Assembly: GCA_947462335.1 (NCBI GenBank)
Contig: OX381707.1
Location: forward strand, 62,907,773-62,971,772
Length of the DNA: 64,000 bases
Source of the DNA: Harmothoe impar
Taxonomy: Eukaryota; Annelida; Polychaeta; Phyllodocida; Polynoidae
Direction: 5' to 3'
Part shown: one piece after another, positions 1-64,000 of the stretch
Position numbering within the stretch: position 1 is the stretch's first letter
Layout: each line of letters starts with the position of its first letter
The notes under the pieces: generated by a model
The model's database searches: none
What the model was told of the DNA's origin: nothing
Seen by the model: the letters and a program-made list of their open reading frames with translations, nothing else
Made by a program: the position numbers and the translations under genes

Positions 1-425
1 GAAAGCATGTGGTTATTGTATTGCAAGTAGTATAAATAGAAAATGGGTATGTCATTATTCTTGTGAGTACTATTCATGGTAACATGAAATTCTCATGATA
101 GTTGTACGTGTGCCAAATGCCAATGGGTATTATAAAACACAATCCATGTATGTAATAAGTATAATGGACATGCCAGATTGCCAGTGGAGATTCTACAATC
201 TACGTGTAGATAGTATATATAGAAATGGAGCTTTGCCAAATGGAAATTCTACAATTCTTGGTGTAAGTAGTATATGGAAATGCCGGATTACGCATGGAAA
301 TTCAAATCATTCTTTATGTAAGTAGTATATGGAAATGTCGAATTGCAAATGGCAATTCTTAGCATTCATGTAAGCATAATTTATGGAAACGTGGGATTGA
401 CCATGATGATATGAGATTATTCTCC
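1..425. repeat. Degenerate ~55-bp minisatellite
   Basis: Units beginning GTAAGTAGTATATGGAAATG or close variants recur near 150, 205, 262, 318 and 371, a period of 53-57 bp. Each contains a variant of CAAATGGAAATTCTACAATTC. Copies toward position 1 are more decayed. The array ends just before a 16-G homopolymer. No gene was seen in it; the small open frame across it only follows the repeat. Confidence 0.7.
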
Positions 426-433
426 TTTGTAAT

Positions 434-449
434 GGGGGGGGGGGGGGGG
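434..449. repeat. Poly-G tract (16 G)
   Basis: Uninterrupted run of 16 G, one of at least seven G or C homopolymers of 12 or more in the first 23 kb. Such tracts can form quadruplexes and their length is prone to sequencing error. Confidence 0.9.
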
Positions 450-2215
450 CAGGGGAGTAGGGACATGAGGTAAATACAGGCAACTAGGTGGGACCGAATT
501 TATATATAATATGAGAAAATAAATACTGAACCTACAATGTGAATTTATTGATAGACTAAATCCACCCCAAAAGTATGTTCCTTACTCGGTCTACTCTGGT
601 TTAAAGAAGACAAGCTAAGTCGGCCCTGAGTGGGCAGTGACAGCGATTGGATTAGGGGAGGGTCTAATCGGATCTGCAGACGGCGTCTTGGAGGAGATGG
701 GAGACGGAACTGTCCACAACCCGATACAGCAAGCCTGCTACTTCCCTATTCAATCTTACTGCAATGTCACTACCCTGCCTCCCTCTATTACCGCCAGTCT
801 AATTAACGTTCATTTATGTGGTTATCTTGTGTCATCACAGTATCACTATTTCCACATGTCCATTATCCTGCCATGTCACAGGTGTCCACAATCATCCTTT
901 CTTATAGTACCATATTCCTAGATTTACATTCAACACTTACATTCAACAGATTTGCCTTCTTTTATTGTCTGATCCCCAAATCACTGTAACTTAGTTGTAT
1001 AATATAATGCACACAATGCATGTATCTTAAACCTCTCCCCGCCAAAGGCCAGAGCACCTACTCCACTGAGCTTAATAAAAATATGTTACTCATAAAAAGT
1101 AAAAATGAGAATATTTTCGTACAAGGCCTACTTGAAGCACCCCATGTTTGGTATCATTTACAAGTTTATGACATCCTCTTGCACATCCTAAATTCCATTA
1201 GTGTTTACAAAAAAAGGAGTAGCTATGCCAACACCTCCTTTCAGTTTTTGATATAATTCTTTTTTTCCCACATTTTTTGCGAAACTACAGAAAAATCTGG
1301 CGGTGGCAGGGTTAGCATCCGTATATGTATACCTGATGTAGAGAAGAATTATGGATGGGCTTAGAATGATCGGTTCGGCTGTTTAAAATGACCTAGACAT
1401 TCGGTATCACATTCACATCTCAGAGTTACCATTGGCAATGATTAGACCCACACACTCTGATCATCTTCTAAATATTATTTGAACGACACCGCGTGCCCTA
1501 TCACCTTTGGGTCTCCACATCCATCCCTATTACCGTCCATCTAGCGCCTTATCGTTCAGGGCCAAATCCCCTCCCAAACCAGCCCCTGTCACCTCTCCAC
1601 CCTACCCTCCTCCTTCACCACCTTCTGCCTCCTCCTCCAGTGCCTACCACATCCAGTCCTCTGCGGCTTAGTCACAGACCCTGTACTCAGACCTCATCTA
1701 AATTCCTCTGGGCTTGGCTGGTGAACCGATATAAATTCGCGGTGACACCGCTCCAAACCCTAGCACCTCCCCTCATAGATCTATTTGACTTTCTGTCGTC
1801 CTTATAATCTACAGTATACTGTCCCCGTTGCCTTAAGATTGACCTTCAAAGTGTCCCTTTGGTGGCAGTCTGGAGGAGGGGAATCCATCAAATCTACAGG
1901 GCCCCTCCAGAGAGCTTAATCCTGCCTCCCTGCGGGGCTAGAGCCTCACCCTCGACCCTGATTTTAACATCTTGTGCACGTGTTGGGTAACTGTTAGATA
2001 AGATTATGGACGTAGTTATGACAAGGAACAGCAAAGTGTAATTTGGTGGCCAGCAGCTAACCATCTAACGCTAGGATGTTAAGCAAACACGCCATATGAA
2101 GACTATAGGATACGATTTTGCACGATACATCTTCATTTAGAAATGATATACTATATATTCCTAACTTAGCAATTTGCAAGACAGAAATAGTGGCTTTAGG
2201 GTCTACGCATTACTG
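450..2215. other. Non-coding region, no gene recognised
   Basis: AT-rich sequence with a C-rich low-complexity stretch at about 1540-1680. Open frames here are short, carry no recognisable domain and lack exon-like signals. I see no RNA gene. Confidence 0.5.
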
Positions 2216-2225
2216 CTAAATATAA

Positions 2226-2316
2226 AGCATATATATGTGACATGTATTTGAAAAAGCGACCTTGGTGTACCCTGCACCAAGGTCCCTTTTGCAGATTGTG
2301 TCACATATATGTTAGA
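2226..2316. repeat. Short hairpin element with inner CCTTGGTG stem
   Basis: Outer arms CATATATGTGAC and GTCACATATATG flank an inner stem ACCTTGGTG / CACCAAGGT with loop TACCCTG. The same inner hairpin followed by CCTTTTGCAGA..GTG recurs near 7437 and 39711, so this is a dispersed family, probably a tiny MITE. Confidence 0.65.
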
Positions 2317-2329
2317 ATATACTGTTGGA

Positions 2330-4468
2330 AAAACGGAGAACTGTGGTGTAAGGATTTTGAAAATAGAGGTATTATGATTTAGTACTGGGAGGTGTCTGCT
2401 TCACTCCAGAATGTCTCACTCCATACCAGACCCCCACACATCTTACTTGGGTGTAAAAACACACCTTAGCTTCTATCTGTCCCCTGTGGCCAATCCCTCC
2501 CTGCTGCTAACCTGCCTCCATGTCAGCGACCCCTGGTAACGAGGTTTGTAGCTGTTCCTGCCACCAACGCCACCTGGGGGACGGTTGGAGTAACAGCAGA
2601 CCCCCCCCCTGCTGCCGCCGACCATCCACCTACAGCACAATCTCTGTCACCCAACTCCATAGTTACCACATAGTTGCCATAGTTACCACACTGCCATTTC
2701 CCCACTATTGATTTAGATGTATAACTTAGAGTTCTCCGATGCTGTGTCTTTAGACTTAAGAGCTCAACATTTTTCATTTAAAATAAATTGTTTTTTGAAA
2801 AAAATACTCATGATTCTTTTTTTCTTCGATGATTATCTAGGCCTCCCGGTTACCTGTATGTATATACTACCCTTGAATTTAACTGGTAGTATTGATTCCT
2901 ATTCCATCCACATAACGTGCATCAATTGCAGCTACAGCACACAGCAATCGCTCTACCAATTGGTACAATGTTGATCAATAATGTTCTATTCCTTTCAATC
3001 ACTTGCTTCAACCCCGGCTCCCCTATAGAAAGGTCCAGAGTACCGGTTCTTGCTCCTTTACAACCTTTATCAGCGGGGCAGCAAGACTTGTGCCCTTAAT
3101 GCTCAATTTTCTCCTACACCGGTCCTCTGAGTAGACCATTCCTTAGACCCTACCCAAATGTCCAAGTTATGGCCCCTTCCCAACGCACTATTCGATTGCG
3201 ACTAAATGAGATATCAGTCCTGAAGTCTATGGTAAAGGGGTTCTGCTTGCTTCACCTCACCTGACCTTAGAGCGGCATAATCACCAAACGTGTCCCATTC
3301 ACATGTCTAGTACTGCTGTAGTCTACTATGTGGTTAAGTGTGAGTGGTGATAGTGCCCCTTTGAACCTCCATCCCCACTATATAAGGCCCAGAGGACCAG
3401 TGTTGTCCGACTCTTTCTGGAGGGGTAGCAATACTTAAGATTAGGATTTAAAGCTGCATTCTCATTAAGGATCTTCATACATGACTGTTCTGTCTGTTCT
3501 TGTCCAATAACAAATGGCATGATAGTGCTGAGAGTGACACTTTAAACCACATGTCCCTGTGAGCAATTGTTGCACCTTCTAGCTCTGTTGTGGCGCTGTC
3601 GTCGCTAGATGTTCTCGTGCAACTCTCGTTCAGCTCTCGGGTGACCAATAGAAATGTGATTGCAGTGATGTAGTGCAGGTGACAGGTCGATAGCAGGGAG
3701 AGTGTAGGGGACAGGGAGGGGGGGGGGGGGGGCTGTTGTAGATGGTAAGGTGATTGCGCAGTGTCCATGGGGCAGGTGTGTGAATCTAGCATTGGGGTAT
3801 TATCGGCTTTATCCAACTACCTGCCTCCGGAGGTCCCTAATCTGCATTGTACTCCATCTCCGATACCAGTCACCTGCAACCCCCTGCAGCCCAACTCATA
3901 AATCAAACCTACTATCCTGGTACTGACATTTACACTGATTGCACCAGTCTGCGATAACAAGAGGACAGAATTCAACATTCAACTTCTAATTTCATCAATC
4001 TGACCAGACATATAGAAAAGGCTCATCCGTGGGAGATCTTGATAATCTTTCATGTATAGAATACAATATTTAGACGTATTGCAATATATCCATCTATTAG
4101 CACAAATAGCATTTCCTGGTTGCTGGGGTAACCTTTCGATCACTTGAAAGCAGATAACAATACATCCTAATTTTTCTCAAATTTAATCAGAAACTCAAAA
4201 CCGAAAATAGACAGTTGCAATTCTATCTATACTAAATATTGCCATTTTATAAGTTATCTACCGTATTTTTTTGACACATGTGTATTACAAGTGATTTACA
4301 CTTTACAGGTACAATGCATATTACTGACATTTCATTTGTGGTGAACAGTGATTCACTTTTATATTTTACATAGTCTCTATGTAGAAACTCTTTTTCTTTT
4401 TTAACACTGCAGACAATAGAAACTTGATATCCAAAAATGAAGATTAAAATAACACAGACTGTTTCTAT
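2330..4468. other. Intergenic region and likely GPCR upstream region
   Basis: No gene recognised. It contains a 15-G run at 3718-3732, an X-box-like GTTGCCATAGTTACC near 2673-2687 and GTTGCTGGGGTAACC near 4119. The upstream part of the GPCR transcript probably lies here or further left, because a 3' splice site precedes the coding exon. A promoter could not be placed. Confidence 0.4.
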
Positions 4469-4478
4469 TTCATTTCAG
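4469..4478 (+). promoter_or_regulatory. 3' splice site before GPCR coding exon
   Basis: A pyrimidine-rich run (GTTTCTATTTCATTTCAG) ends in CAG at 4478, 135 bp before the GPCR ATG. It implies a 5' UTR intron and a non-coding first exon upstream. The donor was not identified. Confidence 0.55.
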
Positions 4479-4613
4479 GAGTTCTGCACCGTTTGAGACA
4501 TCCACTGTCATGCTGCTGCCACTGTACCAGACACATGTGTTTTAGAGGTCCGTGTTATCCTGACCTTGCCGCACCTGTAAGTGAAACAAGACTTACTTGA
4601 AAATCTCTTTACC

Positions 4614-5900
4614 ATGGGGCTCTCCGACCTCGACCAGTCCTATTTGGAGCTGCTACACCATGCCATTAGCTCAACGGACGGCAATGAGACAATAGACTTC
4701 AGTAAGCCTTACATTAAGGTGTCATTGCGCTATGTCTACCCTTTGTTTATATTCCTCCATGCCTGCGTCATCCTATTTGGCTTCTTCGGTAATATGACCG
4801 TGTTTGTGGTGATTGTCCGTGGACGACTATACAAGGATCCCTTGTTTTTCTTCATAGGAAATTTAGCTTTGTCGGATATGATCAAGAGTGCCATAGTCCT
4901 GCCTATCACCCTGGCCAATCTGTTGTTACAGAACTGGGTATTTGGAAGCTTCCTCTGCCTATTCCTGCCAATGATGCACTCCTTCCCCATACATGCTACC
5001 ATGATGACATACCTGATGATAGCGATCGACCGGTATCGGTTTATCGTTTACCCCATGAAGAGTCGGGTGCCGGCTGGACTATGTACCATCGCTGTTTGGG
5101 TCTTGTCAGTCTGCATCGTTCTACCCTATGCTGTGTACATCAAATACATAGATCTAGGACAGATCATTGGCCCCACCTTTGAGGGCCTCGGGATCTGTTT
5201 CGTCAACCTTGAGCGCAATGTCGAAGAATATATCCGGGCCATCTTCGTTATCCTCTACTGCCTTCCGCTGACCTCAGTAGCTTTCCTGTATGTGAAGGTC
5301 TCCATGGAGCTCAAAGGCTTTGACAGTGCCACTGGTATGCATATTGAGGATACCATGCAGAACAGCAGTGAAGCCTCCTATCACACTCGGGTCACCTGGT
5401 CCATGAGCGAAAGCGACAACCGCATAGACCCCGAAGGTGCCAGTGGTGAGTCGACAACAGTCGGTCGGCACTATGAGCGACGCTACAGCAATGATCAAGA
5501 CGAGGAAGAGATTGACATGCGCAAGGAAAAGCGCACTCAGAAGTACATGATCACCATGGTGGTGCTCTTTGCCATGTGCTGGTGTCCCATTAATATCCTC
5601 ATCCTCGTCACTCATTTTGTTTTCGAGAACGACAACAATGCAGGCCACTTCGACATCACCTACCTCACTTTCACTTTCTTCGGCTTCATGTCGACCTGCA
5701 TTAACCCAGTGCTCTTTGCGTCTTGGAGAATGTCAGATAGCACCAAGGATCGGCTGAAAGGCTACTTTCGCTTCTCTAATCGCCGCCAGAATGGGCAGTG
5801 CTCAAACGAGAGTCGCCAGAACCACAATGACATTTACGCTGTCCAGCAAGGTGTAACCTCCCCAGCAGAGGTGCATGAGCACCACAAGAGCTATGTATAG
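4614..5900 (+). CDS. Class A (rhodopsin-family) peptide-type GPCR, orphan
   Basis: Plasma-membrane seven-helix receptor of 428 aa in one exon. The start at 4614 is chosen for its strong Kozak context ACCATGG; the frame is open 33 nt further up but has no ATG. Visible landmarks: N-glycosylation site N24; GN60 in TM1; NLALSD with D88 in TM2; W108 in ECL1; C115 at the top of TM3 pairing with C195 in ECL2; DRY 139-141; W162 in TM4; P218 in TM5; CWCP 322-325 in TM6; NP 364-365 in TM7 (NPVLF in place of NPxxY). The third intracellular loop (about 232-310) is long and acidic. The tail ends KSYV, fitting a class I PDZ ligand. Helix spacing and DRY/CWxP resemble peptide receptors of the NPY/GPR83-like group, but I cannot name ligand or orthologue. 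The stop and 3' UTR are tandemly duplicated downstream. Confidence 0.93.
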   Translation: MGLSDLDQSYLELLHHAISSTDGNETIDFSKPYIKVSLRYVYPLFIFLHACVILFGFFGNMTVFVVIVRGRLYKDPLFFFIGNLALSDMIKSAIVLPITLANLLLQNWVFGSFLCLFLPMMHSFPIHATMMTYLMIAIDRYRFIVYPMKSRVPAGLCTIAVWVLSVCIVLPYAVYIKYIDLGQIIGPTFEGLGICFVNLERNVEEYIRAIFVILYCLPLTSVAFLYVKVSMELKGFDSATGMHIEDTMQNSSEASYHTRVTWSMSESDNRIDPEGASGESTTVGRHYERRYSNDQDEEEIDMRKEKRTQKYMITMVVLFAMCWCPINILILVTHFVFENDNNAGHFDITYLTFTFFGFMSTCINPVLFASWRMSDSTKDRLKGYFRFSNRRQNGQCSNESRQNHNDIYAVQQGVTSPAEVHEHHKSYV

Positions 5901-6238
5901 TGATGGTGGGGATGGATAGGGTCTGCATGTTGATATTGAATGATTAGGACAATTTTGGATGATCCTAAGTATGCATGGCTCTAGGTGCTGGTCACAGATT
6001 AAGTGTCTGTATGAGTGTTTATAGGAGTCAGATATTAACTATAGTAGTAGTAGCAGAGGTACATAAGAGCTATGTATAGTGATGGTGGTGATGGATAGGG
6101 TCTGCATGTTGAAATTGGATGATTAGGAAGATTTTGGATGATCCTAAGTATGAATGGCTCTAGGTGCTGGTCACAGATTAACTGTCTGTGTGAGTGTTTT
6201 ATTATTATATATAGGAGTCAGATATTAACTATAGTATT
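5864..6238 (+). repeat. Tandem duplication of GPCR 3' end and 3' UTR
   Basis: Unit 1 (5864-6051) and unit 2 (6052-6238) are direct repeats of about 187 bp with few substitutions. The unit starts inside the coding region, covers the last 12 codons and the stop, and continues into the 3' UTR. In unit 2 the terminal codons are kept in frame (AEVH-KSYV-stop at 6053-6079) but lack 9 nt encoding EHH. The high identity indicates a recent duplication. Confidence 0.85.
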
Positions 6239-7434
6239 TACTGTTGCTGTAGGTTGAACCTTTATTCTTAGTAAGCATACCTAAATGCATTTAATGATAA
6301 TCACATGTGCGTTAGTCTATATTTGCTATGGTGGGAAGTATATGGTTGGTTCAAATATCCCCTGTTCATATACATCTATATATTTGCTATATTGAGAGAC
6401 CAGAAACTCCCGACCCCAAGCAATATACTTGTTCTTCAATAAGAGGAACAATTGAAAATCAAAAATGTTGATACCAATGCTCAACGTAGCAAATCTAGTA
6501 GTATAATATGTGCCACGTTCAACAATATTGATAAGCATAGATAAGAACAAAGGCTTATGCGAATATTCAGAGTTGTAGATCATCGCAATAAGGCCATTCT
6601 AGTAGTTAGTGTGTGGATGAAGAATTGATAGATGGAAAATCAATTGTACAGGTAAATATGCTAAAATTGAGTAGTTGATCTTAAGTGAATAGTTTGTAAA
6701 TGTCCCAAAATATATAAAATCATCATGTAATTACCCCAATATTGGTACCAATACCACACTCATTTGCCGTTGGTGCACATACTTGAGGCCTGGTTATGTA
6801 ATACATATGTGTAGATTGATATAACAGGTAAGGCTGCTAAATATCCAAACTACTCGAACAGAGTAAGAAGCAGCCGTTTTTTAAGTGTTCATCAAAGTTG
6901 GTATATTCACATTATTGTAAAAGAGATTATTGGAAATTTATCACATATACCTCTGAGCTTGATGTAATTGTAACATAAAGATGTGCATGAAATAAAGATA
7001 AATCAGATCAAAAAATTAAAGTCACTGGTGGGATATAGAAGGACTGGGTGTCCTCGCTCCCTCTTACTGTTACTGTTAGAGCACCAAGTCCAAGAGACGC
7101 CTAAGAGACTTAATACCATAATAGAAAATATTATATTGTACCTCTCTGGGGACATACAAGAAATGACAATGCTGCGGAAGCACAAGGATTAAGCTTTGTG
7201 ATACTGTTCAGCTATTAGGTTGATGACACTGACATTTTGATGCGTATCATCGTTATGTGTGTTGTTTTAAGCATGAGCAAATGTAGAAGACGAAAAGGTT
7301 TTATTTAAATCGTTCGTGAACATAGCCGACCTTGTTACAGGCCTGTAGTTGTTTACTAGTCATAAACTAGCCCAGAGAATACCACCAAATGTTCTATTTT
7401 ATAAGTCATAGAAGTGACGTGGGCTGGGAAAAGG

Positions 7435-7480
7435 GGCCTTAATAGTGCACCCTGCACTAAGGTTCCTTTTCACAGACCGT
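7435..7480. repeat. CCTTAGTG hairpin family copy
   Basis: CCTTAATAGTGCA / TGCACTAAGG form an imperfect stem followed by TTCCTTTTCACAGACCGTG. This matches the elements at 2226 and 39692. Confidence 0.5.
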
Positions 7481-8414
7481 GCGTAATTAGTTAAATTTAT
7501 AAGGTTCTGATATATTCATCGAGTGTGTAAATAATCATTTTAAGGAAAGAACCCGAAGTTGTTTCTTTATGGTGTAAACTAAGTCGACATTAAACGTTAC
7601 TTTGGCTTAAGAGGTTTGCCTTGTTTCATGTGGTATTGCACACAACTGTATTAACTGTAAAAAACTCGGTTACTGCCGTTACTGCTGCTGATATAATTGT
7701 ATGATTGTCCCTGGTCTAAGTCATAACTAATGATGGCCTAGTTATTGTCTCCAATCCAAAGGTGTTGGCCCTTACAATGTGATATAATAGCTTGTATTTT
7801 CATAGCATGATATATTATGGCTTGTTGAACCCTCGTGTTTGTTAGTAACAGTTGTACGGGGATTGGTGCATTCCAGCTATCCTATGTTATCTTGATTAAT
7901 ATATTTACCCATAGTATAGTATTTTATGGCATGAATATATTTTCAATAAAGTTTCAAATGAAAGGAAACTATCTTTGTTTGGGTTATCGATTTGATCACA
8001 CAGTACAGTTTCAATGTATTTATAATCCTACCTCTAATACCATGTATAGGGAAAGTAGATTTAGGGGGAGGGTTCTCCCCTTGATTCGGGTCAATAAACA
8101 TGTAATTTTAAGCTCGACCAGAAAATCGAATTCGCTAATATTTAAACATTATTTGTGGAAAATGATTAACTTGTATACAGGTGAGAATATTATAGTTAGC
8201 TAGATATATGTAAATGGACTTGTATAATAGTCCTGTATCTGGTGAAATGTTATAATTTAAACGACAAAATATAGCCGAAATAAGGTATATTTAGCCTATA
8301 AATATGTGGATTCCCTCCCTCCTTCTTCGCCCCTCCCTCGCCACTCCTTGGGGATGCGGGCCAGCGGCGGCCCTTAATTATCTCTTCCGGCGTGATAAGG
8401 GCTGGGTGCTTACT

Positions 8415-8432
8415 GGGGGGGGGTGGGGGGGG
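8415..8432. repeat. Interrupted poly-G tract
   Basis: Nine G, one T, eight G, in a locally GC-rich stretch. Confidence 0.85.
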
Positions 8433-9283
8433 AGTACCTTGCACCAGGGGGAAATATTCCCATGTTAGTAAAACTTCTCCTAATAGGCTACTTTACCTGT
8501 AGTGGAGAAGGGCTCGGAATGTCCAGGCCCGCTTACAACTTTCAGTATAGCTCATAGGGTATGTTGGCGATGTCGCGAGAAATGAGCTTCAGTACCTGAG
8601 GAGAATTGTTGTAAGAACAATGAAACTTTGTCAACTGACAAATTTTCAAATGCGAAGGATCTTTGCCGTGCATCTGGCAAAGCCTGACACCTTTAGGAAG
8701 TTTGTCAATGCTTCAAAGTTAAATTAAAGCTTTATTGTTATAGTTCTGACACGAAAAGATATGCAAAATATGCAGACATTTATTGCAAAATGTAGACAAA
8801 AACATAAACGATGACAAGAGGTGATGTCACAGTGCATGGGTCCCCTGACCATTCAAGGTGGTGGTGCTCAAGGTCGACCAATAGAATCGCAGCATTGCGT
8901 ACGCTAATCACTAATATTGATTAATATCCAGGAGTGTTAGAACCTAATGTTATGTTATTGACAAAATGAAGTGTGAATCTGTTTAGATACCTTTGATTCC
9001 CATTAAATTGGTGAATGCTAAATACATACGAATTTCTTGTCGGAAATTGTGGATATATTATTTGAGGCTAATGCCCTATTTCTATAACGTATCCTTGTAT
9101 TCTATGGTGATATCTTAAATGGAATTTATTTATAAATATATGCCATGTCCAAGTAGGCAATAATAAATACGATACTAGATGAAGTCTATATCATCCCAAA
9201 GTAGAATACCATACATACTTGCATTTCTCTGGTTGAATTTACAATAGAAAGATATACACTGATATAAGGCTTCTGCCATCTGT

Positions 9284-9289
9284 TTTATT
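9284..9289 (-). terminator. Candidate poly(A) signal of AHR-like gene
   Basis: TTTATT on the + strand reads AATAAA on the minus strand, about 85 nt past the stop codon at 9373. Another AATAAA lies near 9127. Which one is used is not known. Confidence 0.45.
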
Positions 9290-9372
9290 CACACACGATG
9301 TCAGTTCATATAGTTCGACATCTAAGGGCATTGCCTGCCCGAGGGGAGGGGTTTATAAAATACTAAGTGCTG

Positions 9373-10747
9373 TTAGCCGGATATGTCTTTCAGATATTCC
9401 AAAAAACTGCCAATAGTAGGCAATTCACTCTCCCCCGCAGGCCTCTGTTTGTCGTCCATCTCCTTCTTCACTCCCTGCGCACAAAGGACCTGAGATGGAG
9501 ATGGTGGCCGGAAGCAGGATGCCCCGGCTGATGTCCACGCCTGCGCACTGCAGCTTTGGTAGAGACACGGCGCTCGCCACACGCTGTCTTCCTCCTTGGC
9601 ATCTGACATCACTTCCGGTTCAGGATTAGCGTTGGAACATGCCTCTGTTGGAATTAACGTAGAGCGATAACACATAGACCTGTCAGGCCCTCCGACTTGG
9701 TCGGTTCTGGTGTCGAAAAGGTGTTCAGACGAAGGAGAAGATCGGCAGGGGAAGTGAGCATGGTTGAGGTGAATGTCACTTGATACGGATTTTGTCAAAT
9801 CGACGCTAATAGGAATACCATTGTCCTTCTCTCGCGGCTGTCTCCTATTTCGTTGTTTTTGCTGCTGTTGTTCCTGTGTGCCCTGTCGACATTTATCTTC
9901 AGACCCCATTGTAAGACTAGCTGCAATATCCCCAATACTGTTAGCATAGGTAGTTGTGGTTAGATTAGGGCGGCTGGAGGGACAAGCCTCCTGCAGCGGA
10001 AGAGACATGCCTCTCTGGCAGAGTCCCCATGACCTATCACTGCCTTGGCCCAGACCGGAAGGACCATCCATACCCTGCTGTCCCCAGCGATGGGTGCTGG
10101 CCCAGCCAGGAGGAAGCTGCCCTTCCCCCTGTGTTGGGGGCTGTGTGTAGGCAGTGAACTGACCCTGGAAGAAGAGGGTAGTTGGCGCTGCAGCATACTC
10201 CCCTGAAACCCCTATACCATTAACCTGCATCAGGTACCGACGGTGTGGCTGCGGTGCCGCCCTCTCCTGGCCCTTCAGGTAACTAGCAGACCTGCCCAGC
10301 TGGTGCCCCTGTTGCCTCCAGGGTGTGGGCTCCATCCTACCTCCAGGGTCCTCATGGTACACTAAGGGGTCACTGGCTGGGAGAGGGGTATCCATGTATG
10401 TTAGCTGGCTGTTCTCTGATGGGTTGCTAGTATTAACGTCAGCTAAGCGGGGTCGTTTTGCAGCACTAGCATGCACCTCTCCAGGCTCCTCCTTAAGACT
10501 GTAGCGATGGGGCAAACTAGTTGTCGGGAAGACGGGAGAATGGCACTCACTTTTAGAGTGCCAGGTTGAGGGGCATGACGTTCCAACTGAGTGTGAGCTT
10601 ACACTCAAGTTCTGGGAGCTGTAAAGGGGCTGGTTAGTGCAACCAAGATGGTGGCATTGGGATCCCTGGGGGACATGCGGGCATGTTTGTAAGGGGTAAT
10701 ATGATTGGTTCTGTCTGCTGATGACGTCATGAATGATATAACGACGC
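9373..10747 (-). CDS. AHR-like exon 11 (C-terminal region, stop)
   Basis: Residues 382-839, the long last exon. The 10747 start is the acceptor (GTAGTCAG) that keeps phase with exon 10. An upstream CAG at 10762-10764 gives an in-frame stop if joined to exon 10 directly, so either 10747 is used or a small exon is missing. Contents: KRPRL near 478, poly-Q near 675 (EQQQQKQ), and a hydrophobic/acidic C-terminus (LPTIGSFLEYLKDI) that could be an activation motif. Confidence 0.8.
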
Positions 10748-13700
10748 CTGACTACAGCCTCCTGTTGGATGTATGTACTGTCTTCTTCTCTGTTGAATTA
10801 TGAAAAAAATGTTGTGGATGTTTTAGATGTGTTACCATATGACAAGGTGTTATTTGATAGATTGTGTCTGCTTAAATGTAGTAGTGGCGATCGATTCCTT
10901 TATACTGATTTTGCCTGATTTTAACCTGATTAATAGAGATTTTGTCTCAGTTTTTTTCCTATGATGCCATTTAACGTACTACACTTGTAATTTTTTTCCC
11001 AATAAAAATGAAACTTTTTAAAGAAAGAAAGCTAAACTGCAGTCTCCACCACCGGTTAGGGAAATTAGATTATGGATTCTTAGATTAAATATATTATGCA
11101 ATAATTTGGTCTTATGCTATGCTATATGAAAGGAAGAAACTTACCTGACTGGACAGTGAGTGAATACTATGGAGTACTTCTTGGAATTTTTGAAGACAAC
11201 CTTTCCCCGAGTATGAAGCCATATCCACTGGGAGTCCTTTGTCTGTATCCGGAAGTACATTGTCTGGATGTCCTCTGTGTGAATAACTGGAAGTGAGCAG
11301 TTGATACAAACTATGATATATTATTCCAGGCTTTTAAACTTGCTCAGGTAAAACTCACGTAAATTGGACGAGGAGTTGGACCCTCTACCACTACTCAATC
11401 AGAACTCAGGTAAAGCTATTTTTATTGGAAAAATGTATTTCTTTTCAGATATGGCCAACTTCCCTTAGCAATACATGACTAACCTCTAAAAGTCCATTAT
11501 TAAAGAAATTGTTCAGGTAATATTCAAGAACCTACTAAGAAGGACTATGTCCTATAAAGAGTAATGTTACGTACACAGAGAGAAGTAAAGGCGTCGCCAT
11601 GACTCTTTTACCATAGTCATCTCTAGTCATGATGACTCTGGTGGAGGTGTCACAGCCACTCCAGTCATACTCCTTGGACATTGTGCAACTTGACTCTACC
11701 TTCAGTGGAGAGGCAAGTGCAGTTGACTCTGCCCACAGCAGAGTCACACATAGCTTGACTCTCCATGAACAGTCAGATAAAAAATGTGTTGACTCTGATA
11801 GTAGTTGTATAGGAAACCACATGATGGGGCAACCTGCACTACTAGTTTGGTACCAGTGGCCACCACAGGCTAGAGCCACTATCAATATTTCCTACATTTG
11901 GTACATGCCAAACAGTTAAAATTGGTCCTTCATTGAATAGTACACTATGTCTTTTACTTCTCTCTGTGTATGTATATATGCAGACCCTGGAACCGTCTAG
12001 ATTCACCACCTGGTACCCATCTACGCCTGTTCATTGTGGTAGGTGTTATGTAAAATATTAGTTTATTACCAAGAGTAGATTCCAGTAAAACCATTCATAA
12101 CGTGAGCAATGTCTCCTGCATTAGACAGGCAACAAATATATCAGTGGAACCAGTGACCACTTTCCGACTTAATGAGCATGTATTAATCATCATTTTCTTA
12201 TCAGAAACGATGTTTTTCCATCCTCAGCAGTGCAGCAGTGAGTTATTCACAGAGAAATGAAGTAGAATCACGTATGCTCCTAAATGGGAGTCTGGACTTG
12301 ATCACTGAGTTAAATCTACCCACGACTCTAAAATGTCTCCCAATCATTTGGGAGTCTTAGAATAGGAGTCATTATAGAGTTATTATAGAGTCCTGCCAAT
12401 GCTAGGGAGTAACTTTAGAGTCCTGGGGAGAGTTACCTCAGTGATCAGGTCGGGAGTCACAGTGATTCTACTTCTTTTCTCTGTGTTCGCGATCAAGTCA
12501 AAAGAAAAGGTGTGTTTCACAGGCAACATGGTCCAAAAGTACACTGTAAGAAGTAAGTACTGTACACCTACAGCAAAAGTTGCTGGCAACTTTTGTTCCA
12601 GTAGATTTTGCTGTAGGTGTACAGCAACTGACTTGCTGTAAATTTACAGCAACTTCTACTGTAAATTTACAGCAACTTCTACTGTAAATTTACAGCAACT
12701 TCTACTGTACATCTACAGCAAAAGTTGCTGGCAACTTTTGTTCCAGTAGATTTTGCTGTACATGTACAGCAACTAGGTGCTGTAAAGTTACAGCAACTTC
12801 TACTGTAGGTTTCATATAGTTGTTCTCATCAATTTATATCGATTAATACACATGCATGGAGAGTACTTTCCTGCATAATAGTTCAATCTCAGCTAGGATA
12901 ATACACACTACACAATGTAATGGTTTAATCCTGCTTCAATACAGCTGAACCGTATGTGATACCAGCTTTTCCCCAGGCCGGGCACTTAAGTATTTACATT
13001 TTTTACCACCAATGTGGTGTCTATTCTATACTTTTGCTGTTTTTTTGTATTATTCAACACAATTATGCAAATATCAATACACTTTATGATAACTGCATTC
13101 AGTCTCTCTCATCCATTCTTATTCTATAATGTCTTGAGAGTTTGGGAGGTTTTATTTTTGAGTTGGGAAAGGGTTGGGTGGAATAATTAATACAGAAATG
13201 GTCTACTGCTGCCACCTAGCAGCGGAAATCTACAGCACAATGTACTGTAAATGTACAGCAACAGTGCCGGAGACCCAATTTACAGTACATAATGCTGTAA
13301 TTATACAGCAAATAGTGCTGTAATACCAACTACAGCAATAAGTGCTGTAAATGTACAGTACATTGTGCTGTTTAAATACAGTAACTTCTTACAGTGTAGT
13401 GTATCTAGGTCGATCTTTCTTCAAACTTTGAAACTACATGTGCCGGGAATAAGTCGTGAATCCCCACATCAACTCGCAGCTTATCAGGATGATTCATTGA
13501 ATACTCTAGTTACCAGGAATATCATGAACTTGTTGGATATTGTAACGATATCTTATGTTAAGCACACCTTCAAAAAGACAAAAAATCAATAAGGCCACCG
13601 AATCAGTGCAGGGAGCCTGTTCTACCTGACCAAGCATAATTTTGCTAAACTCTAGAAAAATATAAATTTAAAAAAACAAATACAATAATGAAAAGCTCAA

Positions 13701-16700
13701 AAATTTGGAATAAATGCAGGGTCGGCCCTGTTATAAAGCTAGGGTCGACTTGCCCGAGACCCCTTCGTTTCTTGCCTTGCATTTTCCTGTGGGGAGCTAC
13801 AATAGATATCTATTTTTTTTCTTTTAATGTATGTGGCCGAATGTTTACATGTTAATATAAGCTGTAGTTATGTGTTTTTCGCTCCGTCTTGTGTATAGGC
13901 TAAGAAAAATAAAATGTCTGTTAATCACCTCAAAATGTGTAGGCTCACATTTTTCATCTCGTGCTATTTATAGATTAACTATTAATGAATCTTGGATTTC
14001 AGCCTGACATCAAACAAAGTCATTTAGCTACCCGAAGCCTAAAGCTACACTAGGATATACCCCTGCCCATACTACACATGCATAATATAGCCTGGAGGAT
14101 CTTTCAGAACAACTGACCTCGTCATACGCAAATGGTGACGTGTCGAAACCTGTTTGACTACCACTAGTAAAAACTCTTTCAGAAGATGGAATAGTCAAAC
14201 TACATAGTTGTCCAAGTCTGCTGGGAAATCAAATGTATTATACATGCATAACATACGTAACAATATGCATTTATACATACATATATACATAGGTACATGT
14301 ATGGTTTCTGAAATGATCCCAAATTTTGTTTGACAACCACTTGGGATCCATACATTTGCCATGGTCGTCAGCACCTAAATTTACACTTTTGACATGTTTT
14401 GACGAAAATCCAAGTATGACGACTGACGAGTCCTTTCTGAAAGACCCTCCTGATGAAGTTATACTTACGAGCCTTATGACAGGCACTGAAGACTCCCAGG
14501 TCTTCAGGGTGTACTAGGGAGTAAAATGACTGTCCTTCCAGGTCGTCTATCTCATAGCCAATCACATCACATGTCCTTTATGGAGGAAAAATACAAATAT
14601 TATATGATTTTTTTTGAGTAACATCTCTTACATTCTATGAAGTTTAGGCCATTAACATCAAACTATACATACATTCAAATTAAGCGGGTTTCAGATAATT
14701 ATGCTCAGAATTTGTAATTGTATTTGATAATTTTTATTGGCATAAACGATGATAGTACAGCGCTGGATCTTTTTCATTTTCATGCCAAAGTCGCCTCAGT
14801 TAAAGAAGAGGGTCAGATAGTAGCATTCTGCTCTTTTCATAGACAACAAAAAAACATACTTAGGGTGTAAGTACATACTTAGGATCTAGGTGCCTAAAAC
14901 GGAGGTCCAGGCCATGCTTGCTCCAGAATCCGGAGGTCTTCGTTCCATTCTTTGTGTCAGTGGTGGCAGATGTAAAAGGTCGACAGAATGCAAAGACAAC
15001 CTGTTAATGGAAGAATAAGACTCAACTTATTGAAATACTTGGTAGGTATACTACCCTGGCACTTTAGCGTCGTTGTCAGTACAACAAAACAAATATTCAA
15101 CAAACACAATCTGATGCATTCTGAATCACATTATTCTTCAACAGTCACCTGTCGGAAGTGCACATGTACTCCTCTTTCTGCCGTCGTGTTGCCTTTTAAT
15201 TTTTCCGCTGAAATCTATTTTGATTAGTAAGGTCATAGTCTTTTGCAAAACCCATCCCTGGTTATGATCAGTGTTAAACTGCAGCTATGTAATAGGAGAG
15301 GTATACAGAGTCCCCAAAAAAGCCCTATATGTCTATCCCTCCCTATTTTCTATTGCATACCAAACCCCTCAGCATAAATACCTAAGCCACTCTCAACCCC
15401 GCCCCCTCCCATACACTAATGTATTTTCGACAAGGAGTTCTTACCTGGTTAGATGTCCTGGAGGATGGCACAACGCTGGGAAAGGACCTCATATGACCGG
15501 AACACTGCATCTTCTGTCGGTGGGAGTAAACCGGTCATTATTAATGTTCACATACAACATGTGGCTTTATAATTGAGAATCATGATATGAACGGAATTCT
15601 GTTCTGTTGTTCTAAATGTAGTATTAGTGGGTTGATATTATCACAGCCAATTAAGAAACACCGCCACCTTATCACATGTAGTGATTCTTCTAAGTGTTAT
15701 GAGTGTAGCTTTCCCACCACTTAGCAAGTTTAGCACAATAATCATGGTCTCTAATAGTCGACACATACTGATTAGTAAGTCAATATAGGTAGACTAATAA
15801 AGGAAACATTTTCAGTAATTAGTGCGACACGCCTTGTGGGTTGGACAGGCATGATAAGTGTCCCTTTATATAGCATGCATGGAGAATGTTATAAAACACT
15901 CACCAGATAACCCGTTGTTGTACCGTTGAAGCACTTGATGCGAACCAGGAAGGAGACCGACTTGCAGGAGGCACCATCTGGTGATTTCTGTGCACAACAT
16001 GACTTCTGTAAGGATGCAAAGAGATTCTTGATATAGGCCTCCTAACCCGTCAAGGGCCATATATATATATGGTGCTTTAATGTACTATGTTGTATAATGT
16101 ACTATGGTGCATGATACAAAATGTATTATCAAACCGGATTTTCACCCAGCATATAGCTTATTAATTTTAATCTAAGAACTGTATTTTTTCACATAAACTA
16201 CTGCTGCATGCTATACACTAACGTGAGGGAGTATAGATAGTCACTTGGTTAACAACACCCTAAAATATAACCACTAACTTTCTGATAACACTTCAACGTT
16301 AAAACACGTGATGTTTGAAAAAATGAACGAGGAAAACGGCATTATGTTGGGTAAATTCACATCAGCAATACCATCAGCACTGAGTAGGTGACAGAGGTTT
16401 ACGTTTGGTAGTGGCTGGGGCTGTGGGTGCGGGTTCCAACAGGATTATGTGAGCTATTTTCCTGCAGGGGAGCTTAGACTGAGGGGAGGGGGTTAACCGT
16501 CCGCCCCTTCTTAAAGTGGGCTATATAAATGCCTGCGTATTTGAAAAGCTGGGGTAGCTCTAGAGGGGGCGTAACAATTTTTCATACATCCACACAGAAT
16601 TTCAATATTCTTCCCCTTATTGTTGAATAATAAACCCTGCATCATTTGCTTACCTGGTTGGTCATGGGAAGAGAGGAGTCCAGCAGAGACGTCTCCAGTA

Positions 16701-19700
16701 CCATCTTCAACTCATGGTGGTCGTCAGGGTGAACTATTCCGTACACACACCGATGCATTAGGTCAACCTGTACAGGAAAGAAAGATTTGATTGCAGTATT
16801 TTTCGTTCTATCCATGTTTTTTTAATCAATGGGTAAAGTATGTTAATAAGTCTATGTCTCACAGCTTTCTCCAAATGGCCACTAGAATGTATGTTTCGAT
16901 AAAAAAGAAACACACACGAGTATTCTATGAAATATTACATAAGGTCTTAATATCCAGACAGAATAAATAGAATGAATTTATCTTACTTAATTATGGTGCC
17001 TCTTTTTAACTAGGCCATTACATGATCTTGGCCTTTCATTGAATGAGAGAGTCTGAATCTTCCATTGGTGGACCATAGAATTAAAGTCCTACCTGATTGA
17101 AGCCAAGGCTGTGCACAATGTTCCTGGATACATAGAGGATGGTTCCATCAGCTGTTACCACAAGGAGAAATCCTTCCAGGGCCTGCGAGTGCAACAGTTT
17201 AGTTAAGGAACTTAGTAGCATAAAAATGTATGAACATAATATACATCTCATAATATATGTACATATTGATTTGTTCTGAGGAACTTTACTTAAAATGAAA
17301 ACATGTTATAAGGATGGATATAATTCCCCCAGGTGTATAATGTAGTAGGTCTATTTAATCATGTTTATTTCAGAAAAACTCCAGATGCAGGAAAAATTAC
17401 ATATTAGGAAAAGAATTGAAAGTTCGACTAGTATCTTCAAATACACCTGTGCATATTACCTGCAGAAGCTGGCTTGAACCCAATAGGTGACTTATATTCC
17501 TCTTTAGAGACGCTGGTTGTTGGATCTGGGGATTTTCTCCTCTAAGAAACCGCCTTTTAGATGCTGCTTCTAAATAATAGAGGGAACAGAAACATATTTA
17601 TCTCGATATCAGTTATCTTTCTGTCAACGATGGACTCCCCTCACCGAGTAGATCAACCCCATTCATCAAGTCCTTTTCTAATAACAACTGCAAACTAGAT
17701 TGCATGAGGTTATTTCCATGAACTGAAACACAAAGAACCAAAGTGACCTCAAAAGGTAAACCTGCACGCACTCATGAATGCAGATGGTACCCATTGCTTG
17801 CACATATACAACACCTGCGCTAGTTTGATATACAAAAGGGCATAACTTCACATTGCAATACACTCACCTACCCTGCGATTTTACAAAACCTGCGGTTATT
17901 TGATACATAAGGATATTAGTTATTCACTTATGAATTAGGCATACGTGTATACGTACGGGGCCGTCCATAAATGACGTCACACTAATTTCGGCCATTTCAA
18001 AGACCCACCCACCCCCCTGTCACACTTTGTCACACATCAGCTGACACCCCCTAGAAAATTATGTCACAAATTTGCAGACACCCCCCCCCCCCAAGCATAA
18101 GTTATGTATTGTATCAGAGTTGTCCTGACATTACATATCAGTTAAATTATGCAAGTCCTTGACTAAGAATGGGTGGTGATGAATTTTACCGTAATACTAA
18201 TAGCCATAAATTTATAATATTTACAAACCTTTTACACTATTAAGATTTTAAATAAGTTTTAAAATAGCTTTTATTTGTATTTTTGAAAGTGTGACATCAC
18301 ACTGGGCTTGACACCCCCGCACCCCCCTGTCACACTTTGTCACACTTGGACCAACACCCTCCCACCCCCTCCCGTGTGACGTCATTTATGGACGGCCCCT
18401 ACAGCGTGTGTAGATGTCGTGGTTGCCATGGATGTCACGGATGCCACGGATGCTATAGATGCCATGGACAGGGCAACACACCCAGCGAATGCTTACTTAT
18501 TAGCACCCTTCATAAGCATATTGTTGCTAATGACAATTTAGCTATAATTGTAACTGGGCTAGGGAAAAACACAATCCGGGGGGGGGGGGGGATTTTTAGT
18601 ACTTTGTTTGTCATTGGCCGATGAATAACATAGCTTTGGCGATATTTTGTTACACTAATTAAAGATGTGTTTGAGTTGAATGAAAAAAGTTCTCAAGCAC
18701 TCTAGAAGCTTTTCAATGATGCCAAAATGAATAAGATTAAACAACCAGGTTAACATTTATAATTCAAAATGGTGTTCAATGATGCTCTCCACATTAATCA
18801 TGCACATTGTGTTTAATACTATGTAAATAGAGAAAAGCCCAGAAACCATTTGCAACCCTCTGAAATTGTATATTACCCCCCCCCCCCCCTCCACCCTAGT
18901 GCCCCTTCACATACCCCTCACCTTTTCAATAGAGGCAATAAAAAGCAAAGCAATAGCAACTTTACGCCAGATTCCGGTAGGACCGTGGCAGTGCGGATAT
19001 GAGATTTGTTCCCGGAAGGTCTGCATAAATTATCACTGGCCGCCTGTTGACACAAGATGCTTTTGAATAACGGGTCACGTGACAGAAAAGAGCAGACGAC
19101 TTTTCGCCGCGTTCCCGCCGTTTGCTCAGCGCGGGCGCCTCTAGCGAGTAAACACGGAACTGACGGCCAGAGGGCAGCAAAGGGGAGGGAGTCAAGCCCA
19201 ACAAGTGTGTTTAGGGATGTTAGGGGTGTTCCAAGTGCCACCCGTACCCTCTGAGCACATCATGCAGACCGGCAGAGGACAAATATCGTCTGCTTTACGC
19301 ACCAGGAGGGTGGAGTGGATTGGGAGAGGCTTCAATGGTCAACAGGGGTCTGGTTACAGCGGGTGACAACCATTTATGACAAAGCTGGAAAGTTTTGCAC
19401 CTAATAACATCTCATTTGAACCCTGGCTGAGCTGCTTAAATATAATCGATGATTTCAAATGAAATCCATACACCCAGCAAATTTAAGCTCCTGACACCAG
19501 CATTTTCAGAACCAGAGGTAATTCACATGCAAGAATCTGGTAATATTGGAATATTAAGAATCCAAGCAATATTAGCAGCCCAGCGTACCTGTTAGAAAAA
19601 TCATTTTGATTGGATAATAAATGGAAAGTTTATCTTCTGGTACCATCTGTTTTTCAGTTTCAAAATTTCTATTGGCAGAAATTCACAACATGCTGCGCCT

Positions 19701-22132
19701 TTCAATAAAGCCTAGGCCGCTCTAGGGAAACGCAGAAATAAACTGTAATATTTTTCCAACTTAGAATAGAGGTACGGAACTAGAGGTAACTTCCATGTAT
19801 ACCAGACGACAATTGGATGAACATTGAATTGAAATGATGTTACATGTATATATGATACAGCTGTTGTTGTTTATGAAAAGAATGAGTGCCTATCAAATGA
19901 TATCAGTTTAAAAGGACGTTTCTAAAGATTAAAGAAGGCACTTTTTAGCCCCATATATCAGCAATGTTACACTGAAAATCCATAGATTGAAAGGGTTAGT
20001 CAGTACAGACTATCCTAGGTTCGGCATATATGTGTGTTAGTCATAATGGCAAAATATATTCAAAAATGACTGAGGGGTTGGTCAGTAGTGGCTAACCTAG
20101 GTTCATCATTGGTTTGTTGTATTTGTATACCACTAGTTGGGGCCACCTGTAAGATACCTTGATCACCACACAGTGGCCCCCCCTGGAAATGAAAAGACTT
20201 AGACGGGTTGGTCAGTACTGACCAACCTGGGTTGGTCAGTACTGACCAACCTGACAATAATAACTTACCTAGGTTAGTTGTATATAGCCAAAAAATGACT
20301 AACTACGTTAGGCACTAGTGACTGGGAGATTGGTCGTATAGGGAGCCTAGGAACATCAGTATACTAATAATATTGTCAAATTTGTCATTCACGCTCATAA
20401 TCATTGGAGGTCATTTTCTCTGTTAATAATTTTGATGTAATACAGAATTATGATTTACATGATAGGAACAGATGGTTTGTACCTCCAATGATAATGTAAA
20501 TATTCAAATATTAGACATGGATTGTAAGGATGCGGAGTTTTTAATAGATTCGTTTCCCATCCCCAAGGTTATATTCAGTGTCCGACTTGTGTAAGACTAA
20601 GTGACCAGTATTATATACCGCATATGCAGGCTGATGTATTCCAGGTCCAGCGTACAACATTAGTCAAATTCATCTTTAAATCTATGATTACCTACCACAT
20701 GATTGCTATTGGATGACAACAATACGTTTTTCTTAGGAGTGATCGTTTCTCCGATAATAGTGGTTGGTGGATTTCTTCTTTTTTTTCGGGGGGAGGGGGA
20801 GAGGAGGTAAGCAATTTAAATTGAATTGAAACTTCTTTTATTTACTACAGCTAAAGGGGTTAGCCGCACCCTCAGAAGAGTCATTGTCGCTAAAACTACC
20901 CTCACCTGAGAGTCAGGCAGTGCCTCAGGTGAGGGTAGTTTTAGCGACAATGACTCTCACTTTTCTGTGTGTGCGCGATATGTATCACTTTACCCTAGCT
21001 GGCGGTGCCTGACTTCATTGCACCCCTTTCCGGGTACCTATAAAAGAATATTCAGTATGCCCTGGCGAAAATCCATCAACCCAAAACCCTCCAACATTTT
21101 TATATAAAACAACTAACCGCTGCCTAAGTGGCAAAGGTGAAGTCCCACTGACCTTCAAGAAACATTTTGGTCCTAAAGTAAGCAATGACCAACCGGAACA
21201 CTGTCTGGCTGTCTAGCTTCCGGTGCAGGGAGGACCTATCCACCGGAAGTAGATTCTCCAGGGCCTTCACTTCCGTCCGTAACTTGTCACGGTAACGCTT
21301 GGACTTGTAACTGATAAGACAGAACATTGTTAGTAAAATATGATGGAATGGGGGTTTATGATCATGTTGGTAACAGTTGTAGTTCTCTGACCTGAAACCC
21401 TTTTTTTGGGGAGCCCTAAGTACGATCTGAGAAGAGAATTACCCGATAAGAAGAGATGCAATGCATATCAGGCAAAATAAAATCCAACCTGCATAGAAAC
21501 AGTATATATCATTTCAAGGACTATTCCGTTTCATTGTTCAAGTTAAATGTTCTACAAAGCAAGAGTGCTTGACCCATGTAAGGATGATTGTGTTGTTGTT
21601 TATATGAAATGGCAATGTGGGTGATGTAATTTGTTCAAATCTATGGTGCTGTAAATCATTTCACAAAACAACACACGAATTTTAAACACCCGCGATAGTG
21701 GTAACTCTTTTGGGAACAAACAAGAGACAAACTATTCGTTTGTAACCCACAGTTCCCAATATCAACATAAGACAACTTTGCTCAGTCTATCTATTTGAGA
21801 AGAGTCCATTGGCGGATCCAGGGGGGGGGGGGGGGGGCGACGGGGATAAAAACAGTTATTATTATGCTGGGTAATCGGCTAAAAAACATTCTAAACCTCA
21901 AGGGATATGTTATACACACTTGTACTGAGATATTCTCAAAGAAGTTTCTGAAAGATGGCTTCTCTGTATAGATCGATATCTACCGGTAAAAATGTTCATA
22001 CCTTGGGTCTACTTTTGATGAGTTGAGTCCTGCGTTGGTGGCTTCCTGGTTGAGGTATGACGTCATTTTATCGGCATTATCCTGATTCTCTTTGATCTGT
22101 TGGAAGAGCCCACTTGAGGGATATGGATCCAT
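9373..22132 (-). CDS. AHR-like bHLH-PAS transcription factor, 11 coding exons
   Basis: Joining 22132-22002, 21310-21153, 17569-17460, 17182-17093, 16767-16654, 16005-15904, 15513-15445, 15000-14879, 14575-14469, 11286-11145 and 10747-9373 gives an uninterrupted 839-aa protein with GT-AG introns and consistent phases. Order: bHLH (about 45-94), PAS-A (about 120-245), PAS-B (about 280-382), then a long low-complexity C-terminus with a KRPRL nuclear-localisation-like motif near 478 and a Q-run near 675. The bHLH (SKRYRDKL, then KLDSQTVFRL) and PAS-A (LLQALEGFLLVVTADGT) match the aryl hydrocarbon receptor group, as does overall length (vertebrate AHR about 850 aa). Family knowledge: these factors dimerise with ARNT, bind XRE-type sites and may be ligand-activated. 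Oddities: no basic NLS before the bHLH; Tyr where AHR has the DNA-contacting His; divergent PAS-B. It could be another member of the AHR/SIM/NPAS4 class, so I give no symbol. Confidence 0.88.
11145..11286 (-). CDS. AHR-like exon 10 (PAS-B beta-sheet)
   Basis: Residues 335-381, including MYFRIQTKDSQWIWLHTRG and the following strand KYSIVFTHCPV. The FR..TK...W.WL..RG pattern closes PAS-B. Acceptor CTTCCAG, donor CAG|GTAAGT. Confidence 0.92.
11574..11968. mobile_element. MITE, CACAGAGAGAAGT termini (intron 9)
   Basis: 395 bp bounded by CACAGAGAGAAGTAAAG and its reverse complement, flanked by TA on both sides. The interior is rich in GACTC/GAGTC words. Same terminal family as 12248-12485, 51851-52318 and the split element at 30179/36206. 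No transposase frame: non-autonomous. Confidence 0.8.
12248..12485. mobile_element. Palindromic MITE, CACAGAGAAA termini (intron 9)
   Basis: 238 bp. The first ~95 bp are a near-complete reverse complement of the last ~95 bp, sharing GAAGTAGAATCAC, TGATCACTGAG and ACGACTCTAAA-type words. Flanks are TT on both sides. Confidence 0.82.
12542..13395. mobile_element. TIR element with palindromic TGCTGTAAATTTACAGCA array
   Basis: Terminal inverted repeats CACTGTAAGAAGT and ACTTCTTACAGTG, flanked by TA. Both ends carry arrays of short palindromes (CTGTAAATTTACAG, CTGTACATGTACAG and variants) separated by CAACTTCTA or AAAGTTGCTGGCAACTTTTG, itself a palindrome. The middle (12810-13210) is ordinary AT-rich sequence. 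Non-autonomous. Confidence 0.8.
14469..14575 (-). CDS. AHR-like exon 9 (PAS-B helices)
   Basis: Residues 299-334, KTCDVIGYEIDDLEGQSFYS then LVHPEDLGVF: the PAS-B GY...L.G.S.Y..VHP.D signature. Donor GGCTC|GTAAGT. Confidence 0.92.
14879..15000 (-). CDS. AHR-like exon 8 (start of PAS-B)
   Basis: Residues 259-298, VVFAFCRPF... to FWSKHGLDLRFRHLDP, the first PAS-B strands (SKH.LD is typical of class I bHLH-PAS). Acceptor TTAACAG, donor AA|GTATGT. Confidence 0.88.
15445..15513 (-). CDS. AHR-like exon 7 (end of PAS-A)
   Basis: Residues 236-258, KMQCSGHMRSF..., at the position of the AHR FQGKLKYLHG strand. Exactly 23 codons; donor CCAG|GTAAG. Confidence 0.82.
15904..16005 (-). CDS. AHR-like exon 6 (PAS-A beta-sheet)
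   Basis: Residues 202-235, including SVSFLVRIKCFNGTTTGYL, equivalent to the F.CR.RC...N...G motif of AHR PAS-A. Donor CTG|GTGAGT. Confidence 0.9.
16654..16767 (-). CDS. AHR-like exon 5 (PAS-A)
   Basis: Residues 164-201, VDLMHRCVYGIVHPDDHHEL..., corresponding to the PAS-A helix (AHR: S.VYELIH..D). Phase 0 at both ends. Confidence 0.92.
17093..17182 (-). CDS. AHR-like exon 4 (PAS-A core)
   Basis: Residues 134-163, ALEGFLLVVTADGTILYVS then RNIVHSLGFNQ: the PAS-A signature of the AHR group (AL.GF.LVVT.D...Y.S...LGF.Q). Confidence 0.93.
17460..17569 (-). CDS. AHR-like exon 3 (linker, start of PAS-A)
   Basis: Residues 97-133, ending HLLGSSQLLQ, which leads into the PAS-A core. Phase fits exon 2 (split codon GAA) and exon 4 (phase 0). 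Confidence 0.88.
17957..18399. mobile_element. GGGGCCGTCCATAAATGACG-type TIR element (intron 2)
   Basis: 443 bp with ~24-bp terminal inverted repeats beginning GGGGCCGTCCATAAATGACG, flanked by TAC on both sides. Subterminal CACCCCCCTGTCACACTTTG is repeated near both ends. No coding capacity. Similar termini are seen on short elements in many animal genomes. Confidence 0.85.
18081..18092. repeat. Poly-C tract (12)
   Basis: Homopolymer inside the 17957-18399 element. Confidence 0.9.
18578..18591. repeat. Poly-G tract (14)
   Basis: Uninterrupted G run in AHR-like intron 2. Confidence 0.9.
18876..18889. repeat. Poly-C tract (14)
   Basis: Uninterrupted C run in AHR-like intron 2. Confidence 0.9.
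19070..19170. promoter_or_regulatory. GC-rich patch with palindromic E-box in intron 2
   Basis: TCACGTGA at 19075-19082 is followed by CpG-rich sequence (CGCCGCGTTCCCGCC, GCGCGGGCGCC). It stands out from the AT-rich intron. It could be an internal enhancer or alternative promoter between the bHLH and PAS exons; there is no direct evidence of function. Confidence 0.3.
19970..20360. mobile_element. CACTGAAAATCC-type MITE (intron 2)
   Basis: Begins CACTGAAAATCCATAG and ends ..GAACATCAGT. The interior carries GGTTGGTCAGTACTGACCAACC twice and CTAACCTAGGTTCATCATT. Homologous over most of its length to 43700-44040 and, in reverse, 36594-36872. Confidence 0.82.
20866..20972. mobile_element. Hairpin MITE with perfect 33-bp arms (intron 2)
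   Basis: Arms 20878-20910 and 20924-20956 are exact reverse complements separated by 13 nt. The core is ATTGTCGCTAAAACTACCCT. The end ..CACTTTTCTGTGTG matches the copy at 43385-43491. Transcribed within the intron it would fold into a long hairpin. Confidence 0.88.
21153..21310 (-). CDS. AHR-like exon 2 (bHLH)
   Basis: Residues 44-96. Basic region YKSKRYRDKLRTEV, then helix 1 LLPVDRSS, and helix 2 KLDSQTVFRLVIAYFRTKMFL. AHR typically has NPSKRHRDRL here; Ser, Lys-Arg and Arg-Asp are kept and His is Tyr. The acceptor is ...TTATCAG and the donor GAAG|GTCAG. Confidence 0.9.
21821..21837. repeat. Poly-G tract (17)
   Basis: Longest G run in the window, in AHR-like intron 1, about 165 bp downstream of exon 1 in the direction of transcription. 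Confidence 0.9.
22002..22132 (-). CDS. AHR-like exon 1 (start codon)
   Basis: Encodes residues 1-43 plus two bases of codon 44. The ATG at 22132-22130 is followed by an acidic/polar leader with no basic cluster. The donor reads AAG|GTATG. There is no upstream splice evidence, so a 5' UTR exon is possible. Confidence 0.75.
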
Positions 22133-24010
22133 GGTTTCCTCTTTTTAAATATATATGTACTGTATTTTTCAACTTAGATATCAATCCAAGATCGCGGCAT
22201 AGCGGTGCATGTTCCAAGGTGAATCTCCTTTATGGTACTCTAATCTAAATTCTACTTGTCACAGATAATACTCGATTATAAGTAAGAAGAGCTCAACCTT
22301 CACAGCAAGTACCTGACCTGGACAGGGACAGGGACAGATGGAGAGTGCGCCATGGGAACTTCACAGGCCGTATATGAAAGTTCCCAGGACAGTTTGAGAG
22401 AGCCTCTCGTGGGAGGGGATGGGAAGGTGGGTCTGGTGGTGGATGGGTGGGGGGGGGGGGTTCTGGCATGGGGTGGTGGAGGGGTTGGGGGTGGCAGCAA
22501 ACATCAACCCCCTCCCCTCATGCACCTGCACTCCTCTTGTCTACCACCAACACCATGGGTACCCTCCCATCCACCTGCCCCACCCCCTCACCCACCCACC
22601 CACCCACCCACTGGATAGTGGGTGAGTGCAGGGCAGAGGTTCATTATCAGTGGGTAAATATGACAGTCACTGGGTCCACTGTCGGCAGACTGGACCCTCC
22701 CAGTCTGATAACAGAAAGTGTCAACACTATCAAAACTCACCTTCTTGTCTCTATATCTATTGCAAGTGTGTGTATACATGCTTATAATAGTTGTCTAAGT
22801 GCCTATACTGCATGAGTGAGCTATAGTTCTCAAGGTATACATGCATTGTTTAAAATAGCATTTCAATATTTTGATATCAAATCTGGAGCAAATTGCACTG
22901 AGCATGTAATTAGTTGTATCTGAATACGTCTTGAGCAGTTACACTCTTTTATGAAGATGATGTCACCAAAAGAAAAGGGATTATAAAAAGGATAAGTATA
23001 CAGCTGGTATATAAGTTCAGAAGTGAATAGATTTATATGTAAATGACATTAAGGCCTGCATAGAGGACACAGAGAACACATGGAGAAACTGAGCGACCCC
23101 CTCAGAGAACTGATAACAAAGCTTACCCGTCTATATCTATAGGATTACCAGAACTCACATCCAGATGAGGGGTTTAGTAGAGATCATCCTTTGCCGAGAC
23201 ACCAGCAGATCACCTGTCACACCCCCATTGATCATAGGTGCTGAATACCAACACAGGTTACCTAACAATCGTATCAACTAATTACACCGCACTTCAACAG
23301 GTGTATATGGCTTATGCTATCAAGGGTGGATCATGTCAATGCGTGGGAGCTTACTTCCCCAGTTTGCATGTTTGAGAATGTTATGTTTTATCATGAGGAG
23401 AATATGGAAGCTCAACAGTGAGTGGGTAGTAATATTACTATTGGGATTAGGATGCATTTAAGGACATACACGTGTTAAGAATCACTTTATTATGTTTTAC
23501 AGACATGAATTGTTGTCAAAGATCTGATTCATTATTATTATATTAGCTTCTGCCAATACCCACATCGCTACCCCTGTCCCCTGTTAAGTAAAATAATATT
23601 TTTCAGAAACAGCCACTTCCATCTAATTCCATCTGATATAATAGTAAAAGCAGGTCGTCGATCAAGGCCAATATCTGTCTGAATAAGAAAACACTTATTA
23701 AACCCCTCCTTCCAATACTAACTGGGCGAATTTATCGTCAAGTAAACGTAGGCCCACTAACTGCACTCTGATGTCTTTTTTCCCAACAACCCCTTTGAAG
23801 GCAAACAGCAAAGGCAATGCAGGTTGGCCTGCCAGGCTATCAATATCAGGACGAGTTATTGTCAAACAAAGCTCTCTCGTAGTCCCAGCCATCAGGGTCC
23901 TTAATAAGGGCGGAGAAGGATGGGGTTCTCTCCACACAGACCGCCCAGACCATTAGTGGAGGGCCAATCGTAGGAAAACCAAGCCCCGTAGGAATTTCAT
24001 GATCATTTTT
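22133..24010. other. AHR-like upstream region, low-complexity G/C stretch
   Basis: No gene recognised. 22318-22336 is a GACAGG repeat. 22427-22500 is G-rich (with a 12-G run at 22449-22460) and 22540-22615 is C-rich with (CCCA)n, so the two could pair. The AHR-like promoter should lie in or near this interval, but I cannot place a start site. Confidence 0.4.
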
Positions 24011-24128
24011 GATGTATTCACAGAAAGGAAAAGATTATATTGCCAAAAACTTTTAAAAAATTATCAAAATATCTCTGTTGCTAGGTTACTGTATGGCAAT
24101 ATAATCTTTTCCTTTCTGTGAATACATC
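24011..24128. mobile_element. Hairpin MITE with perfect 35-bp arms
   Basis: Arms 24011-24045 and 24094-24128 (GATGTATTCACAGAAAGGAA... and its reverse complement) are exact, around a 48-nt loop that holds GTTGCTAGGTTAC. Confidence 0.85.
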
Positions 24129-24573
24129 TAAAATAGTTTTTGATAGCCACACCAAGTTAGGCGGTTCAGTATCTAACCGTATCTATTGACCATTCTAGGC
24201 CGGATACCTGGATATTGTCCTATATGGCAGAGGTTGTTAGGGAAAGAAATACATGGGATGTGTGTTGCTAGGCAACTAGCACTGCTGTATTAGAGTGTTA
24301 TCATCTTAAAGTATCCTGGGATAGTGCAGCTTGTTGCATTTGATGCACATGACCCATCTATCTTTATATTTTCTGTCATACTATCATAGTTGCCATGGTT
24401 GCTATGGAAACTAGCAATAAGAGCCTGTTGCTAGGCAACCAAGGAGCACAGATAAAAACCGTAGATACCAGTGGATTCCTTGGACTCAATTTAGGGGGGT
24501 AGGTTTCTTTAGAATTTGGATAGCTCAATTTCCCGTAGAGCTATAGCCTAAATTAACTGGTTGCTATGGTAAC
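24077..24573. promoter_or_regulatory. Cluster of RFX X-box-like motifs
   Basis: Six sites in about 500 bp: GTTGCTAGGTTAC (24077), GTTGCTAGGCAAC (24264), GTTGCCATGGTTGC (24389), GTTGCTATGGAAAC (24398), GTTGCTAGGCAACC (24427), GTTGCTATGGTAAC (24560). The X-box bound by RFX factors is GTTRCC..GGYAAC-like. The cluster is 2-2.4 kb upstream of the AHR-like ATG. Function is inferred only from the motif. Confidence 0.45.
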
Positions 24574-24599
24574 TTTTTTGATTTGCCTAGAAACGGCCT

Positions 24600-27500
24600 A
24601 AAAAGTGAAATGTAAATTGGAGCGGTCATCCTATCTTTTTAAGCACCCTTCAAAGCATAAAATCCAGTAGAGAACTAAAATGATCATGAAATTCCCACGG
24701 GATTACAATTGGCCCTCCACTACATGTGTCATGTGGACACTGTCAACACTCAGTAGGAGGCACCGATCTTCTGAAATCTGCCGGCTTGGGGACTTGTATA
24801 AAAGGAACATTATTTTGGGTAATATAATACCATTCAGGATATTTCATAATACAGAATGCTGGCTAGAATGAAACAATTTAATATACATTTAAATGATAAT
24901 TAGATTTAGTTTATAAAGACATACCATGTCATTTGCTACTTTGAGGTGCCACAGTACATATCCACTCCCCACAATGTTGTATTCGTAAATGGTGCCAATG
25001 AAAAACAGTGTTACTGTGCATGTAATCAGTAGCAGGAGGCCTTAAATTCAGCACATAATCATAATCCACAGCCTAAATTGTTGTCAGAGGCCTTGGTAAA
25101 AAAAAACTTGGTAACCTTTGGTGATGCTGGAGGGGTTAAAGGTCAAGGTAAAAGATCACTTGACACCTGTAATATTTCTTCAGGCAACTACTAAAGGAAA
25201 CAACTGTAAAAACATTGTTATCTGGGATGCAAAGCTTTAAATTTCAGGTATGTGTTAAGATTTAATTTAAGAGGTCGTTAAATACTTAACACTTAAAAGA
25301 ACCCAACATTTTTCCCCTCTGAAGATGAAAAATAAGGTCAGAACTAGAAATGTTGTCTGGTATTTGTACCGTGACACCATAATTTTTCGTGCCCAATCGT
25401 AAAATTCTGATTAGATTTGGAAAGATGGTTGCATGGTAGGCAATATTCGCTAGTGATGCAGCATCTTTGATGCAGCTATTGAATATTAAATTCATACAAT
25501 GTCATCTAATGCAATCTCATTAATATCTCTTTGCTGCCCAATCCACCTGTCTGTTCTTGATTTCAGCTCACGCTGAATAGTCCCACCCTTATCTACACAC
25601 AAGACCTATAACAAGATCAATGAGAGTGTATTGTGCCAATAGATAATACAGATAAGGATTACGTGATGCTGGTATATGTAATACGACTAAGTGAGTTATA
25701 CATCAAGAGACCCGTTGCTGACATCATAAAAAATAGCTTAGGGTCGTCGTAAATACACAAACCATGGTAACTTATCTAGTGCAATCAATACCACTGTGTC
25801 TGCATGGTCGAATACGTTAATGAATGATACATGTGTTTCCATGATGTATTACTTGTGGTATCGGTATTACAGACACACCCATTCAAAGATGTTTCACTAG
25901 AATTTAAACGGTAACCTTTAGACATATCCATGCTGGATTTATATATCTTGCAAAACATTGCGGATGTAGTGGAATTGCGTAACTATTGATATTCTCATAT
26001 AGGAGATGTTATCCAATGAAATAATCAAAATTCGGCGCAAGCTCCCCTATAATGCTATAATATTTTCACCTGGTGTAAGTGTGAACTGGAGGAGAGGGCG
26101 AGTATCATGCTTATACCACTGGTGCTTGGCACACCACTGTCCATGGCATACCCATACAGTAATCACTGATAAGGATACCGGTGTTATGATGCACCCTATG
26201 ACCCCTAAGTACCTGCTGACTCGGAAGTAAACAACCTACGTTTTCACTGATAAGCTCCCATACCTATGATTGCATATGCTTTGCAATGTCTGTATATATT
26301 CGACATGACGAAATATGATCATTTTATAAATTATAATCATTTAAATTCATATAAATATCCATTTAATTATTAGTTACGAAATACATGCTTTCATAATCGT
26401 TATCCATCATTTGGTCAGAATTACAGCTATTAAGTGACCCAAAAACCACACTGGGTACTTGTATTGTTTGATTCCTCGTGTATTATTATTTAGATGGACC
26501 GCTAATTCTGAAATCTATCAAAATGGGCTAATTACATAGCCAGATACATATATACATTCCCTCAACTGTGTTAAAAATAGATCATTTCAAGCAAAATTGT
26601 GCATTTTGTAATACTTTGAATATTTGATATATTGGTAACTGATAACATTTCTTTTTTGAAAACAAGAGCTAGTATATTGCAGATATTTACTATTTAGAAC
26701 ACTATATATGCTATGGTGTTGCTCAAAATAACCAAGGGTATAAATCATGACAACTTTATTGATTTTTACCATTTACCCATCATGCAATGCCATATATATT
26801 CAATTTAGTCATTTTTTTGGCATTATTTTTCCCTAAAAGAAATGCTGGGACCCCCTATCAAAATTACTTTTATATGTTAGCAAATGATCTGAACTATCTT
26901 CCGAGTGAGTTTAAAAAAAAATCTGTTAATATGGAATACTATTTTTAGTCAATAAGGATATAAATAATGACGATTTCTTTGTACTCTTTCCCGAAACATC
27001 ATATTTCTACCCAGAATGCCATGGTGTAAAACTGTAAAATGTATTTTCCATCAAAGAGTAACATATAGGCGTTTAACAGGTGATGTTTTCCATTTCTGCA
27101 CATAATGGTTGATATGAAAAAAATATTAGAAGTTTTTTTTGTTTTTTTTTTCTTATTTTCAGAAAAAATCGAAATACTTAATCTATTCAAAATTCTATAT
27201 CTAAAAAAGTAGTTCTGGACGCCCTATTTTTCTTTGCATTTTCCGATTCTATATGATTTAAACTAGATGTGAAAAACAATCTGGGAGATTCTGTTAACTT
27301 TCAGTGACTTTGACTCAAGGGTAGCAACCTACATTGATGAATACTTCACTTTGGTGCTGCTACCTAAAATAGTATTACTCTTCTTAGAATGTGTACATAT
27401 GAACACCAGCGAGATAACGGCGATGTAAAACTTCAAAACGCATTGTCAATGCACGTCAGCTATATATGGCCAGCATCTAGATGTCGGCTAGGAGGGTGTT

Positions 27501-28290
27501 GCCCCCTGGTGAGTAGAAAAAGAACCAAGAACCAATAAGCAAACTAGTGTCACCTGGTGTTATGGTACTGTGTTCCAAAACGCACCCCTAAAACGTTTTA
27601 CCCCAACCCATTTAGATAAAATAGATGGAGCAACTATCCTGCGTGCGCAGACCGACATCGACTTAAATATTTCAGCCTTTATTCAGTCGTCCTATTTTGA
27701 GGTTACAGCATAATAATAATTATTAAGCTCCAAGGTTGACTAAAATACTGGTTTGGCTTTGAGTAAACATGTCATGTTTTGAGCAAATATTTTGATTATC
27801 AGACCGGCCCCTCTGACACACCAGAATAATTCTCCATTTGAAAAAGTCTCACCATGCTCTGACTCTGGTCATGTCGTTTTACCAGAGCATTTTCTGTTGT
27901 AAGGGAAACGAAAACTCTTTTCAAAGCCCCTTTTAATGGGTCAAATATGTGTTCATTACCTTTGATAGAGCAAATAATAAGTACATGGACAATGAAATCC
28001 AAATAATACATGAACAATGATAAAGGATTTGATTAGTTAAAAGACGCTACATATATACATTGTCAGTTTTGAGATAACAGTTCATGAGTATGAGGAATTG
28101 AGGAAGGAAAAGTCATTGCTTTGAATCCTGACGTATTCATTGGATATAGATTAGACTTATTTCTCTATTACATTTCTGCTACCTTGAGCGGAGATTTTGG
28201 AGATGTTGTCCAGAGGTTTTGTAAGTGCTGTCCGGAGGTTTTGCCACATAACCTCCTGAGGAAGTTTTGTTGGCTGTCTGCCACTTAATA
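24600..28290. other. Non-coding AT-rich region, no gene seen
   Basis: Long AT-rich stretch without exon-like open frames, tRNA or rRNA. GGACCCCCTATCAAAATTAC (26850) and GGACGCCCTATTTTTC (27220) are weakly related, suggesting old repeats. Confidence 0.45.
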
Positions 28291-28294
28291 TCCT

Positions 28295-28375
28295 GCTTTC
28301 GATGGGATTCGAACCTATGTAGATAAATGCTTCAGCCTAATACCCTGATGTTCAGGTCGGCCATAGGGCCACACC
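28295..28375 (-). repeat. tRNA-like SINE head
   Basis: On the minus strand an ~80-nt tRNA-like segment starts GGTGTGGCCCTATGG and carries a canonical B box GGTTCGAATCCC (28304-28315). The cloverleaf is imperfect, so I read it as a SINE-derived head, not a working tRNA gene. Confidence 0.5.
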
Positions 28376-28399
28376 TTATGTGAAGCATGGTAGAATACA

Positions 28400-30170
28400 C
28401 ACTGTTTTATGAATTACATGTTATATTCAATGGTATTATAATTTTCTATTCTATTCCTCCTGATTCAAATGAAACAATACTGAAATGGGAGACTAATAAT
28501 AGAAGTCGCTGTTGTAGAAAGAGGGACTATGGCACAGGTCAGTGCGTTTGTTTGATCCCCAATCACCCATAAATATCACGGACTAGTCAATTCTATAGCA
28601 TGAATACACAAACAGATCCACCGGGATTAGTGCAGTTTTATAAAAAAAAAAAAAAAAGGAGTATAAGCTAGAAGACCTCCTCGGAGCTGTAGTATTTGCT
28701 GTAAAACCTACGACAGCTCATATGTCTTTTTATTGCTACAGCTTTTTATCCTTTCGTTTCATGGGACATGAGTGGAAGAAAAACGCGAATTTTGTTTATC
28801 CTCAGATAATCCTTTGTTTTCATGTGTGACATGCAAAAATATATATAATTGCAATTATTCTTTCTGCAACATGTCATACACCACAACTGTTTTTTGTTTT
28901 GGTGAAATGCATGCAGAACTAAAGGGATTCAAGGATAGTATAGCCGTTTAACGTTAGGTGGCGTTGTAGTGCAGTCAATTCGCCTCTGATTTTCAGGGGC
29001 ATTGCAGTTAAAATTTATAGAGTACCCATGCCTTCCACCCATGTAATTTCCAGCTGCACTTTCCTGCAAGGTAGACAGTCACCCGGACGGCTTCTAATCT
29101 GCTAATAAGATACTTCTGTATTCAAAATACAATTTATGCAAGCAATCACTATTGTCAAGTTCGGCTGATAATCTGTATTTGATTATTTAAGAACTCTTGG
29201 AATATAGCATCTACAAAACCTGATAATTCTTTTAAATTCGAGCTTTTTTATTCATTATTTAGAGAAAGGGTAATTTAATTGTAATTATTGCAAATCAAAG
29301 CCAATTATAAAGATACTTCCTAAAAGGTGTTGCTTTATAGGACTGCTGAGACAATAATGATGTCAGATGATACAGCATCTTTGCTGTATTACGATAATTA
29401 TTTCTTTTAAAGAATACCTCCCAAGAGAAATTAAAGAAGCCCAACATTCCGCTATCCACTTGCACTTCCAATGCCCTTTTGATAAAAATCAAACCCATGC
29501 ATGCATTAGCCTCACAAGCTGTTAACAGTAAGCTTACATGGTGGTGACCAGTACAGGTCAGCTCATTGATGTCTGTCATACCGACCTGCCTGAGTGCTGT
29601 CTTATTGACATCTTAATGCTGGCAGCCTGTAGACTGAGTCTGTGACCTGACTGTCTGAGGTAAGACTCACCAGGGTCAATAAGGCTTGGAGATGCAGTTG
29701 ATGGGGGTGAGGAGTCCTCCTCCTCCTCTCAGAACCCTCTCCTTGGACACGTGACATGGAAGGTTATGACCCTGTGATCTTCAGGCTAAAGCTGAGTCTG
29801 GCATTTTAGGTGCAGGAGCAGGAAGGAAGCCTGTGCCCTCGCATGGCCAGGTTGGGATCAGATTGACCTGGGCCAATTTGGAGGAATCATATGGCCATGT
29901 GAATTAGTACAGGAGGGAAAGACATGAATATAGGTTGGATTGGGTCAGAAACATAGACATACTAGACCAGACAAGGCCCATCAAATAGAGGTGTTTTTTT
30001 TTAAACCGTTTCTTGATGGCAGCTGCTATTCCTAGTACTCATAGCCCAAAGCAGAATTTACTGGCAAATCATGGAAGGTATTCTCCTTTGCGCCTCTACA
30101 TTGGTATCCACTTTATTTTCCATGTCGCTGTGTCGATTTTTACCCATGTAGAGACACTCCTTTTCTTACC
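28400..30170. other. Non-coding region, possible degenerate SINE near 28960
   Basis: No gene recognised. GGTGGCGTTGTAGTGCAGTC at about 28960 resembles the 5' part of tRNA-derived SINEs but lacks a clear B box. 29640-29900 is moderately GC-rich with no open frame worth calling. Confidence 0.35.
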
Positions 30171-30765
30171 ATGGGTTTACAGAGAAAAGAATCACTGTGA
30201 CTCTCAAATGGGAGTCCGGCCCCGTTATCTGAGTTAACCCTCCCCAGGACTCTAAAGGGACTCCCATTAAATTAGTGGGACTCTGAGAGGTTGATTGAGA
30301 GGTTGATTTATCTTTTATTGATCTATTTAAGCACATGAAATATTGAATTACATCGAGGACATTTATGCGTTGTTTCATATTTTACAAATTGCCGAGAAAA
30401 ATCAATTTATCGTTTGTATTTATAGTACCGGTACTTTAACAATTGGGGCTGATAATCTCCAAACATGTCTCGAATTAAAATCGATTATGACTACACTTGA
30501 TCAATAAAAGACAAGGGTGACAGTCTGCATAGCAGATGTTTAATGCCACCCTTATTACTGTAAATCACTAGAATAAAATATTTCCAGAATTCCTGTTTCA
30601 GCAAGATGACCAGGACAAAACGGGACAGACACTTGTGCATTTTGTCTCACTATATATCAATCATAATTGAACAGTCGATTAGGTATACCATTTGATGTTA
30701 CAGAGCATACATGGGGTTGTGTTAAGCACTTTCGATTTTAGCGTGAAATCAAACAACGTCTTCTT

Positions 30766-33741
30766 CTATAATACAATGTTTACCGGTATTGTTTTCTCAA
30801 GCTTAATTTTCATTAATTTCTTGAAATAAGAAATGCTTTCTGATGCTCTGACAGTGTGGTGTAGAGCATTCCACACTTGGGCAACATGAACTTCTACACT
30901 CTTTTCGTAGGAGGCTGTATGAATTAATGCATATTTTAATAAAGGAGAAACAGCATGTCTCATTAACCTAGGTCTAACATCAGTAAACTCTATCTTATGT
31001 GCTCTCTTGTACCCATACAATTCTACATGATATTCTCTGCGTTTGTCTAGCATTGGAACTTTGGCCTCTTGATGAATATATTCAGTAGAGGTTAGAATAG
31101 GCAATTTTAAACAATATTTCAAACAACGATTTTGAATTCCTTGTAATAAATTCAAACAGTCTACATTAGCTGCATTATATAGGACATCCGCATAATCAAA
31201 CAAGGGTAATGCGTAGGTCTTATAAATTAGAAGTAAAATGTCCGTTGGTACAAAGAATTTTAATCTGCCTAAGAGGTGAGACCGATATGCAAGATTTTTT
31301 CTAAGTTCTTTAATGTGTTTATTGTAGTTTAATTCATGGTCAAGAGTGACGCCTAAATACTTATAAGAAGTTACAAATTTCAAAATTTCTTCGTTTGCCT
31401 TAATTTTTACCATTTCTAGTGGTAGGGTTTTGTATTTTATATTGGATGTAAAAAGCATTAATTTAGTTTTAGATTCATTTAGGGTTAATTTGTTTTTTGA
31501 AGACCAGGCTATAAAGTGATTGATTGAGGCTTGCATATCGGTTTCTAGCTCTTTCATATTGGTACCAGATACATATAGAACAGTGTCGTCAGCGTATAAT
31601 AGCGACTTGACATTTCCAACACGGGTTTTTAAATCATTCACATATATTAAGAAGAACAACGGACCCAAAATGCTACCCTGTGGGGCGCCACATGTCATGT
31701 GAGCTATGTTGGAAGACACACCATTCGCCTTGGTGATTTGAGTTCTGTTTTCGAAGTAATTTTGAATTAATTTAAGGTTTTTACCGGTAATACCATATAA
31801 TTTTAATTTTTTAATCAAGATTAAATAATCTAAAGAATCAAAAGCTTTTTTTATATCGATGAATGCTGCTAGGGTGTATCTTCCAACATTTCTCTCACGC
31901 AGAATGTCATTAGTTAAAACGCTGATAGTGTCAATGGTAGAACAAGCTTTACGGTAGCCACCCTGTTCTTTTAACAAAACATTATTTAATTCAAGGTGGT
32001 CAGTTAACCTAGAATGTATTAAGCGCTCGAGAACCTTGCCAGGTACAGGAAGTTGGCTTACCGGTCGAAAATTAGAGACATTATTCAAATCACCTGATTT
32101 TGGTAAAGGTGTGACCTGAGCTTCTTTCCAAGCATCTGGAATTTTACTATGATTTATAGCCAAATTAATTATTTTTACAAACCTGTGTGGATTAGCTATA
32201 ACAGAATCCTTAAACGATTTAGTTGATATATAATCAATAGCAGCTGCCTTATTTACCTTAAGGTCTTGTACAACTTTAACAATTTCAACCATACTGAAAT
32301 CAAGGTCTTGCATCATATTTTGTACTTCAATGCCATCGAACGACCATTCGGAGTCATGTTTTGAGGCTAATTTCGGACCAATATCCGCAAAAAAAGTATT
32401 TATATAGTCAGCTGCATTTTCAGGTTCAATAAAAGTACCGTTATCCTTCAAATTAATTTGTTTCTTATTATTTCCCTTTGAGGGGATAAGTTCCTTCATT
32501 GCTGCCCAAAACTTTTTTGGCTCACCGACATTATTTTGTACCTCCTCGACAACATGAACCCTGTGGGCTTCTTTGATTTCAGTACACATACTGTTTTTTA
32601 GCTGGTTAGCTATAAACCAGTCTAATATAGTATCAGTGCGTCTGGCCTTGGCTAACGCTAGGTTCTTTTCAGCTATGCTAACTTTAAGCTCTGGCGTGAG
32701 CCAGGGCTCGTCTTTATTTTTTATAACAAATTTCCGTATGGGACAATTAATGTCAAGCGCTTCCGACATATTTTTAAAGTAAATAGACCAACATTCATCT
32801 ACATCTATACAGTCATCAAAATTCGACCAATCACAATTGTTTATATATTCCTGAAACTTTACACAGTCATATTTGCGATAGGATCTTCCTACAAACTCAT
32901 GTTTACATGGCAATCTTTTGATGTGTTTTAATCTAATGTAAACAGGAAGATGGTCAGATATATTTATATCCACTACTCCGTATGAGTTTACATTAACTAC
33001 ATTTGTAAAGATTAAGTCAATGCATGACTTTGTCTCAGCAATGCGGGTGGCAGATGATATCAACTGGCGTAGAGAAAAATCCTCAAATTTGGAATAGAGC
33101 TTTTCTTTGACATTGTCTTCATTTAATACATTTATATTAAAATCACCAGTTAGAATTACATCATAGCTGTCGAAGTTATCAATTTTACCAATCATTGTGT
33201 ACAATTCGTCAATAAATCGATTTTTGTTACCTTCAGGAGGCCTGTATATTGTGGCTAATAGAATATTCTTTGCCATACCTTTAGAAATTACAAGCCATTG
33301 AATCTCGATATCAATCGTACTCTTATTTAAAGTTGCAAAATCCTCAGCGGAACATGTGAGGTCTTCACTAACATATGTACAAACACCACCAGCCGTCTTA
33401 TCTCTTTGCCTATCCAGTCTATATAGGTTATAGCCTGGCAAATCATAGTCTGAGTCTGGATTAATCTCCGTTAACCATGATTCCTGCAATGCAATATACT
33501 TAGGCCTTGGCCTGGTAACAAATTGTGTTCAGCCATCAAAAGTCGATGTTCGACGTCTCACTAAATCTTTTGTGTACCCAGTATGCGTCCATAATATATG
33601 TTGGTTATTAAATAAAACATTTACAATTTCAGCACAAGACATGGAACATACATGAGGTTTAGGGCCTCGGCTCTTGTGGCCACCCATACCTCTACAATTG
33701 TTTGGCAAAGGCTGGACTAGATATGAGTGGAGGGCAACCAT
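30766..33741 (-). pseudogene. LINE ORF2: EEP endonuclease plus reverse transcriptase, one TGA
   Basis: From ATG 33741 the frame is broken by one TGA at 33531-33529, then reads 907+ residues to 30766. In the 907-aa part: endonuclease motifs QESW (2-5), YRPPEG (82-87), TGDFNIN (114-120), ISDH (177-180); reverse transcriptase with FRPVSQLP (474-481), DIKKAFD (545-551), GAPQGSILGPLFF (601-613), and catalytic YADD at 632-635. A C-terminal conserved region follows; no RNase H is seen. The first strand of the endonuclease is not recognisable upstream of the TGA, so the N-terminus may be altered. Acts at genomic target sites in target-primed reverse transcription. Confidence 0.9.
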
Positions 33742-34089
33742 TGACTTGTATTAATAGAATATATACACTTTTACACATATTAGTACAAATGTCTTAGCGC
33801 TGTCGACTTCAGAACATTCATTTGGATGGCATTTTACATACCGGCTTAAATCAATATATACATGTATGACATTTACTTGAATGACACTTATAGTATTCCG
33901 TGTGTGACATACCGGTACTTTATATGAAAAACATACATGTATGACATTTGGGTATCCACGAAAATGTTGACAATATTCTACTTGTGTGACATACCGGTAC
34001 TTTAATTTAATTTAGTTAAATCACAGGGTATTAGTTTGATCCAATCATGGCAGTTAATTGTGTTATATTAGTGATAAACCCCATGAGGG

Positions 34090-35511
34090 TCATAATTTGC
34101 TCGTGTTGCTGGTGTCAGAGAGGGTGGGGCTGTTCAATAGTTCCTCGTCTGCAGGTGTGGGCGTGGTCTTGCCTTCAGCGCTGTCGACTAGCTTTGTTAG
34201 AGCTGCACAGGGTTTAGCCGGAGTTGAGGTTAACTTTTTTGCGTCCAAGACACCTTCCAGATACCCTAGGATCAGTGAGTCTGCAGAACATATGTCTTTG
34301 ACTGCTTTTTCCAGGTTGTAGTCGTCAGGTTGCTCAGGTTCTTTTGAGGGAACTTCTGGGGCAGGTGTGGGTAGTGGATCTTTTTTCGCTGCTGGCTGGT
34401 AGTCTAGTGCACAAGCCCCTTTTTGCTCCTCTATTATAGGTATTAGAGGTTGACTGTTCGCCTTGGCACCATCTTCCTCCTCTGGGATTATAGGTGGTTG
34501 CTGTGGGGTTTCTGGTACATGAAGGTTGATCTCCCATGGGTTGCTTAGGTTCAGTGTTGTTGGTGAGACGCTTCCGGCTGGAGGGGGGTTCTGCTCAGCT
34601 TCTCGTTTGGCCTCAGCTCTTGCCTTTTCCAGTAGCAGACCGAGGATGTTTCCTCCCGTCACGTTTTCATGCGATAGGTTCTTGGCGTTGCCAAGGTGCC
34701 TTCCAGCCCCGTATGTCTTGTCATAGGTTAGCTCCTACAGTCTGTTTTCCTTGGTCTTTTGAAGAATTTCCTTCATATGTGGCGGGCTAAACTTGCTCTT
34801 AATGAGATTGTACATGAGCTTTGTGGCACCTTTTTTCCAGTCAGACGTAGGGGTAACATCGGATCCAAGCTTCATTACAATGTATGGATCTTCAGCAGCT
34901 AGAATGTCTGTGGCTGCCTGTTGTTCACCTGCAGAGACGGCTTTGTCATGTTGATATGCTTGTTCCAGCGAGCTGTAGGTTTGGTCTTTATACACTACCT
35001 CACAGGGGTAGAGATTCGATAGGGGGTTGTATTCTGACCTAAAACCAAGTCCGTCTGATGTCTTGATCGTTGTCGCTTTCCACATGTTTAAGCCAAAGGG
35101 CAAGGCGTCAATATCCTTGTGCTGGTAGGACCGATCATTTATAATGACGCTACGCTGCCTGAGTTTGACGTTTCTTATTTTGCCCGACTTCTTTGCCAAG
35201 AAAAAGATGGCCCTCAGGTCATTGTATTGTTTCCTTTCTCTTGGGGTGAGCTCGTCCATCAGGGAGATACCCAGCCAACAGTCTTTTCCACGTAGGAACC
35301 TAATATTCCTGAAAATTTCACTTTTTGTGGATCGTTGTTGTAGCTTCACTATAACGGCTCTAGGTTTCCTGTCAGCGCCATTGTTTACATTTTGGGAGTT
35401 GTCGGGGCGCTTGCCTTGGCGATAGATGAATTCACATCTCTCGTTTCCATAATTTAACCCCAAATCTGTGAACAAGTCGTCTAAGAACTTACGGAGATCC
35501 TCATTGCCTAA
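34090..35511 (-). pseudogene. LINE ORF1: RNA-binding region fused to NADAR domain, one TAG
   Basis: The frame runs from 35511 to the stop at 34090, interrupted by one in-frame TAG (34735-34737). Order: RRM/CTD-like segment of L1 ORF1p type (CEFIYRQGKR, KPRAVIVKL, then GISLMDELTPRERKQYNDLR and KLRQRSVIINDRSY). It is followed by a NADAR domain (about 35046-34605): YNPLSNLYPCEV, TYSSLEQAYQHDKA, DWKKGATKLMYNLIKSKFS, and after the TAG the closing YGAGRHLG..TGGNILGLLLEKAR. Then comes a Pro/Glu-rich tail of ~170 aa. ORF1p coats element RNA. NADAR enzymes cleave ADP-ribose linkages (YbiA/DarT-NADAR family). The N-terminus with the usual coiled coil is missing. The NADAR call rests on motif order; conserved Glu, Gln, Lys and Trp are visible. 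Confidence 0.82.
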
Positions 35512-36593
35512 AACTCTATGACAACTCTATAATGACTCTTGTTCTAAGAGAGTCATAGCTAATTGACTCCCTACCTGACGTTGACTGCAGTCTTACGGGA
35601 CTCCATATGGGGGAGTAACAACTCCATAGGGAGTCATATTTAGCTGACTCCTTTTTGACTCCCTTAACTACCCTGACTCTCAAACTTAGACTTTCAATAT
35701 ATCACCAGTTCCGAGCTCTTCCACTAGAGGGCCCCACAATATAATTTTTTAAAGTTTTTCTCAGAACAGTGCCTTTCATAATGGTTTTAAAATGGCCCTA
35801 TTCATCTCATCAAGACAAAACTTATTTTGTCTTATAATAAGTACATTGACTAAGGAAAATACTATTTCCTTATGTGAAATAGACCAAAATAAGGTACAGT
35901 AGAAGCATAGGCACCATTTCTGAGAGTAATGAATGCTAAAGCATTATCACTGTTTCCTCTAGGCTTGATGGCTGAGACCCAGTTTGACTCCCTACAAAAA
36001 TAGTGTCAAACAGATTTGACTTCCGTTTTTTATAGTGTTATCCCGGTTTGACTCCCATTTGACTCTCTATGCAAAGGAAGTCAGTACACTTAGACTCCCT
36101 AATGATAGGGAGTGTCAGTCACTTTGGAGTCGTGGGGAAAGTTACCTCAGTGATCGGGCCGGACTCTCATTTGAGAGTCATTGTGATTCTACTTCTTTGC
36201 TCTGTGTTTGTAAGCATTTAACCTCTATAAATCTTGAAGTTAGTGTTCCTATGAAAGATGAAGGGGGTCCCCTCATACCCTCCACTTTGAAATATGTTAA
36301 CATGCAAGACTTTTAATATTTCCCTGAAAAAGGTATGCCGATGAAAAGGGATGAAACCCACCCTCACCAGTTGTTGAATAACGTGTACTGCCTTGTCTGG
36401 TGACTCGCACAAACATTTTTGCCTAAATCACGGATTGCCTGCTTGGTCACTTTGTACATACTGGGGGCCCAATATTCACAAACACACATCTCCCATTGCT
36501 GTCAGAACGACGTACATCATAGACCTATGTACACAGTGATAGCTGTGTCATTCCCTTAGCACCAAAGCCACAGGCGGCGCATGGATATATGTG

Positions 36594-36872
36594 CACTGAT
36601 ATTCCTAGGCTACCTATATGACCAATCTCTCAGTCACTATTTTTTGGCTCCCTATACGACCAACCTAGGTAAGTTATTATTGTCAGGTTGGTCAGTACTG
36701 ACCAACCAACCTTAGTGTTTTAAATTCCAGGGGGAGCCACTGAGTGGTCATCATAGTATCTTACAGGTGGCACCAACTAGTGGTATACAAATACAACACA
36801 CCACTACTGACTGACCCCTCAGTCATTTTTGAATATAACTGACTAACCCTTTCAATCTATGGATTTTCAGTG
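36594..36872. mobile_element. CACTGAAAATCC-type MITE, reverse orientation
   Basis: Starts CACTGATATTCCTAGG and ends CTATGGATTTTCAGTG. Includes GGTTGGTCAGTACTGACCAACC. Reverse complement of the 19970 and 43700 copies, with a central deletion. Confidence 0.82.
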
Positions 36873-39690
36873 TGGTGGGATGGCATGCTAAATGTGGCAC
36901 GTTACACAGGGGTTCCTTGTTACTTGCGAGGTGCAGGAAATTCCCCAATTTGGTGTTCAATTTGGGTTCCCATGTAATGTATTGTGGGTTGTGATTGGGT
37001 CCATCGGTCGCTGTAAAGGAACCGGTATGTTACCACAGCCGACTGCCATTTGATTCAAATTATCGCTATGGCAAGCACTCTTCAGACGGATCGGCCTCTT
37101 GCATCCAGAAGATGCATCTGGGGAGTGAGATTGACAGTTCTGGTGACAGAGGTTCATTGTAATGGTCCCCCTTGTGGACAGATTAGGCTCTACGCCCATT
37201 GCCCTGCGCACACTGCTATAACAAAAATAGGTTTCGGCTGGGGTTAGACTGCATGTAGTTTGTGTATTAAACATAAATGGGTTCAGTTATAGTTGTGATA
37301 TCACTTTAAAAACACTGGGTACTAGGAGTGGCAGCTAGATGACAACTTAGCAGACTACAATTCTAAAACTGTTCAATAAATTCTATAGATGACCAGGATC
37401 CTTTAACACTGCAAAATGAGGTTACACTTCTAATTTGAGCTAGGTTTCTGCAGCATTCCCACCAGTTGCCAAAACACTGGCAATTGTGTGTCAAAGACAG
37501 CAGATGACAAAGAGGACTGAGTGGTAGTGTGTCTGGGCACCCTGAACTGTACGTGGCTTCTCTCTGGGTTGTTAAAAGCTTGAGAATCGACTATTGACAG
37601 AAAATGTAGTGAAGGTGATCATTAAATATCTGCACGAGCATGTCAAGCCCCTCCACCAACCGGGTCAAGTGCTGCAAAGCCCGGATCATGTTGCTATGGT
37701 AACCAAACAGTTCCTGTCGTCCAGACATCTCTTGCCCATGACCCAGAGTCAGTTTGAGAAAGAAACTAAAATTAAATTTCGATTGAATGTTGAAAAAAAC
37801 TATTGATATCTATCTATAAATCATTTGAGTGTGATTCTTTTATAGACAATCAGAAGAAACTAGATGACAATGGCTAATGGCCACTATTACAGGTCAAAAA
37901 AAGAAGTGTTTAAGGTCACAATCCGAAAATCTAGGGTAGGTACATTCTATCATTTATCATCATTAATCGATTTACTTAGATCTCTCTGCCATCTGTCATC
38001 ATGACGCACCAATATTGCCTTGATGGGTCTTTTGGCCAAGGATTCAGTCTATCCGCAGTCAAGCATCATGCCGAGCGTATGGGAGTGTATCAATCCTGCA
38101 TGGCTATGGACATCAGCTGTCTAGTAGATTTGCCAGGCTCAGGGTTGCATTCATTTGTTATGATATTAAAGCGCCTGATGCACTAAATTGATTGATCAAT
38201 TGGCCCATTATTCATTACACTAAAACTTTCCAAAATTACCAAGTTTCACAATTCATGTAAGGCCCACAAAGGCTTAGTAATCCCTCTAGTAATTTATCCC
38301 CCAAAAAAACACCTGATCCCGTGTAAATCGAGCTTATGGATTGGAATTAAAATTTAGATGCAATACATGTCTTACCAATCATCAGGGCCATTGGCAAGTC
38401 TTTTGGTATAACATAACATACCGAAGGAAGCCATGGCTCCATAAATTTATGGGGACATGGCTACATATATTGCACGTTGGGTGGGGGTATAAAGGATCCG
38501 GGGGTCCTCATTTGACAAGGAGGGCGGAGGGAGATGTGGATAAGGGCAGAGGTGTCAAGGGATTAATTGGGTTGGGCACCCAATTAGATTCTTTACAGGG
38601 TATCCTTCACAGTCTTATATGTCTCCTTTCATCATCGCTAAGATTCTTCGAGAGCATCATGCTCCAGTACCTGGACTACACTTAATAAATAAACAGGTTC
38701 ATTGAACTCAATTATTGACATCCACATTTGGAATCAATTCATGATAAATCGTTTGGAATTGATAATTTCACAAAGATTCTCTTATCTTAAATTTGTTGAC
38801 ATTAGGAGACTTATTTGTCTGTACTCCCCCTTCGGCATGAGCCCTGCCCGAAAACACATCAATGATGAATAATTATGATAAGTGAAATTTATTTTAAAAC
38901 ATCTTATCACACACCAATCTTTAACCCAATAATTACAACATTTTATCGCGCACCCATTTTTAACCCAAATTAATGCAAAATCATTGTAAGGTTTCTGATA
39001 AACAGCCCCAACCCGTCTTCACTCGTTATGAGGTTTCCATTAATTTTTTGAAAATGTGCATGGAGTGATTGGCGAAAGTGTTAATTTGTTACTCAAATAC
39101 GTGGACGTATTTTTTATTTACATAATTTCAAAAGTATAGTTTTAGTCTTAAATCAAGACTTGTAAATTTTTCTCTGCTTAATCTTCAAATTATATCCCTG
39201 TTCTTTTGTGAGACACCATTCAACTATACACAAGAATACACGAAGAAAACGGGGGATTTGGGAACAGAGCACCCGATTTTTACCAAAACAGATAAAAGGG
39301 TGTACACAAAAGAAAAGTAAAGGGTGGTTCGGGGAAAGAGCCCGCGATATATATACTTAATATACACCAAACATACTGTGTCGCAGTAAATGTTGGCAAT
39401 GAAAGTTAGTTAATTCAGATCATCGATGTGACAGCACTGTTTGTAGTCAGTTAAGATTATAAAAAAAATTAAAAAAAAATCTTAATCTTAAGATTGAGAC
39501 TGTACTTTTAAGATTGCACAAAAATAATGTCCACGTTCCGCCGTGAGGTCGTCCCAACATACGTTCTTTTATTACACAGTTGATGGACCTGCAATGTGAC
39601 ATTATAATGCGTTCATAATTTACATAATTATGAAGAGTCATTGTTTGAACACTATTATTGTAAGGTATGCATAACAATAATTCATATATT
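36873..39690. other. Non-coding region, no gene recognised
   Basis: Contains a perfect X-box-like GTTGCTATGGTAAC at 37690-37703, inside a 70-codon open frame (37594-37806) without a recognisable domain. The rest is AT-rich with short direct repeats near 38880-38960 and 39240-39350. Confidence 0.4.
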
Positions 39691-39691
39691 T

Positions 39692-39760
39692 GTGACGTAC
39701 ACTGAGAATAGGGACCTTAGTATGCCCTGCACTAAGGTCCCCCCTGCAAATCGTGTCACG
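39692..39760. repeat. CCTTAGTG hairpin family copy
   Basis: GGGACCTTAGT / ACTAAGGTCCC arms around ATGCCCTGC, within outer GTGACGTAC..GTGTCACG. Same architecture as 2226-2316. Confidence 0.65.
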
Positions 39761-39769
39761 CAGTATACA

Positions 39770-42700
39770 GAGAGAAATTGAAGTCATGTTAAACTTCTGC
39801 TGCATAATTCACTTACTCATGTAAACCAACTCGTGCCTATGCACTAATGTATGGATATACTACTTATATCTACTTTCTGAAATTATTATGGGTATTACTC
39901 CCACTATGATTCTTCGGTTTTGTAACAACGCTTATCATATCTTTTGATTGTTGTTGTATTTTGAAACATCATCCTATGAAATAAATACACACTGCAAAAT
40001 CGAAAAACCTTTGATAATCGCTCTGAGAAAATGTAGAGTAAAGTAAAAACCCTTAAACAGAGTTTTGTAAAAGTCGCACCTGGAGACGTGTTTTGGTTCA
40101 TCTAGGTTTTCAATTCCGATAAGTACATGGTAAAGCGAGAGCCTGATTTTCTGCATGTCCTGCATGGTGTATTTACTATTTGAATATTAAAATGTTATAT
40201 CATTATGGATCTCGTAAATTCTACACTGAGAAGGTATACCTAGACTCCCCTAACTGATGTAGGGGTAGTTTTAGTGATGGACGCCTCTTTCGTGTCTCTT
40301 TGTAATATGACGGTATATCCTGATGCATAATATATCGTGAATCTTTATGTATAACTAGAATACAGCTAAAAGATCGGATTCCTATTTTTATCACCATCAT
40401 TACTAGAAAGTTTAAATCGTGGGGTATGCATGGTAATTTTAGAATTGAAAAGATTGGATTCTTCAGATTAATGAATTTCTTGCGGCATTAATATGATAAG
40501 ATCTTAATAAGGATAACCATCTTTTTAAATTGACCTCATCCATTAATCATGTGTCCTTAATGCGATTTGAAAGACGATTTTCTTGGCATTCCAGATCAAA
40601 ATCTTTAAAAAAAAAGCTCATATCTTCCTATAAATTGAATCAATTTTGAATGATTTAGAAATTACGGCCATTATTGCACATAATCATTATCAATGGTGTG
40701 TGTCCTAAATCCGCTGTGCCACCACCAGCACTCTTGTGGCAGATGTACACACATTTCTACAATAAATAATTTATGGACATGTGTGAACACCGAGAGAGGG
40801 TCAGAAAATGTTGTGAATTGGTCTTATTGCCGATTTTGGGCCCTATTTTGGCTAAGACAGGCCCAAATCGGTGAGAAAGGGTTGCCTTTGTCTTGTGATT
40901 TGGGAAATCACAAGGATCAATTGAGTTAGATATTTGCCCCCGGAGGGCCTAGAAAATGTTGCTTATTGGAATATGTCAATGATTTGGCTTATATAGGGGG
41001 GACACTCCAGATATCTCTAGGCTAATTGAGAGGGAATAGTGAGGACAAATCATACTGTGAAGTAACTCCCCTCAAACAGATCCATTAACCAGTCCTGCAC
41101 GCAACACCTTGCTTGCCTATTATTGACCACTGTGGGATTTGGAGAGGCACAAGATCATGGGACCAGTGTTGTGATTTACAATATTGGCAACAGTTGTCCC
41201 TTGTTTTTATGTTAATAATCAATACTTTCTGGCCCATTTTTCGCGTTGTGGGATTTGACCTATAGCAGAGAATAAGAGTTAGGCCACCAGTCTGTGTTGG
41301 AAGCTTTGTCAAATAGGCCTACTATATGGTTCGAAAGCATACTTATCCACCAATATTAGCGTTTGAATCTAATCGTACAGGTTATACTAACAACAAGCCC
41401 GCACTAAACCAATCACTCTTGTCAATCTGGAAAGCAGAATCATCAGATCTTTATCAGGATCATATCCTGATTTTATCAGTTAATCCAAAACCCAGTATTT
41501 AGGTAGTAAGACAGACATCAATTTTCTATAATTGTAGTTTAGCATAACTTTTTCTTTCCCCCTTTAACCATCCGTCCCTTCAATCCGTCCATACAACAGA
41601 TACAATTTGTCTGCAGTCCACCAGATCTATTAGTGTTAAGCTCAGCCACTTCTGGCATATATATATAAGTTGGCACCTGTCAACCGCATAATTTTCCTAC
41701 TATTATTAATATCCTATTCATTCCTATCCTATTTATAATGTCAACCCATGATTAGAGCGATCTGTGGGTCGGCCTTGCCATTGTGCGTCATAGTAGTCAT
41801 GGGAATACCAATAAAAGAAACGTGTTTTCTGCCATCCCGGTCCTGGGAGGTGCTGTGTCCAAATGAGGTGAGGCGTCTCCACACCTGTCCTGTCGGTCAT
41901 GCACCTGAGAAACCTTTTTTCTATACATCAGGCATCACTCTCTGGTGGAGGGTTTTGCTATCATTATTCTCCAACGAACATAAACCAGGTTCAAATCTGT
42001 ACGAGGAGGTAAGAAAAGTTGAGATTAGTGAGACTATGTATTTCCTTTCTCCCAACCTCATGAATCCATCCAGTGTCTTTGTTGATAATTGTGACTCACG
42101 AATTTGCGCGAGATTCTCATCTGCACGCAGTCAAACCCTGTCCCAAAAAGCAGTATCAACGCTGGCATTGGTGTATTGAAGTGTCATTTCCTATCCGGGA
42201 AATAAAGTTAGGCTACGATGGTAATAAAAGAAAGAGGCTGATACAGCTAAATTCTGAATCAGATCTAGCTATATTTTGTATCAGCCCCAGATGGGCACTT
42301 CCTGCAACCCCCTCCCCATAAATAATTGCCGCCTATACCAGTTTGATATCTTTATTACAAAATGGTGTCCGACTGATATCAGCTGCAGTGTAATGGTCTC
42401 CATTAAAAAGCTGTAAGTTTTAATGCATATTGTAGTGTTTTTTTTGTGCATAAAGAACAAAGGCCAGCATCAATCCCTTTCTGATAGGGAGGGGCAGAGA
42501 TGCAAGTGAGTGGACCAAGTAGCGGAGTATTGTTCTCTGCAAGAAGAGTGTCTCGGTGCCAACATCATGCTCATTCAGAGGTAGGATTACCGGATGGATT
42601 GGTCTCAGGATCTGGAGATTAATGCCCTTGCTATATCTGGAAACAGTGTTTGTTTGAACCTTCGCTTGAGATTATAGATGTGCCCTGATTTTCCTGGCTC

Positions 42701-43380
42701 ACATAGGCATATTTCTAGACATAATTTGAGAGACAGACTGGTCAATTTGACATGATAATGTTTTGCCAGCTGTTTATCAACCATAAATAAGCAGATCTCA
42801 AGTCAAGTAAAACAGCATTTTCTGTCCCCATATAATTCTGGACATCATCCACCCAAACACTAGATAACAGGATTCAGTGGTCGGACAGGATCAATTCCCA
42901 GATACTCTGATGCAATATGGATATTTAGGGAAAAGAAAAGGTCAATAATTTTATACTGAAATGATGTAAGGTAGGTAATAGGCATCGGTGTCTTCTTGCC
43001 TACAAACTAGAATTATAACAGTTCATCATTGATGATAAATGATGATAATTATAAGCCTGATATTGCTATAGACCAATGCAGCAAGAAAGGGTGACTTTTT
43101 AGAAAAGTTGTTGGTAAAGTTTTTGAATATTTCTGATGTGTGACTGGCAAAAACATGAATCTAGCCTCAAAATCCTGAAAGACAATTGTCCTGGCAATCT
43201 CTTGGTATGAGATGTTTGCAAATATAGCTATTGCAGACAATGTTATGTGCATTCTACTGAAAGAAACGTAAACACAACTTTATTTTCAAATGTCACCCTT
43301 TCTTGATGCAGTGGTCTATATACAGGTTGGATTATATTTCCTAAGGATTGAACGTCACAGAATCAGATGTATGCCCTACA
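39770..43380. other. Non-coding region, no gene recognised
   Basis: AT-rich. 40233-40280 (TAGACTCCCCTAAC..GGGGTAGTTTTAGTGATG) is a remnant of the TCGCTAAAACTACC hairpin family. The 143-codon frame at 41748-42179 has no recognisable domain or splice context. Confidence 0.4.
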
Positions 43381-43384
43381 CCCT

Positions 43385-43491
43385 CAGAAAAGTGAGAGTC
43401 ATTGTCGCTAAAACTACCCTTACCTGAGAGTCAGACAGTGCGTGACCCTCAGATGAGGGTAGTTTTAGCGATAATGACTTTCACTTTTCTG
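43385..43491. mobile_element. Hairpin MITE, CAGAAAAGTGA termini
   Basis: Arms CAGAAAAGTGAGAGTCATTG...AAACTACCCT and its near-exact reverse complement. A fuller copy of the element at 20866-20972. Confidence 0.85.
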
Positions 43492-43699
43492 TGTGTGTAC
43501 TGCAACTGCACATGACTATGGACTTTTTCTTCAATAGATGAATTACAACATCATACCCCCTTAAAGTTGGGTAGAAGAAAACACGAATGCTTTAAGAGGA
43601 GAATATTGTGGAGGATCTAAAGGGCCGCATTCCGATTATATTTTATTCCAAGCACTAAGTGTCCGATGACCGGGTCCCATACTCTAGTGACGGTGCGTG

Positions 43700-44040
43700 C
43701 ACTGAAAATCCATAGGTTGAAAGAGTTAGTCAGTGCAGACTATCCTAGGTTCGTCATATGTGTGTTAGTCACAATGGCAAAGTTGTATTCAAAAATGACT
43801 GAGGGGTAAGTCAGTAGTGGCTAACCAAAGTTCATCATTTGTGTGTTGTATTTGTATACCACTAGTTGGTGCCACCTGTAAGATACTATGATGATCACTC
43901 AAGGTGGGTTGGTCAGGACTGACCAACCTGACAATAATAACTTACCTAGGTTAGTCGTATAGTGAGCCAAAAAATGACTAACTAGGTTAAGTCCTAGTGA
44001 CTGAGAGATTGGTCGTATAGGGAGCCTAGGAATATCAGTG
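43700..44040. mobile_element. CACTGAAAATCC-type MITE
   Basis: 341 bp from CACTGAAAATCCATAG to GGAATATCAGTG. Best-preserved copy of the family, with matching 12-bp imperfect ends. Confidence 0.85.
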
Positions 44041-47000
44041 TGGTTGCCTTGGGGTAGATTCACCTATTTGCACCCTGCCACCACGAGTCGTTTACTCTCT
44101 GCATCATATGGTGCATTCCCTAGACAATATGTATAGGGTATTGGAATTATATATTAGGAAGGAAGCTTAAGTTGTTTTGTATCACATTGTATCATATGCT
44201 ATCGTACACTTTATTATTCTCATGAACATAAAATGTGCTGATGTCACGCTGCCTACATCACCTGTTTTAGCACGGAGAAATTATATCTTCTTTAAAAATG
44301 CTTTTCAATGCTCTGTTTTAATTTGTTTTTCACGTCTAAAAGATGCTAATCTGAAGTTATTCCACGAAAATGATCATACATTCAAATACATTTTATGTAA
44401 ACAGGGCATACATATTTCAATGGAAAAGTATGCTATGAGTATGTATGGACCTAGGAAATGAGGTTAGATTCTCTAATTCATATCCTAAATATTTGACACA
44501 AAATATACCTGACGAAAGTGTTAAACTGGGTCCGGGGGTCTACCCTATTGATTTCTCACATTATATTTTCCTTAGTGTTCGAAGTTCAAACCCAAATAAA
44601 TATAATGGGCCCATTGAGAGACCAGTTGTTACAGATAGGTACTGCATGAGAGCCTAATTATTGCATAAAACGTAGCCGTATCTTACTCCTGCATGGTGTT
44701 ACACTTTCAAGTATTCAGGAGGACCGCCCTCAATGTAGACATGTAAAGAACGAAGAATAATGTTTAATCAAAGATTAGGGGATAGCGTGGCTATGGCACA
44801 CATGGGAAGCAGGATTTACATCTGGGAACAACTATTCATTTAGTTTCCCTGAGGAAACCCTTCGTATTTTCATAAGGCGCGAGGACACAGTTGCCTCACG
44901 CACGCATGAGCCATTAAGCCAAGACACTGTGGCTGTATGAAAGGGTCCTGAGAGGGGAGAATCTTCAGGGTGTCCCGCGTGTCTGGATCTTCTCAGGCAC
45001 AGCTTTCCTTCAGTCATGACACGTGAATATTTCAGCTTATGAAGGCAATTTCCAAACAGCTTTGATCTTGCCGTGCTGTCGTGTTGGGCCTTGGTTTAAC
45101 ATTAAAATTCTAGTGGAAGTCTTCTTAGGCTGACCTGCTTTCATTCCGCTGAATTAGTAGAACACGCCACATCTGGTGCTTTATTACGAGTGTCCCCACA
45201 GTAGGGAGTTCCATCGAAAATTAATTGTTTGCCCTAGAGAATATTTATTTTTTGGTGTCGAGAGAGCAGATATGCACAAATACAATGCAAAAATCAAAAT
45301 AATGATATCTCTATTAGTACACGCTTGAGAGGAGTGGAAAGTTGGAAAAGTCCTTATATTATTACCCCTGCTACTCTACAGCTAACCCGTGAGCTGAGTG
45401 GCACTCATACTCAGTGCACAGAGGGGCCTACAGTGTGGTGGGTAATCATCCTGCGGGCAGCAGGGCATGCAGAGGCAGAAAAATTCATGATATTCACTGA
45501 CTATATGCATCCCTAATCATACAGATTATGCACTAAATTTCTTCACCATTCAAATGTATAATTCAATACCTTTCTATGGATATACTTTTTATAATTATGC
45601 TGTAAAGTATTAACTACTTTACCATGACCGTCACAATGACCAATTTCCGGGGGAGATGTGCATAATTATGTCGAAATTTAAATATGTATTCCATTTATGA
45701 ATATGGGTCATTTGAAATTACAAAATACCATTTTTTATATTTTGAAATTATCTTAGCCTGGTGCTAGTTCGAAGTTTTGTTTTAATCATATCTCTTAAAC
45801 CATGAGACATATAAAAAATGGTATCTGCTGAAAATAGGTCCCAATATGTTTATATTATGCCTACTGAAAGAGATTTAATCTGGAAAGCATAGTCTAGCCC
45901 GGAAATAACAATTACTGAAAGGTAGAGAATACTCCTATACTGTATAGTAGGTGCCGTGATAGGCCTATCAACACAGTGCCCGCGCTGGGGACACGCAGGG
46001 CTGACTGCAGTGAACCCCCTACCCACAGTCATTAGCATGGAATAATAAATACATGTTGTAATGACAATCCACTGGATTGTATTAATCAAATATTATGAGG
46101 ACCAGCTGCCACCATTGCTCTATAGCCAGTAAGTCATAATGCTGTAAATGTTGGCGATATTCCGGCTATTGGTCAGTACAATGAGTATGCCTACCACCAA
46201 CACCCACGCCTCACAGTTTCCCTATTTCCATGTACAGTATTCATATGGGTATTTTTCTAGTTCTCCTCTGTAAGTATGTAACCAGGCAGGTTAAACTAGT
46301 TATCCCACTTGAGGTGGGATTTGACTCAAATATCAACGGATCAAATATCGGATCGATATTTGATGTTGTCAAGTGATATCCGATGTTGTCAAGCTAGTTT
46401 ACTATGTTGTCAAGGTTGTAAAAACAGGGCGGCCTGATTGGTGGATAGCATCAATGAATGTTGCGTCACGAATTTATAATTCTTGTTATGGGGCCCCTTG
46501 GAACAGGCATGGATTTTCCTAATTTTCGGGGATATTCTTGCAAACTAAAACCTAAAAGCCTTGTCTCTAGGGTAGTTTGATCCATACTCTTCGAGTTTCA
46601 TGTCATATTGCGGGGCCTCTCGAGGGGCCGTGGACAACAGCAGATATTGACTCGAGGACCCGCCAACAACCAAATTCTATCAATGTATCGATAGGGTAAT
46701 TGATAATTAAAATGTATGTCAAGAAATAAGATGTATACCACCATAACCTAAGATACTACTGGCAGTTATGTGAGAAAATCTCAAACATTAGCTTAACTTA
46801 TCGTAAGTAAAAACGATAATAATGCTCCGAATGCACTATATTGATCCTATAATAACACTAAAAATTATCAAAAATCAGACTTTTTGACAAATAACGTAAA
46901 AAGTATAACTTTGTAGTTTATATTTGGTTATAGGAGGAATTTTCAGAGTCTGTCTTCAGTTCTGAATAACTGATAGCAAGTTCAAGAGACAAGGACCAAC

Positions 47001-47390
47001 TTAGCAAGGATAGAACTTAGCAGAACCTTTCATTGTTTTGTCATTCTGATCCCCCCAGTGGCCAAAACCTTCTCACGTGTTGATCTACACATGTATGTTT
47101 GGGGGCTTTCTAGCCAATACACTGCAGGTCCAGCTCTATTCTTTTCATTTAAAAACAGAATGTTTCATCTCTACTGTCTGCCCTTTGGCTCATCACCTAG
47201 ATGTAGTCTAGACATATAATTTGAACACAATGTGGCTTACCCTATTTAGCTGGATAAGGTGACCAACATTGTATTTGATGAAAAAATGGTCGGATACTGG
47301 TGACTATACAGATACTCATTTATATTATTTCATATCAAATCCAACCTCCTCATGACAGCTTGTATAATCCTTCCGCATCACGTGCAAAAA
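44041..47390. other. Non-coding region with a small inverted repeat
   Basis: No gene recognised. 46291-46401 has ends TTAAACTAG / CTAGTTTA, an inner palindrome TCAAATATCGGATCGATATT(TGA) and TGTTGTCAAG repeated near 46364, 46384 and 46405, probably a small fold-back element. Confidence 0.4.
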
Positions 47391-47397
47391 AAGGCTG

Positions 47398-47715
47398 CTG
47401 ACGGCCATCTAGATAATGGATTATCCACAGGTGCACTGGGACAGGTGTTAATTTATCAGTCCCTGCCCTGGAGGAGGTGTAAAGCAGAGGGAGATGTGTA
47501 GAAGCCTGTTGGGGAAAGCAGGTGGGTGTCTGGATGTTCAGAGGCCTGGCTAATTTCCTGCTGCTTCTCCTGGTGGCAAGCTTCTCCTGACCTTTACACA
47601 AAAGGCTTCAATACACTGCAAGCTGCTCCCAGAGCAGGGGGAAGCATCCTCAGGGGTCAATCAGCGAGGGCTGGCAGCAATGAAGACAGGTAAGGTGGTA
47701 GCCAGATGTAATAGG
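47398..47715. repeat. Triplicated non-coding block, copy 1
   Basis: Shares ordered blocks with 50885 and 57943: GACAGGTGTTAATTTATCAG, GGAGGAGGTG, GCTAATTTCCTGCTGCTTCT, TGACCTTTACACAAAAGGCT, CCCAGAGCAG..GAAGCATCCTC and AAGACAGGT. No open frame is shared, so this is non-coding. It runs straight into the CTGT/CTGC microsatellite. Confidence 0.75.
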
Positions 47716-47719
47716 GCCA

Positions 47720-47812
47720 CCCCTGTCTGCCTGTCTGCCTGTCTGCCTGTCTGCCTGTCTGCCTGTCTGCCTGTCTGCCTGTCTGCCTGTCTGCCTGTCT
47801 GCCTGTCTGCCT
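47720..47812. repeat. (CTGTCTGC)n microsatellite
   Basis: About eleven tandem copies of CTGTCTGC. Predicted peptides over it in either strand are repeat artefacts. Confidence 0.95.
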
Positions 47813-48049
47813 ATCTTGCTTACCCTGAGTCAGCAATTCTTGTTTTCTACATCCACATAACACATCCTGATCTGCCGGTACTCACTCTCGCATCGTGTAT
47901 CTATTATTCTATCAATTCAGACTATCCTGACTATTCTGATGTTGTTATTTTCTATAATAGTTTATATCTTGGCTCAAATAAGCAATTCAAATTAGAATAT
48001 GAAGGAAACTCAATGGTCTGCAACCCAACGTATGGGTCTCTGTAATTCA

Positions 48050-48890
48050 AAGACTGCTATAACATTATAAGCTGAGAAATCTAGATATTTCACTTCCAGC
48101 ATGGTTAGAGACAGCCCCCTTGTTGGAGTGAACTGGTAGCATCGCGACCTAATTTTTTTTAAACTTTTAACCATGCTAAGGGGAAAAGAAGAACTCAGCA
48201 CTTGATTACTTCAACCCAGTAGTGCCATCTGTATTTACAAACCAGACAAACAACTGGGATGAGACTCCTCAGTGGGAGTGCTACCACTTTAGGTTTGTAA
48301 TTTACACTAAATGCTCAAAATCTCTCCCTTCCCACCAGAATGTACTGAATAGTTGAAAATGAAGGCTTACATTAAAGTAAGTGCTGTGTATATAAAGACC
48401 CACCGTTTTCCAGAATAGATAGCATTTTACAAGAGAGAGAGGCCTACACTCATCTGATATTCAAAGGGAATTACAGTAAGGTATTTCTATAAACCAACTT
48501 GTATAGCCTGATAGCAGCTTTAAACGAATTAGTAGTACACAGTCCTCTTCCTGGAACAGCGTCCATGTTTCCATGAAAGACATAAAAAAGAGTAATTAAG
48601 GAAACAGAACAGATAAAGACAAAAGGATGTAACCATGAAAATACAACCTATAATAACTAAACTGCTATCGTCTTTCATCTACATGTATACACCCATACAG
48701 GTACCATACTCCTGTATTGCCAAGACGATGCTCACATATAAGTTATAATAAAGGATACTCAGAATGATGAATGGTACATACAGTTTAATGCTGGAGGGAA
48801 CTTGCATGGTCTGTCTGAGCCAGGGATACCATAAATGTGCTGTTTCACATCTGTGAGTTATCACTAGACAGAATAGCACTCTTTAATCTA
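48050..48890. other. Non-coding region, no gene seen
   Basis: Unremarkable AT-rich sequence. Confidence 0.4.
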
Positions 48891-48891
48891 C

Positions 48892-49041
48892 CCCAGCTAA
48901 CAAAAAAACGTCATTTTACGTCAAAATAACGTTCTAAAACTGTAAATAACGTTATGTCATAGTGAGGAGCCTTAGGGAAACATTATATAACGTTAAATAA
49001 CGTTACAAAATTTTGTATAACGGTTTTTTTTGTTTACTGGG
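48892..49041. mobile_element. CCCAGCTAACAAAAAAACG-type MITE
   Basis: Inverted ends CCCAGCTAACAAAAAAACG and CGGTTTTTTTTGTTTACTGGG around repeated AACGTT(A) words (ATAACGTTATG, TAACGTTAAATAACGTTAC). 150 bp, non-coding. Confidence 0.8.
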
Positions 49042-49044
49042 TAT

Positions 49045-50880
49045 ATCCAGCAACTGATCGAGTACCAGACATAATTGTATGTCTGGTTTTATAATCACAC
49101 TCTTTTGCCAACATTCAGTTAATGTCTTTTAAGGGATTTCATCAAATTGAAATTCAGCACTTTGAAATAAATATTTACTTCCCTTACCATTGCTTACATA
49201 TTGTACTTTTGTAGGGTTTAATGAGATTACCGCACACTACAGTCTGACATTCCCATCACGACAGGAGAGAAACAGGGTTTGTCAGAGGGATAATGGAAAG
49301 ATATTCAGGATATCGACCTGAAATGACGGATATAAAAGACCTGACCTAGTGTCAGCTGAACTGCTTAAACCATGATTATGAAGATATGCAGCTCAACCCC
49401 CTTGTAAGACTACTAGCTTAGAACAGCGTAGAATACGCTTTGATTATGGTACAAAAGGGCCATCTCTCTTCTCTAGATTCGATTCATTGTATACATACTG
49501 TAATCTGCAACATGTTTCAGTCAACATTTTTGACAATCAAGATTTAAAATAGTGAGACATCAGAAACCGATGGAATTTCAGTCGATTGACGAAGATTACT
49601 AGGGACTTATGCAATGTTTTCTATTTCAGCAGTGGTTGCTATTGGTGACAGCAAAGTCCTCACAAATCACCTATCTTATTTCAAGACTTCTTTAACATCA
49701 TTAGTTGATGGGAATTGGGTTTCCTGAAATGAAATTCGACACAATTCTGTGTTTTCTCAAAGTCTCCATGAATATGAGACTCAATTAAGTTCAAATTAAA
49801 ATTCATGTCATTTTGGGCGTTGACGTCCTTCACCTGGGTTAGACAGCAACAACACTTACTGAGGACAAAGCTGAAGCTGCCCAAGGGCATTCCGTTAAGA
49901 GATATGACTCTTGTTCACTGTATAATTATTCAACAGTATTGAATAACAGGACTTAATTGTATACGAGGAATAATTGATAATTAGTGACAAATCAAAATGC
50001 CAAGATGGCGAAATTTGACCGCTGATTTGTCTCAGCTCAAAATTCATATGGATGTATGATATTGTCAAATAGGGCAAATTACACCAACTAGACTAGTACT
50101 ATTGACTAATTAAATGACTGATTGTGACCTTGTCACTAAATCTGCTGAGTACAGCACACATCAATTGCAAGTGTAGAGGGTAATCAGTAATAGTATACTC
50201 AGAAGTGAATGGCTGACTACGCGAAATGCAGCATGGACACTCTTCTTGTATCCTTTGTCCTATTGCCTTACACAACGCAATCAATATAGCAAGTATATTC
50301 CTATCGAATGGCAATTATTGGAAGATATAATCCCGATTTTTGTATAACTTATATACCCGAGCTGACTATCAACATTATATCAGTTACCTTGTCCAATTGA
50401 CCTTGCCCCAGTACTAGGACCAACCACAGGCCTAGATTCTGGACACACCTTAGTAACTGACAAACACCTACCCGGATACCTTTGTCCTGGTGGCGTCACA
50501 CGGTACAGAAGAAGTTGTGGAGCTGAATCTCACCCTGGTCTGTGTCATATTTTCGGTCTAGCAACAGGGTCACCCACACCTGTCCTCGTCTGCCGGTCCC
50601 CCTATAAAGACGGTACCAACCGTGTCCAATTCTTAATTCCATTATTCCTATACATATCCATTGGTTCAAAGAAAACATTGTCATAATATACTTTCCCTTT
50701 TTCTGATCAAAGAGCTATGTAGATACTTCATTCAATTAAAACAAGGTGCAATCATGTGTCAGTATATATATATCAGTATATATCGGGCAGTCACCCCTTA
50801 CTATATATATATGAACATTATAAATCTAGGTTTATGTCCTCATCCCAGATTGTGAATATGTGTATATACCTTGTCTCCTT
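49045..50880. other. Non-coding region, no gene recognised
   Basis: AT-rich with short ATATAT runs near 50760-50810. Confidence 0.4.
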
Positions 50881-50884
50881 CCAC

Positions 50885-51225
50885 ATCACCTGTCGAGAGG
50901 CTGATGAGAGTGACAGGTGTTAATTCATCAGTCTCAGCGGCGGAGGAGGTGTTAAGCAGAGGGGCGGGCGGCTGAGCCTGTGATGGACGTCGGGAGTGGG
51001 GATGGCCGTCGGGATGGCTGGAGCTGTACTAATTTCCTGCAGCTTCTGCTGTCATGGAACTGCTCCTGATATTTTGCACAAAAGGCTTCAATCAGCTGAG
51101 AGCTACTCCCAGAGCAGGGGAAGCATCCTCCTATATAACGATAGGATTGGGCATAATAGGTAAAGACAGGTGAGAGGAATGCCAGGTGTGATAACTTTGA
51201 ACAATCCATCTGTCTGTCTGCCTAC
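50885..51225. repeat. Triplicated non-coding block, copy 2
   Basis: Same ordered motifs as copy 1 (GACAGGTGTTAATTCATCAG, CTAATTTCCTGCAGCTTCTG, TTGCACAAAAGGCTTCAATC, CTCCCAGAGCAGGGGAAGCA, AAAGACAGGTGAGA), ending in a short CTGTCTGTCTGCC run. Confidence 0.72.
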
Positions 51226-51850
51226 CCGGCTTATAGCTGCATGAGTTATCCATTCTTACACCATTGTCATGGCCTTATTTAGCCACAATATATCATTGTA
51301 ACCACGCACCATCATTGTATCTGCCCAGATAATTCGAAATTCTGTGTTGAACATGGGTCACTGTATTATAATTAAACCACAGGAACATTATAGTATTATC
51401 TAGGACTTTAATAGAGAATACAAAACTCAATGTGGCATCCCCTACTACTTTAAGCATATTTCTGATGTAACAGTACAAAATATATAATTAGGTTATTCCT
51501 TAGGGAAAGTAGTTTAGAGCCCATCTGCAACTGTGACCACGCAGCCGGGCATGGACACCTATCTTGCGTGGGAACAAAACAAAACTGCTACCGCCTCATT
51601 ACTCGGACATTATTATTATCCTTTATATATCATAACAAAATCAGTTTGCTTTGACATCCTTTTTCCAAAAAATCATGGGCTTGCAGTCAAAACCACGGTT
51701 CATTTGTTCTAAGACCAATGACTCATGGGTTGGCATTAGAGTAGACCACTTCCCTGCTTTCTAGTCTAGTCTGCATGCCTCTTTCCATGAAAGACACAAA
51801 AGGAGGAGACATACCAAAATAGGTTAAAATGGTAAAACGAAAAAACAGCA

Positions 51851-52318
51851 CACAGAGAAAAAAAGTGAGCGTTACCTGGACTCTCCCCAGAGGCAGGGAC
51901 TGACTGACTCATATATGAATATCTGCTGGACCTTCACGTTTCTTAACCATCAGTCATGCCGAGCATCCTTGGCTCATATAAAGTTACTCCCTTTCGAGAG
52001 TCAGCCTAAGTGTTGAATGACAGGCAAGACAATTCCTTAAACTAGAGTCAGCCTGACTTTCTTTCCTGAGTCATGCCTGAGGTATGAGGGTCTGCTGGAC
52101 CATCACTTCCTTCAGTTCCTGACTTCCAGTTTGGCCAGGTGTGATCAGCCATAACTGTCCAGCATTGCCTGACTTTCATGCCAATGAGTCAGACATTGTT
52201 AGGCTCTGTTTGGAGAGAAAGTTGGGCAATGCCTGACTTTCAACAAGGAGGTGGTTTTGGAGACACATGCCTGACTGTGGTATGTGAGTCCAGCTGACTC
52301 TCACCTTTTCTCTCTGTG
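51851..52318. mobile_element. MITE, CACAGAGARAA termini
   Basis: 468 bp bounded by CACAGAGAAAAAAAGTGAG and CTCACCTTTTCTCTCTGTG. The interior has many TGACT/AGTCA words and repeated GCCTGACTTTC. Confidence 0.78.
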
Positions 52319-52552
52319 CGACGTTAACTATAAGAAGGATTCCATTCCGCCCACACACCTTTTCCAGACTTTCAGCAGACGGACCCCCTCGGCATGTACA
52401 CATATACTGGGAATCTATGTCAGATGGCTGTTCTATTTAGAGTCGAGTGAGCGCGAATGAATGAATGGTTTTAAGGCTAGCTCAGCTAAAGGCAGGCCGG
52501 CAGGCAACTATTCCACACTAGCGAGATGCTGTGATTCTCCTCTGTGAGACCT

Positions 52553-53046
52553 ATAGCTGAAGCTGGTTCCTGGCCATCCAAAATAGACAGTTTCAGGGGT
52601 CATACATTTTTGAGTCATTGGTAGTTGAATATCCCTAATGTCAGCTGTCCAGATTGGGGGAGTGGTTAGGACACTGGCCAACCAATGCAGGGGTCATAGG
52701 TTCAAATCCATGCCAAGGCTACATATTTTTTTCCTACCTGGTTAAAAAAAGTAATTGTATTTATAAATGAAAACTTAGAGATGTAAGAATACAAAACCAT
52801 TTTAGATTACACTATGACTATTTATCTTGTGTAAAGGACCTACATAAATATATTTAAAATTGTGTGTAGACAAAATGGCATTGACATAGATTTGAACTCA
52901 TGGCCCATGAAGTAGTAGGCCAGGGTCTTAACCACTCCCCCAATTTGAACAGATGGCATAAGGGGCCACAATAGAGGCATACAACTGAAAAGTTTATGGC
53001 CCCTAAAACTCCAAATTTCGGACATGACAGGAACTAGCTTCAGCTA
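52553..53046. mobile_element. Fold-back element of two head-to-head tRNA-like SINE units
   Basis: Outer arms TAGCTGAAGCTGGTTCCTG and CAGGAACTAGCTTCAGCTA are inverted. Inside, a tRNA-like unit on + (52653-52718, GGGGGAGTGGTTAGGACACT, B box GGTTCAAATCC at 52699) faces a homologous unit on - (52874-52944, GGGGGAGTGGTTAAGACCCT, B-box-like GAGTTCAAATC). TTTCAGGGG / CCCCTAAA also pair. The centre is AT-rich. Confidence 0.72.
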
Positions 53047-53410
53047 ATCACCTGGCTGCTATAGTTAGCAGAGGAAACAGCACTGGTACCAGACAAAATG
53101 GCGCTGTACAGTGATCATCTTGCTAATGCGGAATAGACCCATATGGATCGTGCCAGGACAACACAGCCAGAATACAATTATATAGATGAGTTGAGGGACA
53201 GCACAGATTATTCTGCCACAGGTAAATCTATCAGGACCAGGTGGAGTCAAGTAAGGGAACAAGAATGCCCTCTAAGGTGTAGCATGGATGGCGAGTCTGG
53301 TTCATTGACCTCAAACCAGATTACCAAACAACTGTCTGCATAATGGCACAGGTAGTCTGAGGCTGCCATAGCTCCTAGGCCTTTTTTTGTTTTGTTTTTG
53401 AAGTTTTAAA

Positions 53411-53442
53411 CAGGGAAGAAAAATACACACACACACACACAC
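53411..53442. repeat. (CA)n microsatellite
   Basis: Run of CA dinucleotides following AAATA. Confidence 0.85.
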
Positions 53443-53638
53443 ATGTGTCTCCCTTCCTCCAACCACCACCCTACTGATGTGTTTTTCAAAAAGTAGGTTT
53501 ACTCATCAGCAATAGGATAGATGCAGAACATCAAGGTAGATATCCCCTACACATTTTTCAAGCATAGAAAAGAGTCAAAGCCAATCCAATCATGTGCAAT
53601 GAAAGAAAATAGGGGCCCTCGCTTGAGGGACCTGACTA

Positions 53639-54402
53639 TATCCCAGGTAGCAAGGGTATATTGGGCCAATATCGGCACTGATCAACTCTATCGCAATTGT
53701 TATACCAACCATGGCCCATTGTAGGTAATGCATACATTTGTTCAACATACAAATTACAATGATGGCCCACCCTTGGCAATTCTGATGATGGGCCATCGCT
53801 GGGTTGACCGCTGGCCCAGAGCTGGTCCATGCTTGATATTGCTGATATTGACTCAATGTTGGCCCAGAGTTGGGACATTTCAGGGTCATCATATATTTTC
53901 TGATGTTGGACCAACATCAATTCTAACTACACTTGTCCAATATTGGCTGTGATCTACACCAGGGGGATTCAATGTTGCCTGAAGAATTTCTTACAGGGTG
54001 GCTCCTACTTTGCCATCATATTGGGTTATAAATGTGGTCCCCAGTGTGCTCTACATCTTTAAAGGTCAGGGAAAGTTCATGGATGAGATTTGATATCTAA
54101 AAGTGGCATTTACTGCATGACATCCGTGGGCATTTGTCAAAGGTAACTTGAAGACACCTCATGTGTAGGTAATGGATTTAGATAAGTCCTAAATGATAGT
54201 AATACAGTTTGTATTATTTCTAACCATTTTGAGATAGAAATCAAGATGGATTAAAAAGACAGAAATGGGCCAACACGAAATCAATATCCCTTTCTCCAAG
54301 CATTTTCCATTACTGGGCCAGCGGTCAAACCAGCGGTGGGCCAATATCAAAATGCCATTATTGGCCCAATCATGGCCCAATGTACTTATGTTATCTGGGA
54401 TA
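53639..54402. mobile_element. TATCCCAG-ended element with GGCCCA repeats
   Basis: Inverted ends TATCCCAGGTA and TATCTGGGATA, each preceded or followed by a CTA/TAG extension. Near both ends TTGGGCCAATAT, TTGGCCCAGAGTTGG and TGGGCCAATATC recur in both orientations. 764 bp, non-coding. Confidence 0.72.
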
Positions 54403-55970
54403 TAGGATCACTAAGTTACCACAAGAGATCCTTGGTGTCAGCTCTCCTAAAATATATAGCACTGATTTAACCAGCCTTTCTCTACAAGATGAATGTTTGT
54501 TTTCCATTTCTATGGTCTCATCATACTAGGAAGACGACAACTCTCAGCACTGATATGGCACACCCATGTCATCCTGAGTGTCTATAGTAAGCCCAGTGTG
54601 ATCCCGCTAGCTCTCCCACTCTTTTGAGTTCTAGATGTATTTTATCATTTCATGTGGGGTTCTCTATTCTCTTACATAACGTTATTTACAGTGATATGCA
54701 TGAAAACCTTCTGATACTTATAAATACATAACATAGATATTACTCTGATCAGGGTGACTCAGGGGACCTTGTTAGGCCTCCCAGCTAGTCTATATATAAT
54801 CAAGGTGGGCCATACCTTCCAACTAGTCATGAGAAACATCTCCCTCCCCTAGACCATATCCCATCTGCTGGGTAATGACTCACATCATCTCCTCTGGCGG
54901 GAGGCACCTGGCTGCTATTGCTGCTCCAGGCTAAAGCAGGCAACAAATGACGTGTTTGTTTGGCATGGCAAGAATCAACACTAATTGCAGTACAAAACGC
55001 ATCCATTTCTTCATATAGGATAAACACACGGGGCCTCTGGTATGGACATGCCCCTTACCGTTATTGTTAATTTTGATCGAATTTCATTTATTCATTTTGT
55101 AAAATATTTATTGCGGGCTTTATTATATGTTGAATTTCTTCATGTTAAGTACCAATATTAGCTGCATAGAAATATCTAGTATTAGAAACTCTACTTAACC
55201 AATCGCCTTCTTGTCACGGCACACTGATCGATATAGTGATAAAAAAACTAAGCAAAATATTAAAACTAAATATCTCCACATAAACCTATATGATTACCTC
55301 AACGGTGAGCCCTTCTATCTTGGACACTTACATTAACTCAAAAGCTGAGAATACATTGTTGTCATTTGGCGTTTAAGTTACCTAGTCTTTATTTTGAATA
55401 CAGCTTGTGCCCTTCCCGAGAAATACACAAGATTAACTAACGTGTGTCATTCTCCAGTTTTGTTTGGAGGGATATATCTGCATGATATCTGGCTTTAACA
55501 ATGGCATTGGTAACCATAGTTCTCTGTGTGGCTTCAACTATGTTTATGGGTAATTTTCAGTGACATCAAACCGTGTTCTCTTTGTCCAACTGTGTGGATG
55601 CCGTCCAGTGTATTGTACTCTGATGCTAAAATGATACCCAGTGTTTTGTCCAACTGTAAATAAAACTAGGATCTGCATTCGTAAATAGCTGCTGTTTAGT
55701 TTTTCCATAACTATTCCTTGCAAATGAAATGTAAGTTGGTGGCAGAAGTTTGCTTTGTGAGCTGAATCCTTGTTGGCATCTGATAAAGCGTGCATCTCTA
55801 GAGTTATTCTGCAATGGATTCTAAGGATTCAATCAACATAATTTTACAAATAACATCATGTATAGTTCACATAAATAGATGTGTATGAGTAATGTCCACT
55901 GCTATAATAATTACAACACTATGGTGAGAATAGCCACAAAATATTGAGCTATTTCTTCACACGCTCTATC
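54403..55970. other. Non-coding region, GC-richer patch at 54830-54960
   Basis: No gene seen. The patch (CTCCTCTGGCGGGAGGCACC..GCTGCTATTGCTGCTCCAGG) stands out but has no exon-like frame. Confidence 0.35.
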
Positions 55971-55971
55971 C

Positions 55972-56075
55972 CAGTGGGCACAAAACTCAGTTCAATGTTG
56001 AATCAACGTTGCATCAGCATTGAATCAACATAGTCAACCAGTTTTCAATGTTGATTCAATGTTCTGTGCCCACTG
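55972..56075. mobile_element. CAGTGGGCACA hairpin MITE
   Basis: 104 bp with ends CAGTGGGCACA and TGTGCCCACTG and interior GTTGAATCAACGTTG / CAATGTTGATTCAATG. Short elements of this kind are scattered widely in animal genomes. Confidence 0.85.
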
Positions 56076-57940
56076 ATATGCGGTACCACAAATGACGTGT
56101 ATGATACATTTAAGTACTGAAAGGGTGGGTATTATTTCTGGTCCTATAATGGCATATAATGCAAGAGGGAGGGAAGCAGTACTTATCGTAGTAACCAATG
56201 GAAATTCACCTCCACGCGTATGCTTTCTATCCAATTTATTTCTGTTGACCAAAGGCTTCATTTTCAGATAATGAGTACCGTACGTTCTCAAATACCATAC
56301 ACTTCTTTAAAAAATGAAGCGTTGTTTATCCACAACCAGGACATTTTTGGCATATAAATTTTATGGTTGAAGTGCAGAATCAGTTGTGATTGGAAAGACT
56401 TGTATTACCTTACTTCAGGAATAATGAAACTTATTTTAACCACTTACTTGATGGCATTGTTTGTGAATAATAAAGAGACGCATAATTATTCCACTATGCA
56501 ACTATTTGTTCCACTTCATCATTCTATCACATGAGCTACTGGGAAAACCTTTTTGCTCAAAAGCAGCCACACGCATTTATTTGAAAATACCGAACAAAAG
56601 CGTACTCAGGAAGAACATTGACAACCACAAACACATCAGATGAAATTAACTTTTCTTGTGATTTGGTGGCTTTTAGGTTGATGATGGCTTAGGCGTGGTC
56701 CTTTCATTAGCCTGTTGAGATCCTCTTGTCCATAATATTTTCGGATGATAATTGAAATTCCTTGTTAAAACATCAAATGTACACAAATGTCACTGAAATT
56801 AGTCTTTTAAGCATTAGTGGATTCTGGATGGTCGTATTTGTTCTAATCTTTTTTTAGGATTGTTAGAATCTGTAATTATGGTCATTTTTAAAACTTACCT
56901 AAAGGAATACGAAGAGCAATATGAATATGTGGATCAATATTACGTTTGTTATGTTTCTTCAAGACATACTATATTTTTGTAGTATCAATTAAATATAATC
57001 AAATCAATATCAATTAATTTTTATTTTGTACCGCCCAACTGTCGGTATTCATTTCAGCAGGAAACCATATGGATTAAAGCATAAAATGCTATCTGCTTGA
57101 CTGAATATGTCTTTATTTTTCCCTAGATCTGTTGCGTGTGGATAGATTCTGTTACCATGAATTCTGCCTCCCATTGAAGGTTGGCTCTTTTTCTGTTTTC
57201 CAACTCTTCTGCTTGGCTATGATGCTGTATTCATTTGCATGTCTCTCTGTGTTTCATCACAAGAGTTAACATTATGTTGCTTCATATCGCCACCAGTAGC
57301 TTGTTCCCGTGTTTGGTCAATACAAATGCATCCTCATTATGTCTCTCTTTCTTGCCTGGCTCTGTTCTTGTACTCACTATCCATTTTCTTCCAAGTGTAT
57401 CCGTATCCAATCGTTGCTATCAATCCCAGTTCCAAACTCTGCATTTTAGATTCACACACACCAGGACGGCTAGAAGTTCTCTTGGGATGAAAGATGGTTG
57501 TATTAGCCATAGGAGCAGCTGGTCCCGTGGAGGTAATGTGTTTAGGCACCTCGGTCCCATTATCCTAGACCCTCCAGCATTAGTTCAGAAGGAGCCCAGA
57601 AATCCATTAATAAAGTGGATTGCATTCTAGAAATTACCCATCTTACGGCTGTATTTAACTTTGTTACATGCTGTTTTACCCAAACAGTTTTAGCAATAGT
57701 GTACCGTTACATGCATGAATTTGTGTTTGCTGCTATTACATGTATCCTCTATAGATCAGGATATCACACTTCTCCAACAATAAAACGGTTTCAATGGTTT
57801 TGTGACTGCTAGCTTGATATTAATACAATCATACATTTGGTATTTTTCACCAGAATCAGACGAAAAGCAACAGGATCCCTTTTCGCAGGCGATATCACAT
57901 AATATAATATCCCTGCCTTCTCCGGCCACACTGACTGATA
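56076..57940. other. Non-coding region, no gene recognised
   Basis: AT-rich. The 131-codon frame at 57235-57630 has no domain or codon pattern that supports a gene. Confidence 0.4.
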
Positions 57941-57942
57941 GG

Positions 57943-58290
57943 CAGCTGAGGGCTATATGCTTAGCAGATTAACAACAGGTGCACAGGGACAGGTGTAGGA
58001 TTATCAGCACCCGCCCTGGAGGAGGTGCAGAGCATGTGGTGGGAAGGTGGATGGTCCTTATTGAGGGGTACACACGTTCAGAGCATAGCTAATTTCCTCT
58101 TGCTCCCCCGGGAGGAGTGCTGCTTCTGACCTTTTACACAAAAGGCTACAGACCAGAGTGAGCTACCCCAGGGTGGAGGAAGCATCCTCAGGGGCTGATC
58201 AGTGGAGGGCAACAGCAGGTAAAGACAGGTGATATGGTGGCCAGGTGGGCTATCAATGGGTCCACCGATACGGCTATCTGTCTGTCTTCT
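57943..58290. repeat. Triplicated non-coding block, copy 3
   Basis: Ordered motifs as in copies 1 and 2: GGACAGGTGTAGGATTATCA, GCCCTGGAGGAGGTG, AGCTAATTTCCTCTTGCTCC, TGACCTTTTACACAAAAGGC, GGAAGCATCCTCAGGGG, GGTAAAGACAGGTGA. Ends in CTATCTGTCTGTC. Confidence 0.75.
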
Positions 58291-58329
58291 TGTCTGCCAT
58301 ATGTTGCATGTAAACTTCAATCTTAATTA

Positions 58330-59370
58330 TAAATCACCTGTATGTATACATGTCCAATTTTGAATCGTGTCTAGATGATGCAGTGTCAAACATGGTAGCT
58401 GCAATTTCTCTAATTCTGATGCATATGGGAACAGGGACCTCTAGTAAGGGAAGTTCACGTTGGTAATGCAGAAATTCTATGGAGAAACTAGATTCTTGCG
58501 TCAGCTGGGTCCATGTTATAGCACTGGTGATCATATATGTGTACAGGCAAGGGGAAAGGGATATCCAACGAAAATGTCAACTTTAAAAATGATATCATAA
58601 GCTTTCCATTGATATATAACACAAGCGGATATCATTTCTAGTTTTTGAGAAATGTCTATATGAATATGGGTGGGCATTGCCCTGTCCAAACCCCCAATTA
58701 GCTCTAAGTCTCATAGTTTCCAAGATATCTGTATCTAATTAGCATAATTAGAATAATTAGAAAATGATCATACATTTTCCTCCTATAGGCCATAGCTTTT
58801 GATCTAGAAATGATAATTCTATTCTGTTTTGACCATAGTAATCCTTGTGAATCATTCGATCAATTGGCTTCTTTATTTTCTGTATTTGGAATGAAAATCA
58901 TGTTTCCATGGCAACACATATCAACAAAGACACCCATTTAGGCTCTAAAACGTTCTTTTTACATTCCAAATAAGGAAGCTTTTCACTAAAAATGGAATCT
59001 TTTGTATAAAACTACTGAATTCTCCAGAAAGAATTACCAAAAAACAAATATTAGCCTGTTTCTTCCAATTTAGGCCATGGTGGAGCCCCCTGGTGGCTAA
59101 AATTGGTACTAATCCCGCGGGGATACCCCTTTCTGCTTGCCTGCTCACATATTATGATTTTGTCTGCAAATATGCCATATAAGAAATATCGGTGAACATC
59201 AAAGGGCTCTCGATATATATAAGATGTAGAATACTGGCCCAAGCCCGTTAGATGATGGATGGTCGAGGGTGCTATAACATCTACAAAATGTTCAGTGAAG
59301 AGTTCATATAGTTGTGGAGCGAACCATGAAAATAAATTGAGAATGTATACATATGTTATCAGCGATGAAG
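58330..59370. other. Non-coding region, no gene recognised
   Basis: AT-rich, without recognisable features. Just right of it, about 59430-59475, AATGACAAATTGATATTCAAAAATGACTAGG (split as AATGACAAATT and ATTCAAAAATGACTAGG) resembles an internal part of the CACTGAAAATCC MITE family, next to the LINE fragment. Confidence 0.35.
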
Positions 59371-59468
59371 GTACCACGCGGATAGTCTAAACACCCTGGG
59401 CCTAATAAGACTGTAGTGGCATCCCCAGTTTAGTCATATTGTTCGGAATGACAAATTGATATTCAAAA

Positions 59469-60750
59469 ATGACTAGGGCAAAACTAAGGCCTTATCCTAA
59501 AAGAATTAGCCTAGAGAGACTTCTACATACTGCTATCTCTGAACATTTAGATGCAAATGATATTTTGTCGCCTCATCAAGGCGGGTACCAAAAAGCTAAG
59601 TCAACTCTTGATTCCATTAGTAAACTGGTTGATAATGTACTAGAAAATAGAAATAAAGGTAATATAAGTATGGCTGCATTTATAGATATAAAAAAAGCCT
59701 TTGATTCCGTAAATTATATTATATTAATTTCAAAATTAGAGCAGTATGGTATAAGAAATAGAACTTTAACTTTAATAGAAAATTATCTATCCCAGAGACA
59801 GCAGTGCACGGTAGCAAACAATGTCAGATCTAGTACCCTGCCTTTAACATGTGGCGTGCCCCAAGGCTCAATTTTGGGCCCTTTATTTTTTCTTTTGTAT
59901 ATAAATGATTGTATAAATGTCGAGGATGACCACCAGACTATACTCTATGCTGATGACTCAGTCCTATATGTGTCAGAAAAAACGATACCAATATTAAGCA
60001 ATAGACTTTCGACTGCTTTAAACAAATTTTCAAACTGGGCGTCTATCAATAAATTAACGATAAATGAATCAAAAACCAAAATTATGACCTTTGCCTCAAA
60101 TATCAAATTAAATAGACTAGAAAAACCCAAAATTGTAGGAAATTAAAAATGTGATCTCATATAAATACCTGGGAGTCATCCTCGACGAGCAACTTAATTT
60201 TAATATGTATTTACGTAATATGATAAAGAACCTCAGATTCAAGTCCATATTATTGTATAGGACAAGACTGAGTATGGCCAAAGACGCTAGATTGCGGGTT
60301 TACAAAAGTCATGTTTTACCAGTTATTGACTATTGTGATGTGCTGTACTCTCGATCCTTGGTTGGGACTCTTGAGGAGTTACAGAGAGTCCAAAATAAGT
60401 GCTTAAAAACCTGTCTATCTAAGCATATTTTGACACCAACTGAAGAAGTACATAAAGAGGCAAAATTACCGGTACTAGAACAAAGACGTCTTTATCATAC
60501 TAAACTATACGCTTTTAAAAGGTCTAAAGAGGATAAATTTTTAGAAAAAAAGACAAGAGTTACAAGGGCTAGTACTGCACCTTTGCTAAAGTATGATATC
60601 ATACATAGCGCTTCATATGAAAATTCTGTGAGTGTATCATGTGCGCAAGTATTTAATGCTCTATCTCCAGACTATAGAAATATCCCTGATTTCATTTCTT
60701 TTAAGCGTAAAGCTAAAGAAGAAATGTTGAATACTATACCGGTACTCTAA
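59469..60750 (+). pseudogene. LINE reverse transcriptase fragment, frameshifted
   Basis: The first frame (59469-60146) holds DIKKAFDSVNY, GVPQGSILGPLFFLLYIND and the catalytic YADD. Homology starts only at about 59495 (LERLLHTAISEHL). The reading then shifts at about 60135-60148 (AATTAAAAATG) into the frame 60151-60750 (ISYKYLGVILDEQLNF to NTIPVL stop), matching the C-terminal part of the other LINE. The N-terminal endonuclease and part of the fingers domain are missing: non-functional. Confidence 0.9.
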
Positions 60751-60926
60751 AACATATATGAGACAATCAAATCGTATGTTGTTTTTCTTAATTTTTTTCT
60801 TTTTAAATAGGGGAGGGTAATATATCATTGAGAAATTAAAACCAAATGTATTTGCTGCCTGTAAGTTTTCCGCAAATGGACTCATAGTTATTTCATGTAT
60901 GTATTATGATGATATATGATGATACC
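59478..60926 (+). mobile_element. 5'-truncated LINE related to the NADAR LINE
   Basis: Only the second part of ORF2 and the 3' UTR remain. The protein is clearly homologous to the LINE at 30.8-33.5 kb (shared GGY.KA.STID/S.., AAFIDIKKAFDS, GSILGPLFFL.YIND) but well diverged, so it is a related subfamily. The 3' end is placed at an ATGATGATATATGATGATA tail (60907-60926). 5' truncation is the usual result of incomplete reverse transcription. Confidence 0.85.
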
Positions 60927-61189
60927 ACTATACAACAGCTAGCCTGACAGTGGGTCATCGGCTTTATTGATCAAGCTCAGATATAATGTACACTCGACTC
61001 TATGTAAAGCGAAATATTCATCTGTTTGGTTATTAGGTAAAAAGAATTATCTCATTCCATACACGAGTGTTTATACAAGTGACAAAAAATGTTAAATTCT
61101 AAGAACTTGTGGTCAATAAAGTCAAATTTGTTCATAAAAATATTCATGGGAATGGATTGACAATGTTAGGTTAGTCAATACTATAAGCC

Positions 61190-61443
61190 TTGGATCCACT
61201 ACGGCGAAACCATTCCCTGCGAAATGGTGCGATCCTTTTAATGTTTTGTTTTTGTATGTTTCGCCTCATTTCGCTTCATTTCGCGTCAGTGTCGCCCTGA
61301 GTGTCGCCCTGCTTCTGGCATTACATAGGGCGACACTGAAGCGAGATGAAGCGAAATGAGGCGAAATGAAGCAAAAAGTGCAAAACAAAACATAAAAAAG
61401 ATCGCAACATTTCGCAGCTAGCAGTGTCGCCCTAGTGGAGTCC
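61190..61443. mobile_element. Palindromic MITE with GTCGCCCT/ATTTCGC repeats
   Basis: 254 bp, almost wholly self-complementary: GGATCCACTACGGCGA against TCGCCCTAGTGGAGTCC, with inner arms TTTCGCCTCATTTCGCTTCA / TGAAGCGAAATGAGGCGAAA and GTGTCGCCCT / AGGGCGACAC. Confidence 0.85.
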
Positions 61444-61444
61444 G

Positions 61445-62150
61445 GGCTATAGACTAGTAGACTGTACCTAGTAGGATTAACTACCCATGGTTTGTCATAT
61501 TAGGAACCAGAAAATGACTAACTAGGTTCTTCGCTATTGACTATGTTCTGGAATCTAAATATTATCTGTGCAATCTTTATAATTATATTGGGAGTTATGA
61601 AATCCAATCTAACAGATGGAATTGACAGAATCTTAATTCAGTATAAATACTTGGGAATAAGGCAGCTTTTGATTTTGACAGTTGTTCCCACTAATGGTAG
61701 CGAAGTGAATGTTTACGCACTGCTTCCATCTCAAGGCGTTTTACACATTATTAGTTCATGAGAGTTGAGTTCTCTGAAATGAAATGTAAAAGAGTTCAGT
61801 ATTTTCTTGAAGTGTGCACAGCGCTGGTTTTTAAAAGTGCAATCAAAGACCATCAGGCATGGTTTTTGAGAGGTTACCTTCCTATGGATAAAGGTATTCA
61901 ACTATTACAATAGGCATACAACGAGGAAACAGGCATTTTTCTTTTCATCAGAACCACAGACCTACCAGGGTCAAGGATTGTAGTTAGGGTCCGACAATGC
62001 TGGACATACATTTTGAATGCTGCCCTCACCCATATGGCTGCCCAGAGTCTGACCATGCTGGAAGGCTGAAAGAGAGGCCACAATAGTACAGTGGCGTGCG
62101 GCGAACCCAGTGCACCAAGCAATTTTGATGTACTATATAAAGGTCTGAGA
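61445..62150. other. Non-coding, partial CACTGAAAATCC MITE near 61500
   Basis: AAATGACTAACTAGGTTCTT.. resembles the right part of the 43700 element. No gene seen. Confidence 0.35.
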
Positions 62151-62400
62151 GGGGGGAGATAACAATTATGTTAAATACAATAATTATTAAAGTATGGGCA
62201 CTCGGGCCCTGAGATGATTAGATCTACATTAGACGAGTTACCGGTACTCCAGATTAATATAATATAATTAATAGCTACTACCGGTAAATTGAGAGATTAT
62301 AATTAGCACATGTTAATATAATAAATAAAACACGAGACATTAGTGTGGTGGAAATATATAGCACTAAACTCAGCCAAACCTCCACACACACAATGGAACA

Positions 62401-63369
62401 TTACAAGAAAGAAAAAAAGAATTTACAAGGGGCATGCTCCAAGGCTGTCATTTCAGGTACAGACTGGTGCAAATACCTCCTCACCGCTGAAGAGCGCCAA
62501 TTGCCCCTACGCATGATGGACTCCACAGGAACACCTAGATCTTTTAGTAGGGTAGAGCCACCATGCCTCAGCGAATGAGTAGAAACCCTGTCGACTGGAA
62601 GCTGCAAACTAACTGCACAGGCCTTCAACCTAGAGTAGACTTCCTCATATGTCAATGGGAACACCAAGCCACCCACCCTATGGTACAGGAGGGGGTCAGC
62701 CGGTGAAGAAACCTTAATAATGTCCAATAAAAATTCCCTTATACACCAAGGGGATCCAGGTACATCCTGCAAGAAAACAAAGAAATTATCCCTGGAAAAT
62801 TGATCGGTTTTGCTAGACTTAATATTAATACGGATAGACCCTTCCAATGGCAGCAAACTTGTAACGCCAGTATTGTGCTGGGAAGCTGTCATGTGGCAGA
62901 TCCGGAGAAGGCATCTGAACCCAAGAACAACTGAAATCCAAAATATAATATCAGTATGAGATGTTAAATCCAACATAGACCTAATGGCCAATATATCTGT
63001 GGGAGAAAAGGGGTAACGAACAGATTTCTTAGTATTATCATAAGACCTCTCAATACCGTTCAAAGTCTGTTTCAGTATGAAATCATCTGAGTGAGCAGGC
63101 CATCCTAACATCTTCTGCTGGTACCAAATGCCAGAAATATAGTTCCTAACAGACACAGGAGCAAAACCCTCCTTGGATAAATAAGTCCCGTACAGCCCCG
63201 CCTGATCAGAAGAGCAGGGGTAGGGTACAAGAGAGAATTTCTTACAGAAAGACATATACCTTTTACACTGAGCCGCCCTGGATAACTTAGTAGTTGGCGC
63301 TACTCCCTCATCCGCCAGTATGTACTGGGCAATCCGAAGGGTCTGGAGCTCAGCTGTAAAGAGAATCAA
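62401..63369 (-). CDS. DIRS-like tyrosine recombinase
   Basis: 322 codons, intact, beginning with a non-ATG codon inside the end of the RNase H frame, so it may be made by frameshift or internal initiation. The N-terminal SAM-like half (about 1-110) is followed by the catalytic half with R in GFRCLLRICHM (156), K in NIKSSKTDQF (184/187), HSLRHG (H265, R268), GNW (W291) and nucleophile Y299 in RRYL. It would integrate the circular double-stranded DNA form by recombination without target duplication. Absence of internal stops suggests a recent insertion. Confidence 0.9.
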   Translation of the reverse strand: MILFTAELQTLRIAQYILADEGVAPTTKLSRAAQCKRYMSFCKKFSLVPYPCSSDQAGLYGTYLSKEGFAPVSVRNYISGIWYQQKMLGWPAHSDDFILKQTLNGIERSYDNTKKSVRYPFSPTDILAIRSMLDLTSHTDIIFWISVVLGFRCLLRICHMTASQHNTGVTSLLPLEGSIRINIKSSKTDQFSRDNFFVFLQDVPGSPWCIREFLLDIIKVSSPADPLLYHRVGGLVFPLTYEEVYSRLKACAVSLQLPVDRVSTHSLRHGGSTLLKDLGVPVESIMRRGNWRSSAVRRYLHQSVPEMTALEHAPCKFFFSFL

Positions 63370-64000
63370 CTATATTATAATCTAATAGAGAAGCATTACA
63401 TTTATCCACAGTACCCCTGTACGGGAGCCTAGAAAGGTGATCAGCCAGCACATTGTCCTTTGACTTAATATAGGTGGCATATAATTCTACATTGAGAATG
63501 AAACATAGCCAAAAAATCTCCCGTAGCCAGGACATGCACAACTTATTTTTACTCCTCCCAGAATTAATCATATGTAAAACTTGCATATTATCTGTTATCA
63601 CATGTAATTTCTTATTAGAGTAAGAGGCGCCCCAGCGCCTAAGCCCCACCAGAACAGGCCAGAGCTCATACACATTTATATTGCCGCGATGAACTCTAAT
63701 ATTGTCCATCTCCGGGCTAGCCTCTTCATGTAAAGAACTAACCTTACCAGCAACCCTGAAACCCTCCCAAGTACCGTAGAAAAAGTCACCGCCCATCCAG
63801 GCGCCGAAACCCCTTTTGGACGCGTCAGATACCATAGGAACGTCTAGCAGATCTCTATTAATCAAGGCTTTAGAGTTAAAAACACCACAGAACTGTCTCC
63901 ACCATAGAAGATCCTCTCTAGTTTCCTCACTCAAAAAGATAGCCCTACCTGGTCTAGCTCTTGCACACAAATCGTACAGCCTACGACTAAACGTACGACC
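63350..64000 (-). CDS. DIRS-like RT/RNase H polyprotein, C-terminal part
   Basis: The frame is open from the window edge to a stop at 63350. After GRTFSRRLYDL (the segment linking RT and RNase H in these elements), the RNase H domain shows D in VSDASKRGFGAWMGG, E in NVYELWPVL, D in VITDNMQVLHMINSG and D in SKDNVLADHLSR. That is the full D-E-D-D set for removing the RNA strand during element copying. Intact in the visible part. The N-terminal reverse transcriptase is outside the window. Confidence 0.9.
   Translation of the reverse strand, partial: GRTFSRRLYDLCARARPGRAIFLSEETREDLLWWRQFCGVFNSKALINRDLLDVPMVSDASKRGFGAWMGGDFFYGTWEGFRVAGKVSSLHEEASPEMDNIRVHRGNINVYELWPVLVGLRRWGASYSNKKLHVITDNMQVLHMINSGRSKNKLCMSWLREIFWLCFILNVELYATYIKSKDNVLADHLSRLPYRGTVDKCNASLLDYNIVDSLYS

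Follow-up and report, generated by a model that had tools for sequence, protein, structure and literature searches.

A NADAR domain fused to the ORF1 protein of a recently active LINE family in the annelid Harmothoe impar

We describe a LINE family, abundant and recently active in the genome of Harmothoe impar (GCA_947462335.1), whose ORF1 joins an RNA-binding protein resembling LINE-1 ORF1p to a NADAR domain. The fusion is a family-wide feature, and its NADAR part is under strong purifying selection, about equal to that on the RNA-binding core, which indicates that the domain does something for the element. The copy analysed here lies in a window of 64,000 nt (contig OX381707.1, positions 62,907,773-62,971,772 of the forward strand) and is itself dead. 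As the best explanation we tentatively propose that it is a dead copy of an active LINE whose ORF1p NADAR would erase guanine-base ADP-ribose from the element's nucleic acid, reversing a transferase. New in this description are the pairing of ORF1-NADAR with an apparently CR1/L2-like ORF2, and the evidence on selection, recent activity and conservation of the pocket.

Results

A dead copy on the minus strand

The features of the window copy and its surroundings are as follows.

30284..35510, minus strand: 5'-truncated LINE copy, comprising ORF1 (from the RRM onward), spacer, ORF2 and 3' end; colinear with the complete element L022
35050..35510, minus strand: RRM-like and L1-ORF1p-type C-terminal domain (CTD) of ORF1, placed by the P0001-P0004 alignment and the P0002 model; boundary approximate
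34612..35034, minus strand: NADAR domain, from the PF08719 match mapped onto the window
34963..34965, minus strand: Glu codon, by alignment the counterpart of E43 of the Phytophthora NADAR and E88 of E. coli C7
34942..34944, minus strand: Lys codon, by alignment the counterpart of K50 and of K95 of C7
34735..34737, minus strand: TAG breaking ORF1 within the NADAR domain of the window copy; copies elsewhere in the genome are intact
34732..34734, minus strand: Glu codon, by alignment the counterpart of E125 (the YbiA-subfamily Glu)
34090..34611, minus strand: low-complexity C-terminal tail of ORF1, with stop
30766..33528, minus strand: open part of ORF2, APE-type endonuclease and reverse transcriptase (Pfam matches, motifs)
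30284..30308, minus strand: 3' end of the element, two 12-mer repeats without poly-A
36117..36190, with its partner at 30188-30262, no strand assigned: terminal inverted repeat of an older GAGTC-rich repeat (83% over 75 columns)

Comparison with L022 by blastn gave a single colinear piece, at 95.6% identity over 35510-33488 and 95.7% over 33483-30284. Just past the ORF2 start, 83 bases of L022 (3817-3899) are absent from the window copy and four unaligned bases stand in their place; the first codons of ORF2 lie upstream, severed by this deletion at 33484-33487. Matches to four homologues in tblastn begin abruptly at 35502-35511, and the coiled coil of ORF1 has been lost through the 5' truncation. 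It is this truncation, together with the stop in ORF1 and the deletion in ORF2, that marks the copy as dead. The GAGTC-rich repeat that it interrupts is older than the LINE and would measure about 780 bp without the LINE insert.

Domain structure of ORF1

A sequence-only reading of this DNA had called an L1-ORF1p-like region joined to a NADAR domain, and its coordinates, its NADAR call, the motifs it quoted (LSNLYP, SLEQAYQHDKA and DW..GA..LMY) and its single TAG were all confirmed on the minus strand. In the frame 35526-34735, which ends before the stop, NADAR was the single Pfam family found (PF08719; 6.7e-13, 49.6 bits); with the TAG read as X the match extended over profile positions 9-161 of 163 (72.7 bits, 5.4e-20), so that the domain exceeds the gathering cutoff of 35.1 bits either way. 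The predicted structure of the domain adopts the NADAR/YbiA fold, and the domain aligns with the Phytophthora nicotianae NADAR (8bau) at 28% identity over 158 residues. The part before the stop also matched the NCBIfam model for a riboflavin-intermediate N-glycosidase, at 46.8 bits and so under the cutoff of 73.7.

The RNA-binding part was recognized by structure. For the model of P0002, a homologue from another record, the top Foldseek and VIA matches were LINE-1 ORF1p (coiled coil, RRM and CTD), at modest model confidence, which agrees with the joining of an L1-ORF1p-like region to NADAR. The RRM/CTD part had no Pfam match in the window frame or the homologues, and the match of a LINE-1 ORF1p profile to ORF1 was not significant (E 0.18). 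On the model, ORF1 is predicted to consist of an L1-ORF1p-like coiled coil, RRM and CTD, followed by NADAR and a disordered tail. The likeness to human LINE-1 ORF1p covers coiled coil, RRM and CTD by structure match; to our knowledge the human protein has neither a NADAR domain nor a long tail.

Copies in the genome

The genome (1.51 Gb in 736 contigs) was searched with a query of 263 residues, of which the NADAR part begins at residue 165. It holds at least 145 matches: scoring covered 145 of the 3301 first-look candidates, and each of the 145 matched. All but one of these (144 of 145) extend from before residue 62 to at least residue 249, thus spanning the ORF1 core and most of the query's NADAR part, so that related copies share the fusion; the remaining match ends at residue 177. 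Stops fell within the match in seven of the 145, and an open frame of at least 500 aa was present in 109 of the 144 covered in that count. Twenty whole elements were retrieved, with ORF1 frames of 549-641 aa, and both ORFs were open in twelve of them (ORF1 of at least 510 aa; ORF2 of at least 940 aa including the start motif). Three pairs on different contigs, with different flanks, are nearly identical (L021/L022, 99.8% over 5895 bp; L029/L030, 99.5% over 5920 bp; L032/L033, 99.5% over 5661 bp), from which we infer recent movement. None of the eight elements examined for target-site duplications showed one.

Homologues, age of the fusion and selection

P0002 is a protein of 644 aa, 75% identical over 98% of the query stretch. 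Other records also yielded P0003 and P0004, the shorter P0001, which ends at the start of NADAR, and the divergent P0005-P0008; all seven of P0002-P0008 exceed the Pfam NADAR cutoff. An unrooted tree places P0002, P0003 and P0004 next to three different subfamilies of the H. impar genome (supports 0.91-0.98), so that the fusion apparently predates the divergence of these subfamilies; the placement of P0005-P0008 was poorly supported (0.68).

Median dN/dS was 0.048 for NADAR (range 0.023-0.091), 0.039 for RRM and CTD, 0.068 for the coiled coil and 0.221 for the tail, as calculated over pairs that share sequences and are hence non-independent, many of them with dS near 1, where the Nei-Gojobori estimate is rough. 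The input was 18 sequences from 26 distinct copies, eight near-identical, broken or partial ones being left out. Pairs of open copies with a total dS of 0.1-1.5 were kept (14 of 153; 13 for RRM and CTD), those outside this range being saturated or too close.

Conservation of the active site

In the E. coli C7 NADAR, E88, K95 and D171 are reported as the catalysts of guanine de-ADP-ribosylation; in the Phytophthora NADAR, E125 is the counterpart of D171, and E43 and K50 contact ADP-ribose (PMC11543638). Because the two pairs are equally spaced, E43 and K50 are probably the counterparts of E88 and K95. In the 8bau alignments E43, K50 and E125 fall opposite Glu 188, Lys 195 and Glu 265 of the window protein (numbering of the 8bau chain is two higher by our count). 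The first Glu and the Lys are kept in all 26 distinct copies of the genome, the window copy included, and the last Glu in all 23 other copies whose frame is open that far; in two of the 26 the frame ends ahead of it. From the same alignments, read by hand, K75 and R79 of the Phytophthora NADAR are replaced in the window by Met and Ser, and the substrate may therefore differ. Both are described as basic residues near the ADP-ribose pyrophosphate, K75 as making no direct contact with the ligand and having a C7 counterpart dispensable for catalysis (PMC11543638). Beyond these differences, the window NADAR shares with YbiA and 8bau the fold, the Glu/Lys/Glu pocket and the YbiA-type last Glu, whereas those proteins lie outside any retroelement ORF1.

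The divergent homologues P0005-P0008 all have Arg at the position of the catalytic Lys (Lys in 0 of 4) and all keep the last Glu; the first Glu is present in three of the four and is Lys in P0008. These replacements indicate that some lineages do without catalysis, and the NADAR of P0005-P0008 has possibly turned into a binder. This divergent lineage sits on contigs of 0.68-3.7 Mb.

ORF2, element ends and LINE class

An APE endonuclease and a reverse transcriptase (RT) in ORF2, copies truncated at the 5' end and shared 3' ends identify the family as a non-LTR retrotransposon. The window ORF2 matches Exo_endo_phos_2 (1.7e-7) and RVT_1 (3.7e-33), carries the motifs GDFN, SDH, GAPQGSILGP and YADD, and contains no CCHC. 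Among the 20 loci, the RT motif G-x-PQG-xx-LGP occurs in 19, YADD in 18 and the L1-type RQGxPLSP in none; ORF2 spans about 950-970 aa when open, and the 12-mer core ATCAACCTCT lies downstream of it in 11 of the 20. We take a PQG-type RT motif with a tandem-repeat 3' end to be CR1/L2-like. By these RT motifs, the length of ORF2, the lack of CCHC in the window ORF2 and the 12-mer tandem 3' end, the element appears to belong with CR1/L2 among LINEs and not with L1/Tx1. Human L1, by comparison, has GTRQGCPLSPLLFNI (GTRQGCPLSP) in RT block 5 where the present element has GAPQGSILGPLFFLIYVN, and an ORF2 of 1275 aa against about 950-970 aa; the present subfamily ends in 12-mer repeats and not in poly-A.

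At the other end, many of the copies L021-L040 begin with GGCAAGATGGCGGA or a similar sequence (at about 1180-1200 on the coding strand, the element 5' end), which resembles the YY1 site of the human L1 5' UTR. Between 901 and 1330, AAGATGGCG occurs in 12 of the 20 loci, against 1 of 100 control windows; L040 has a second site farther upstream.

Discussion

A possible eraser of guanine ADP-ribosylation

The preferred explanation, that the ORF1p NADAR erases guanine-base ADP-ribose, would operate as follows. ORF1p trimers would coat the element RNA, and each trimer would thereby bring three NADARs onto element RNA and cDNA. There the domain would hydrolyse ADP-ribose off guanine bases, reversing a host (or other) guanine-specific ADP-ribosyltransferase whose modification, if left unreversed, would block reverse transcription or translation. 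One candidate opponent, provided that the host possesses it, would be a transferase of the pierisin/CARP-1 type.

As substrate we favour guanine-base ADP-ribose, whether on target DNA or on the element's RNA or cDNA, because of the specificity of NADARs in assays and the guanine-N2 transferase of clams. NADARs are reported as the sole tested hydrolase family to reverse guanosine-base ADP-ribosylation of RNA, leaving phosphate-end ADP-ribose untouched, the macrodomain and ARH enzymes tested being inactive on RNA guanosine-ADPr (PMC11833690). Tested NADARs reverse this modification on both RNA and DNA (PMC11833690, PMC11125620); YbiA and phage NADARs, by one account, were active on guanosine-ADPr in vitro yet did not protect cells from DarT1 (PMC11125620). 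Guanine-N2 ADP-ribosylating activity on DNA has been described from six edible clams, and Meretrix lamarckii is the source of the cloned CARP-1 (PMC11209040). PARP-type ADP-ribosylation, which the sequence-only reading had put forward as the target, is less likely, because NADARs spare phosphate-end ADP-ribose (PMC11833690), because uracil ADP-ribose made by PARP10 is reported to be attacked negligibly or not at all by the C7 NADAR and SCO5665 (PMC13036486), and because loss of PARP1 or PARP2 cuts L1 retrotransposition by about half, according to a review (PMC8535693). That interpretation is thus partly supported: the fusion, its spread through the family, the kept active-site residues and purifying selection were observed, and a hydrolase role and counter-defence are putative.

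That a moving LINE lineage erases guanine ADP-ribosylation because hosts use a pierisin/CARP-1-like transferase as an anti-retroelement defence is a larger claim, and one that we consider unlikely. If true, it would provide a eukaryotic, cis-acting counterpart of DarT-NADAR. ADP-ribosylation of nucleic acids is not known to have been described as a defence against transposons. Intact, near-identical copies and a conserved active site make both the role of NADAR and anti-transposon ADP-ribosylation directly testable, and what NADARs do in eukaryotes, including animals, is described as unclear (PMC11125620). As a separate observation, two genes whose homologues share NADAR/YbiA-like domains are listed among the novel and duplicated genes of a hybrid-incompatibility locus of Caenorhabditis tropicalis (PMC7853720), a further hint of NADARs in animal genetic conflict.

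Alternative readings

With its TAG and truncation the window copy looks broken, but no support was found for an accidental junction, in which a NADAR gene of the host had become fused to part of a LINE in this copy alone. Such a chance nesting of separate ORF1 and NADAR elements, also raised in the sequence-only reading, is refuted by the 144 of 145 scored relatives that match across the junction, by the 95.6% colinearity with the complete L022 and by the homologues in other records, and its probability is practically nil. A functional NADAR could act away from nucleic acid, hydrolysing small signals that host immune enzymes of TIR or SARM1 type make from NAD (ADP-ribose derivatives, cyclic or linear) and so blunting an innate alarm. 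Viral NADARs have been proposed to favour soluble ADP-ribose derivatives (PMC9503650), the YbiA-subfamily Glu is retained, and the altered residues on the pyrophosphate side suit another ligand; an enzyme for soluble signals, however, would have no need of fusion to an RNA-binding trimer, and we judge this reading unlikely.

It is rather improbable that the domain is a non-hydrolytic binder of ADP-ribose or of a nucleic-acid end, guiding the complex of ORF1p and RNA to target-site nicks marked by PARP. PARP1 and PARP2 are said to collect at L1 integration sites and help there (PMC8535693), and P0005-P0008 keep the domain without the catalytic Lys; the first Glu and the Lys, however, persist in 26 of 26 copies and the last Glu in the 23 of 23 that reach it, which favours catalysis in the H. 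impar lineage. An ordinary metabolic or RNA-processing role free of host conflict, for instance that of an N-glycosidase acting on damaged or modified bases or on intermediates like those of the riboflavin pathway, appears more doubtful still: the NCBIfam match points that way, though it is below cutoff, and processing of RNA intermediates is suggested in the Ectocarpus paper (PMC12477816), but the recurrence of NADAR in phages, RNA viruses and large DNA viruses (PMC9503650) and in Gypsy and LINE elements (PMC12477816) suits conflict better.

Nearest known elements

The sequence-only reading was unsure whether the fusion is established in LINEs. It had in fact been mentioned in one sentence, based on Repbase, according to which several Crassostrea gigas LINE families of the Tx1 type have NADAR in their ORF1; the same paper reports NADAR in Pol of one Ectocarpus Gypsy lineage (PMC12477816, Genome Biol 2025). 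A second report of NADAR in a transposon was not found among the papers listed by the literature search, most of which were judged by title to be matches to author names; the main texts of PMC11125620 and PMC9503650 contain no words starting with "transpos". The oyster elements resemble the present family in carrying NADAR within a LINE ORF1 and differ in an ORF2 filed as Tx1 (L1 group), that of the present element being apparently CR1/L2-like; the two could still be of the same kind. The Ectocarpus element is likewise a retrotransposon bearing NADAR, but an LTR element with the domain in Pol, unattached to an RNA-coating ORF1.

Other features of the window

A second RT fragment (59460-60747, plus strand) matches ORF2 in two pieces, at 52% and 47% identity, and has no match to ORF1-NADAR close by. 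At 62404-64000 (minus strand), adjoining Phage_integrase-like and RNase-H-like frames form a DIRS-like arrangement, their Pfam matches scoring 22.6 and 15.9 bits, below the respective curated cutoffs of 27.1 and 21.6. A rhodopsin-type GPCR frame (7tm_1, 1.6e-42) occupies 4581-5897 on the plus strand.
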